From positions 186,070 to 250,069 of the forward strand of contig JACEEZ010002764.1 of the NCBI GenBank assembly GCA_016584305.1: a stretch of DNA of 64,000 nt. Direction: 5' to 3'. The translations under genes were made by a program, and so were the position numbers. This document shows positions 1 through 64,000 of the stretch, in pieces. Below the pieces are notes generated by a model. It was not told the DNA's origin and did not search any database. It was given only the letters and a program-made list of their open reading frames with translations. The stretch comes from Chionoecetes opilio. Its lineage: Eukaryota; Arthropoda; Malacostraca; Decapoda; Majidae. The stretch's first letter is position 1, and each line of letters starts with the position of its first letter.

Positions 1-1145
1 ACACGACTTTTGTAAAAAGCGCGCGAAAAAAAAAATCTTCCCTCCAACAGGGCTACGACTGTTATTGATGACGTCAGAACAGGGACGCCCGCAGACACTC
101 TGTCTGACACCTGTCGGCAAATGTTATGATGAGCGATTGTACTTCGGTGTCAGACAGTGAATCTGTCGCTGTGACAGATTTAGAGTACGATGCTCAATCT
201 GACACCGAAAGAAATGACGCTGGTCGCGTATACTATGAGGAAAACGAACCTCAGATTGTCATGGGATCCTATATGTTTGAGCCCGAGTACGAGGTGGATG
301 AACAGGTGTTAGCAGAGCCTGAGGTTCAGCAGGAGGACCTGGCACTTCTCCAAAACATGGATTGGTAAATAAGGTTAAACCATGTGTGTGTGGGAATCAC
401 AATGAAGGTACTTTCGAGAAAATCCTATGGTTAGTTTTGGAGCTACAGTCAAACGTAATTCCTCGGAAACCACATACTAGCATTAACTACAGCAAAGAGT
501 TGGAAAATATGCGGGCGGGAAGGCAGAAAGTGTGACAGCCACACCACCACAGGGTCTCTCACCACAGGGCACGCCCACGCCCACTCCACAACTGGTTTAC
601 TTGGTTTACTTGGTCTTGTTAAGAGGCAAAGCCTCACAGTCGTGGTGGTCCATCGCTACCCTCACTACACACCGTTTCTCAACACAACTGTTCGCCCCAA
701 CACACTATAGGCGTGAATCACCACACGCCACTCCGCCACTCCACTCCTACACACGCCACTCCTTTCCGTGTGCAAACTTTTCTCGAAAGGCACAGCTGTC
801 TTGCTGCACCCATAAAGGATGCATGCATGTGGCATATAGCAAAACAAATCTATCAGAAACACCCAAATATCTTCAAGTACTATATTTATCTCTGTGTTTA
901 CGTGCCTCTCTGATCAAGCGCGGGAAGATGAGCCTCCCTGATGCTGCGTCACCGAGCCTGAGCCTGAGCGTCTGCAAACCTTGAGTGTGTTTTGAAAACT
1001 CGGGGAATTTGCAGATTTTGATTGCGGATTATTTAAAAACGGCTGACTGGATACAAAAAGTGACGACGTATTATTGATATACTAGTTAATGGCTATGATT
1101 TGATTGCATTAAATCAGGAATGATGAAATGGTCTGGACGATTACT
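1..1145 (+). mobile_element. Right part of a TTAA-flanked DNA transposon (left end outside window)
   Basis: The right end (about 740-1145) matches both arms of the complete element at 52079-52972, ending in GGTCTGGACGATTACT followed by TTAA at 1146-1149. The first ~110 bases match the other arm read inward (a TTTTGTAAAAAGCGCG stretch, then a GACGTCA block), so the window opens just inside the left arm. Unlike the 894-bp copy, this one carries internal sequence including an ORF at 126-368. Segment 375-520 recurs on the minus strand at about 29999-30241. A TTAA target fits Kolobok or piggyBac types; the superfamily is inferred, the repeat structure is seen. Confidence 0.6.
126..368 (+). CDS. 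Acidic ORF resembling the P2X7 C-terminal (P2RX7_C-like) domain, interrupted
   Basis: Eighty residues, very rich in Asp/Glu/Ser in the first half, then GSYMFEPE near residues 47-54 and LLQNMDW at the end. In P2RX7_C-type proteins a YxFEP motif is followed by an NTDWC-x-CG-x-C motif. Here the reading frame stops right after the Trp, but 17 bases further on another frame reads CVCGNHNEGT, the expected continuation. The module therefore looks broken by a short insertion or frameshift, unless the GGTAAATAAG at the break is a splice donor. It lies inside a transposon, so it may be transposon cargo or part of a transposon protein and not a host receptor. The domain call rests on motif memory only. 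Confidence 0.4.
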   Translation: MMSDCTSVSDSESVAVTDLEYDAQSDTERNDAGRVYYEENEPQIVMGSYMFEPEYEVDEQVLAEPEVQQEDLALLQNMDW

Positions 1146-2219
1146 TTAAGTACCTACTATATAGATAATTACATAGCGACCAATCTTCGTGTTAGCAACT
1201 TTATATATATTGCAAGTTTGTGATTTCCCCCTGCAACAATATTGTTCTTATTTAATCTTATTAGTTTTTACTTCGTAGAGGACTGGCTGATAGTAGAAAA
1301 AAAGAACGTAATACGTGGCACCGCTCATTGCCAGGCCATATAAGGACCAACCAGTCTGTAACATAATATTCCTATGTATATTCTTCCTTCTGGAGTAGGA
1401 AGCATCGCGTAGGCCTCCAAGGACACCCTCCCTGGCTCCTCTCCTCTAGTCCTTCTCCCAACGACACCCTCCCTAGGCTTCCGGCACTCAACTTTGCCAA
1501 TGAATTAGTGATGAGATCCTTACAGATTCATCATCCCTAAAAAGTACCATATGACTCTGATATCTGGCACATTCCCCTTTTTTATTGGCATTAAGTCAAT
1601 CAAGCAATCATCCTTAAAAGAACAAAGAAAGACAGAGAGAGTGAAAGGTCTGACGTGGTCCTTATGGAGGAAAAGTTTACTTGTTAATCTTAATTATAGT
1701 CGCTACAAAGTTTTGAGTAAATTGAATTATATATATATATATATACAATCAATCCTCCTAAATATTTCCCCCACTCATGTTAAATCTGCATTCCAGAAGA
1801 TCCAAAATTTAAGGAATAGAAAACAGTAGAAGGACAGCTCAGAAACATATATACAAGTCATCCACCAGTCACTCACACATATTCCCTCCACCCTTGGCAG
1901 TGCAGTACAGTGCAATTTTCATGTAAAAATCTGTATCATGCAAAGAAACAATTACTTACAACCTACCTCAAAGTCGGTCACACCACGCCGGAGGTGATGG
2001 TCATGTATAGCTATATATTTTCACTGTAAACATAGTCTGAAATGTCAAACAAGTGAAGTTTAATGAATGTTGTTTTAACCCCTTCACTGTGGTTGGTAAA
2101 GCCGAAGTTTTTTCGACACCGAAAAAAACTACTTTTTCCCTGATGTGAAAAATAATGTAGGTAATATAGGGTTAAATCAATTACTCACTTCAAAAGTTGT
2201 AGGCTTAGCAGGTGGCACA
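1146..2219. other. AT-rich intergenic sequence, nothing assigned
   Basis: No ORF of recognisable content is present. There is a short (TA)n tract near 1727-1745. The open frame at 1551-1829 is compositionally AT-rich and has no familiar motif. Confidence 0.5.
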
Positions 2220-2221
2220 TA

Positions 2222-2743
2222 CAGTGGTACCTTGACTTACGAGTTTAATTAGTTCATTGATCGAGCTCGTAACTCAATTTGCTCGTATATCAAATCAGCT
2301 TTCCCCATTGAAATTAATTGAAATACCATTAATCCGTTCCAGCCCCCAAAAAAACACCCCAATTTTTCTACTGTACCTATATGACTGGACCGCACTCACC
2401 CTCCGCCATTTGCATTCGCCAGTGATTACACTCTGTGTATCAACTGTTGGAAACAGCTGTGGGTGGAACTGCCGCTAAACGTACTGCACTCACCCTCCGC
2501 CATTTGCATTCGCCAGTGTTTATACTCTGTGTATCAGCTGTTGGAAACAGCTGTGGGTGGAACTACCGCTAAACGTACTGCACTCACCCTCCGCCATTTG
2601 CATTCGCTTGTGTGAGCACAACACAACAGAGATGCTTCCACGGCGAGGTAACCACGTGAAGTGAACGAGTGAGACGCGGGATGCTGGGCGGATGTTGTGG
2701 CGTTAGTTGCGCCAACTAGCGGCGGCCTATCTGAAGCTTGCTC

Positions 2744-2778
<35 letters not shown>

Positions 2779-2890
2779 ACGCTCGTAACTCGGATTTTGG
2801 CTCGCAACTCAAAGCAAAAAATCGACCGAGCGACTGCTCGTAACTCGCAAAACTCGTAAGTTGGGGCACACGTAAGTCAAGGTACAGTCA
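2222..2890. mobile_element. Tc1/mariner-type MITE with internal 94-bp tandem repeat
   Basis: The left end CAGTGGTACCTTGACTTACG follows TA, and the right end near 2873-2885 reads CGTAAGTCAAGGTAC, its inverted complement over about 15 bp. Both subterminal regions carry repeated CTCGTAACTC words. A unit beginning CACTCACCCTCCGCCATTTG occurs at 2393, 2487 and 2581, exactly 94 bp apart. A 32-bp poly(A) run lies at about 2745-2776. No transposase is encoded. The right terminus is diverged in its last bases, so the boundary is approximate. Confidence 0.6.
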
Positions 2891-3259
2891 CTCCACAAAT
2901 TTCGTATACACACGGGGCTCGGATCCTCTCCTTCCATTTCCTTTTCGTATTTTCCAATAAATTATCGTTCATATTCTCTTGACTCCCCCAACCCCCTTCC
3001 TTCCCAATCAAAGTCTGGACCATGCATTCCTCCTCCTTCCCCTGGGATGTTGTTATTCCCACGGGGGCCATCTCTCCCTCCCTCGCCATCTTTTCTCTCT
3101 GACACTCAATCACACAATGAGGAATATACATAATGTAACATTAAAAATACTTTAATCATAGATATTTACAAACAATGTTTTTTGGCTACATCAATATTTA
3201 GTCCACCCACCACGCTTTTCTATCACGGCTTAGAGCCGTTGCGGTACTGAGGCCACATA

Positions 3260-3439
3260 TTATAGATCATCTCCGGCCTCCCCCGCAACCCTTCCCACTC
3301 CCGTGTCGTGACTCCACTTGTATACAGTGGCTCTCGTAATTCCCAGTGATCTGGCAATTTGTGTTGGCGTTGAGCCTGCCACAGACATGCCCAGGATCTT
3401 GTTCCTTATGGCTTCCCTGTCAGTTCCAAAAGCATCCAT
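3260..3439 (-). CDS. Short helix-turn-helix ORF, Tc1/pogo-type transposase N-terminus
   Basis: Fifty-nine residues from the ATG at 3439, which sits in a good Kozak context (CACCATGG). Residues 7-42 form a homeodomain-like helix-turn-helix: TDREAIRNK, then STPTQIARSLGITRATVYKW. This is the usual DNA-binding start of Tc1/mariner or pogo transposases and of paired-like domains. The frame stops soon after, and no catalytic domain follows on the minus strand. A longer frame reaches 3514 only through a GTG. A TATATAA box lies upstream at about 3531-3537 with an initiator-like GCAGTCA near 3507-3513, so it could be transcribed. Confidence 0.45.
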   Translation of the reverse strand: MDAFGTDREAIRNKILGMSVAGSTPTQIARSLGITRATVYKWSHDTGVGRVAGEAGDDL

Positions 3440-3530
3440 GGTGAGTTGAAAATGACTTGTGTGAATCGGAGATAGCTGGAGACTGAAGTGCTGGTGAAGG
3501 CTAAGTGACTGCACATTTCAGCTACATGCT

Positions 3531-3537
3531 TTATATA
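3531..3537 (-). promoter_or_regulatory. TATA-box-like element upstream of the HTH ORF
   Basis: On the minus strand TATATAA is followed about 25 bases later by TGCAGTCACT, which resembles an arthropod initiator, and the first good ATG follows at 3439. Spacing fits a core promoter, but the region is AT-rich, so chance is possible. Confidence 0.25.
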
Positions 3538-3731
3538 TGGGTCCTGGCCCTGTCATCTCCACTTAGCACATAGGTTGTAAATGGATCAGTAAGCCTTGCT
3601 TTTGGCACAAGGATAAAATTTTTAGCTCCTCGAGACGTCACCTTATTAAAATGTCTTTAGTGGTGGGTGCAGGAGTTAAACCCATAATTACCAGATTATC
3701 AAACAAGCTACTACCACCACCACGCGCACGG

Positions 3732-3734
<3 letters not shown>

Positions 3735-3766
<32 letters not shown>
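3735..3766. repeat. (CA)n microsatellite
   Basis: About sixteen CA units, followed by a short GA run. A (GT)n tract lies nearby at 3948-3980. Confidence 0.9.
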
Positions 3767-3769
<3 letters not shown>

Positions 3770-4213
3770 AGAGAGGGAGCTGTTAAACTGTCATTAGTGT
3801 AATTGCGGGACTTAAAACTATAATTACTATTCATTAACACCTACTGCCAAACAAGCCACTACTACCACCACTACTGCTACTATTACTACTGCTATGCGTA
3901 TGGCTATGAAACTAGTCTTATTTGAATCGTTCGTATATTCCTATTCTGTGTGTGTGTGTGTGTGTGTCTGTGTGTGTGTGTAGTGGTAGGTATGAAAGAG
4001 GTGTGGCTGTTTAGGGCGGAGGGAGGGTATGGGGGGGGGTATCGAGGGAGAGGACTCAGGGGAGCTATAAAGTCGGGAAGGTGTGAAACAGGTGTGGCTA
4101 TTTAGGCGGTAAGAGGACACTGAGCGAACATTTGTAGACAAGGAAGAGATATGAGAACGTGGTGGGCTTGCCTCGCCCCGCGTGTATACGAATTTTGTGG
4201 AGTGACTGTACAA

Positions 4214-4800
4214 GGGAGCTCACGAAATGTCTGAACTTCACCACGTAGAGGTCCGAGCAATAGTTTTCAAGAAGTTTGCCTTCTTACCTGAAAAAAGAAC
4301 CGTCAGCCTCCACCATGGAAACATTCAACAGCAAGTTGGGTGAAGCTTTGCTCAAGACACACCCGTGTTAGCACACCAAACTTGTCCCCGCGGTACAAAT
4401 AACAGCAGCCATGATTTCCCTTCCCTATCATGGGCAGAGAAGCGAATACAGAGACAGTCAAAATGATAACAAGAGCACAAGAGAAGGCACTACTTGCCTT
4501 CACTGCGCTAGCCTTCCGCCATCCGCGCTACACGTTATGGCTGCAACAATCTATTCCTCCACGAAAAATGTGTATTTTTAATCGTTAGTTTGCAGCCTGG
4601 CATAATTGTTCAGATTGCTTGCTATTCTAAAATGTCGAATCTATAGAAGTCTTGTCATAAAAATATAATGGAAGTCGACATCAAGCGCTTATTATCTCGT
4701 GTATCAGCCTGTGTAAAGTAATAGGCTGCGAGTTTTATACCTCTCATATGGGAACACCACTCAACCGCCTTATATCACAGTGCAGCACGTCTTTTCTTCC
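4214..4800. other. No supported gene
   Basis: Mixed-composition sequence. A minus-strand open frame at 4303-4503 has a hydrophobic start but no ATG and is not accepted as a gene. Confidence 0.4.
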
Positions 4801-4807
4801 TTCCTTC

Positions 4808-4920
<113 letters not shown>

Positions 4921-5448
4921 TTGTGTGTGTGCACGCGCTCGTGCGTGTACAGGCATATAGATTAAGATTGATAAATAGAGAGTTGGACTGATTGATAAAA
5001 TAAAAAAAATAATGTGTATAAACTGAAAAAATTTCACTCAAGTGTCCTTTGGGGTCATGTCCTCCCATGTTAGATTAGGTTTAGTTGTTTTATTCGTAAT
5101 CTATATTTTTCTGGTAGATTTGATGTATTTTGGAATAATCTGAACTGTGTTTTTGAGATTGGTTACGTATCCGAACTTAACTGAATCTTCCCCACTAGTT
5201 TACTAACCTAACATGGACATAAGTTACCTAACCGAACCGATCAAGTTATTGCTGATATTTAATCAATGAATGCAGAAACACAGGTAAAAGCTTATTAAAT
5301 GTTTATACTGAGTACTATAATATCAAGATCAAGAACTAGAACTATCGCCGAAAATTAGAAGTCCCGCCGATGTGAAAAATTGTTTAAGATATATATTATA
5401 TAGGATATTTTTAATAGGAAGGCGTGTACATATGAGATATGAAAATTA

Positions 5449-5546
5449 AACTAACCTAACCCCACCTTTTGACTCGCTAACCTAACCTATCCTAACCTAA
5501 CCTAACCCCACCTTTTGACTCACTAACCTAACCTAACCCAACCCCA
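5449..5546. repeat. Short CCTAA/TTAGG-type interstitial repeats
   Basis: Several runs of CTAACCTAACC occur, embedded in a twice-repeated unit that includes CCCCACCTTTTGACTC. TTAGG is the ancestral arthropod telomere unit. These runs are short and imperfect, so they are an interstitial trace or simple repeat and not a telomere. A similar scrap lies near 30268-30292. Confidence 0.5.
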
Positions 5547-6267
5547 CGTTTTAACTTCCAAACTAAAGCCAAATCATCATTAAAAAGTGTCCATGGCAAG
5601 GGAAGAATCGAGGCGATGCAGGTCGCAAGAGGAAGAGGGAGGCGGACGTAAACACTTGTCTCTCTCCTCCGTGAACAAGTCATATCTCTAAAAGTAATTA
5701 TTTGCGACGGAAGCTCATAGAGAGAATGTTTCTTAGAATCCAATAAGGTAAACATAAACCAAATTCCCAATTGTGTAGGGAATTTCGGTCCTAGTGTAAA
5801 ATAATACCCTCTTTGGTTCTAATTATTTGGTAGCTACAACCCATTAACTAGGATGTACGGTGACTTGCAATTGCATATCATTATAAACTAAGCACATGAG
5901 CCTGAATACCAAGCTACATCAATCACGATTTAATACAGGTAAGAAACGTCAGGAAGGTGGCTACTATATTTTTCGGATGCATGAGCTATATTTCTGAGAT
6001 AAGATAGCTTCACCTACTTCTTGCTACGCAAAAAATCACTTTATAATCTAATCATTCACACAATTGTATATGTGAGCAGTAATGTGGACGATATAATAAG
6101 CTGAGCAGTGTTTACGCAAATCTGCTTTGAGGCAGAGTCGCCAGCTTGGCTAAGATTTTCACGGTATCACAAGTTCTTTTATGCAACGATAAACATTCCA
6201 TAACGAACGCATCAAAGACTTCATATAAAGTCTGATAAATATTTTTAGAGGTGATTTACATCAAATT

Positions 6268-6590
6268 GGGGAGGCGGTAGCGGAGTGGTTAACGTCTCCG
6301 ACTGGCGTTCTCGGTGACCCGAGTTCGATCCCCCAAGAAACCGAAAACCTTTCCGCACCGTCGAGTGGCCTAAGAACACCCACATGCCCTGTCCATCAAC
6401 TCTACCTTCGATTGCGAGTGCACCGGAGGACACAGGAGGGCGGCATGAGCCTCTAATCACAGGCGTCACTGTAAAGATCATGCCTGCGCCACCACGGGCG
6501 AGGACCAACCATCACAGCCCTCAAGTGAACCTCCAGAGCCTACCGTCCGAGCCCTGGGTTACCACTGCCTACAGGCGCTATAGGCACAAA

Positions 6591-6622
<32 letters not shown>

Positions 6623-6623
6623 G
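6268..6623 (+). mobile_element. tRNA-derived SINE with poly(A) tail
   Basis: The head resembles a Ser/Leu-type tRNA: GCGGTAGCGGAGTGGTTAA (A-box region) and GAGTTCGATCC (B box). A conserved body of about 230 bp follows, containing CTACCTTCGATTGCGAGTGC and ending CTACAGGCGCTATAGGCAC, then about 27 A residues. The same body occurs at 11180-11358 and on the minus strand at 30650-30878. The acceptor stem does not pair, so it is not a functional tRNA gene. Confidence 0.75.
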
Positions 6624-7013
6624 CATTTGAACAAAAACTTAGTAGTTTGAATACTTTTTTGCTTATTGTAAGGCATCCATCGCATGGACGGTACCATGCG
6701 ATAATCATCCTGTATCGTTCCAATAATGTATGCAATTACTACGGACTGGCAATACCCGCTTACCATCATCATTTGCATGGAAATGACTAGGGATGTCAGG
6801 CATGGAGTCACAGGCAGCTTCCGTCCTGCCGCGCCCCTCGTTGTATGGCTCTCAAACCCGCCTATAGGTTCGGGGCGTTAGCTGAGGCGTGTCATGAGAG
6901 CAAGTTCTTTATCTGTCAGCAGGAACGTTCGTTGTAATGGCTCGTGTAGAAAGTAGTGAAGGTGGTGATGTGATTTGTGATGATGCAACGGTTGTGCCAT
7001 AATGGAAATGGAT

Positions 7014-7014
<1 letters not shown>

Positions 7015-7108
<94 letters not shown>
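7015..7108. repeat. (CT)n microsatellite
   Basis: About 94 bp of nearly perfect CT dinucleotide. Confidence 0.95.
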
Positions 7109-7112
<4 letters not shown>

Positions 7113-7598
7113 ACATCCTTCCGTTATTTTCCTTTGACTTCCAGTTTAAAAGATTCGTGGAAATGTTTTGAACTAGTTGCGTGTGAGGCAGAAGGCTTAA
7201 TATTATGTGTTTACCTCATACTTTGTTTAAAGAGACGTGATGTCGATGTTTTGCTGTCTTCTTATGTTCTAGATTCTAGAAAATGAGTCAAGTCGATGTT
7301 TTGTGTTTATGTATACTAGTTGGTTTTTCATTCAGATATTTATATGAGTTCGTTAATGTTTCGTTTATGTATCATTTTTTACATACTTTATTAAATAAAA
7401 GTTAAAGATACGACAGATCATTATTCTCGTTAGTACCTCGTAAATTTCCATTTTTGGAAGGTATCATTGTCATAGAATTATGAAAATGAGTAAATATAAA
7501 GAAATAAAGAAGAATATGGATAATAAAACACATCAAACTAAAAATACATATAGCTATACTATGCAATTTAAAAGAAAACACGGACAAGACACAAGGAC

Positions 7599-8473
7599 CA
7601 ATTAGAGAGAACTGAAACTCGAGAAATGCCAGTGGTCGCTGGCAGTTTTAACTCAAAGGTTGGTCTACTGTGTTTTCCCTCCGCGACTAATATTTTTCAT
7701 AAATTAATTTCGCGATAAACATTGATGCACCGCATCTGAAAACCAAAAAATATAGTTCTTCTGTTGTTCTACTAATTATATGGATGACATGCATTACGAT
7801 GGAACGTTCTATAATAGCAATTTAATGCAAATTACTCGCCTCGTGTAGTAAAGCTTAATATATTTTTTACATGTATATTGTGGCATGTAAAATTTGGGCG
7901 ATGTTCACACTGTTTTCTAAGACAGTACTGCTGCGTCTGGCAAACGCTTGTCAAAATACAATAAGCAATGCCTTGGAAAAACGAAGAATAAGGAATGCCG
8001 AAATCGGCTTGCTGCTGCGACAATGTAGGTTATAATTGTGGAGGCGATACGCCGCGGCGGGGAGTGGTGGGCGGGGAGATTGAATCAAAACATTGCCACT
8101 TCACGCGTCGACTCATTGCACTTCCAGGCTTTCTATCTGATTGATACACAATAATAACAGGAAAATATGACTGCCTAGGTAAAGATAACTTCTAAACATT
8201 CGTTATTGACTATATAATATCATAGAGTAGCATTTACCTCGCCTCCTCAACTATAACCTCCTTGGTTATTTGGTTATATACAATGTTTTACAGAATCAGG
8301 CTTCTATACAATATACATATAGAAGAAAATCGTTCTTAATATTATACTTTTGTGTTTTAAGTGCAGTGGAATAAGCCCATATTTTTCTTTCAAGTTGACC
8401 AACTTTTCACCAAATTGTGAGTTAAAACTGCCAGCGACCACTGGCATTTCGGAGTTGCAGTTCTCTCTAATTG
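7599..8473. mobile_element. 875-bp MITE with long terminal inverted repeats
   Basis: The left end CAATTAGAGAGAACTG is perfectly complementary to the right end CAGTTCTCTCTAATTG. Similarity continues inward for about 70 bp on each side, including a shared block with ATGCCAGTGGTCGCTGGCAG and its complement. Internal sequence is AT-rich with no transposase. I see no clear target-site duplication, so the superfamily is unassigned. Confidence 0.7.
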
Positions 8474-8669
8474 AGAGAGAAGCAAAAACATGAAAGTTGG
8501 AACATATTTAGTTATTTCTTTTCATTATCATATCAACGTTTTACATTGTTTTGTAGGCAACTCTTAATATACATGGTCTACTAAGCCACCTGCGCTCCCA
8601 TAAATATCGAACTCAATCTGTAATAACTCCGTGAATAGATCTTACAGTAACATATAAATATATTATGAA

Positions 8670-9333
8670 CTAGCCGCAAAGCCGCCCTCCGGGCGGACTT
8701 TTTGGCTAGCTCCTGCGGAGGGCTATTGGTGGGCCGGCCCACCACCTGTGTTTGGTGGGCCTTCGGCCCACCAAACACAGACTCTCCAGATAGCCCCTTC
8801 TAACTTTCCTGAAATCATGGATGTAGAAATGTATGTATTAACGCCAACCCATTCACATCACCCCCAACCCATTCACTCACCCATTACCCATCACCCCCCA
8901 CCCATTCACTCACCCATTACCCATCACCCCCCACTCATTCACTCATCCATTACCCATCACCACACACCCATTCACTCACCCATTACCCATCATCCCCCAT
9001 CTATTCCCTCAGCCATCACCCCCCACCCATTCACTCACCCATCACCCCACACCCATTACCCATCAACCCACCCATTCCCCATCACCCTACATCAAGGTTT
9101 CCTTAATTCTCGCAACCCACTTTTTTTTCACAATTATCGCTAATAGGCTGCTAAAAATAAAATTAAAAAAGTGATCGGATCATCTCATAAGTGGGCTTAA
9201 AACCTTCCCCTGGTCAACCTGATTCCAAAAATGTGGTATATGATGGGATTCCGCCACGGGGGGCGGAACCTATACCACACACACACACACACAGACACAC
9301 ATACATACACACACACTTTCGCTTATATTATTA
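8670..9333 (-). mobile_element. Non-autonomous Helitron with internal minisatellite (copy 1)
   Basis: Read on the minus strand it ends in a GC-rich hairpin (GTCCGCCCGGAGGGCGG), then TTTGCGGCTAG followed by T, the Helitron 3' pattern. The 5' side has TAATAATATAAGCGAAAGTG, lacking the first TCTA. The middle is a degenerate minisatellite built from GGGTGATGGGTAATGGGTGA-type units. It abuts copy 2 at 9333/9334. No Rep/helicase is encoded. Confidence 0.75.
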
Positions 9334-10197
9334 CTAGCCGCAAAGCCGCCCTCCGGGCGGACTTTTTGGCTAGCTCCTGCGGAGGGCTATTGGTGGGCCT
9401 TTGGCCCACCACCTGTGTTTGGTGGGCCTTCGGCCCACCAAACATGGACTCTCCAGATAGCCCCCTTCTAACTTTCCTGAAATCATGGATGTAGAAATGT
9501 ATGTATTGCCCCCACCCATTCACTCACCCATTACCCATCACCCCCCCACACCACTTCCATCACCCCATTACCCCATCACCCCCCCACCCATTCACTCACC
9601 CATTACCCATCACCACCCCACCCATTCACTCACTCACCATTACCCATCACCTCCCACCCATTCACTCACCCATTACCCATCACCACACACCCATTCACTC
9701 ACCCATTACCCATCACCCCCCACCTATTCCCTCACCCATCACCCATCACCCCCCACCCATTCACTCACCCATTACCCATCACCTCCCACCCATTACCCAT
9801 CACCACACACCCATTCACTCACCCATTACCCATCACCCCCCACCTATTCCCTCACCCATCACCCATCACCCCCCACCCATTCACTCACCCATCACCCCAC
9901 ACCCATTACCCATCACCCCACCCATTCACTCACCCATTACCCATCACCCTACATCAAGGCTTCCTCAATTCTCGCAACCCACTTTTGTTTTCACAATTCT
10001 CGCTAATAGGCTGCTAAAAAAAAGAAAAAAAAAAGTGATCGGATCATCTCATATATGGGCTTATGACCTTCCCCTGGTCAACCTGGTTCCAAAAATGTGC
10101 CATATGAGGTGTTTGCGCCACGGGGGGCGGAACCTATACCACACACACACACACACACACAGACAGACAGACACACTTTCGCTTATATTATTATAGA
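9334..10197 (-). mobile_element. Non-autonomous Helitron with internal minisatellite (copy 2)
   Basis: On the minus strand it starts with TCTATAATAATATAAGCG at 10197 and ends with the same hairpin and CTAG at 9334, bounded by A on the left and T on the right as expected for insertion between A and T. The minisatellite (about 9510-9950) is longer than in copy 1. The long open frames through it are His/Pro/Ser/Thr repeats produced by the satellite and are not genes. Confidence 0.8.
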
Positions 10198-10299
10198 TGA
10201 ATTAATCGGCATAAGTCTTACATAAATAATAAATCACTCCAAGCATTAAACTTGTCCATAATAAGCAGATGGGTGTGATTCAGAAGAGGTGTTTGGTTG

Positions 10300-10569
10300 C
10301 TTAGCTAGTCAGGGTAGAACAAGAATTAACGGATTCAAGCTGGAAAAGCGTAAATTTAACAAAAATTGGGAAAAACTGGTTCACAAATGGGGTGGTAAAT
10401 GACTAAGTAGACAGGCAGTTAGTGTGGAGTCATTAGGGAGCTTTAAAAGGAGGCTAGATCATTTCATGGATGGGGATGAAAGGTGGATGTAGGTAGTGTT
10501 AAGTAACAGGAACTAACACGTGTAGGTCTCACGGCCTCTTGTAGTTTCTTTATTTTCTTATATTCTTAT
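10300..10569 (+). mobile_element. CR1-like LINE 3' fragment
   Basis: Contains the degraded C-terminal coding end seen at 22745-23134 (NGFKLEK, NWFTN, MDGDERWM motifs), then a 3' untranslated region ending TCTTATATTCTTATGTT, an 8-mer-like tail of the kind CR1 LINEs carry. Its end touches the stop codon of the oxygenase gene, which lies on the opposite strand. Confidence 0.65.
10549..10554 (-). terminator. Possible polyadenylation signal AATAAA
   Basis: AATAAA reads on the minus strand 17 bases after the TAA of the oxygenase gene. It lies inside the antisense CR1-like LINE tail, so the gene may use transposon sequence as its 3' end. The short distance makes this uncertain. Confidence 0.3.
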
Positions 10570-10570
10570 G

Positions 10571-18395
<7,825 letters not shown>

Positions 18396-18509
18396 CTCCT
18401 CGGCGCCTGCAACACAGTATTAAGTTAAAATGGGAGAGTGATAATGATTAAGATGATTTATGATGAAGAAAGACTGTAGAAGAGGTTGTCATTGACTTGT
18501 GTATTGTGG

Positions 18510-18880
18510 ATTATCGTGTATTTACCTAGTTGTATTTTACAGGGCCTGAGCTACACTTGTGTGGTCCCGTCGCCATATCTACATTTATCAAGTCTTACCT
18601 TTCCTGTATTATTCACCCATGGTCTTGTCCTCGCGAGTCGGACTCGACTCACGATCGCCAGTTTCACACTCAGTGAGATTAGAGCTCATTATTACCGATC
18701 TTAGGGAAATGTTGGGACCTCACACACCACACTACCCCATCCCCTTACTCAAGGGAGACAATAACCGCCCGAATTAGTCAGTGAAAAATCGCCGTAAGTG
18801 AGCGAGAATTCGAACCGGTTAACCACAAAATGACAGGCCAACGCTCTATCCACTTGACCATCGTGTGTGTGTGTGTGGGG
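18510..18880 (-). mobile_element. tRNA-derived SINE
   Basis: On the minus strand a tRNA-like head (GGTCAAGTGGATAGAGCG, then GGTTCGAATTCTCGC) is followed by a body with TTCGGGCGGTTATTGTCTCC, and a 3' part with CAGGCCCTGTAAAATACAAC. The body recurs at 33070-33345. It lies just upstream of the oxygenase start codon. Confidence 0.65.
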
Positions 18881-19364
18881 GGGGGGGGGAGGGGTATCTT
18901 CCCAGACCTGCTTGTCAATATCTTATCATGACATCAGATTAATCAAAATAAAAGTGTCCCTTTTTTTGTTATACACGTGAACGAAATATAAAGAATGAGG
19001 AAATAATAATTAGTTATAAATAAGGTTTTATATCCACCATAGGTATTTTTTTCATCCCTTCTTTTTTCTAAGCTACATATCGTAACCAGCTAAGTAACCC
19101 ATTTCCCTTTTCATTATTTTCTTTTCCTTGCATTTTCTCACTAAGTGTTCACTAAAGCCTTCTGAGTAACCCAAACTCCCTATTATCTGATAGCCTTGAC
19201 TCACCCATTGACCTTGTGATGCTTTCGTCTTCTACACGCAATCATCACCTTCGTACACGAGATAAGATTACAGTCTTCCGTATCAACCTCTCTAATAAAG
19301 TGTCATCTCGCATTACTGTGTCACCATGTTCTACATCTACCTAGAACAAGGTTTAGAACAAAAA

Positions 19365-19720
19365 GCCCGCTTAGTTGCCAGTCCCTATAAAGAAGACAGT
19401 AAGGGAATAAAGAAGGGAGTGGGCCAATTTATTTTGAGAGGTGTCTTCTCACTCTTCTCTTGAAAAGATTTAAGTCGTAGGAAGGTGGAAAAAGAGAAAC
19501 AGGAGGAGAGTTCCAGAGTTTACCAGTGAAAGGGATGAAAGAGTAAATATACTGGTTAACTCTTGCATTAGGAAGATGGACAGAATATGGATGAGAATGA
19601 GTAGAAAGTTGTGTGCAGCGAGGCCGCGGGAGGGGGGGAGGCATGCAGTTAGCAAGTTCAGAAGAGCAGTGAGCATGAAAATAACGGTAGAAGATAGCAA
19701 GAGAAGCAAGGGTAAGGTAC
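19365..19720 (-). mobile_element. Jockey/CR1-type LINE 3' fragment
   Basis: Minus-strand frames give CMPPPLPRPRCTQLSTHSHP, YSFIPFTGKLWNS and SYDLNLFKRRVRRHLS, the same C-terminus as at 14930-15120 and 29426-29641. The 3' end is about 19365. Confidence 0.65.
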
Positions 19721-20007
19721 CACAAACTTTTCGGTTCATCGAAACACACATCGGAACACACCATCGAGTCCATCATCGAGTTCGGTCATTCAGTTCATCA
19801 TTCATTTGTCATTCATCTTCAGGGAATCCGTTTGATTATGGACCGCCTAAGCATTTATTAAAAATAAATTTATAAACAAACAAATAAATATATACAGTAC
19901 TACTACTAATATTGAAAACAAAAAATTGTTGTGGAACTTTCGTGTTGTATCTCATAATTACAATTGCCTTGGCCTTACCCCGCCAATGGCCACGGTTGAC
20001 AACTATA

Positions 20008-20029
20008 CTACTACTACTGCTACTACTAT

Positions 20030-20098
<69 letters not shown>

Positions 20099-20126
20099 TA
20101 CTACTACTTCTACTACTACTTCTGGT
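20008..20126. repeat. (CTA)n microsatellite
   Basis: About 119 bp of ACT/CTA trinucleotides. Leu- and Thr-only frames across it are artefacts. Confidence 0.95.
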
Positions 20127-20379
20127 ACTAGTTGTAATGAAAAATATCAAAATATATCAAATTATAATATGTCTTATCCGAATGTCAGCTACCAGCGCCA
20201 AAAGTTTGGTTAACATCCATTCGACTTTTCGGTATTTATCGATATTTTTTCGACCACCTAAGCAATTGATTTTGAACCCTTTTGAACCCCAAGGCATTTA
20301 TCGACCCTCTTTTAAACCTCAAAGCATTTATCGACCCCCATGAGTTCTAAAGAGAGAGCTTGAATTTCCCCGCCGAATC

Positions 20380-21480
20380 CCGAGCTGGTCATCTCTCTAA
20401 TCCGACCAACTTATCCCAGAGATCCGGCGGTCACCCAGCCCAGCTGAGAATCAGCGAGTGCCCCGCTCATTGAAGAGCTAACCAGGGCAGACCCCTTTTC
20501 CCTCAGACTGGACAGTGTGAACGGACTTGTTCTTATGAATCCTGGTTGCACCTTAAAAAAAAGTGCCCCAGACCTGTTCTCCGTAGTCCGCGGAACAGGG
20601 GTGAGCTTGCAACCATTCTCCCCAACGTGTGCCCCAAATTTACAGGAGCACATGAATCGGGGTCGCACCAAGCAGCATGAGTGCCATGGGCATTGCCCAG
20701 GGTGCCCATACCCCAAACAATGACACCGTATAGGCACCCATCATACTGCATGGCAGATTGGTCCTGGAACGCGCATGGCCGTGTGGCTTTTAAGCTCACA
20801 CCCTAGGCCACACACGTCAGTTCAGCAAAAGAGCCGGACCCTCATCCGGTGTACCGCAATACACAAGCTGATCTCTACTGGCGGACTGCTATCCATCTCT
20901 TTGGTATAAACCATCACCGGGAACACACCCGGATGGACACACGTATCAAGCCCTACACTAATGGGCAAGTAGTTATAGTCTACGCTAAGACTCCGCACAC
21001 GGCATGTTACCGGTTTTTCATGGGATGGACCAACCGTGGACCGCCCCATGAAAGGGACCCGGAAGAGGCAGATGAACAGCTAGTATACCATCTGCGTAGC
21101 CTGTGTGCGTGGGGATTGTTGCCAACCTTTCAACGTGTACCCCGTTCAATAGAAACATGCTTTCACCGTGCAACGCTAATTAACGGCTTCTGCTCGGTGC
21201 GTCATCCCGGTAACGCCGCCCATCCCGTGTTAGGGGGCAAGGTAAGGGTTGCGCTGCCCCTCTACTTAGGACGAACAGCGGTCAGATAAGATAGCAGGAG
21301 AGAGAAATATGTACCCACTCCGCACACTGACACCGGATTAGTGGAGCTGACGTCCCACCCTCTTCGCACACCATTACGGTGAGGGAAGTAGCCATTACTC
21401 TTGCGTGTCGTACTAGGATACAGCTACAGAGCTGTACCCCGCCGCTCAATTGACCACTTTGGGGACCCGTCGTGATTCTA
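20380..21480. other. GC-richer block of unknown nature
   Basis: Base composition rises clearly against AT-rich neighbours. It includes an unbroken plus-strand frame at 20849-21289 (146 residues, several His, Arg and Cys, one run HLRSLCAWGLLP) that I do not recognise, and a competing minus-strand frame at 20411-20737. Phrases such as CATCCCGGTAACGCCGCCC suggest old repeat sequence. No known domain is visible, and the frame may be chance. Confidence 0.25.
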
Positions 21481-21845
21481 GATTCTAGTTATATACCTTT
21501 TTCATCTTATTATCTCTCTCTCTCTCTCTCTTTTACGGAAATGTTGAACTGTTTTTTGTAGTGTATGCCAAGTGAGATTCTGTCTGTGTCTGATGTTCTT
21601 GTATTTAATAGTAACTGATAAGGTAATCTTTCGGAGTGGATTATGAAATGAGGATCCGAGAGAGAGTAATTTTGTTTAAATAATTATATTCTCCGCAGTA
21701 TAAAATTATATTGGTGATTCTTTGGTCGCATCATTATCATTATTATTACTTTTATCATTATTATAATTATCATTATTATTAATTGTATTATTATCATCAA
21801 ATCAGGCACAGTAAGCCGAGCCAGAAGACTAAAAAATCTTATATG

Positions 21846-21851
<6 letters not shown>

Positions 21852-21878
<27 letters not shown>
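21852..21878. repeat. Poly(A) run
   Basis: Twenty-seven A residues, possibly the tail of an unrecognised retroposon on the plus strand. Confidence 0.8.
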
Positions 21879-22664
21879 CTACTTATGAAATACCAAAAAG
21901 TAAAATGGATAACACACTTCACTGTTTTTATTCCTCATATCTGTGTCAAGATTTCATCAAGTTTACGACCGGAGAAACTGAATATTGAAAACAAACTCTG
22001 GTAAAAGAAGTACGACAAATTGCTTACGACATTACTCCGTTCCTTTCTCTTTTCTTAACTCGCCTACGACGAACCTGTGATATCAAAATATCTTCCAATA
22101 TTATGCATTAAAACGTAATTAGGATACAGGATATTTACTATATGGATACAATACAGGTTATTTACTATATGGATTAAGTGTAGGGGACGTACCACTCCTC
22201 ACCGCGTCCACTATCTTAGGTCTCGTGGGTCTCTTCTCGCTGCGAGGGTTCTTGCGACTGAGACCGTAGACCTGCGACGCTTTCAAGGATTTCAATAAGA
22301 CTCTCTCTCTCTGATGTGTGTATTACATGTGTATTGGCTGCTTATCTGCTGTTATCTCAGTCTCTGTCGACATTTGTGAGTGTATCAGATATTAGTCTGG
22401 CAGCCAAATGGGATTTTAGGGGTATACCTGGAAGTAGAGTATATACAATGTTTTTTGATTGATTTGGGTCAACTGAGTCCATAAATATTAACAATCCGCT
22501 TGATGACCCTGTCACCTTTGGGCATTTTTTCTAATTTGCATAAAACCAAATGTTCTATTGAATATACTATAATTAAGATATATCGGCTTCTAGGAGGGAT
22601 TTTAAACCAATCACAAACGTTTTAAGACATTAGGAACCCAATGGAATAACTTTTATTATGATTT

Positions 22665-23134
22665 GACATAAGAACATAAGAAAATAAGGAAGCTACAAGA
22701 GGCCGCGAGGCCTACACGTGGTATTTCCTGTCACCTAACACTACCTACATCCACCTTTCATCCCCATCCATGAACCTATCCAGCCCCTCTTTAAAGCTCC
22801 CTATTGACTCAGCACTAACTACCTGTCTACTGAGACCATTCCATTCATTCACCACCCTATTTGTGAACCAGTTTTTCCCTATTTCCTTTCTAAATCTACG
22901 CTTTTCCAGCTTGAATCCGTTACTACTTGTTCTACCCTGGTTAAAAGCCGTAAAAACTTTTCCTACCTCTCCTTTATTAAATCCCTTTATCCACTTAAAA
23001 ACTTCTATCAGATCGCCTCTAACTCTGCGTCTCTCGAGTGAGTGTAATTTTAATAACTTCAATCTCTTCTCATCACTAAAGTTACGCATCCCTTGTATCA
23101 TTTTGGTCATCCTTCTCTGCACTGATTCTAACAA
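22665..23134 (-). mobile_element. CR1-like LINE, intact C-terminal ORF
   Basis: A 129-residue minus-strand frame starts LESVQRRMTKMIQGMRNFSD, continues with HSLERRRVRGDLIEVFKW and ends ESIGSFKEGLDRFMDGDERW, the typical end of a LINE reverse transcriptase ORF. The 3' untranslated part to 22665 has the CACGTGTAGGCCTCGCGGCC block shared with fragments at 10300, 27000, 28405 and 36825, then repeats of CTTATGTT. It is the least damaged of these copies. Confidence 0.75.
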
Positions 23135-23875
23135 GGCTATTATATTGATTTATTATTGACGGATGAGTATTATGATGGATTACTGACAAATCCTTCATTT
23201 GCATAAATCCAAGATGGCCGCCGTCAAACCTCTCGGGAGACCAGTTTCATGTCACCACGTTATCTAATTATCATTTTGGCCTCAGTGACCTAAATCAACC
23301 CCAAAAAATTGTATATACTCCACTTCCAGGTTAAGCTAGTTGGCTGCTGGACTATCCAGGCATTATTATACTAGTACGTTATGATATACAGATGTTACAA
23401 CCTTGTAGTGGCAAACCACTACTAGTATACACTTCAATGTCGTTGTTTTTTCTTATGTAATATATTCTATTTGCAGTGAAAGAAATATGGAGGAAGAAGA
23501 GTGTTATTTCAAGTGGAAGTTTGGATGTCAAGTTGTTGTTGGACTAAATGCTTTAAAAAAGTGAGGAAGTTATATTTGTTGGCAACGTTGCTTCCGGGGT
23601 GGCATAACATGATGCAATAGCTACACAGCGCGTTGCCCAGAGCTCAGCCCGAGAGCTGTATTCATTCTGCTGACGACTGCTGCTGACTGAACACTTGGCG
23701 TGACTGGCTGTCCTTGTGGATTGTAAGTTTTCGCATAATGTTGTTTAATTTGTTTGTTTGCTTGTTTTTAATTTGACCACACTATAAAACTGACACTGCA
23801 ACAAATATGTAGGTCTTCTTCACCTTAAAGTTTTTTTCTTTCTTTCTTTTTCCAGACTGATGTGTTTACCTGTCT

Positions 23876-25614
23876 GTGAAGAAAATGGACAAATATATTA
23901 TTAGACCGACCTCATCAAAACAAGAACTACCAAACAAACAGAGTGATGAGCTAAAATCTTCAGATGATGAGTCAGAGGTTACATCCGTTGAGAGGAAGAG
24001 GAAGATTAGTTCTGGTCATGTTATGGACTCAAAAATTAGGAAATATGATGATATTTACCTTAACTATGGCTTTGTAGTAAGTACAAGTGAAGGTGTTGAA
24101 CAGCCACAGTGCGTCCTTTGCTGCAGAGTACTGTCCAATGAGTGTATGAAGCCCTCCAAGTTAATTAGGCACTTCCAGGCAAAGCATTGTCAGTACAAGG
24201 ATAAGTCAAGAGAATTTTTTGAGCGCAAAACTAAAGAACTGCGCAGAGCACAAGTCGGGTTAAAGGCCACTACCACTATGGATAAAAAACTGCTTAAGAT
24301 CTCATATATTGTGGCTCAGAAAACTAGCCAACAGAAAATGCCTCACACAATTGGGGAAAAATTGATCATGCTTTGTGCAATTGAAATTGTCATGGAAATG
24401 CAAGGGGATGAAAAAGCTAAGGCATTAACAAAAATTCCAATATCAAGTGACACTTACTGTGAAACGCCGCATCTCATCAATGTCTGAAGACATACTGGAA
24501 CAATGCACTGCACGTCTCCGTAACAATGACTTTGCCATCCAGCTGGATGAATCAACAGATGCGTCCAAACCGTCACATCTACTGGCGTTTGTGCGCTATA
24601 TGTGGGATAGTGAATTACGAGAGGAATTTTTGTTTTGCAAAGAGATGAGAACAACAACTACAGGAATGGACGTGTTTCAAACTCAGGATGACTTTATGAA
24701 GGATAATGGAATCAGTTGGATTAATTGCATCGGAATATGTACTGATGGCGCCGTAGCCATGACTGGCAGGCATAAAGGAGTCGTGACCAGAATATTAGAA
24801 GTTGCTCCTCGTGCCATTGCAACTCACTGTTTTTTCCACAGAGAAATGCTCCCTGCAAAAGACTTAGAGCCTAGGCTTCACGCAGTTATGAACACTGCTG
24901 TAGAAATTGTAAACTTCGTTAAAGCAAGGGCCACAAATTCCAGACTGTTTGCTGCACTCTGTGAGGAAGTAGGTGCAGACTATATATCTCTACTTATGCA
25001 TACAGAGAGGTAAGATGGTTGTCCCGCGGGCGGATGCTCACACGCTTATTCAGCCTAAGGGAGGAGCTGTGTACATTCCTCTCAGAGAGTAGAGACGTGA
25101 GTTACCAATGTGCAGCGTCCCTGTGCATTCGGTCAGCGGTTCGAGTCCGCCTAGTTCATGCTGACGTGGCGGCGCTTTGTATAGTCAATAACCTTGTAGT
25201 TGGTACTTGCAAAGTGTCTAGATAGGATGAAAATCTTATCTTATCCTCTCAGAGAAGAAGCCTGAGCTTGCAGATTTCTTTAATGATGATAAATGACTTC
25301 TTCAGCTGAGCTACCTGGCAGACATATTCAGCGAAGTAAATAAGCTGAACAAAGCAATGCAAGGTGCAAACACACAAAAAAAATCTCAGTACCAAAAAGT
25401 TGAGGCTTTCAAAAGAAAGCTCAAGTTGTGGCGTGTTCGTACCTCGTCAGGAATCACTGATATGTTTGAAAATGTGCATGCACTCATTCAAGACAGAGGC
25501 ATTAGTTTCAATGTAGTCAAAGCACAGTTAACATTGCACCTGTCAAAGTTGTTGGAGAAATTCAACAGCTATTTCCCTGAGCTAACTGAGGAGCAGGCTG
25601 CTTCTTGCCAGTAG
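23876..25614 (+). pseudogene. hAT-superfamily BED-finger transposase (ZBED5-like), broken
   Basis: Segment 1 (23876-24487) has a BED zinc finger: C79, C82, H99 and H104 in CVLC...KLIRHFQAKH. Segment 2 (from about 24464) is in another frame with FAIQLDESTDASKPSHLLAF, the hAT/ZBED catalytic start, then CTDGAVAMTGRHKG and ATHCFFHREML. A two-base insertion near 25008 shifts the frame into WLSRGRMLTRLFSLREEL. A SINE then splits it at 25089-25244, and it resumes with KKPELADFF and LADIFSEVNKLNKAMQGANT, stopping at 25614 before the C-terminal dimerisation part. At least two frameshifts and one insertion make it inactive. Related ZBED5-like genes are often domesticated; this copy is not. Confidence 0.8.
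25089..25244 (+). mobile_element. 156-bp tRNA-derived SINE inserted in the transposase
   Basis: Flanked by perfect 11-bp duplications CCTCTCAGAGA at 25078-25088 and 25245-25255. It contains a B-box-like GGTTCGAGTCC and ends in an ATCTTATCTTATC tail. Removing it and one duplication restores continuity of the transposase reading across the site. Confidence 0.85.
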
Positions 25615-25759
25615 ATAGAAAACCCCTTCATTGAGAATATTGAGATGAAGCTCCCAGAAGAAGGTCTGGGTGGCGTGCATCGGAGGGTTGTTATATAGAG
25701 GAAGGGATTCTATAGGCAAAACTGTATGCTTGTATAATGACCATGAATACACACACACT

Positions 25760-26050
25760 ACGGGTACTCCGTAGTGTAGTGATTAGCACGCTCGGCTCAC
25801 AAACGAATGGTCCCGGGTTCGATCCCCGGGCAGAGCGGAGAAAGATGGGCAGTCTCCTTGAAACCCAGACCCTGTCCACCTAGCAGTGAATGGGTACCGG
25901 GTGTTAGCCGGGGGTTTGTGACCCGCCTCCCGGGGTGGTGGCTTCGTCCAACACTGAGTACTAAGGATGAACGATAAAATGTAGTTATGGAGACGGGGCC
26001 ATACGAGTGTAGCTCAGGCCCTGTAAAATACAACTAGATGAATACACACA
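25760..26050 (+). mobile_element. tRNA-derived SINE
   Basis: Head: GTAGTGTAGTGATTAGCACG (A-box region) and GGGTTCGATCCCCGGG (T arm and B box). The body includes GCAGTGAATGGGTACCGGGT and a tail CAGGCCCTGTAAAATACAAC before a CA-rich end. A second copy lies on the minus strand at 33395-33675. Confidence 0.8.
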
Positions 26051-26059
26051 CAATAATCT

Positions 26060-27000
26060 GAAGTAATTTTTTGCATTTTTCATTCAGTGACGTGCTGAAT
26101 ACTGTTGAACTCTAGAACACTGAACACTGTAGAACCTTACTGTTGTTTATATTGTTGCTTACACGCTGAAGCTATAGTGTTATGTTAATTTGTGGTCTAG
26201 TTCAGAGGCTGTTATGGTGTGTGTTGGGGCTGTGGTCGGGGCGGCGCAGCAGGAACCAGGCTGTCAGGGGGAAGGTCATTAAGGGAATGTACGGTATGGA
26301 AAAACACCTGGGAAAGAAAATGTGGTATTTTAGGCGATGTGGTGGATGCCGCGTAGAGCAGGGCGATCAGTGGGTGAGGGGGGCGGGGGGCTACATGGAG
26401 GTCACGCGGCCAGTGGAACACTGACTTTATAAAATGTTGCTCATGTATGGACAAATGTTCTTTCTTTGTTTCTGAAACAATCTTTTATATTCGTAGTTCT
26501 ATTTTTTATTTATCTTTTCTTCTCGTCTGGTTTGCTTTCTTTTAATCCCTTTCTCTTGAATTCTTTATTTTTTTTTTTATCTTTTTTTTCCAAATGTTTC
26601 TTGTCTTTTCTTTTCTTTTCGTATTTCTAATTTTTATTCTTTCTTTTCATTTTCTTTCGTTTTTTTTCTTTTCATCTTCTCTTCTTGAATATTCTTTATG
26701 CATGTTTTATATATGTGTTTTGTGTAGTGTATCGTTAACAAAACATTTCAGCTTTAACACGCCAGTACCTGTCAGTCCCTGTTTTCCATGTAGCATGGAT
26801 GTGTTTGTTAGCAGTCATTAATCTCTTTCCATTGCTTCATTTTTTTCTAGCATGGTTCTCTTATGCGACGGTTTGCTCCTCCTTAACTTAACAAATGTTT
26901 TTCATATATTTATTTCATTTTACTAACTATTTTTCCTTTCCTTGTAGTTTGTTCTTGTTAGTGTCCGTCTTTCTGAATTTCTTCTTTCCAGCCTGACGTT
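26060..27000. other. No supported gene
   Basis: A GC-rich patch (26160-26430) is followed by very T-rich sequence. Open frames here show only compositional bias. Confidence 0.4.
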
Positions 27001-27004
27001 AGGA

Positions 27005-27240
27005 AGGAAACAGGGAAACTTGGTTAACAAATAGGGTGGTAAACGATTGGAATGGACTCAGTCGTCAGGTGGTCAGTGCGGAGTCAATAGGAAATTTTAA
27101 AAGGAGGCTGGACAATTTCATGGATGGGGATGAAAGGTGGATGTAGGTAGTGCTAAGTAAGTAACAAGCAAGTACCACAGGAACTACCACAGTCTCGCGG
27201 CCTCTTGTAGCTTCCATATTTTCTTATGTTCTTATTATGT
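27005..27240 (+). mobile_element. CR1-like LINE 3' fragment
   Basis: Shares the NWFTN-to-GDERWM coding end (with stops) and the TCTCGCGGCCTCTTGTAGCT 3' block, then TTCTTATGTTCTTATTATG. Confidence 0.65.
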
Positions 27241-27624
27241 TATAAATTTCCCGAAGCGCGACCTTCCCTTCCCTGGACAAGGCGCTCCCAGAGACCAGAC
27301 CAGACCCTGGCATGTACCCAAGCGGCGTCGCGAAGGTTAATTTAGAGGAAGTATTCTCTGCGATGCAACCCTCTCACTTATCTCCTAATTGATGCGTGAC
27401 TCTACGTGAGTTAGTGGGCCGCTAAACGCTGGCGGTGGTGATGGTGGTTGTGGTAAGGGTGGTAGAGCGGTGGTTGTGGTAGATGGTGGTAATGAGATGG
27501 TGGTAATGAGATGAGAGTAATGTCTATGATCACTGTGGTTGTGGTGATCAGACCCGCATTCCCTCAGGTCCCCACGCTTGTTTTTGGGGAGAGGGGTAAG
27601 TATGGGCAAACACTAGAATAATAC

Positions 27625-27846
27625 CCAAAATAAAGCGTTGTTTGGCCAAAAAATTTCCTCTGCCGCCTCCCAGCTGCGCACGCCAGCAGGACACGCGTCT
27701 TGCCGCCTCGCTCTCGACTGTCGCTCGTACCCGATTACTCAAGGAACTCAACACTGCTACGAAACACTAAACCTTTCCCTTATTTCCTTCCCATGCGCTA
27801 ACCTGTTGACCTTTGACCAATAATTCTTGACCTGTAACGTTACCTA
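27625..27846 (+). repeat. Dispersed repeat, copy A
   Basis: Begins AAATAAAGCGTTGTTTGGCC and ends near TTGACCTGTAACGTTACCTA. The second copy at 35013-35254 is similar over its full length with small indels. Each lies among unrelated neighbours. No coding content. Confidence 0.6.
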
Positions 27847-28404
27847 ACTCGTAATGCCGGTGATCAAAGTGGTTGCTGTGGTGAGATGATGGAAGTGTGG
27901 TAAAAGTGGTAAAGTGTGTTTTGTGGTAAACATGATGGTTGTCATAGTACATATGGCGTGGCAACAGTTATCATAGTAGCTATGTCAGCGATGGGTATTA
28001 TGATGCTGATGTTGTTGACACTGTACTTGCAAAGGTGGCTATTGTGTAAACAACGATGATGGCCCTGGAAATAACAATAAGGATGATGATAATGGTAATG
28101 ACAATAATAACAATGACAATAGTAGTAATGATAATCAAAATAATTATAATAATAACAATGATTATGACAATGCTAATGATAAAAATGCCAGTAGAGTATG
28201 AATAACCTCGTGTCATTGTCTCGTGTATAGACTGGTCTGTATACCTGCTACAGGCGCTCTCTTTCCCCCTTCGGTTCTCTTCAAGGTTTACTTTAGGGCT
28301 CGTTAATTTACCCCGTCAGTCTGTGCCTTTCTGGAACCCATTACAAAGGTAATGTCCGACGTAGAGTCTGCTTCCCTTGTCTGCATTTCGTGCCAATGTT
28401 TTCG

Positions 28405-28590
28405 TGTTAAATGATTGGAATGGACTCAGTCATCAGGTAGTTAGTGCGGAGTCAATAGGTAGCTTTAAAAGGAGGTGAGCCAATTTCATGGATGGGGATG
28501 AAAGGTGGATGTAGGTAGTGTTAAGTAACAGGAACAGTACCACGTGTAGGTCTCACGGCCTCTTGTAGTTAGGTTCCTTATGTTCCTTTG
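28405..28590 (+). mobile_element. CR1-like LINE 3' fragment
   Basis: Same coding end (GGAATGGACTCAGTC through GATGAAAGGTGGATGTAGG) and 3' block ACGTGTAGGTCTCACGGCCT as the other fragments. Confidence 0.65.
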
Positions 28591-29356
28591 TGCCACGGGC
28601 GGTGATGGAGCGTGGGGGGAAAAATAAATCTGGTTTGTGTTATGGAACAGTTCGAGGATTCGGTGGATTAGCAGCGGATTGAGGTGATGTGAGCGTAATT
28701 GAGTGTAAAGCCCGTTGTGATAATAAAGGATAGCTGTGGTCGTGGATGTCCTGCATCGGGATCACTGTCATCTTAAGTGGCCATCTTAAGTGTGATTTGC
28801 TCAATTTGCCAAATACAGGTGGTACAAATGGTACATCACTTTCCTGAATCTTTATAATATCTAACTAAAATTCATATAAATCAACAGGGTTCTTCATGTT
28901 ACTTGAACGAGAATATTCACATTTGCTGCTACTCCCTTAGTCAGTGTTATATCATGAGTTTGGTCTTCACTTCCATCATTGTTGATGTTTTATAAAAAAT
29001 GTATTACAGTGGCTATTGAACATTCTTCTTCCATGTTTGGGATAAGTTACTGATATTTTCTTCATAGTTATATGATTTTTATTCATTCAACCTGAAACTT
29101 GTTTCTGCTTCAATCATCAGATGCAAAGTTGTTGTTTTTCCTACGTTTCTTTTTTTTCTTTTCTCGCAATCTGCAGTAACTATCTGCTGCCGGTAGATTT
29201 TTTATTCTGCAGATCTTGACGAAGATTATCAAAATGACGTTTTAGGCATCGTCTCAATTACCTCTGTCATTATTTATTTTGCTTTGAAAGTATTCATTGT
29301 ATTTCAGTTTTACATCACAAAGGACTGGCCAAGGGCACAACAAAAAGAGGTAACAT
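28590..29356. other. No supported gene
   Basis: AT-rich sequence without recognisable ORFs or clear repeats. Confidence 0.4.
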
Positions 29357-29790
29357 AAAGCCCGCTTAGTTGCCAGTCCCTACAAAGAAGACAGTAAGAG
29401 AATAACAAAAGTGGTGTGGGCCAATTTATTTCGGGAGGTGTCTTGTTACTCCTCTCTTGAAAAGATTTAAGTCGTAGGAAGGTGCAAAAATAGAAACAGG
29501 AGGAGAGTTCCAGAGTTTACCAGTGAAAGGGATGAAAGAGTAAAGATACTGATTAACTTTTGCATTAGGAAGATGGACAGAATAGGGATGTGAATGAGTA
29601 GAAAGTCTTGCGCAGCGAGGCCGCGGGAGTGGGGGAGGCATGCAGTTAGCAAGTCAGAAGAGCAGTGAGCATGAAAATAACGGTAGAAGATAGCAAGAGA
29701 AGTAACATTGCGGCGGTGATTTAGGTTTTGTCGAGTAGATAGGTGAAGAAATTGGGTTTTTGAGGCATTGAACAAAACAAAGTTTGCTTT
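29357..29790 (-). mobile_element. Jockey/CR1-type LINE 3' fragment
   Basis: Minus-strand frames give LFNASKTQFLHLSTRQN, then MPPPLPRPRCARLSTHSHPY and FTGKLWNSPPV. It is closely similar to the copies at 14450-15245 and 19365-19720. Confidence 0.65.
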
Positions 29791-29989
29791 GCCCCAATCA
29801 GAAATTAGTTGCTGTTACACTTGCGTCACACTTACCCTAGGCGTTCACCATGTTGTTACCGTCCTGCTCACGGCTTGACCTTTTAGATGTTAACTGATTC
29901 CTACAGACACTTTCTTAATTAACACTCATTCTCTCGCCTGGAGACGCGAAGAGTAAGACATAAGTTAAGTATAGAAAGAAGAGTATCGG

Positions 29990-30250
29990 CATGAGACTTC
30001 ATGCCGCCCTTCTGTGTCTGTCTCTTCCGATGCACTCGATGTCGAAAGTAAGGTTGATGGGCGACCTATGGGTTGACTTCGGCCACTCCACGATGGATGA
30101 AAGATCTGCACCCAGCGGCATATTCCCCAACTCTATGCCAGTTTGTGGTTTCCGAGTGAAGGCGCCTGGCTGTAGCTCCGAAACTAACCATAGGATTTTT
30201 TCGAAAATACGCTCATTATGATTCACACACAAAGTTACCATAGCAGTCTA
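29990..30250 (-). repeat. Copy of the internal segment of the 1-1145 transposon
   Basis: The minus strand shares AAAATCCTATGGTTAGTTT and nearby blocks with 375-520. It extends further (an 80-residue frame with no recognised domain), so it may preserve internal element sequence missing from the first copy. Confidence 0.5.
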
Positions 30251-30329
30251 GGTAATATAATTACCCTAACCGTAACCTAGCGTAACCTAACCTGTCGTAT
30301 ACAAGAGTAAACGCGACAAAACGGGAATA

Positions 30330-30405
30330 TGCCTCCCGGCAGGACTCGAACTCGGGAAGCCGAGCTCACCACTTTGAGGTGCTAGCCACTCGGGCATCGC
30401 CTCCC
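30330..30405 (-). mobile_element. tRNA-derived SINE head fragment
   Basis: On the minus strand it has GCCCGAGTGGCTAGCAC and a T-arm-like CCCGAGTTCGAGTCCTGCC. The acceptor ends do not pair, so it is not a functional tRNA. Confidence 0.5.
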
Positions 30406-30878
30406 TTATTACTTATTACTTAAATATTACTTTTAAATAATAGATTACTCTTAGAAGTAAGATATAACTATTAGAATAATTAAAGCCACATTTTGTTCGC
30501 TTTCAACATTTGTTTCCATGTTGCAGTTTCCAGGACTTTCTTTGTCTGGCAATACATCCATACATCAATTATTTAGGTTACCTATACATATTTTTTTCTT
30601 TGTTTTACATTTTCATACATCTTAAGATTTCATGCAGAATCTCCTCTTTTCAGGACTGTGATGATTGGCCCTTGCCCGTGGTGACGCAGGCAGGATTTTT
30701 ATAGTGACACTTGTCATGGTAAGAGGCTCAGGCCGCTCCTCCCCCTTCCCCAATGCACTCACAGTCGAAGGTGGGGTTGATGATCAGCATCTGAGTAATC
30801 CGCGCTCACTCAGCGATTGCAGAAAGAATTTGCACTCGGCGGCGCTGGAGATCACGAGCGCACTACCTCCAAGAGTTA

Positions 30879-32443
<1,565 letters not shown>

Positions 32444-32869
32444 TTATTAATCACTCAGTCACCGCCTCCCTGCGCATTGTATTGATATGTATTTATTATC
32501 ATTATATTGATTTGTAGTCGTGTCAATTTTACCTCGCCTTTCACCAGCGGCTCATTCCACCTTCTTTCAGGTTTATATTTCTTTGTTGCGTTTCATGTTT
32601 GGTGCGTGAGTTGTTCTATTCCCTGTGTAACACGCCTCCCTCTGTTACCATTTGTATCCATACCAATGTTCGTTCTTGTTAGGGTTTAGGCGTAAGGTTT
32701 AGGCCGCAGGCCTGTCCACATTTGTTGAGGCATTCACATCAAACACTGTGGACACAGGTTACTTTAGTCCACCAGCCACCTTGTAGCATTGTTCATACAC
32801 GTGTCACTTCCCTTTCTGTAATGCCTTCCGCCATACAGACTCACAGACAGGGCTCACGCTAGTTTTAGC

Positions 32870-33065
32870 CGCAGCTCACTGAGGGCAATAAGCTCCTCGT
32901 CTTGGTACAAGACGTCTTTAGGTGACGCTGGGACCTGACACACTCCATCTCCTTGATCAAGGAGGACAGTAACTGTTCGCGTCTCCAAGGAAACACTTTC
33001 CAGCCGTGAGCTAGAACCTGCGCACGTCAAGCAACGCACATAGAGCCTTTTAACCAAATGTACCA
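32870..33065 (-). mobile_element. Diverged tRNA-SINE fragment
   Basis: Contains TGATCAAGGAGGACAGTAAC and GCTGGGACCTGACAC, diverged from the body of the SINE copies at 18510 and 33070. Confidence 0.45.
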
Positions 33066-33069
33066 CACG

Positions 33070-33345
33070 GGCAATGTGTTATTCACCCATGGTCTTGTCC
33101 ACGCGAGTTGGCGCGCGACGCCAGTTTCACCCTCTCAGTGCGAGCTTGAAACTCATTATTACCGATCTTTGGGCAATGCTGGAACCTCACCCCCCCCCAT
33201 CCCCTTGCTCAAGCGGGACAGTACCGCCCGAATTAAACAGTGGAAAAATCCCCGGGAATGAGCGGGGTCGGGGATCGAACGCCAGACCACATAATGATAT
33301 CAGGCGCCCTAGCCAACTGAGCCACACGGACGGTGTTCGATGACG

Positions 33346-33350
<5 letters not shown>
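33070..33350 (-). mobile_element. tRNA-derived SINE
   Basis: The minus-strand head GTGTGGCTCAGTTGGCTAGG and B-box-like GTTCGATCCCCG are followed by a body with TTCGGGCGGTACTGTCCCG, matching the copy at 18510-18880. Confidence 0.7.

Positions 33351-33351
<1 letters not shown>

Positions 33352-33404
<53 letters not shown>
33352..33404. repeat. Compound (AT)n(GT)n microsatellite
   Basis: About 38 bp AT followed by 14 bp GT, between two minus-strand SINEs. Confidence 0.9.
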
Positions 33405-33673
33405 TCATCAAGTTGTATTTTACTGAGGGAACACTGAGGCCTGAGGGACACTGGCATGGTCCCGTCTCCATATTTACATTATTTTATTTTGCTTCCTTAG
33501 TGCTTAGTAACAAACCACCGGCTAACACCCGACACCCATTCACTGCTGGGTGGACAGGGGCTCGAGTTTTAAGAAGACAGCCCATTTTTCTCCGCTCCAC
33601 CCGGGGATCGAACCCGGGACTTCTCGGTTGTGAACTGAGCGATCTAACCACTACACTACACAGAGTACCCGGT

Positions 33674-33675
<2 letters not shown>
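33395..33675 (-). mobile_element. tRNA-derived SINE
   Basis: Minus-strand copy of the family at 25760-26050. The head contains GTGTAGTGGTTAGATCGCTC and CCGGGTTCGATCCCCGG. It is followed on the plus side by a (GT)n tract at 33676-33711. Confidence 0.75.
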
Positions 33676-33712
<37 letters not shown>

Positions 33713-34161
33713 AGGATGCGGAAACCATATCGAAGGGGATACATTTCATGCGTACAAATTGAATTTATATTTTCTTGAGTTTGATCTCTGTGTACAATGG
33801 AGAGAAAGCTGATTGACACTTGTACTACTAGCTATACATAAATACTATTGCCACTGTTGTTTCTTTTGTTGTTCTTGTTAACTCTGCCAAGGAGGTTATG
33901 TGATCGGTTCAGTTTGTTTGTTTGTTAGCAGCATTACGTCATAAGTCACAGACGTAGTTGCATGAATATTTTACCAGAGGTGGGACTTGGGCGATCTTAG
34001 AAGGGATTAAGTCTCTGATCTGGATCCAGAGGTATGACGGAGGTATGCGATCTCGGACTGCTCTTGTTGTTTTAGATCACGGGTTCTTAACCGGGGGTGC
34101 GAGACCAACCTCTTGGGGGTGGGAGATGCTATGACAGACCACATAATTATATACATGGGAA

Positions 34162-34415
34162 CAGTGGCGTAGCTAGATATCTATCAATGGGGAGGGCCAT
34201 CTGGGGTATGGCACATCTGTGTATGGGGGGGGGGGCACTATGGTAACCGGAGCTCAGGGGTATTCTGATGCCACATAGTGGCATAGTATTAGTTCATATC
34301 GTAAGTCACAGGTCCAAGCAGATTACGGCATCCATGGCCAGTGGGGGGGGCACCTGGGGGGCTCCGGATTATCATGGGGGGGGGGTGCACGTGTCCCTGC
34401 GTAGCTGCGCCACTG
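34162..34415. mobile_element. MITE with CAGTGGCGTAGCTA termini, copy 1
   Basis: Starts CAGTGGCGTAGCTAG and ends TAGCTGCGCCACTG, inverted with one mismatch. Such termini are common in hAT-type MITEs. Internally it has several G runs, and GCAGATTACGGCATCCATGG is shared with copy 2. No clear 8-bp target duplication is seen. Confidence 0.55.
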
Positions 34416-34703
34416 GCTATTCCCGATCTGACGTTATATAAGGTAGAAAGATAACGAGGCAACAGCCATTACTTTGCAGGGAGGACTAAATAACCTTAAA
34501 TCACACGTAAGCTCTCCCTCCCTCCCTCCCTCCCCCACTCACAGCGGCGCCGCCAGGACATGGTGACTGGGGTGGCCAAGGCTGGACACAGATCTAGTGT
34601 GGGGTGGTCATGGCATAGCCATTAGTAAGAAATAGTTGAATTTGCCTTTGACCTCTGACTCAGATCGGGAGTGGCCATCCCCTATATCCGCCGCTCATGA
34701 ATC

Positions 34704-34947
34704 TCAGGCCCGTACCGAGAGTCATGTTGAAGGTTGAGCGACGACCTTCGTCGACTGAGGAAGGGTACCATAAAAGGGATATTTTTCGGAACGAAGAGCA
34801 GCGACGAAAGTCTGCACGAAGACACGGGGGTACGTGCCGACTTTCGTCGCTGCTCTTCGTTCCGAAAAATATCCCTTTTATGGTACCCTTCCTCAATCAA
34901 CGAAGGTCGTCGCTCAACCTTCATCATGACTCGCGGTATGGGCCTCA
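34704..34947. repeat. Long inverted repeat (fold-back hairpin)
   Basis: Arms of about 115 bp (34704-34818 and 34833-34947) are about 93% complementary with a 14-base spacer. Both carry GGGTACCATAAAAGGGATAT or its complement. Near-identical frames on both strands arise from this symmetry and are not genes. Confidence 0.85.
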
Positions 34948-35012
34948 TTCTCTTCCACTCACTCCCTTTTTCTCTACTTAACTAGCACTGCAGAAATATG
35001 AAGAAAAGCAAC

Positions 35013-35254
35013 AAAATAAAGCGTTGTTTGGCCAAAAATCATCCTCTTCCTCCTCTCTTTCACAGCTTCCTCCTCGCAGCTGCCACACACCCTGCCTGAT
35101 CGCTGGCGCGCACTCAACTGTCGCTCGTACCGGATTACTAAAGCAGCTCAACTCTGTTCAACACCGCTTCGAAACACTAAACCTTTCCCTTATTTCCTTC
35201 CTACACCCTTACCTGTTGACTTTTGACAAATTCTTGACCTATAACGTTAGCTAA
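35013..35254 (+). repeat. Dispersed repeat, copy B
   Basis: Second copy of the repeat at 27625-27846, beginning AAATAAAGCGTTGTTTGGCC. Confidence 0.6.
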
Positions 35255-35449
35255 TACTTAAATGTTGTTAGTAAATGTGAGTTAGGAATAGTGTTCGGAT
35301 AGTTCTGTAGTATTTTTTTCAAAGGTTATATTGATAGGGTTCGTTAGTGTTTCGAGCTCATTAACAACGTCGCAGAGGATTATGGGTAGGATATCTTTTT
35401 TTTTTTTGCTACGTAGTTCGTGGGTTGTTAAAGGACTGTGCTTTGTTAG

Positions 35450-35898
35450 CAGTGGCGTAGCTATAGTCTATTTTATTATTTAATATTATTAAAATGCACT
35501 AAGGAGGCCACGCCCCCTGCTTCTGCCCCCCTTTTCTACGGGGCAGCTGATTGGTGCACTCAATGTTCAACATGTGTACAGATTACTCGTCGCATCATCA
35601 CTGCCAAACACACCATCCTCACTACATAACAACACGTAACTGCTGGATATTTTTACCATTTTAAATAAAATAGATTATATTTATCTATCAATGGGGGGGG
35701 GGGGGGGGGGGCACTAGGCAAGCGGAGCTCAGGGCTACTTTGATGCCACATAGAAGGGTATTTTCTAAGATCAGATTAGTGGTGGGCATTAGAGTATTTT
35801 ACAGATTACGGCAGCCATGGCCAGTGGGGGGGCACCAAGGGGGGCACACAATTATCATGCGGGGGGGGGGGCAGGTGCCCTCCCGTAGCTACGCCACT
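35450..35898. mobile_element. MITE with CAGTGGCGTAGCTA termini, copy 2
   Basis: Starts CAGTGGCGTAGCTATAG and ends GTAGCTACGCCACT. It shares GGCAGCCATGGCCAGTGGG and G-run regions with copy 1, with extra internal sequence at 35470-35690. Confidence 0.55.
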
Positions 35899-35969
35899 TC
35901 TTAGGAATACTCAATTAAACATGAATTCTACCTTACAAAAATGTATCCGTCTTATATAGTAATTTGATT

Positions 35970-36111
<142 letters not shown>

Positions 36112-36374
36112 CAGGGCCCCAAAGGTATTTTAAAAGTCCTTTACCAACCCCCTACTCTTGAGCTAGTGCTCTGTAGGGGTGCGAGAAATAGTTGGGAGTC
36201 TGGAAGGAGTGCGGACCGATGAAAAGGTTAAGAACCACAGTTTTTGTTATTTGTTTCTGATAATGATGATGATGGTGACGATGATGATGATGATTATGTA
36301 GAGTTACATAATGTCTTCATCCTTTTGAAGTTTTAATTGCTTTCCTTCGTTTTACCTTATTTTCCTTTTTTGAA

Positions 36375-36746
36375 ATGAGTCCAAACTGTAGGAAGAAAAG
36401 AAGAAAATATATCCCGGCAGTCAGTTCCATACCGAGTTTTGCAATACATTTTTCCTTTGCTTCTTTTTATCCCTGCTTTACTCGGTGCAAGTCTGTGTGG
36501 TGGTCACTGCGGATCAGGAGGCTTTCCCTTGAATGGCGGGGCTGGTATAGGAACCTCGATGGCTGGCTCGTTGGATGTCTGGCAGTCGCTTTGTTAAGTT
36601 TAAAGGACTTTGGGAGAGTTGGAGTTCAGCCTTTGGGATATCTCTCCTTTTCTGAAGACCTGCGGCGTCTGTCCTCGCAGGGTGAAGGAAAACTTTTCTT
36701 TGTTATCACAGGCATTTTCTTATCTTTCCTAGAGCAAGTTAATTAA
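36375..36746 (+). CDS. Unrecognised ORF, doubtful
   Basis: A 123-residue frame from ATG with no familiar domain. It is Trp- and Ser-rich with a C-terminal hydrophobic stretch (FFVITGIFLSFL). The flanks are repeats, so chance is likely. Confidence 0.12.
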   Translation: MSPNCRKKRRKYIPAVSSIPSFAIHFSFASFYPCFTRCKSVWWSLRIRRLSLEWRGWYRNLDGWLVGCLAVALLSLKDFGRVGVQPLGYLSFSEDLRRLSSQGEGKLFFVITGIFLSFLEQVN

Positions 36747-36824
36747 CTATGAATACAGGTCAAGGTTACTAGTGCTCCGCCTCTTGCCGCCCTGTGAAAA
36801 TATACTTAAAGGATGTATAGAAAA

Positions 36825-36945
36825 TTAAGGAGCTTTAAAAGGAGGCTGGATAATTTCATGGATGGGGCTGTAAGGTGGATGTAGGTAGTATTAAGTAACA
36901 GGAACTACCTCTTGTAGCTTCCTTTTTTTCTCTTATGTTCTTAGT
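36825..36945 (+). mobile_element. CR1-like LINE 3' fragment
   Basis: Shares GGAGCTTTAAAAGGAGGCTGG and the CTCTTGTAGCTTCC end block with the other copies; only about 120 bp remains. Confidence 0.55.
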
Positions 36946-37372
36946 GTTTAGTTCTTAGTCTTAGTATTACACGTTAGCTAACTTACTTACATCATGGATT
37001 TATCTAAGCCTTGTTCGCGTATCTCAGCGTAGAGTAGACCAGCCAAACTCAGCAGCATACCAGCATAAAGAATACCTGGGTCACTTTCCTTAAGAAATTT
37101 ACAGGTTGAAGCAATTTTTCATGGATTTATAACAGCAGCCACTTTTCCACAGCAACGTATTGTGTACACACTGGAGTGTCAGGAATTACACCGAAGCTTT
37201 CTCACGAGCCGCGCTAAAGAGCAGCATGCGCCTCGCCTGCCTGTATTTACTCTCCTGTTAAATAAAGTCTTGCTACCAAAGTATCGATGCCGCTTTGCAT
37301 TCGAAACTACATAACTCTGAGGGCGTAACATATTGTATTCTTTTGCTGTGGTTAAGTTGTTTATTTCACATG

Positions 37373-37862
37373 CTTTGACCCCGCTGTGGGGAGTCACCTT
37401 GTCGTGGTGGCGGGGCTTGAAGCGTGGTCGACGGCGCCACCTACTTTCGCAGTCTGCCTGCCATTGTTGGGTTCGGTGGCCGTCGGCCTCGTGGACCAAG
37501 CGCTCCCCCTTCGTCACTGGGAGGTGTAGCCTTCCGGTGATGTCGCCTTTATGCTTCCTCCCCCTTTCTCTCTTTTCTTAGGGCGATTCTAGGCCCGGTG
37601 AGACTCTTCTCTTCCGTCTCACACTTCTTCTTCCTTTTAAACTTCACACTCCGCTCACCACCGTCAACATGGACCGTTATAAACAACTTGATGGGCAGGA
37701 AAAATGGCAGACGCAGTAATCGACGTGCGCAGCACGTCGATTACTGTGTCTGTGTCACATTCGACTACGTGCAGACTAATGCCTAAGATCACATTTGTAT
37801 ATAATTATATAATATATGTACTTCTAAAGATATGGCAATAAACTAAACTAAACTAAACGTGT
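37373..37862 (+). mobile_element. Retroposon-like repeat with stem-loop and (ACTAA)n tail
   Basis: Begins near GGGGAGTCACCTTGTCGTGG, contains the perfect hairpin at 37714-37746 and ends ATAAACTAAACTAAACTAAAC, a tandem tail with AATAAA. This looks like the 3' end of a LINE or LINE-mobilised SINE. The family is not identified. Confidence 0.45.
37714..37746. other. Perfect 15-bp-arm, 3-nt-loop hairpin
   Basis: CAGTAATCGACGTGC, then loop GCA, then GCACGTCGATTACTG. Flanking AGAC and GTCT extend the stem past a mismatch. Confidence 0.8.
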
Positions 37863-38309
37863 TTGCCGTGCGTGGCGTCCCGTATATTCCCCGCGCGCCC
37901 CTCTATCTGGGAGTTGAGTCCACCGCGGGGCGAGTTGTAGTTCCCTTCGGTGGGCAACACGCTCCTTTGGTAGGGGGGTTGGGGTAAGACGGGAGGTCCA
38001 GTGTGGATCCGCTGGATCAATCGGCTGGTCATGCGTTGGCTAGGGCCAGGTAGAGGTTGCCTGGTGGGCACCGCATCGGTCCCGCGGCTGCCACCACACA
38101 CTAGGCAACCGAAGCGTATACTTCCCCGCTACCCCTGGAGCTGTTGGGTGAGGTCCTTCCCCAACAGACAGCTTCCCCTCGTTGGGCTCCGTGGTGGGTG
38201 GGGGCGTGGAGAAGTGAAGTAATTTTGTTTATGTATCAAGCTAAAAATTTACCCCGGCCTGCCTCTCTACCTGACGTCCGCTTTTCCTCGACATATCCCA
38301 TTGGATCCT

Positions 38310-40580
38310 CTCACATTGCCACTCTGGTGCCTTTCCAGGCCCGACGTGGCACGTAGCGGGCAGCCGCCCCTTCCTCCTCAGCTCCCCGGTCTGGCGGTCT
38401 CCGTCTTTCCAAGATCACAATATCCACGCCGCACGCATAAACATACTGTACTGCTTCATCTAGTAAGTCTGCAAACACCTGGACCTTGGTCTTAAGCCAG
38501 GAGACCTTAAGTCCGAAAGGCTTTGCCTCCTCGTGCCGCGCCTCGAGAGAAATCACCATGACCTCCAGGGACTCAGCAAAGATTACTGCATCATCGGCAA
38601 AAACAAGTTCAGTGATCTTGGTGTTGCCGACGGATGCTCCACAATCACTTTGATCTACAACCTTGTCCAATACCCAGTCCATACAAGAGTTGAAAAGTGA
38701 TGGGGCAAGGACGCACCCTTGCCTCACTCCTGTATTAACAGGAAAGAAGCTGGATACACCTGCCCCACACTTCACAGCACTCTCAGTCCCAGAATACAGA
38801 CCGGTTATCAAACCAATAGTCCTTGCAGGAATCCCGCGAAGTCGCAGAAGATCCCAAAGTGACTCACGATGCACTGAGTCAAACGCCTTCTTGAGATAAA
38901 CATAGGCTGCAAGCATCCCCTGTCGAAACTCACGTCGGCGTTCCACCAGGACACGAAGCGCTAGGATACGGTCCGTTGTTGACTTACCAGGCGTGAACCT
39001 AGACTGCTGAGGTCTCTGATGCTTCAGCAGATCACTGCTGATCCGAGTCAGCAATAGATGGGCAAGCACCTTGCTTGGCACGCTGAGCAGTGTAATACCG
39101 CGGTAATTGTTGCAGTCCTGACGGTCCCCTTTCCCTTTCCAGATAGGGACGACCAGCCCCCTTTTCCAGTCAGGAGGAATGGTACCTGATTGCCACACGG
39201 CAGTCAGGACACCATGCAACCCACGGATCATGGCCTCACCCCCAGCTTTGAGGAGCTCCGCACTGATATTACAAACACCAGCTGCCTTTCCACCCCTCAA
39301 CTTAGCTACAGCCTCTCTGACTTCGTCAAGAGAGGGTGCGGTTTCGTCAATGGGAGGATCGGCATCCACTGCCTAGGAATCCAGTGGTGTGAAGCTGCTC
39401 AGTTGGAGGGTCCACCGTGAACAACTGCCCAAAATACTCAGCCCAACGAGCCATCTGCCCATCCATGTCCGACACGAGGCGCCCATCTGCTGCTCGAATA
39501 GCACTCGCCCGAGATGGAGACTTGGAACGGAGCTTCTTCAGGGCTTGGTAGGTGGGTCGGAGGTCATTAGCGTTCAAATGACCCTCGACATCCTCAGCGA
39601 GACTCCTGACATACCTCTCCTTGTCTCTCCCCAGGAGGGTTCTAGTCCGGCGTGACAGAGCCCTGTGCTGGTCCTGGTTCCCAGCCAGCCTGGCAGCGCG
39701 ACTCTCCTAGATTTTTTCCAGCGTCTTCGTCGAGACAAAACTATGTCTTGACCTGGGGCGCTCCCCAATACACTCCTTGGCAGCCTGTAGAGTTTCACGT
39801 TTGAAGGTATCCCACAATTCTACAGGGTCCTCGAGGGCACCGAGCACATCAAACCGATTTGAGACTGCCACCGCATACTCATTAGCACATGTCAAGTCCT
39901 TCAGTTTCTCAAGATGAAACACAGTATGGTTACCTCTTGAGATTCTTCTGGACTTGACATGAAGCTTAAGTGTAGCAACAACAAGTCTGTGATTTGTTCC
40001 AAAGAACTCAGCACTCCGGTAAACCCTGCAGTTGTGGAGGATCCTCCAACGAGTACTAACGAGGACGTGGTCGATCTCCTTTACCCCTCCGGCATTACTA
40101 TACCATGTCCAGCGGTGCAGCTCTGGTCTCTGGTACCAAGAACCTGCAATTCTCAACCTTCTGGACCTTGCAAAATTCAGAAGCAGAGAACTGTTGATGT
40201 TTCTGGTATCGGAGCCATGGGGACCAACACATAACTTGTAGCCATCTCTCATAGTGCCAGTAGTAGCATTGAAGTCGCCTAAGACAATGAGTGTGTCCCG
40301 AGGAGGACACTGGTCTAATACAGAGACGAGTTTGGCGTAGAACATCTCCTTCTCTTCAGTTTTATGCACCTCGGTAGGAGCGTACACTGCAACAAGAGAC
40401 ATGAAACCCAGAGTGTGTTTCATCCTCACCCGCATTATACGCTCATCAACCGGAGTAACCTCAACAACTGACGGCTGCAGTTTGCTGGAGATGCCTATAG
40501 CTACGGTGTATAGCTATAGTTCACGGTGACCATTGCTCATGCCGGACCAGTAGTAGGTGTAAACCCCACTGCTAGTCTCG
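38310..40580 (-). mobile_element. APE-type LINE (RTE-like), endonuclease plus reverse transcriptase, truncated and decayed
   Basis: The minus strand starts near 40580 with YWSGMSNGHRE. A 242-residue frame (40435-39707) is an AP endonuclease with VLGDFNATTG, EIDHVLVSTR and a terminal TNHRLVVATL. Short broken frames follow (39798-39347), then a 352-residue frame (39369-38311) with reverse-transcriptase motifs: FTPGKSTTDRIL, AYVYLKKAFDSV, GVRQGCVLAPSLF and FADD (residues 257-260). The usual Asp in the AYVDL motif is Tyr158. The C-terminal third is missing after about 38400, though it survives in the copies at 12655 and 51018. Internal stops and the Asp loss indicate a dead copy. Confidence 0.8.
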
Positions 40581-40949
40581 CCACTGCCAGGCCTCCTCCC
40601 CCGGCAATGCCGGGGCTTTTACCAGCCTGGGGAGGCAAGCTCCCCGTATCTCCGACGCGAGGGGGCACTGCCCCGTTTAATATGAACAGTAAGTACATAT
40701 AGTGCATGGAGATATGCCCAACCTGGCACCCTACAGGTAGGGGTGCTGGGGATTAGTTGTCATGCCACGTCAGCGACCGATTGGATAGAACCGTAGCGGG
40801 TGGGGGGTCCGCGAACAGGAGAATCACCCCCCGTTGAGCCCCCTCTTCCCCAGAGTGGGGCTGAACAATTATTATTACATGCAATACTTTTTGTGTACTC
40901 TCTGATATTTTCATTACTTTCTTCTTCTTTCACATATTCAACTGTCATC

Positions 40950-41876
40950 ATGCCTCAAGAAACACAAACTTCAGTCACTCTGGTGCATGAGGTTCCTTCT
41001 TATCCTAAATTTACCGGCGACAATATCCCAGTACATATTTTTCTTAAGGATGTAGATGATGAGATCGCACATCGCAACATCACTGACGATGCTATTAAAA
41101 TCGCTCAGCTAAACTCCTGCTGTGACTTATCGGACTGCCTCGCAGGACAATACCTACAGAGTGATTTATTTCTCACAATTAAGACCTATGATGAGTTCAA
41201 AACTAAGTTTAATAAATATTTCAGTGGCAGTCAGAAATCCGGTAACTTTGCCCCACTTTTTAGACTTGCCGACACTCACAAAAGGCAAGAACACCCAATT
41301 CCAGTCATGGCAGCCTTGCAAAAATCCTCTAACGTAAAATTAGACTTAATAAGACAGCTGGAATCTTCTGAATGGGTTGATGACGATGGGAAAATGAGTC
41401 TTTCAGCTGTTGGTAACCATTTTGGATACTACACTTACATGTTTCTCATACACCCTTCCACAGCAAAGCAGGCGTCTGATAAATACTTTAACTTTGCTCC
41501 ACAAGACACCTTTACTGAATTTGCTTTAAATTTTGAGGACTCTTCGTCTCTAGTGTTTTCAGCTAATGCACATTCTTCTATGTCTGCTGCAGTATCCACA
41601 CAACACAAACACCACCAATCACGAAGCACTTCTCGTCCTCCTTCCAACTCAAACACTCTTTCCACCTCAAACACTCGTCAGAGACAACGTTCATCTTCTT
41701 CCCATTCACAATATTCCCGGTCTTCTCACTCACCCTCTGCTTCTTACTGCTATTATTGCAAACACAAAGGACACACGATAGAACGTTGCTATACACGACA
41801 ACGTCATTTTCCTCACCAGCAATATGTTCCACATTTTTGTGATTACCATGGTCCCTGTGGTCACAACACCTCTTGA
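40950..41876 (+). CDS. Gypsy Gag-like protein
   Basis: About 308 residues from the ATG at 40950. The capsid-like first part (YPKFTGDN, YDEFKTKFNKYF) is followed by a Ser-rich linker and a zinc knuckle CYYCKHKGHTIERC (CX2CX4HX4C). A second Cys/His cluster begins at the very end (CDYHGPCGH) but is cut by a TGA that one extra T would explain. The frame upstream to 40800 is not needed. Confidence 0.7.
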   Translation: MPQETQTSVTLVHEVPSYPKFTGDNIPVHIFLKDVDDEIAHRNITDDAIKIAQLNSCCDLSDCLAGQYLQSDLFLTIKTYDEFKTKFNKYFSGSQKSGNFAPLFRLADTHKRQEHPIPVMAALQKSSNVKLDLIRQLESSEWVDDDGKMSLSAVGNHFGYYTYMFLIHPSTAKQASDKYFNFAPQDTFTEFALNFEDSSSLVFSANAHSSMSAAVSTQHKHHQSRSTSRPPSNSNTLSTSNTRQRQRSSSSHSQYSRSSHSPSASYCYYCKHKGHTIERCYTRQRHFPHQQYVPHFCDYHGPCGHNTS

Positions 41877-41952
41877 CTGTCGTGCAGGAACACAATCTCC
41901 TCGCTATTCACAGCAACATAACCCTCAATGACTATCACGCCAGACTCTGCCC

Positions 41953-42360
41953 TTGCACTCTTCCAAGCACCACGAACCAGCTCATTCAGATGAACCTTCA
42001 CTCCCCTTGTACACCATTTCTACTACACTCTGGGAGGACCCAAGGATTTTACAAGCTGAAGTCAACCAGCACTATTTCACCATGTTTGTTGATACTGGTG
42101 CTTCAGTAAATATCATGACTAAAGAGTACTTTGATAACATCAGAACTGTGCGTAATCGTAAATTACTCATTTTAATACCTTCCGACCTACAATTTTGTGG
42201 AATAGATGGCACAGTTCTCTCTACTCTAGGTAAAGTTATGTTTGGCACATACTTATGTCCAGACTTGCCACCTGTTAGCCTGACTTACTATGTAGCAGAC
42301 GGTATAACCATTCCAGCTGACGCTCTCAGGGATTGGCCGTCCTGCTCAAACCAACAATGA
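41953..42360 (+). CDS. Retroviral-type aspartic protease region (Gypsy pol)
   Basis: Contains the active-site motif FVDTGAS with catalytic D47 of this frame, followed by a GIDGTVL strand. No good independent start is present; it is part of a pol frame shifted relative to gag. Confidence 0.65.
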   Translation: MHSSKHHEPAHSDEPSLPLYTISTTLWEDPRILQAEVNQHYFTMFVDTGASVNIMTKEYFDNIRTVRNRKLLILIPSDLQFCGIDGTVLSTLGKVMFGTYLCPDLPPVSLTYYVADGITIPADALRDWPSCSNQQ

Positions 42361-43071
42361 AATTGATCTCTATCCACGCTTGCATGGAATCTATTGGCGT
42401 GAACGTTTCATTTCAGAGGTTATGAAACAATCTAGAGCTCTTCCAGACTCTGTTCATACTAACATTGTCTCCCCCCCTACATGCGACTCTCCTGAGTCTC
42501 CACAAGCTCTTGATTCCACATGCACTCCTACTGACAAATCTCTGATACAAGTGTTTTCCATTCATAGTTCTCCACTTGCCATGCCTAACCAACATTCACC
42601 ATCCAAACCACGTCGTCATTCCACTGGTAGCCCTTCTCGCTCAAAACGTAAACGTAAGACTTCCGTCGCGTTTATTTCCACAGACGTTTCCACGTCTAAC
42701 ACTCCACTTCCAGAAGCCTCACTTCAAAAGGTTTTAGAAGACACAGCTAAGCACTGTCACGCTGTCGTCTCGTCCAACGTTGAGCTTCTACCACTCTCAT
42801 GCACGCTAGTAGACGTTCGAGTAAATGGCGTTGCGAACGTCGATGCCATTTCTCTTCCTGAGTCAGTCACTCATTCTGCTCTTGCTGTTCCCTCAGCACT
42901 GTGCAGACTCAAAACTCATGGCAAATCAAACCTTTATGTGTTCCAGTCACTCTCACTTGTGGTACACGTCTTTGTTCATTTTAAGTCTACCCAGCTGACG
43001 TTCGTGTCATTGAATGTTCACAAGAGACCACTAGTTCAATTAACTCCATTTCAGTTCAAGAGTCTCCAAAT

Positions 43072-44240
43072 TTGTCTGACCTTCAAGCTCATTTGAAAAC
43101 CACAGACCATGCAGATTCACAGGATGAACTTATTCAACTCTTGACCGACTTCCGGAGTATTGTTTCTCTCTCAGGTGAGGCACTCGGTAAAACCAACGTC
43201 GTCACTCATAACATCAAACTGATTAAGGATGCCCAACCTGTCTACATACCAGCTTATTGCATGGCCCACAGTAAAAATGCCATTGTCGATCGCATTATCT
43301 CAGAAATGCTGACTGAAGGAATCATTGAAAACTCGATCAGTCCTTTCAATACCCCAATGTTCCTTGTTCCAAAAAGCTCAGGCGAATGGCGTCCTGTAGT
43401 CGATTTCAGAGCTCTCAATAAATTGACTGTTCCTTCTCGGTATCCCACGCCAGTCCTCGAGGATATTTTGTTAAATTTAGGTGATCATAACACTATTTTC
43501 TCCACCTTAGATTTGTGCTCCGGCTTTTGGCAAGTCGAACTTGACACAGAAAGCCGTGAAATGCCTTTTCTACACCCTCGGGACATTACCAGTACTGTCG
43601 CATGCCTATGGGTCTTTGTGGATCACCAGCGACGTTCCAACGCTTAATTAATTCCATATTCACTGGTTTAATGGGTAATACACTTTTTTCCTACCCTGAT
43701 GACTTGATCGTTTTCTCTAAATCAGTCCCAGAATATCTCCAGAAACTCCAGAAACATTCCATGCAAGTCAGGCTTAAAACTTAAACTCTCAAAATGCGCG
43801 TTTCTACGCAAAGAAACTACTTTTCTTGGCCACCTTATTAACGCTGACGGTATTCAAACGTCACATGACAAGGTCAGCACTGTCACAAATTATCCTACTC
43901 CAGTCAATGTAGATCAAGTCCGTAGTTTCATAGGACCTGGCTCCTATTACCGCAGATTTATAAGAGGTTATGCCGCCATTGCTTCTCCACTCACTTCACT
44001 CTTCAAGAAAGATGTGCCCTTCCACTGGTCTGAAAGTCAGGAAAACGCTTTGGCTGCTCTTAAGCACGCTCTCAGTTCTGCGCCTGTTCTTGCATACCCT
44101 GACTACACTAAACCCTTCATTCTCAACACTGACTACACTGGTCTCGGTGTAGGACTCATGCAGGACAACGATGGTAAACAACGCCCCATCGCGTATGCCT
44201 CTCGTCTACTTAACAAGGCCAGCGAATCACATAGTATTTC
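43072..44240 (+). pseudogene. Gypsy reverse transcriptase and start of RNase H, frameshifted
   Basis: 43072-43570 has FNTPMFLVPKSSGEWRPVVD and FSTLDLCSGFWQVELD (motif A). A frameshift near 43565 leads to MPMGLCGSPATFQRL and SYPDDLIVF, so the catalytic box is YPDD where YLDD or YVDD is usual. After a stop near 43784 another frame has FLGHLINADGI and RSFIGPGSYYRRFI, then an RNase H start FILNTDYTGLGVGLMQ near 44118. At least two frame breaks are present. Confidence 0.7.
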
Positions 44241-44450
44241 TCAAAAAGTTTCAGCCAATCACAAGGCTTCCACGCTCTCAGCTGTGTTTACAAATTTATC
44301 ATCCACACCAAAATTAGATCTGATGCTCCACCCTGCTTCCTCCTCCTCCTCCTCTTCACCTCCTCCTCCGCCTCCACTTCCTAGCTTCTCCTTCTCCTCT
44401 CTCTCCTACCTCTATACTCTGTGTATTCACAGTATATCAGTAGCAGTTTA

Positions 44451-45204
44451 NNNNNNNNNNNNNNNNNNNNNNNNNNNNNNNNNNNNNNNNNNNNNNNNNN
44501 NNNNNNNNNNNNNNNNNNNNNNNNNNNNNNNNNNNNNNNNNNNNNNNNNNNNNNNNNNNNNNNNNNNNNNNNNNNNNNNNNNNNNNNNNNNNNNNNNNNN
44601 NNNNNNNNNNNNNNNNNNNNNNNNNNNNNNNNNNNNNNNNNNNNNNNNNNNNNNNNNNNNNNNNNNNNNNNNNNNNNNNNNNNNNNNNNNNNNNNNNNNN
44701 NNNNNNNNNNNNNNNNNNNNNNNNNNNNNNNNNNNNNNNNNNNNNNNNNNNNNNNNNNNNNNNNNNNNNNNNNNNNNNNNNNNNNNNNNNNNNNNNNNNN
44801 NNNNNNNNNNNNNNNNNNNNNNNNNNNNNNNNNNNNNNNNNNNNNNNNNNNNNNNNNNNNNNNNNNNNNNNNNNNNNNNNNNNNNNNNNNNNNNNNNNNN
44901 NNNNNNNNNNNNNNNNNNNNNNNNNNNNNNNNNNNNNNNNNNNNNNNNNNNNNNNNNNNNNNNNNNNNNNNNNNNNNNNNNNNNNNNNNNNNNNNNNNNN
45001 NNNNNNNNNNNNNNNNNNNNNNNNNNNNNNNNNNNNNNNNNNNNNNNNNNNNNNNNNNNNNNNNNNNNNNNNNNNNNNNNNNNNNNNNNNNNNNNNNNNN
45101 NNNNNNNNNNNNNNNNNNNNNNNNNNNNNNNNNNNNNNNNNNNNNNNNNNNNNNNNNNNNNNNNNNNNNNNNNNNNNNNNNNNNNNNNNNNNNNNNNNNN
45201 NNNN
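44451..45204. other. Assembly gap (754 N)
   Basis: Run of N. Long open frames reported across it are meaningless. Confidence 1.
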
Positions 45205-48010
45205 CCTTTAACCCCCTTTCCCCCTCCTTCCCCCCTCCAGCTTTCCCCAAAAAACCGGTTTTTTACCCCACCCCCAAAACCACTCTTTAAACCCAAATTT
45301 GATTATCAAACTGTGCGCCGCGGCCCCTTTTGGGGGCCACCCCAATCCCTTGCACAGGTGAACTGCTAAAGGGCCTATAAAGTTAACGTTCAATTCCCAC
45401 TTTTTGGCCCAGCTGCTTGAATACCTGGTTAAGGGGTCCTTCTTGAGTAGCGTCAGTGCAATTAGCTTCCCCTTTCCCCGGCCCCAAAGCAGCTACAGAT
45501 TTTCCACATCCGGTAAAAAGCATGCGGGCCAAACAGGCTGTCCCCAGACCCCCTTCCCCTTTGACTTCTCCCCCGATCTTGTCTACATCTGTGAAAGGGT
45601 TTTGCGATTTTTTTTGGTTTCCCCCAAACTTCTGATAGATAGAGTTTATCCAGGGTGCTGGGGCCATGGAAAAAGGTAATGTTGAAGCATCATTGCCTCT
45701 GAGAAAAAGGACGGGCCGGCCCCTTTTGTAGCCATCTCTCGTTGCATGCAGCGTTTTTGGAGAAGCGGGGGCGGGTATCACCCTTTCTTGTGTCGATTTG
45801 GGACCCAAGGTACCTCCCCCCCTTGTTTTTCCTGTTAGCTTGAAATGCTTTTTTCCCCGGTGCCCTAGAGCCCCTTGTCCAAAACTTCTCTCTGTACTTT
45901 GAGATTTTCCATTTTCCTTTCTGAAAAAAAACCCTAAATCAGGAAGGTCTTTTTTTTTGGGAAGATCCAGCGGGAAATTTTCCTCCACTCCCAAAAATTT
46001 GATCCCCGCCAGCTGGTTTCTTTTTGGAGAATTTGGGGCGGCCCCTTCGGTTGACTCTTTTCAGTTTGTTTGATTGATTGGGCGGTAAACTAAAGACAAT
46101 ATAAATTCCCTTGCTTTTGTCCCCCTTCATAAAGGGGTATTGGGGAAAGGGCCCAAAGCTTTTGCCACCGGGTCCAAAAGTCTTTTTGTTTTTCCCTTTC
46201 ACTTCTGGCCAAGCCCATCCCGTCAATGATGGTAGCAAGGGGGTTTTGGGATTTTCTTCTGCTGGGGGAACTTTTCTTCCCCAGTTCTTGGAAAGGGGGC
46301 CCCGCCTTGTTTTTTTTTCCCTTTAGGGGCCCCCCATCAAATTTGCCAATCCCCATGGCAGGGGGGCCTAGAGGGAAAAAGAAAAACCTTAATGTTTCCC
46401 CTGCGGGCTTTCAGCAACCAAGATCATGGGGTTGAATAATTCCCTGTCCCCCTTGAAAAACCAAACCCTCAAAAATTCTTGGATTTTAACTTTTTGCAGT
46501 GATGTTGGCGAAAGTCTTCAGGCCTTGTTTCCCTTTCCTTTTTTGCCGGGGAATTTTGTTGGGGTTTCCTGGGTCAAAGGCCTTCCCTTAAATTTTTGGG
46601 AAGGGGCCGTTTCCCTCCCTGTAGGGGCTCTCAGCAGGCCCCTGCGATTTTAAAGGAAAGGCGTTTAACAGTGCCAGGGGGAAACCGGTGACGGGCCCTT
46701 TCCTCGTCTGGAAAACCATGGGGTTAAACCCAAACCCTTTTTCCCCCCGTCGGGTTTTTCCGGGGGCTCTACTTTCCGGGGCCCCATCATTCTTCTTCCT
46801 TTCATTTTTGAAGATGGGGAATGATCATTTTTGGGGCTCCCTCCCCTCCTGCCCTTTTCTCTGAGTTGTCGGGAGGAAACCCGGCTTCTGTTTTTCCCCC
46901 TTTTTTTTTGAAAATTACTTTGTGAGGCCCTATTTGAGTTTAAAGCCTTTTTTTTTCCCCCATTTGTCTGTGGTCCTTTTTTAAACCGTCTCTTCGATAT
47001 TTTGGGTTTCCACAGGGAAAGCGACCAAACGGGGTTTCATCAAACCCCAAGCTGAAACGGAAAATTTTTCCCCTCCCATAAAACCCCAGCTTTAAACCCA
47101 ATTGGGTGTGTGGGGTGGGTAGCTGGCTCATCTGAGCTAAGTAAAAATTGGAAAAAGTACTAGCGTAGTTGCCCTTGTCGTAAAGCAAAACACCATGGAA
47201 TCATGGGTCGGTGTCAAAAGGGGGAGCCCTCCATCCCCCTTTTTTTTTGGGTGGCGGATAAGGCCCAAGAGGATCTCCAAACCCTGTCCCAGGTAGTCAA
47301 AAACCCCCCAATGAGAGAGAGAAACCCCATTCTGTGGTCACCCAGAAAACTGCGAAATCCATGCCGGGGTTTTGAGAACCTCAAGGTATTCCTCGAAGAG
47401 ATCTAAGATACGTGGGGCAAGAGGGGTTCTTGAGGGTTTTGCCCCCACCCATTTTTGGGGGTGTCCCTTGGGGAAAAAAAGTCAAAGAATCGCAAGGGGC
47501 TCCTCCAGATTTTTCCAGTTCGTTTGATGTTTGTCGTTTTTCTAGCCAGGGCCCGGAAAACCCTTTCCCCACTAAACGCAAAAGGGCTTCAAAGACCAGC
47601 TTGTTCCGTCGTATTTCTCGGTTGTAATTTTCCCGCCATCCATGGGTGCCTTTCGACTGAGCTTTTGCAATGGGCCCAGACTCCACCCAGATCCGGAGCC
47701 CCGGCATTTGGAAAAATTCCCGAGGGTTTTCTAGAAGAGTGCAGATGGTATGAAAGCCCACCCTTATGATGAGTTGCTTGAAACTGGTAAGGGTGTTTCC
47801 CAATGATCCTCGACAACCTAGCATATAATGCCTGGTCAAGAACGCAGACATCTTCGTCAGGCCCTTGATGCTGGATTTTGAGTGACTTGCTTGAGAACCT
47901 CATTACTGTGACATCTTGTGCAGGGCTTGATTGTGGGAAGGTAGCCGACGTTGTCAGGGGGGACTGCCACCTCCTCTCGGGTCATGATGTTGAAGCCGGT
48001 CCAGCTGTAT
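45205..48010 (-). pseudogene. Remains of a large invertebrate gene family (possibly FEN/XPG-like), heavily frame-damaged
   Basis: Reading the minus strand from 48010 to 45380, segments appear in a consistent order: TGFNIMTREEVAVPPDNVGY, then VCVLDQALYARLSRIIGKHP and RVGFHTICTLLEN, NREIRRNKLVFEALLRL, MLYDKGNYASTFSNFYLAQM (47188), FGRFPCGNPKYRRDGLKKD, IDGMGLARSE near 46300, HATRDGYK near 45745, and MLFTGCGKSVAALGPGKGE with LNQVFKQLGQK near 45520-45410. I recall this order from uncharacterised multi-copy genes of arthropods, corals and fish. The FTGCDxVSAFxGxGK-type motif recalls the DNA-binding loop of FEN/XPG nucleases; that is inference. Nearly every break is at a homopolymer, so sequencing error may explain part of the decay. 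Confidence 0.5.
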
Positions 48011-48091
48011 ACAAATTGTATACAAAACCACCATGACTTACTAGATATTATGATAATGCAAATCTTATCGATAAAAAAGAGATAGATAGAG

Positions 48092-48290
48092 TTGAAACCA
48101 AAGATGAGAGAGAGGAGAGAGGGGAGAGAGGGAGAGGAGGAGGGAGAGGGAGGGCGAAGGAGAGGGGGCGAGAGGAGAAGAAAAAGGGGGAAAGGAGAGA
48201 GAATGAGAGAGAAGGAGAGAGAGAAGAGAGAGAGGGAAGAGAAAGAGAGGGGAAGAGAGAGAGAGGAGGAGAGAGAAGAGAGAGAGGGGG

Positions 48291-48331
<41 letters not shown>
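48092..48331. repeat. Imperfect (GA)n tract
   Basis: Purine-rich GA with many GGA interruptions, ending in a clean (GA)n. Frames on both strands are artefacts. Confidence 0.9.
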
Positions 48332-48333
<2 letters not shown>

Positions 48334-48987
48334 TAAACAAAATCTAAACAAAGGACACTTGTCTATCCATGAGGATGATCGGTCTGCTACTTCAGCAAGT
48401 AATTCTCAGGATGAGGATGCAGCTTGACATGTCGTCCGCCATCACCTGTAATAACACGAAACACAAGTGATAAATGATCAGCAAATAAACGTCTCCTTCC
48501 TTGCTATATACGCGGCGGCAAATGACGAAACTCTGTGGATCGCCTCTGCTCATCGCTCGCCACGCTTCCCGCAAATCTTATTCGCTCATTATCATACCTG
48601 AGACGGTAAAATGGAAAAGTTGAGGAAAGTTTGTCAGTCAAATGACGGCCTCGCACCCTAGTGGCAGCCTTCCGCTGCGTCATTTATATTCAGTCAACTC
48701 AGACCACGCAAGAGGATGGTGAAACGCCCGGCCAGGTTCTTCTTCTCCTTTTTCATATGAAGCGATGCGTTGGCAATTTTCTAAGTTGAATTAGTAATTT
48801 CGTAAGCATAAGAAGGTGACTGAATATTTACGAATCTGTCACATAAATGCTCGCCGGAGCCCGACGCGTCGTGTACTCAAGAATCACGTCAACTGCTCCA
48901 CGGGTCAGGAGAGTGGTAGGTGTACCAACACATGCGCGTCGAAGACGGCATTAGTGTTTTGATTATTTTACGCTTATCTTATCCATT

Positions 48988-49265
48988 TGTCGCCTCCGTG
49001 GTGTAGTGGCTAGCGCGCCCACCTACAAATCTGCGGGCCCTGGTTCGAATCCGGGCCAGGGCAAGTCGGTGGCCAGCCCATTCAGCTGTTCATCTTTCCT
49101 TTCGGGTTGATAAATGGGTTCCTTGGGAAAACTGGGGAAGGTAACTGTGGTAACCCGGAAGTCACACTAACCCTGTGTCCCGGGGTTACAGGTTCTCACC
49201 CACCACAGGCTCATAGGCGTCGGAGATGAGCATCGAGAATAAAGCGTTAATTTGGAGAAAAAAAA
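48988..49265 (+). mobile_element. tRNA-derived SINE with A-rich tail
   Basis: Head: GTGGTGTAGTGGCTAGCGCG and CTGGTTCGAATCCGGGCCAG. The body has AACTGGGGAAGGTAACTGTG and CCCGGGGTTACAGG, and the tail is GGAGAAAAAAAA. The acceptor stem is not complementary. Confidence 0.75.
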
Positions 49266-49269
49266 GTCA

Positions 49270-51015
49270 TAATGCATGTGAGCATATTTGGTGCAACGCC
49301 ACCACCACACAATGGTTGACCACCACCACCGGGTGGTGCCAACCACTACGGGTTCCTCACCTCTTATCATACCCAAGTAAGGACTCCGGCACTTAGTTTG
49401 AACCTAAATATGACATTCGGTTATGTTGAAAACTCACCTGTAATGGTCTGGGAAGAAATATGATTGAAAGTAAGGGCAGAGCGTAATGCAGGACAATCCT
49501 ATTAACCGTGATTGCACGACGAATCTTGAATGCAGTGTCTCGATGCATCAGGTCGCACAAAGTTCTTGAATATAGCCAACATTTTATACTCAAGACACTA
49601 TTGGACTTCCGTGGCTGGAATGACGTGCCTGTAGGTTTATCTCGATGCTACTTAACATTTTTATCAGGACAATTATTTTTTTTTTCTCCTAAGTATGTAC
49701 TTCTATGAACATACTATGCTTTTGCTTCCCGCTTCCTTTATTAAGCCCGTTTGCTCTCTGAATAACGAGCCATAAAGGGGAACTGGGATATTTTGCATTA
49801 TTCTTTTTTCAGGAAGCTGCACTTTTCAGTGTCGGTCTTTGTGGCACAATATCCATAAAATAATATGCTTATTTTAATTTTTTTCAGCAATTGTGAATAA
49901 TATAATTGTGTCACCACGAAGAATGTACATAATCGGCAGAGTGTCCCACACAGCTGTAAGAGATATCATACGTTTTACTTGTACTGTGGATTCTACTTTT
50001 ATTCCTTCTTTTCATACAATCTGATATTTTTACACGTATGTGTGAATATGCATGCGTGATATATTCACGGCACTGTTGTCGGCGTTTTCTTAGCTCACAT
50101 ACAGTGTTCGTGTTCCTTTTTTATTCACACTGACACACGGATCAGAGCTACTTTTGTTTTATTCTTCATAGGAGCAATGTCTTAAGGAAAAAAAAAGACA
50201 ATTAAAAATGTCAGTAAATCTTGTCAGTCCCCATAAAAAAAAAATCAGTGAGAGATCCACGAGTTGGTCAATTTAGCTCAGAATGTGTCTTATACTTCTC
50301 TCTCCTTTTCTCTTGGCAGAGACGTTCTTTCTTTTACATTCTTTACGGAGATGGAAGCAAACCTCGGGCTAAAACATAAAGAAAGTTTTATTCCACACAT
50401 TACACATGAAAGAAAAGTTTAGTCGAGACGTCGAAGATAAATTTAGGAATATGCTGTTATGTGTGGGGCGCATTTTTGTGTTGGCTGGTGAAGGCAGCCA
50501 GTAACTCCCCCATGTTTATGAACGTTCTTCACAGATTCCTAAAATTATCAGATAGAGCTGCAGAGCGAGGCAAAAAACCCTAGTCCATATTTACAATACG
50601 GCTTTAGGACAATCTTAATCAAGCATCCGGTGCCTTGATGCATAAGTGTGCCACGGAAATTTAATGACTCATCAAAATTACAATAAAAGGACCACAAAGT
50701 GCAACAACATGGTCAATCTACTCCATAGAACATTTGGTCTTTGATTATTATATTTATTTTGTTTGCGAACCTGTTGTTCGGCAAACGTTGCTTTTTGGGT
50801 TTTTTTGTGATGAGAGTTGGTTCAAAATGTTGCAAAACCAACACAGGATGACATGGGAAAGGGAAAATATTCATAAATGTAGATAGTCTGCGCAGATTTA
50901 GTGATGCAACGTGATCATATTAGTTTATTGTGTGTTTTATAGAAGTTTACATAGTATGTAAGGTAGGTGATAAATATTAGTACCGATTAATTTAGAAAGA
51001 GTGACATTTAAGTCA
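49270..51015. other. No supported gene
   Basis: Mostly AT-rich. Open frames are short and lack motifs. Confidence 0.4.
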
Positions 51016-51017
51016 CG

Positions 51018-51605
51018 GCGGGTCACGTCAAGAAATCTTAAAGGCGGATTGGCATAGCCCACGGTGTTATGGACTCGCTCAGCGGGAGTATTTTGGCGTT
51101 GTCGGTACCTGTGCAGGGGGACAAGATCCGGGTCTTCAAGTCGCTTGTGATCCCTGTCTTACTCTATGGTTGCGAGACATGGACAATAAATAGTGACTTG
51201 AAGAGACGAATCAATGCCTTTGGTAAAAGTGTCTTCGCAGAATCATGGGGGGATCGCTGGGTGATTCGTGTCAAATCAGCGATTGCACCGTTTAGACTGA
51301 ATCGAGGCCTATAACCTGCATAGTCCTCAGCGCCAACTTCGGCTATATGGGGATGTGGCACGCTAACCCTGAAACCGATCCTTCCCCTCGGGTTGTATCT
51401 TAAAGAGACAATCCGGCGTGGAGGAGGCCAAGGGGGCGCCCACAAAGGGTCGTGGCTGGGGCAAGTTGATTTTCTTGTCAAGAGCTGCTTGGTATGGGAA
51501 AGGAGCTGCATGGGAACTCGCGCGTGGTGACCCCCGTGAGTGGCGTCGTAGGGTGGGCGAGGCGACGCGCCCCCCCGGGGTATGCCCCTAATGATTGATT
51601 GACAT
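51018..51605 (+). mobile_element. LINE C-terminal fragment (same family as 12655-14005)
   Basis: VMDSLSGSI, then VFKSLVIPVLLYGCETW at 51140-51180 and SWLGQVDF near 51450, with an end resembling YAPND and a GATTGATTGA tail. Frames are broken. Confidence 0.7.
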
Positions 51606-51730
51606 TGAAGTCGAACTCAGGTGAACAAAATTTTGTAGATTCAAGACCGGGGCACGATAGCAAGTGATGTTGGTAGCGTACATATAAGCAACAGCCAGCT
51701 TTGTTTTGATAATTAAAATAGTGAAAGTAA

Positions 51731-52005
51731 AGGCCGATTCCCACTAGTCCCGCTTCTACGACTGCCGTTGCCGTTCAGCGCCCAACAATGACGTCACCAT
51801 CTCACGTTGAGTGGCTGTAGTGGTAACCAGGCACAGTTTGCGCCTCCGCTCGAGCGGACACCGCCCAACGGGGGATGACTTGATTTTAACTTTGTACGGG
51901 AGCCGTACAGCGTACGGCGGTGCGATCGACTTTTTTTTTTACGTCATTGTTGGACGGTGTAAAGGCAACGGGCGGCCGTAGAAGCGGGCTAGTGGGAACC
52001 GACCT
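51731..52005. mobile_element. 275-bp PIF/Harbinger-type MITE
   Basis: Left AGGCCGATTCCCACTAG and right CTAGTGGGAACCGACCT are inverted with two mismatches and flanked by TAA at 51728-51730 and 52006-52008. Inner ends carry GCGGGCTAG/CCCGCTTCTACG complementarity. Non-coding. Confidence 0.75.
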
Positions 52006-52078
52006 TAAAATGGAACGGAAAAGGGACTGCTGTCAGTCCTCAAGACACCTGGGCTTCATTGAGGAAAAGAAAACTTAG

Positions 52079-52972
52079 AGTAATCGTCCAGACCATTTCA
52101 TCATTCCTGATTTAATGCAGTCAAAAAATAGCCATGATCGAGTATATCAACAATATGTTGTCACATTTTGCATCCAGTCACCCATTTTTAAATGATCCGC
52201 ATTCAAAATCTGTAAATTCCCCGAGCTCTCAAAACACAACTGGCGACCAGCAGACGACGCACCACGGCTCGGCGACGTCACAACAGTAAGCCTCCCAGCC
52301 CTGCCTGATACAGATGCGCGGAGACTCTGAGAACAATTTAGTACTTGGGGAATTTTGGTATTCTTGGTTTCTGATATTTTTTTTGTGCGATGTGGCATGC
52401 ACTTGCATCCTGTGTGGGTGCAGCGTGGGGGTTGTGCCTTTCCCGAGAGCTTAGCACCCATTTGCAAACTGTGGGGCGACGATATATGTGTGCAGACTTG
52501 TGGAGCGGCGGGTTATAGTAGCGAGGCCACCGAGATGAGAGGGCTCGCTATTACCCGCCGCTCCCCGCCGCTTCACACGTCTGCACACATATATCGTCGC
52601 CGTGTGGGTTGTGAATGGGTGCTAAGCTCTCGGGAAGGGCACAGCTTTCATGCTGTGCCCATGCAGGATGCAAGTATGTGCCGTGTCGCACAAAAAATAT
52701 ACCAGAAGCACACGGGATTCTTCGGGTACTGTATTTTTCTCTGAGTCTCCGTGTGTCTTGTGTCGGGCGGGGCTGGGTGGCTTACTCATGTGACGTCGCC
52801 AGCAAGTTTCGCGCCACGGTTGGAATGTGGCTGTTGTTTTTCCCGCGCTTTTTACAAAAATCATGTTTTTAGGGAAATAAGGCGTGAAAATTAATATTTT
52901 TTTGTGGATTAGGTATTTTGAATAAGCATTCAACATAATAATGAAAAGAAAAAATGGGTCTGGACGATTACA
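52079..52972. mobile_element. 894-bp fold-back transposon with nested palindromes
   Basis: Outer ends AGTAATCGTCCAGACC and GGTCTGGACGATTACA. Long arms (about 52079-52480 and 52600-52972) are inverted copies of one another with divergence. The centre (52474-52600) is a second, nearly perfect palindrome with GGCGACGATATATGTGTGCA and its complement. TTAA follows the right end and TTAG precedes the left. The arms also match 740-1145. Confidence 0.75.
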
Positions 52973-53017
52973 TTAAGTCCTCCTTACTACTCGCTAGTCT
53001 TCTTCATATTTGTATGA

Positions 53018-53866
53018 TTCAAAAAGGCCTATGACTCAGTGAAAAAGAAGAAGTTAATTGCTACATTAATGAAATATAAAATTGACAGCAGGATAATAGA
53101 ATGTGTAAAAAATATATATGAAAAAGATAAAACAAAAATCAAGTTAAGGAAGGATAAGGAAATAGAGATAGAAATAAGCAGTGGCATTAGACAAGGCTGT
53201 ACAGGGTCAACCACACTTTTCAAAATGCTAACCTACATGATCATAGACAAACTGGAAGAAAATGGATTAGGATACAAAGATGAAATAATAAAACTAAATA
53301 CCCTATTTAATAACAAGAACTATTTCAAGAACCATAAGAAAAACTGTATTAACAAGGCAAGAAAATTAGCAAACATGACTTATAGCATAATATTGAAGAG
53401 CTGCAACAGACTATTGGTTGGAAAAACCTATTGGAAGTCAGTAGCATTACCATCTATATTACATGGAGCAGGAGTAATAAATTACAACAAAGAGATGGAT
53501 AAACTACAAACAATAGAAAACACTTTCACAGGACAATTCTGGGAGCAAGAGGCTACGCAACACTGGCAGGCATGAGAGGGGAAATGGGAGCATCTCTGGT
53601 CAAGACAAGAATCATGAAGGCAAGGTTGGGATATGTCAATGGAGTGATGAAGGAAGAAAGAAATGAATTGATAAGAAGAGTAATGGAGGAGACAAAAGAT
53701 GATCAAAAAGATAAATGGATGAAAAATTGCAAGTCATATATGATGGAAATTGGAAGTAGTCTTGAGAAATTGGGAAGAATGAAAAGAAGAAATTGAATGA
53801 GAAGATAGAGGCATGGGATACAAAACAGTGGAAGGAAAAAATGGAGAAAAAATCAAGCCTGGTTAT
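53018..53866 (+). mobile_element. LINE (5' part), interrupted by a DNA transposon
   Basis: 5'-truncated reverse transcriptase: KAYDSVKKKKLIATLMKY, then SGIRQGCTGSTTLFKM near 53180. The segment that should hold the FADD catalytic box is missing after LNTLF near 53310. Downstream comes SVALPSILHGAGVINYNKEM and the region to KSSLVI at 53866. A frame break lies near 53796. The coding sequence resumes at 56889 after the transposon. Confidence 0.7.
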
Positions 53867-56800
53867 TAGGGTACGCCGTAGGTCCAATGAAAAGTGAAAT
53901 ATAGATTATTTCGAATTTGGCAGGGTGTTTTCTTATGTAAAATTGAATTTTAAGGGTGGTTTGTCCTCTTCAACTTTTTGGTTTGAGCACTTCTTGCTAT
54001 GCAAAAAGGAACTTTTATATTTATATGCAAAACATAGCTTAGCCCGATAAAGTAACGGCTTCATTTGCACCTATCATCAATTCTTGATCGTCTTTTTCAG
54101 GATGGCTTCTCCTTGTAACCAAGGGGTCGAAGCCCGCAACTAGACAGAGCTCTGGATCCAAGTTGGCCGCCTTTGTTGGCGGTGGACGAGAGTTTGCTGA
54201 GAGTGAGGTGCCTACGTATCGCGGCGTGATGAAGAGGGGAATCCTTCTCCAAGAACTCAGCGGCATCCGGGAGGTGTTGCAAGCGGGGGTACCCAGTGAG
54301 AGACATTGCGAAGGATCTGACCCCCATGGTGCTTGCCCAGTGGAAGAAATCAAACGCCCAGTTTGCACCTCCAGTGGTTGTTATTGACCGGTCCGTGACC
54401 AGAAGGATAGATCATTTTTGGAAGAAGGTTAGTGAAGTGGTGAGAGACAGAGCAACTAAAGCAGTAAAGGAATTCGTGGAGAAGAATATGGACAGGCTGT
54501 TTGACATAACGGCCTGCCCTCACACGATCTTCCTCTGCAAGGACCAGGAATCCCACTGCTCCAACCCCCAGCTGTGCCACGCGAGAGCACACGTGCAGTG
54601 TGACTGCCCCCTGGCCAGCAAAGTCCCTACTTTAGACCTGGAGTAGCTGTACTACCAGAGGATCAAAGTTGGGGAGGAGAGTGCAATGATGATGACAGGG
54701 GTAGACAAGAATGAGACGCATAGACAAGTGAAAGCAGCAAAGAGAAAGCAGTTGGAAGAGGAGGCTAAGCTGAAGAAGCAGAAGCAGAAAGATGAAAAGG
54801 TCAGACGTCTTGAGCTGCAGGAGCAGATGTTCCTGGGCCAGGCCGAAGATCACCAGGATTCTGAGGATGGGACGGAGGAGTCGTTCACCCTGCCACTCAG
54901 AGGAAAGAGGCAGGAGCAACAGGAGGCTGCCATACTGGTAGACCAACTGCTCAGGGAGTGGCTGGGGTGGGTCCCTGGCACCCCTTGTGATGCAGTACTT
55001 GGACAGGCCAGCTGCAAGAAGAAACACAATGCCAGTCCGGAACCTGGCGCTGGCAAGCATCCGGTTCGACGTTCCGTCCACTGCTGCTGCTGCCTTGGCT
55101 TCTGGATTCCTCCAGGACCTTATCGCTGACGGCCACCTCTCTCCAGACATGTCGTACCTGGTCTGCGATCCTAACAAGCTGAGGAGGGCCAGGCAGGATG
55201 CCATGGCATCGGCCAGGGACCTTGACCAGGGGAAGCACCAGGGTACCAAAATAGTTGGATTGGGTTACGATGGGAGGAAGGACAAGACCAGGGCGATGGT
55301 GCCCGACAGCTATGGGAAACTGCACCCAAGGTTGATCAGGGAGGAGCATGTGTCAGTGACAGAGGAGCCATCTGGAAGGTACCTTTGGCACTTTGTACCA
55401 GAGGACCCGGTGCCATCTGAGAAGCCTGCGTTCAAGGTGGCTCAGGCTCTCTATGATCTGCTGGTGACATACGACTCGACCGACTCACTGATCATACTGC
55501 AAGGTGACTCAACTAGGGCCAACACGGGGTGGAAGGGTGGTACTCACGCCCATTTGGAGAAGATGCTGGGACGCAAGCTCTTCTGGAGTATATGCGTTTT
55601 GCACACAAACGAGTTGCCCCTGCGCCACCTTATCACCAGCATCGACGGGCCTACCTCATCTGACACTGGCTTCACGGGTCCAGTGTGCAGTCTGCTGTCC
55701 AGTGTGAATGAGATGCAGTACAACGCAGAGTTCAGAGGAGTGCCAGGCGGTGAAGATCTCACGGAGATACCGGAGTATATCCTGGTCAACATGTCCACTG
55801 ACCAGCAGGTCTCCTACCAGCTGGTCCAGGCTGTGAAGCGGGGGTTTCTTCCGTCCGAGCTGCAGGAGATCAAGTGTGGCAAGGTGTCCCACTCCAGATG
55901 GCTCACCACAGCCCAGTCGCTCGTGTACATGTGGACCAGAAAGCATGGACTGACTGGCAAAGAACTGAACACCCTGAAAATCCTAGTCAAGTACTGCCTG
56001 CAGATGTACTTTAAACTCTACTACGACATCAAGGTTCACCACAGACTAGAGGACGGCCCCAAGCACATCCTCACGCAGCTCAGAGTGATGAGGTCGCAGC
56101 CCAAGAAGGTCCAAACAGCTGTGACCTTCTACGTGCGGACAGGAGCATGGTTCGCACACTCAGAATGTGTCCTCCTCTTGCTGATGGCGAGTCAGAGTGA
56201 GGACGACCGCAGGTTCGCCGTGACCCAGATTTTGAAGCTGAGGGCTGGCGAGGAGTATGGGGACACCAGTGTAAGACCTCGCATCACACCCAAGCTGAAC
56301 TTGTCAGCCACCAGCTTGCAGACACTGATCAGCTGGCAGCCTGGCCAGGTGCACGAGCCGGCATTCACCTGTTCACTGTCCGGGGATCAGATCCAGGAGA
56401 TCCTGGTCAAGCCGTACGAGGTTCCGGAGTTCTCTATTCACACTCAGAGCACCGAAAGAGTCGTGAAGCAGGTGACAGAGGCTGGGGCAGCAGGCCAGAG
56501 ACGGGTTCATCCGGGCTCGGGCCCACCACTGGGAGACCATGCCCTGCTTCAGGTCTAAGAAGGACATGATGGACACGTTCTAGGCCAACGTAGAGGCTGT
56601 GACACTGTGATGTAGTGCCTGATGAACCAACTGATCAGAAAGAGTTTACCACGCTAGTCATTTGGAACTCATATTGGTGCATGATGCAATAAACAGGACC
56701 AACCGGACACTGCGTACTCATTTAAGCATTATTCGATAAGGGTGCAATATAAAAGTGCGATTTTGCATAGTAGGAATTACTCAAATGCAAAAATAGATAG

Positions 56801-56888
56801 AGCTAACATTGTCTTAGAATGCCATTTTACATAGGAAATTGGCATGCCAAAGTTGAGAAAAAGAATTTTTGTTATACGGCGTACCCTA
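53867..56888 (+). mobile_element. Complete 3,022-bp DNA transposon, hAT-like ends, uncharacterised transposase family
   Basis: Perfect 14-bp inverted termini TAGGGTACGCCGTA (53867-53880) and TACGGCGTACCCTA (56875-56888) are flanked by perfect 8-bp duplications CTGGTTAT at 53859-53866 and 56889-56896. Excising the element and one duplication rejoins a LINE reading frame (KSSLVI to YREYKEQ). An 8-bp duplication and TIRs starting TAGGG suit the hAT superfamily, but the encoded protein is not a standard BED/hAT transposase. Confidence 0.85.
54130..56583 (+). pseudogene. Transposase-like protein of an uncharacterised family, frame-damaged
   Basis: The frame begins around FVGGGREFAESEVPTYRGVM (54170), shifts near 54290 into RDIAKDLTPMVLAQWKKSN, then has a Cys/His cluster CPHTIFLCKD...HVQCDCP (likely zinc-binding), an in-frame TAG at 54644 and a Lys/Glu coiled coil. 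It shifts again near 54970 into a 523-residue frame (54987-56558). There GLGYDGRKD (D95), IILQGDSTRANTG (D174), CVLHTNELPLRHL and STERVVKQVTEA (E490) suggest an RNase H-type DDE core. A last shift near 56500 gives RDGFIRARAHHWETM and the true stop at 56583. AATAAA lies at 56688. Homologues I recall are unnamed proteins in arthropods, Hydra and molluscs. Three shifts and one stop imply a dead copy or sequence errors. Confidence 0.7.
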
Positions 56889-58700
56889 CTGGTTATATAT
56901 AGAGAATATAAGGAACAAATGGGAGGAATGGAAAAAATGTATGATAATTATAGACCAGAGTCAACATTACTCTTTAAACTCAGAACTAACAGCCTTGAAC
57001 TGCAGGACAGAAGGAGACACACAGATGGCGACACAAAGTGCCCAGTGTGTGGGGCACAGAATGAAGACCTAGAACACTTTTTACTACAATGTCCGGGCTA
57101 CAATATTGAAATAAATAAATTACAGAAATTACAGCAGCCGTATAATGAAAATATAAATGAAATAATAGGAAACATATTATTCAACTTTGAAAACCCACAA
57201 GAAATAGAATTCACCAGAGATGTCTTGTTCACCTTTTGGCGGAAGAGAGGAAATAGGTTAAAAGAACTTAACACTCAGCAGTAACACCACAATCAACAAA
57301 AGGAATAAAGTTGCAGGAAACCAAAGCAGGGGTGCCGTTGATAAGGCACTATACCCAAAACACCATCGGATCGGATCGGATTTGTGTCTTCCTCTTCACA
57401 CTTCTGTCCTCTCCACCTGATTATTCTCCCCCTTTTCACTTATTCTGTTCGTCTCCTCACTCGACCTGTTTTCCCTTTTATCTTTTTTCCACCTGAATCA
57501 TGTCTTGAAAGTCTTTGTTGTTGTCCAGCACGTCACTTTGCTGCTGTGCTACACGTCCTGCTGTCCATTTCCGTCCCCTCCTTGGCGCAACAGCAAAACA
57601 AAAAGGGTTCGCCTTGACAGTACCAGTTCACCATAATGACCGTCGCTTGTCATTCTCATGTTTTTCCTTCTATTCCTCCTCACCTTTTTTTCCTCCTCTA
57701 TATATTAGCTTGTATTCTTCCTCACTTAATATTATCTAATTATTATCATTCTATTATCTTCCCTACTCATTTTTCTCTTATTTGCATGTTCTCCCCACTC
57801 GTTTTTTATCTTTCCCACTCACTTGTTCATGCCGTCCACTTTCCTTCTTGGGGCAACAGGGCCAAGCAACAGCGAGTGTTCGTTTTGGCAGTACCAGTTA
57901 CCACAAAGACTGGCGTTCACAAAGAATATCATTCACAATAGAAGAAAAAAAATCAATAACGCCAGGGGTAAAAATGGAATGGGTTTGATAAAAAATGTGC
58001 ATGAGTAACAGCTTCTCTTTAACACACACGTTCGGAAATGGCTGGGTGGAAAATTGGATATGACAAAACGAAAAAGATAGAACGTTTTGAAAGGTTTAGA
58101 GACCAAGCCTTTGCGTTGTACATAAAATACCAAAAAATTATGTTGATTTTGATATGCAACAGAAGCAAAAAAAGTCCCGGATTCCCTGACTGCAGGAACA
58201 GCGAGGAAAGTTACGCCTTACTATAATAGGTCTTCCGTCCTTACCAAATCTTGCCTCGTCCCCTAAACGCTTTCCGATCCTCCTCCCGACTTCCCTTATC
58301 ATATTTCCCTACCCCAACCTTTGCCTTCAATTACCCAGCCTCACCCTCTCCCTTACCTTACCCTCGCCAAGTGGCCTTCCTGGCGTGCGGGGCCAAACGA
58401 GATGAAACATTTTCATAACGGCGTTTTTTCATGACCGTGTTTGAATTTGTGCTGAAAAATTGAAGCATTTTTTTTCCTCTGCTACAACCACGCGAGAAAT
58501 GTTGTTTTGAGACCTCGCTCTACCCTCCCTCCTTTTTGTTCGTTCCTTTTTTTCTTTCCTCTCTCTTCCTTCCTGTCCTCCCTCCCACCGTCCCTGCCTT
58601 GGGCGAGCGGTGGTCGCAGCACAACTCATGATCTCAATAATGGCGAGTACAGTGATTCCCCCCGGTAATATCCCACCAATATCTCAGAAAGGCTCCCCCC
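56793..58700 (+). repeat. Direct duplication, unit 1 (1.94 kb period)
   Basis: Matches 58730-60640 over its whole length at an offset of about 1,939-1,947 bases. It starts in the last ~95 bases of the transposon, runs through the LINE 3' end and then non-repetitive sequence. Differences are mostly one- or two-base indels at short runs. Confidence 0.9.
56889..57379 (+). mobile_element. LINE (3' part) with CCHC-like C-terminus and ATCGG tail
   Basis: Continues the LINE of 53018-53866. It reads YREYKEQMGG, STLLFKLRTNSLELQ, then CPVCGAQNEDLEHFLLQCPG (a C-x2-C-x8-H-x4-C knuckle) and stops at 57284. The 3' end is a CATCGGATCGGATCGG tail. Confidence 0.75.
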
Positions 58701-58703
58701 CCA

Positions 58704-58704
58704 N
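58704..58704. other. Single N at duplication junction
   Basis: An ambiguous base after a run of C lies exactly where unit 1 ends and unit 2 begins, as expected at a contig join. Confidence 0.95.
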
Positions 58705-58729
58705 ACCATTAAGCATATCGATGGGCAAA

Positions 58730-60640
58730 AATAGATAGAGCAAAAAACAAATTGTCTTAGAATGCCATTTACATAGGAAATTGGCATGCCAAAGTTGAGA
58801 AAAAGAATTTTGTTTATCGGCGTACCTACTGGTTATATATAGAGAATATAAGGACAAATGGGAGGAATGGAAAAAATGTATGATAATTATAGACCAGAGT
58901 CAACATTACTCTTTAACTCAGAACTAACAGCCTAGAACTGCAGGACAGAAGGGGGACACACAGATGGCGACACAAAGTGCCCAGTGTGTGGGGCACAGAA
59001 TGAAGACCTAGAACACTTTTTACTACAATGCCCGGGCTACAATATTGAAATAAATAAATTACAGAAATTACAGCAGCCGTATAATGAAAATATAAATGAA
59101 ATAATAGGAAACATATTATTCAACTTTGAAAACCCACAAGAAATAGAATTCACCAGAGATGTCTTGTTCACCTTTTGGCGGAAGAGAGGAAATAGGTTAA
59201 AAGAACTTAACACCCAGCAGTAACACCACAATCAACAAAAGGAATAAAGTTGCAGTAAACCAAAGCAGGGGTGCCGTTGATAAGGCACTATACCCAAAAC
59301 ACCATCGGATCGCATCGGATTTGTGTCTTCCTCTTCACACTTCTGTCCTCTCCACCTGATTATTCTCCTCCCATTCACTTATTCTGTTCGTCTCCTCACT
59401 CGCCTGTTTTCCCCTTTTTATCTTTTTTCCACCTGAATCATGTCTTGTACGTCTTTGTTGTTGTCCAGCACGTCACTTTGCTGCTGTGCTACACGTCCTG
59501 CTGTCCATGCCGTCGCCTCCTTGGCGCAACAGCAAAACAACAGAGTGTTCGCCTTGACAGTACCAGTTCACCATAATGACCGTCGCTTGTCATTCTCATG
59601 TTTTTCCTTCTATTCCTCCTCACCTTTTTTTCCTCCTCTATATATTAGCTTGTATTCTTCCTCACTTAATATTATCTAATTATTATCATTCTATTATCTT
59701 CCCTACTCATTTGTTCTCTTTATTTGCATGTTCTCCCCACTCGTTTGTTATCTTTCCCACTCACTTGTTCATGCCGTCACTTCCTTCTTGGCGCAACAGT
59801 CAAGCAACAGCGAGTGTTCGGTTTGGCAGTACCAGTTCACCACAAAGACTGGCGTTCACAAAGAATATCATTCACAAATAGAAGAAAAAAAATCAATAAC
59901 GCAGGGGTAAAAATGGAATGGCTTTGATAAAAAATGTGCATGAGTAACAGCTTCTCTTTACCACACACGTTCGGAAATGGCTGGCTGGAAAATTGGATAT
60001 GACAAAACGAAAAAGATAGAATCGTTTGAAAGGTTTAGAGACCAAGCCTTTGCGTTGTACCATATATACCAAAAATATTATGTTGATTTTGATATGCAAC
60101 AGAAGCAACAAAGTCCCGGATTCCCTGAGCTGCAGGAACAGCGAGGAAAGTTACGCTTACTATAAATAGGTCTTCCGTCCTTACCAAATCTTGCCTCGTC
60201 CCCTAACGCTTTCCGTATCCTCCCTCGGTCCGACTATCCCTTATCATATTTTCCCTACCCCAACCTTTGCCTTCAATTACCCGAGCCTCACCCTCTCCCT
60301 TACCTTACCCTCGCCAAGTGGCCTTCCTGGCGTGCGGAGCCAAACGAGATGAAACATTTTCATAACGGCGCTGTTTCATGACCGTGTTTGAATTTGTGCT
60401 GAAAAAATTGGAAGCATTTTTTTCTCTGCTACAACCACGCGAGAAATGTATGTTTTGAGAGCTCGCTCTACCCTCCCTCCTTTTGTTCGTTCCTTTTTTT
60501 TCTTGCCTCTCTCTTCCTTCCTGTCCTCCCTCCCACCGTCCCTGCCTTGACGAGCGGTGTGGTCGCAGCACAACTCATGATCTCAATAATGGCGAGTACA
60601 GTGATTCCCGCGGTAATATCCCATCCAATATCTCACTGAA
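58730..60640 (+). repeat. Direct duplication, unit 2
   Basis: Contains the transposon right end in degraded form (ATCGGCGTACCTACTGGTTA), the LINE C-terminal frame 58984-59223 identical to that at 57045-57284, and the following unique region. A 62-residue frame at 59977-60165 (begins MAGWKIGYDKTKKIESFERF) is unrecognised; its counterpart at 58038-58226 diverges only through indels. Confidence 0.9.
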
Positions 60641-61194
60641 AGGCATCACCATCCTCGGTAAATAATTATATATCCCAAAGTGATCCCGAAATGCCTACTC
60701 CTACTCCGCCTTGCCTCACTCGCTCCCAAAAGATTCCATTTCATTCTGAAAGGAAAGTAATGAAACGGAATTGTATTCATTTGAATGCTATCATTCTCGC
60801 GGGTGAAGGCTCTGCACACGACTGCCTCGGAGAATCCACCAACAGGGAAAGGCTGTCTTGTCGTTAACTGTGACTTTACGTGCTCGCCCATCTATGAACC
60901 GGCGTTTAGTGCTGTGAGATACGACGCAAAAGTAAAGCAATATCGCATGGGATGTCGATGAGGGCATATTATATCATTCATGTCGATGGGGGAGAAAAAT
61001 ATATCCAGGGGAGGAAGCCTTTCAAGAGAGCGCACTCACGCCCGCGTACGTCTAGTCTCTGAGACGGAAACTGAGAGCCTGAAGCCACCATTGCTAGATA
61101 GCCTTTACTATTTCTCTAGGAATATGTGCTTAAAAAATATGGAAATCCAATGAAAAATCTGAATAGTCTCTTAGTCGAAAGTTGAAAGGAAATA

Positions 61195-61198
<4 letters not shown>

Positions 61199-61283
<85 letters not shown>
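61199..61283. repeat. (AT)n microsatellite
   Basis: About 85 bp of AT dinucleotide, followed by a TCTATCTATCTA run that meets a Helitron start. Confidence 0.95.
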
Positions 61284-61286
<3 letters not shown>

Positions 61287-61725
61287 GTATATCTTTCTTC
61301 TATCTATCTATATTAATAAAAGCGAAAGTGTGTCTGTCTGTGTGTGTGTGTGTGGTATAGGTTCCGCCCCCCGTGGCGCAAACACCTCATATGGCACATT
61401 TTGGAATCGGGTTGACCAGGGGAAGGTCATAAGCCCCTTATGAGATGAATCGATCACTTTTTTTTTTTTTTTTTTAGCAGCCTATTAGCGAGAATTGTGA
61501 AAACAAAAGTAGGTTGCGAGAATTGAGGAAGCCTTGATGTAGGGTGATGGGTAATGGGTGAGTGAATGGGTGGGGTGATGGGTAATGGGTGTGGGGTGAT
61601 GGGTGAGTGAATGGGTGGGGGGTGATGGGTGATGGGTGAGGGAATAGGTGGGGGGTGATGGGTAATCTATAATAATATAAGCAAAAGTGTGTCTCTCTGT
61701 CTGTCTGTCTGTCTGTGTGTGTGTG

Positions 61726-62285
61726 TGAATAGAATAGAATAGAATAGAATAGAATTTATTATTGCTCAGACTTTATAAATAAAGTATGGAGCACAGCTCC
61801 TACAAGATACAATACATTTGGCAGGACATTTCAAACGATACCAATAAGATAAGTGTGCATACATGCACATACAGATAAGTACTACGTAAACTAAAAGTTA
61901 GGAGGAATCCAATTGTCAATTTCCAAAACTAAGTGACACATAGAAAAATATAAATAAAGATAACTAATAATCAGATATACTTGTTAGTTTATCTAAACAT
62001 GCTCCAAATTGATCCTGATGAATATGACAAGTTCTTCAAAACATTCACACTGGTACTTTGCATTAACGCAACATACTTAAAATGCGTTGGCCTAATTGTG
62101 TAGTATTTCTGGATATACATATCCCGCAGCCTTACAATTTCCTCGTTAGTACATTCGAATAGGACATGAAATTCATCTCCTACAAAATTAGCAATACACT
62201 TGCTACAAAGACGATCTTCTCTGTTTACACCTGCGTATCTACCAACATTTATTGGTAGTCTATTGTTGCTTGTTCTGAATCTAGT
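61726..62285 (-). mobile_element. LINE 3' end inserted in a Helitron
   Basis: The minus strand encodes an open C-terminal fragment (62285-61989, 98 residues, no start codon) with NNRLPINVGRYAG, LCSKC...GDEFHVLFEC (zinc-knuckle pattern) and RPTHFKYVALM, then TAA and a 3' untranslated region ending in an ATTCT repeat at about 61726-61752. This is the standard end of a CR1/Jockey-like LINE. It interrupts the Helitron begun at 61667. Confidence 0.75.
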
Positions 62286-62313
62286 TATATGTGTGTGTGT
62301 ATGTGTGTTATAT

Positions 62314-62319
<6 letters not shown>

Positions 62320-62362
<43 letters not shown>
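62320..62362. repeat. (GT)n microsatellite
   Basis: GT dinucleotide just ahead of a Helitron GGTATAGGTTCCGCC block. Confidence 0.9.
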
Positions 62363-62365
<3 letters not shown>

Positions 62366-63414
62366 TGGTATAGGTTCCGCCCCCGGTGGCGCAATCAACT
62401 CATATGGCACATTTTTGGAACCGGGTTGACCAGGGAAGGTTTAAGCCCAATTATGAGATGATCCGATTCTTCTTTTTTTTTTTTTTTTTAACAGCCTATA
62501 GCGATAATTGTGAGAAAAAAAAAGTGGGTTGCGAGATATTGAGGAAACCATGATGTAGGGTGATGGGTAATGGTGTGAGTGAATGGGTGGGGTGTGGGGG
62601 TGATGGGTGAGTGAATGGGTGGGGGGTGATGGGTTGGGGGTGATGGGTGATGGGTGAGGGAATAGGTGGGGGGTGATGGGTAATCTATATTAATAAAAGC
62701 GAAAGTGTGTCTGTCTGTGTGGTGTGTGTGTGTGGGTATAGGTTCCGCCCCCGTGGCAGAACACCTTCATATGGCACATTTTTGATGGTGATGGGTGGGG
62801 GTGTGGGTGGATCTCTGGGCTGGTGGTTTTCTGAGGGTCAATCGGGTGAGTGATATGGGTGGGGGTGGAGGGTGATGCGGTGATGGGTATGAGGGAATAG
62901 GTGGTGGGGTGATGGGTAACTATAATAATATAAGCAAAAGTGTGTCTCTCGTCTGTCACTGTCTGGTGTGTGTGGTTTGTGTGTGTGTGTGTGTGTGTTT
63001 GTGTTGTATAGGGTTCCGCCCCCGTGGCGCAATCACCTCATTATGAACATTTTTGGAACCGGTGTTGAACCAGGGGAAGGTTTAAGCCCAATTATGAGAT
63101 GATCCGATAACTTTTTTTTTGTTTTAGCAGCCTATTAGCGATAATTGTGAAAAAAAGTGGGTGCGGAATTGCAGGAAAACCTGATGTAGGGTTGATGGGT
63201 AATGGGTGAGTGAAATGGGATGGGGTGATGGGTAAGGGGGTGGGTGATGGGTGAGTGATTGGGACTGGGGGGTGATTGGATGGGTTGGGGATGATGGTGA
63301 TGGGTGATGGTGTGAGGGAATAGGTGGGGCGTGATGGGGTAAGGGGTGAGTGAATGGGTGGGGGGTGATTGGGGTAATGGTGAGGAATGGGTGGGGGGTG
63401 ATGGTTTAAAGTTG

Positions 63415-64000
63415 TGACATGAGGTTGAGTTCAGGGCGGCAAAAACACGTTGTTTAGCAGTTTTTATATGATTTTAAGTATGTAGCTACATTTAGCTGAT
63501 GATACAAGTGCGTGCGAACATTGCACGCACAAGCATAAAAGATAACCCCGAAGAAAGATCCAGGTTTTGCCGCCTCTGAAACAAACCTTTATTTTTTCTT
63601 TTTAGACTAATTCTAATATAGTCTATTCACTTAAGCTGGATTCCTGAGGGCCGGATTTGTTCGAACGTTCGTAACCGCGTCTCTAAGGATCATCTTCTGC
63701 ACTAAGATGTCTTGGAACGTTCGTAAACGCGTTTAGAGGTATTATGTCAAAACGATCTTTGCGACATTCCATCCGTCCATATTGTTCGTTGTTCCACATA
63801 GTCGTGCTAATTGCTGAAGACCACTCGCACCACTGTTGTAGGGTCGCATGATGAAGGTTTTTCTAAATACAAGCCCTATAGAGTTATGTTATTAGTTGTT
63901 TATTTCAGTGAGTTGTTTATGAGTTGGGCAGGACGCTTTAGGGAATGTGAATTAAAAATAAAGGGTGCAAGGAATGGTATGCTAACCGAATGGCTTTAGG
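63415..64000. other. No supported gene
   Basis: ACGTTCGTAA-(A/C)-CGCGT occurs twice (about 63664 and 63718) in direct orientation. The frame at 63811-63999 runs off the window and has no recognisable domain. Confidence 0.4.

Follow-up and report, generated by a model that had tools for sequence, protein, structure and literature searches.

A 3022-bp transposable element occupies positions 53867-56888 of the window, the 64,000-nucleotide stretch of a Chionoecetes opilio contig that was analyzed. It is bounded by perfect 14-bp terminal inverted repeats (TIRs) of sequence TAGGGTACGCCGTA, a 14-mer found exactly at these two sites only within the whole window, and is flanked on each side by a perfect 8-bp target site duplication (TSD), CTGGTTAT (Table 1). 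These exact ends had been proposed in the initial annotation and are confirmed by the sequence. Both the length and the TIRs fall within the range given for hAT elements, 2.5-5 kb with short TIRs of 10-25 bp (PMC3942097). Inside the perfect TIRs, the two ends retain an imperfect inverted relationship over ~165 bp with gaps; its alignment score is 106, and 300 shuffles scored no higher than 41, although a score of 127 was obtained with one of 300 random pairs from the window. ATGCAAAA occurs four times within the two 230-bp ends, and such sub-terminal repeats are candidate transposase-binding repeats.

The insertion lies within a LINE. Its left flank encodes part of a reverse transcriptase (RVT_1, E 3.9e-7), and its right flank gives a weak zf-RVT match (1.2e-4, below the cut-off for that family). 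Joining the flanks with a single TSD copy leaves one LINE frame open across the site, as had been claimed for removal of the element. When the joined 190-bp flank sequence was used to search the genome, all 40 of the matches scored (from 115 candidates) were continuous across the junction at 90-95% identity. The host LINE, at 53018-57284 of the window, has at least 40 empty paralogues in the genome that are 90-95% identical at the site.

Because its coding sequence lies in four pieces with three frame changes and one in-frame TAG, the window copy is dead and non-autonomous. Its open C-terminal frame comprises 538 aa (54942-56555). The candidate catalytic residues named earlier as D95, D174 and E490 are D110, D189 and E505 of this frame and D386, D466 and E782 of protein P0004, whose numbering is used below. 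The Cys/His cluster and coiled coil described in the initial annotation are present, but in other frames, a point that annotation had not noted. A second genomic copy, L018, has an 831-residue frame from ATG to stop; the window copy differs from it at 61 of 3018 aligned bases and by six indels. Frames of more than 830 residues without a stop inside the match are also found in several other genomic copies. The transposase is ~830 aa long and contains a coiled coil as well as a Cys/His cluster of 7-8 residues.

Table 1 Features of the element in the window, with the basis of each assignment.
Feature	Position	Strand	Basis
Left TSD CTGGTTAT	53859..53866	+	sequence
Left TIR TAGGGTACGCCGTA	53867..53880	+	end shared with other copies
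Left sub-terminal imperfect inverted repeat, with ATGCAAAA-type motifs	53897..54021	+	end alignment
Transposase piece 1, residues 9-58 of L018 relative	54124..54273	+	tblastn
Transposase piece 2, residues 62-290, other frame; in-frame TAG at 54644-54646	54281..54967	+	tblastn
Cys/His cluster (C-x-H/C ... C ... C ... C ... H ... C-x-C), proposed two-zinc DNA-binding head	54515..54607	+	sequence and conservation; zinc binding putative
Transposase piece 3, residues 290-797, catalytic core, 97% identical to L018	54969..56492	+	tblastn
Codon of first proposed catalytic Asp (D386)	55269..55271	+	alignment
Codon of second proposed catalytic Asp (D466)	55506..55508	+	alignment
CxxH motif after second Asp	55593..55604	+	alignment; motif meaning as described in PMC3706591
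Arg-Trp motif	55896..55901	+	alignment
Codon of proposed catalytic Glu (E782)	56454..56456	+	alignment
Transposase C-terminal piece 4, residues 799-831, other frame	56482..56580	+	tblastn
Right sub-terminal imperfect inverted repeat	56746..56870	+	end alignment
Right TIR	56875..56888	-	exact reverse complement of left
Right TSD CTGGTTAT	56889..56896	+	sequence

A protein search of the genome (1.94 Gb, 20,818 contigs) yielded 11,861 candidates at first look, and the 80 best of these were scored; the window copy itself aside, they are 92-98% identical. Of these 80, 51 copies were examined: the window, 40 long stretches and 10 small junction windows, all of them best protein matches and not a random sample. 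Ends were sought by their likeness to those of the window copy, and both were found in 40 of the 51 copies (34/41 long stretches and 6/10 small windows). The remaining seven long stretches lack a recognizable left end (five), right end (one) or both (one), and in four small windows, one of which reads N, the left end was not found. The initial annotation had named protein copies without these termini as evidence against its reading; most copies examined carry both ends, and 11 of 51 are without one or both recognizable ends. The ends that were found are taken as true boundaries, because the flanks beyond them are unrelated between copies and because TSDs are present. Two pairs are exceptions to the unrelated flanks, one lying in an AT repeat and the other at a duplicated site; the copies L051 and L059 share flanks, so that the 40 junctions represent 39 sites. 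Four copies (L045-L048) are ~2385 bp long and have a common internal deletion with the same ends as full copies; two carry an exact 8-bp TSD and a third matches at 7/8 positions. Since the deletion is shared, the ends are the same and TSDs are present, this deleted form has itself probably been mobilized.

The junctions of the 40 copies with both ends were then classified. Clean 8-bp TSDs are exact in 14 copies and carry one mismatch in three. A further 12 copies fit a scar, exactly on the left in five, on the right in one and on both sides in one, and with one mismatch in five, giving 7/40 exact scars and 12/40 when one mismatch is allowed, two of which are doubtful. Neither a clean TSD nor a scar explains the other 11 junctions, and ectopic recombination may lie behind some of them. 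Among 1560 control pairs of mismatched left and right junctions, two were clean and exact, six were clean with one mismatch, six gave one-mismatch scars and none gave an exact scar. In the near-clean cases, T is found at TSD position 2 in 11/13 and A at position 7 in 12/13, and nTnnnnAn is the target preference described for Hermes (PMC10368747). The Dada superfamily differs, with TSDs of 6-7 bp and small-RNA genes as targets (PMC3706591); the TSD here is 8 bp at varied sites.

An exact scar is an insert of 2-3 bases, reverse-complementary to the TSD bases adjoining the scarred end, and lies between the TSD base touching the element and the remainder of the TSD. The junction can be written as N1-N7 + P + N8, element, N1 + P + N2-N8. 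When nick offsets were compared for one-sided scars, a nick one base outside the element explained six, and offsets of 0, 2 and 3 explained none; the corresponding controls for offsets 0, 1, 2 and 3 gave 1, 0, 1 and 0 of 1560 pairs. In Ac/Ds, palindromic scars are likewise centered one base outside the element (PMC1978519). The scars are thus indirect evidence of a flank hairpin formed after a nick one base outside the element.

Three other origins of the inserts, namely a subfamily whose end is extended by ATT, coincidence and errors of assembly, are very unlikely. Several of them do read ATT, and AT, being self-complementary, shows no orientation, so that the AT inserts (L026, L037 and the left side of L067) cannot be read for direction. 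At the left end, moreover, the 23 unclean copies fit a direct insert in three cases, a reversed one in one, a reverse complement in five and a plain complement in none. Of those three direct fits, however, two or more involve AT, and the inserts that are not self-complementary (L018 TTG, L031 GTC, L039 GT, L043 CAG and L067 right AG) are all reverse complements of their own TSD bases, as read from the opposite side, at different loci, against 0/1560 exact controls. A subfamily with an extended ATT terminus was rejected, since the inserts differ between sites and correspond to the TSD of the site concerned.

Scar-like inserts on both sides were seen in L067 (exact), in L012 and L033 (one mismatch each) and in L036 (two mismatches). 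Such two-sided scars suggest cutting at both ends, followed by return of the element in its original orientation. The two doubtful fits are L029, a one-mismatch two-sided case whose right end lies in a separate piece ~1.2 kb away, and L046, which lies in an AT repeat. Scars beside retained elements would record aborted excision or the re-capture of an excised element: presumably, cutting of an end was followed by hairpin closure, reopening and rejoining to the element, which is still present. For a Ds element that is likewise still in place, a 598-bp inverted repeat adjacent to the 3' end has been proposed to derive from a hairpin (PMC1978519), but that case concerns one plant locus and a long repeat, whereas the scars here are of 2-3 bases at several natural sites. 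Among the top-ranked papers of the open-licence literature searched, none names element-retaining scars of this kind.

To place the transposase, 5.8 billion proteins were searched, and 270 relatives were found at E <= 0.001. Among the best 120 listed, those with names are mostly from Chionoecetes opilio. A profile search recovered at least 77 relatives at E <= 0.01, among them proteins of beetle, moth and fruit fly that are 28-32% identical. Most family members are nameless, and those with names are called 'hypothetical', 'uncharacterized' or 'unnamed'; the exceptions are a few gene models fused to unrelated domains. Transposase pieces are annotated as parts of host genes in P0007, P0121 and other Chionoecetes opilio gene models, for example in a model with protein kinase domains and in a 'Chitinase domain-containing protein 1', and such models are likely fusions of a gene model with the transposon.

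In an alignment of 54 sequences, D386, D466, C495, H498 and W597 are invariant and E782 is conserved in at least 90%, so that the three acidic candidates of the initial annotation fall on conserved positions. The head of the crab-type branch comprises C134, C/H136, C141, C148, C154, H159, C162 and C164, of which most distant members retain only the outer CxC ... CxC. Judging from this pattern, the head may form two zinc sites, one of them absent from most distant members. Neither the branch nor the head was found under a name in the top-ranked papers of the open-licence literature searched, and 'hAT' does not occur in the main text of a paper on decapod repeats (PMC10454600).

The protein was next compared with known families by sequence. 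Pfam scans of 31 and 25 aligned sequences yielded scattered weak matches only (best E 0.0085), and none to hAT, BED or THAP families at E <= 1, in agreement with the earlier statement that the BED finger and the sequence blocks of known hAT transposases are lacking. hATC (PF05699), which is among the precomputed domains of Hermes, was absent at E <= 1 from all 31 and 25 sequences; zf-BED gave no match in these sequences, and the Cys/His spacing differs from that of BED; P-type families, including THAP, were likewise not matched in them. No convincing NCBIfam match was obtained for the four proteins tested. A first sequence search of the PDB returned nothing, and a second returned seven weak matches to unrelated chains, the best of which (E 0.0028) falls on a poly-Gln stretch. 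A scan of viral contigs found no relative among 20 stretches matched by pattern. Against a hAT profile built from 29 transposases that had been collected with Hermes, hhalign gave E 0.4 and 0.13, the latter over 26 unrelated columns, and a core-only comparison scored 18.5, within its controls (40 column shuffles reach 22.5 and the reversed profile 19.9). The non-significant alignment at E 0.4 nevertheless pairs D386, D466, CxxH and W597 with D180, D248, CxxH and W319 of Hermes. By these scans and profile comparisons, the element is not a hAT in sequence; hATC and BED, two usual marks, were not found.

The initial annotation had proposed to check for an RNase H fold and had named a fold lacking a clustered acidic triad as evidence against its reading. 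The predicted fold is RNase H-like: D386 lies in the first strand, D466 immediately follows the fourth, and E782 stands where a late helix begins. A Hermes-type core with a helical insertion is present in the predicted model, and the best structural match by VIA-align is Hermes of the housefly, in two models; Hermes leads over the core including the insertion, well above ISCth4 (IS256). IS256 and retroviral integrases were rejected as structural relatives because they rank below Hermes by VIA-align; ISCth4 also differs in being prokaryotic and shorter and in its lower structural score. Foldseek ranks P element and ISCth4 first, and its best PDB match is the Drosophila P element (6p5a and 6pe2, E 6.4e-5 and 9.6e-5).

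These Foldseek matches raise the alternative of a P-element-type transposon, which would share the RNase H-like core and, from the description in PMC3706591, TSDs of ~8 bp. We consider this highly improbable, as VIA-align places Hermes first with P element absent from the 50 best matches listed, no THAP or P-type Pfam family is matched, and the scars indicate a nick one base outside the element. The P element cut leaves a long overhang, unlike this one-base offset. A Zisupton/KDZ-type transposon is likewise highly improbable. Zisupton and a Dileera family do make 8-bp TSDs (PMC12730594), a likeness to KDZ elements (Kyakuja, Dileera, Zisupton) drawn from their descriptions, but the Hermes-like predicted fold and the hAT target consensus argue against it.

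Another alternative is a separate superfamily within the DDE group that has C/DxxH (hAT, P, Kolobok, MuDR, Dada, IS256), sister to hAT and using the same chemistry. The lack of detectable similarity to the hAT profile and of any Pfam family, the non-BED head and the Foldseek ranking of P element and ISCth4 are all consistent with this, and it is possible, if somewhat doubtful. Against it stand the VIA-align match to Hermes over the core including the insertion, in two models, and the hAT-like 8-bp nTnnnnAn TSD with hairpin scars offset by one base.

Taken together, these results make it highly likely that the window holds a non-autonomous member of a cut-and-paste DNA transposon family that uses the hAT mechanism and whose transposase has a Hermes-like predicted fold and a Cys/His head. 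By mechanism it is very probably hAT, since target, scars, size, ends and fold agree. The element shares with Hermes and other hAT elements the 8-bp nTnnnnAn target, short TIRs, a length of 3 kb, a DDE core with a large insertion, CxxH after the second Asp, the RW motif and a Glu at the start of a late helix. It differs in having no sequence-detectable homology, no hATC Pfam match and no BED finger, and in protein length (~830 aa, compared with 612 in Hermes). The initial reading, a DNA transposase family that is possibly a divergent hAT branch, thus gains support from the ends, TSDs, scars, acidic triad and predicted fold. Because the element is hAT-like in mechanism but without hAT sequence signal, we call it a hAT-mechanism transposon of a deep branch outside the family libraries searched, a branch that may stand inside or beside the hAT superfamily.

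In the mechanism that we propose, a transposase of ~830 aa would have a Hermes-like core, of RNase H-like DDE type and containing a large insertion, and would carry a Cys/His head instead of a BED finger; this head presumably binds zinc and the element ends. The enzyme would place a nick one base beyond the element, the flank end released in this way would attack the opposite strand to form a hairpin, and the element would insert at an 8-bp nTnnnnAn target. This mechanism is already known; the transposase branch and its head are without a name in the literature searched, and may have one in Repbase or Dfam. More tentatively, the family could represent a superfamily-level sister of hAT in crustaceans and insects, with a two-zinc head and outside the libraries searched, together with a genome-wide fossil record of hairpin intermediates. 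If so, excision would often begin at one end or at both and then be reversed when the element is rejoined.

An abundant 'uncharacterized' arthropod protein family thereby gains a proposed function, and structure combined with element anatomy can place a transposase missed by sequence profiles. For annotation, it is relevant that crab and insect gene sets carry transposase fragments as genes. Through scars beside retained elements, the flank hairpin and its one-base offset, otherwise accessible by biochemistry, can be read in an assembled animal genome, and the frequency of aborted excision can be counted.

Elsewhere in the window, related minisatellite arrays were observed on both strands at 8847-9949, 16803-17062, 61542-61642 and 62583-62681, with units of 33 bp and longer built from ACCCATCACCC-like words. 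A tRNA-Val (cac) is predicted on the minus strand at 33592-33667, amid repeat-rich sequence, and is a candidate gene or pseudogene.
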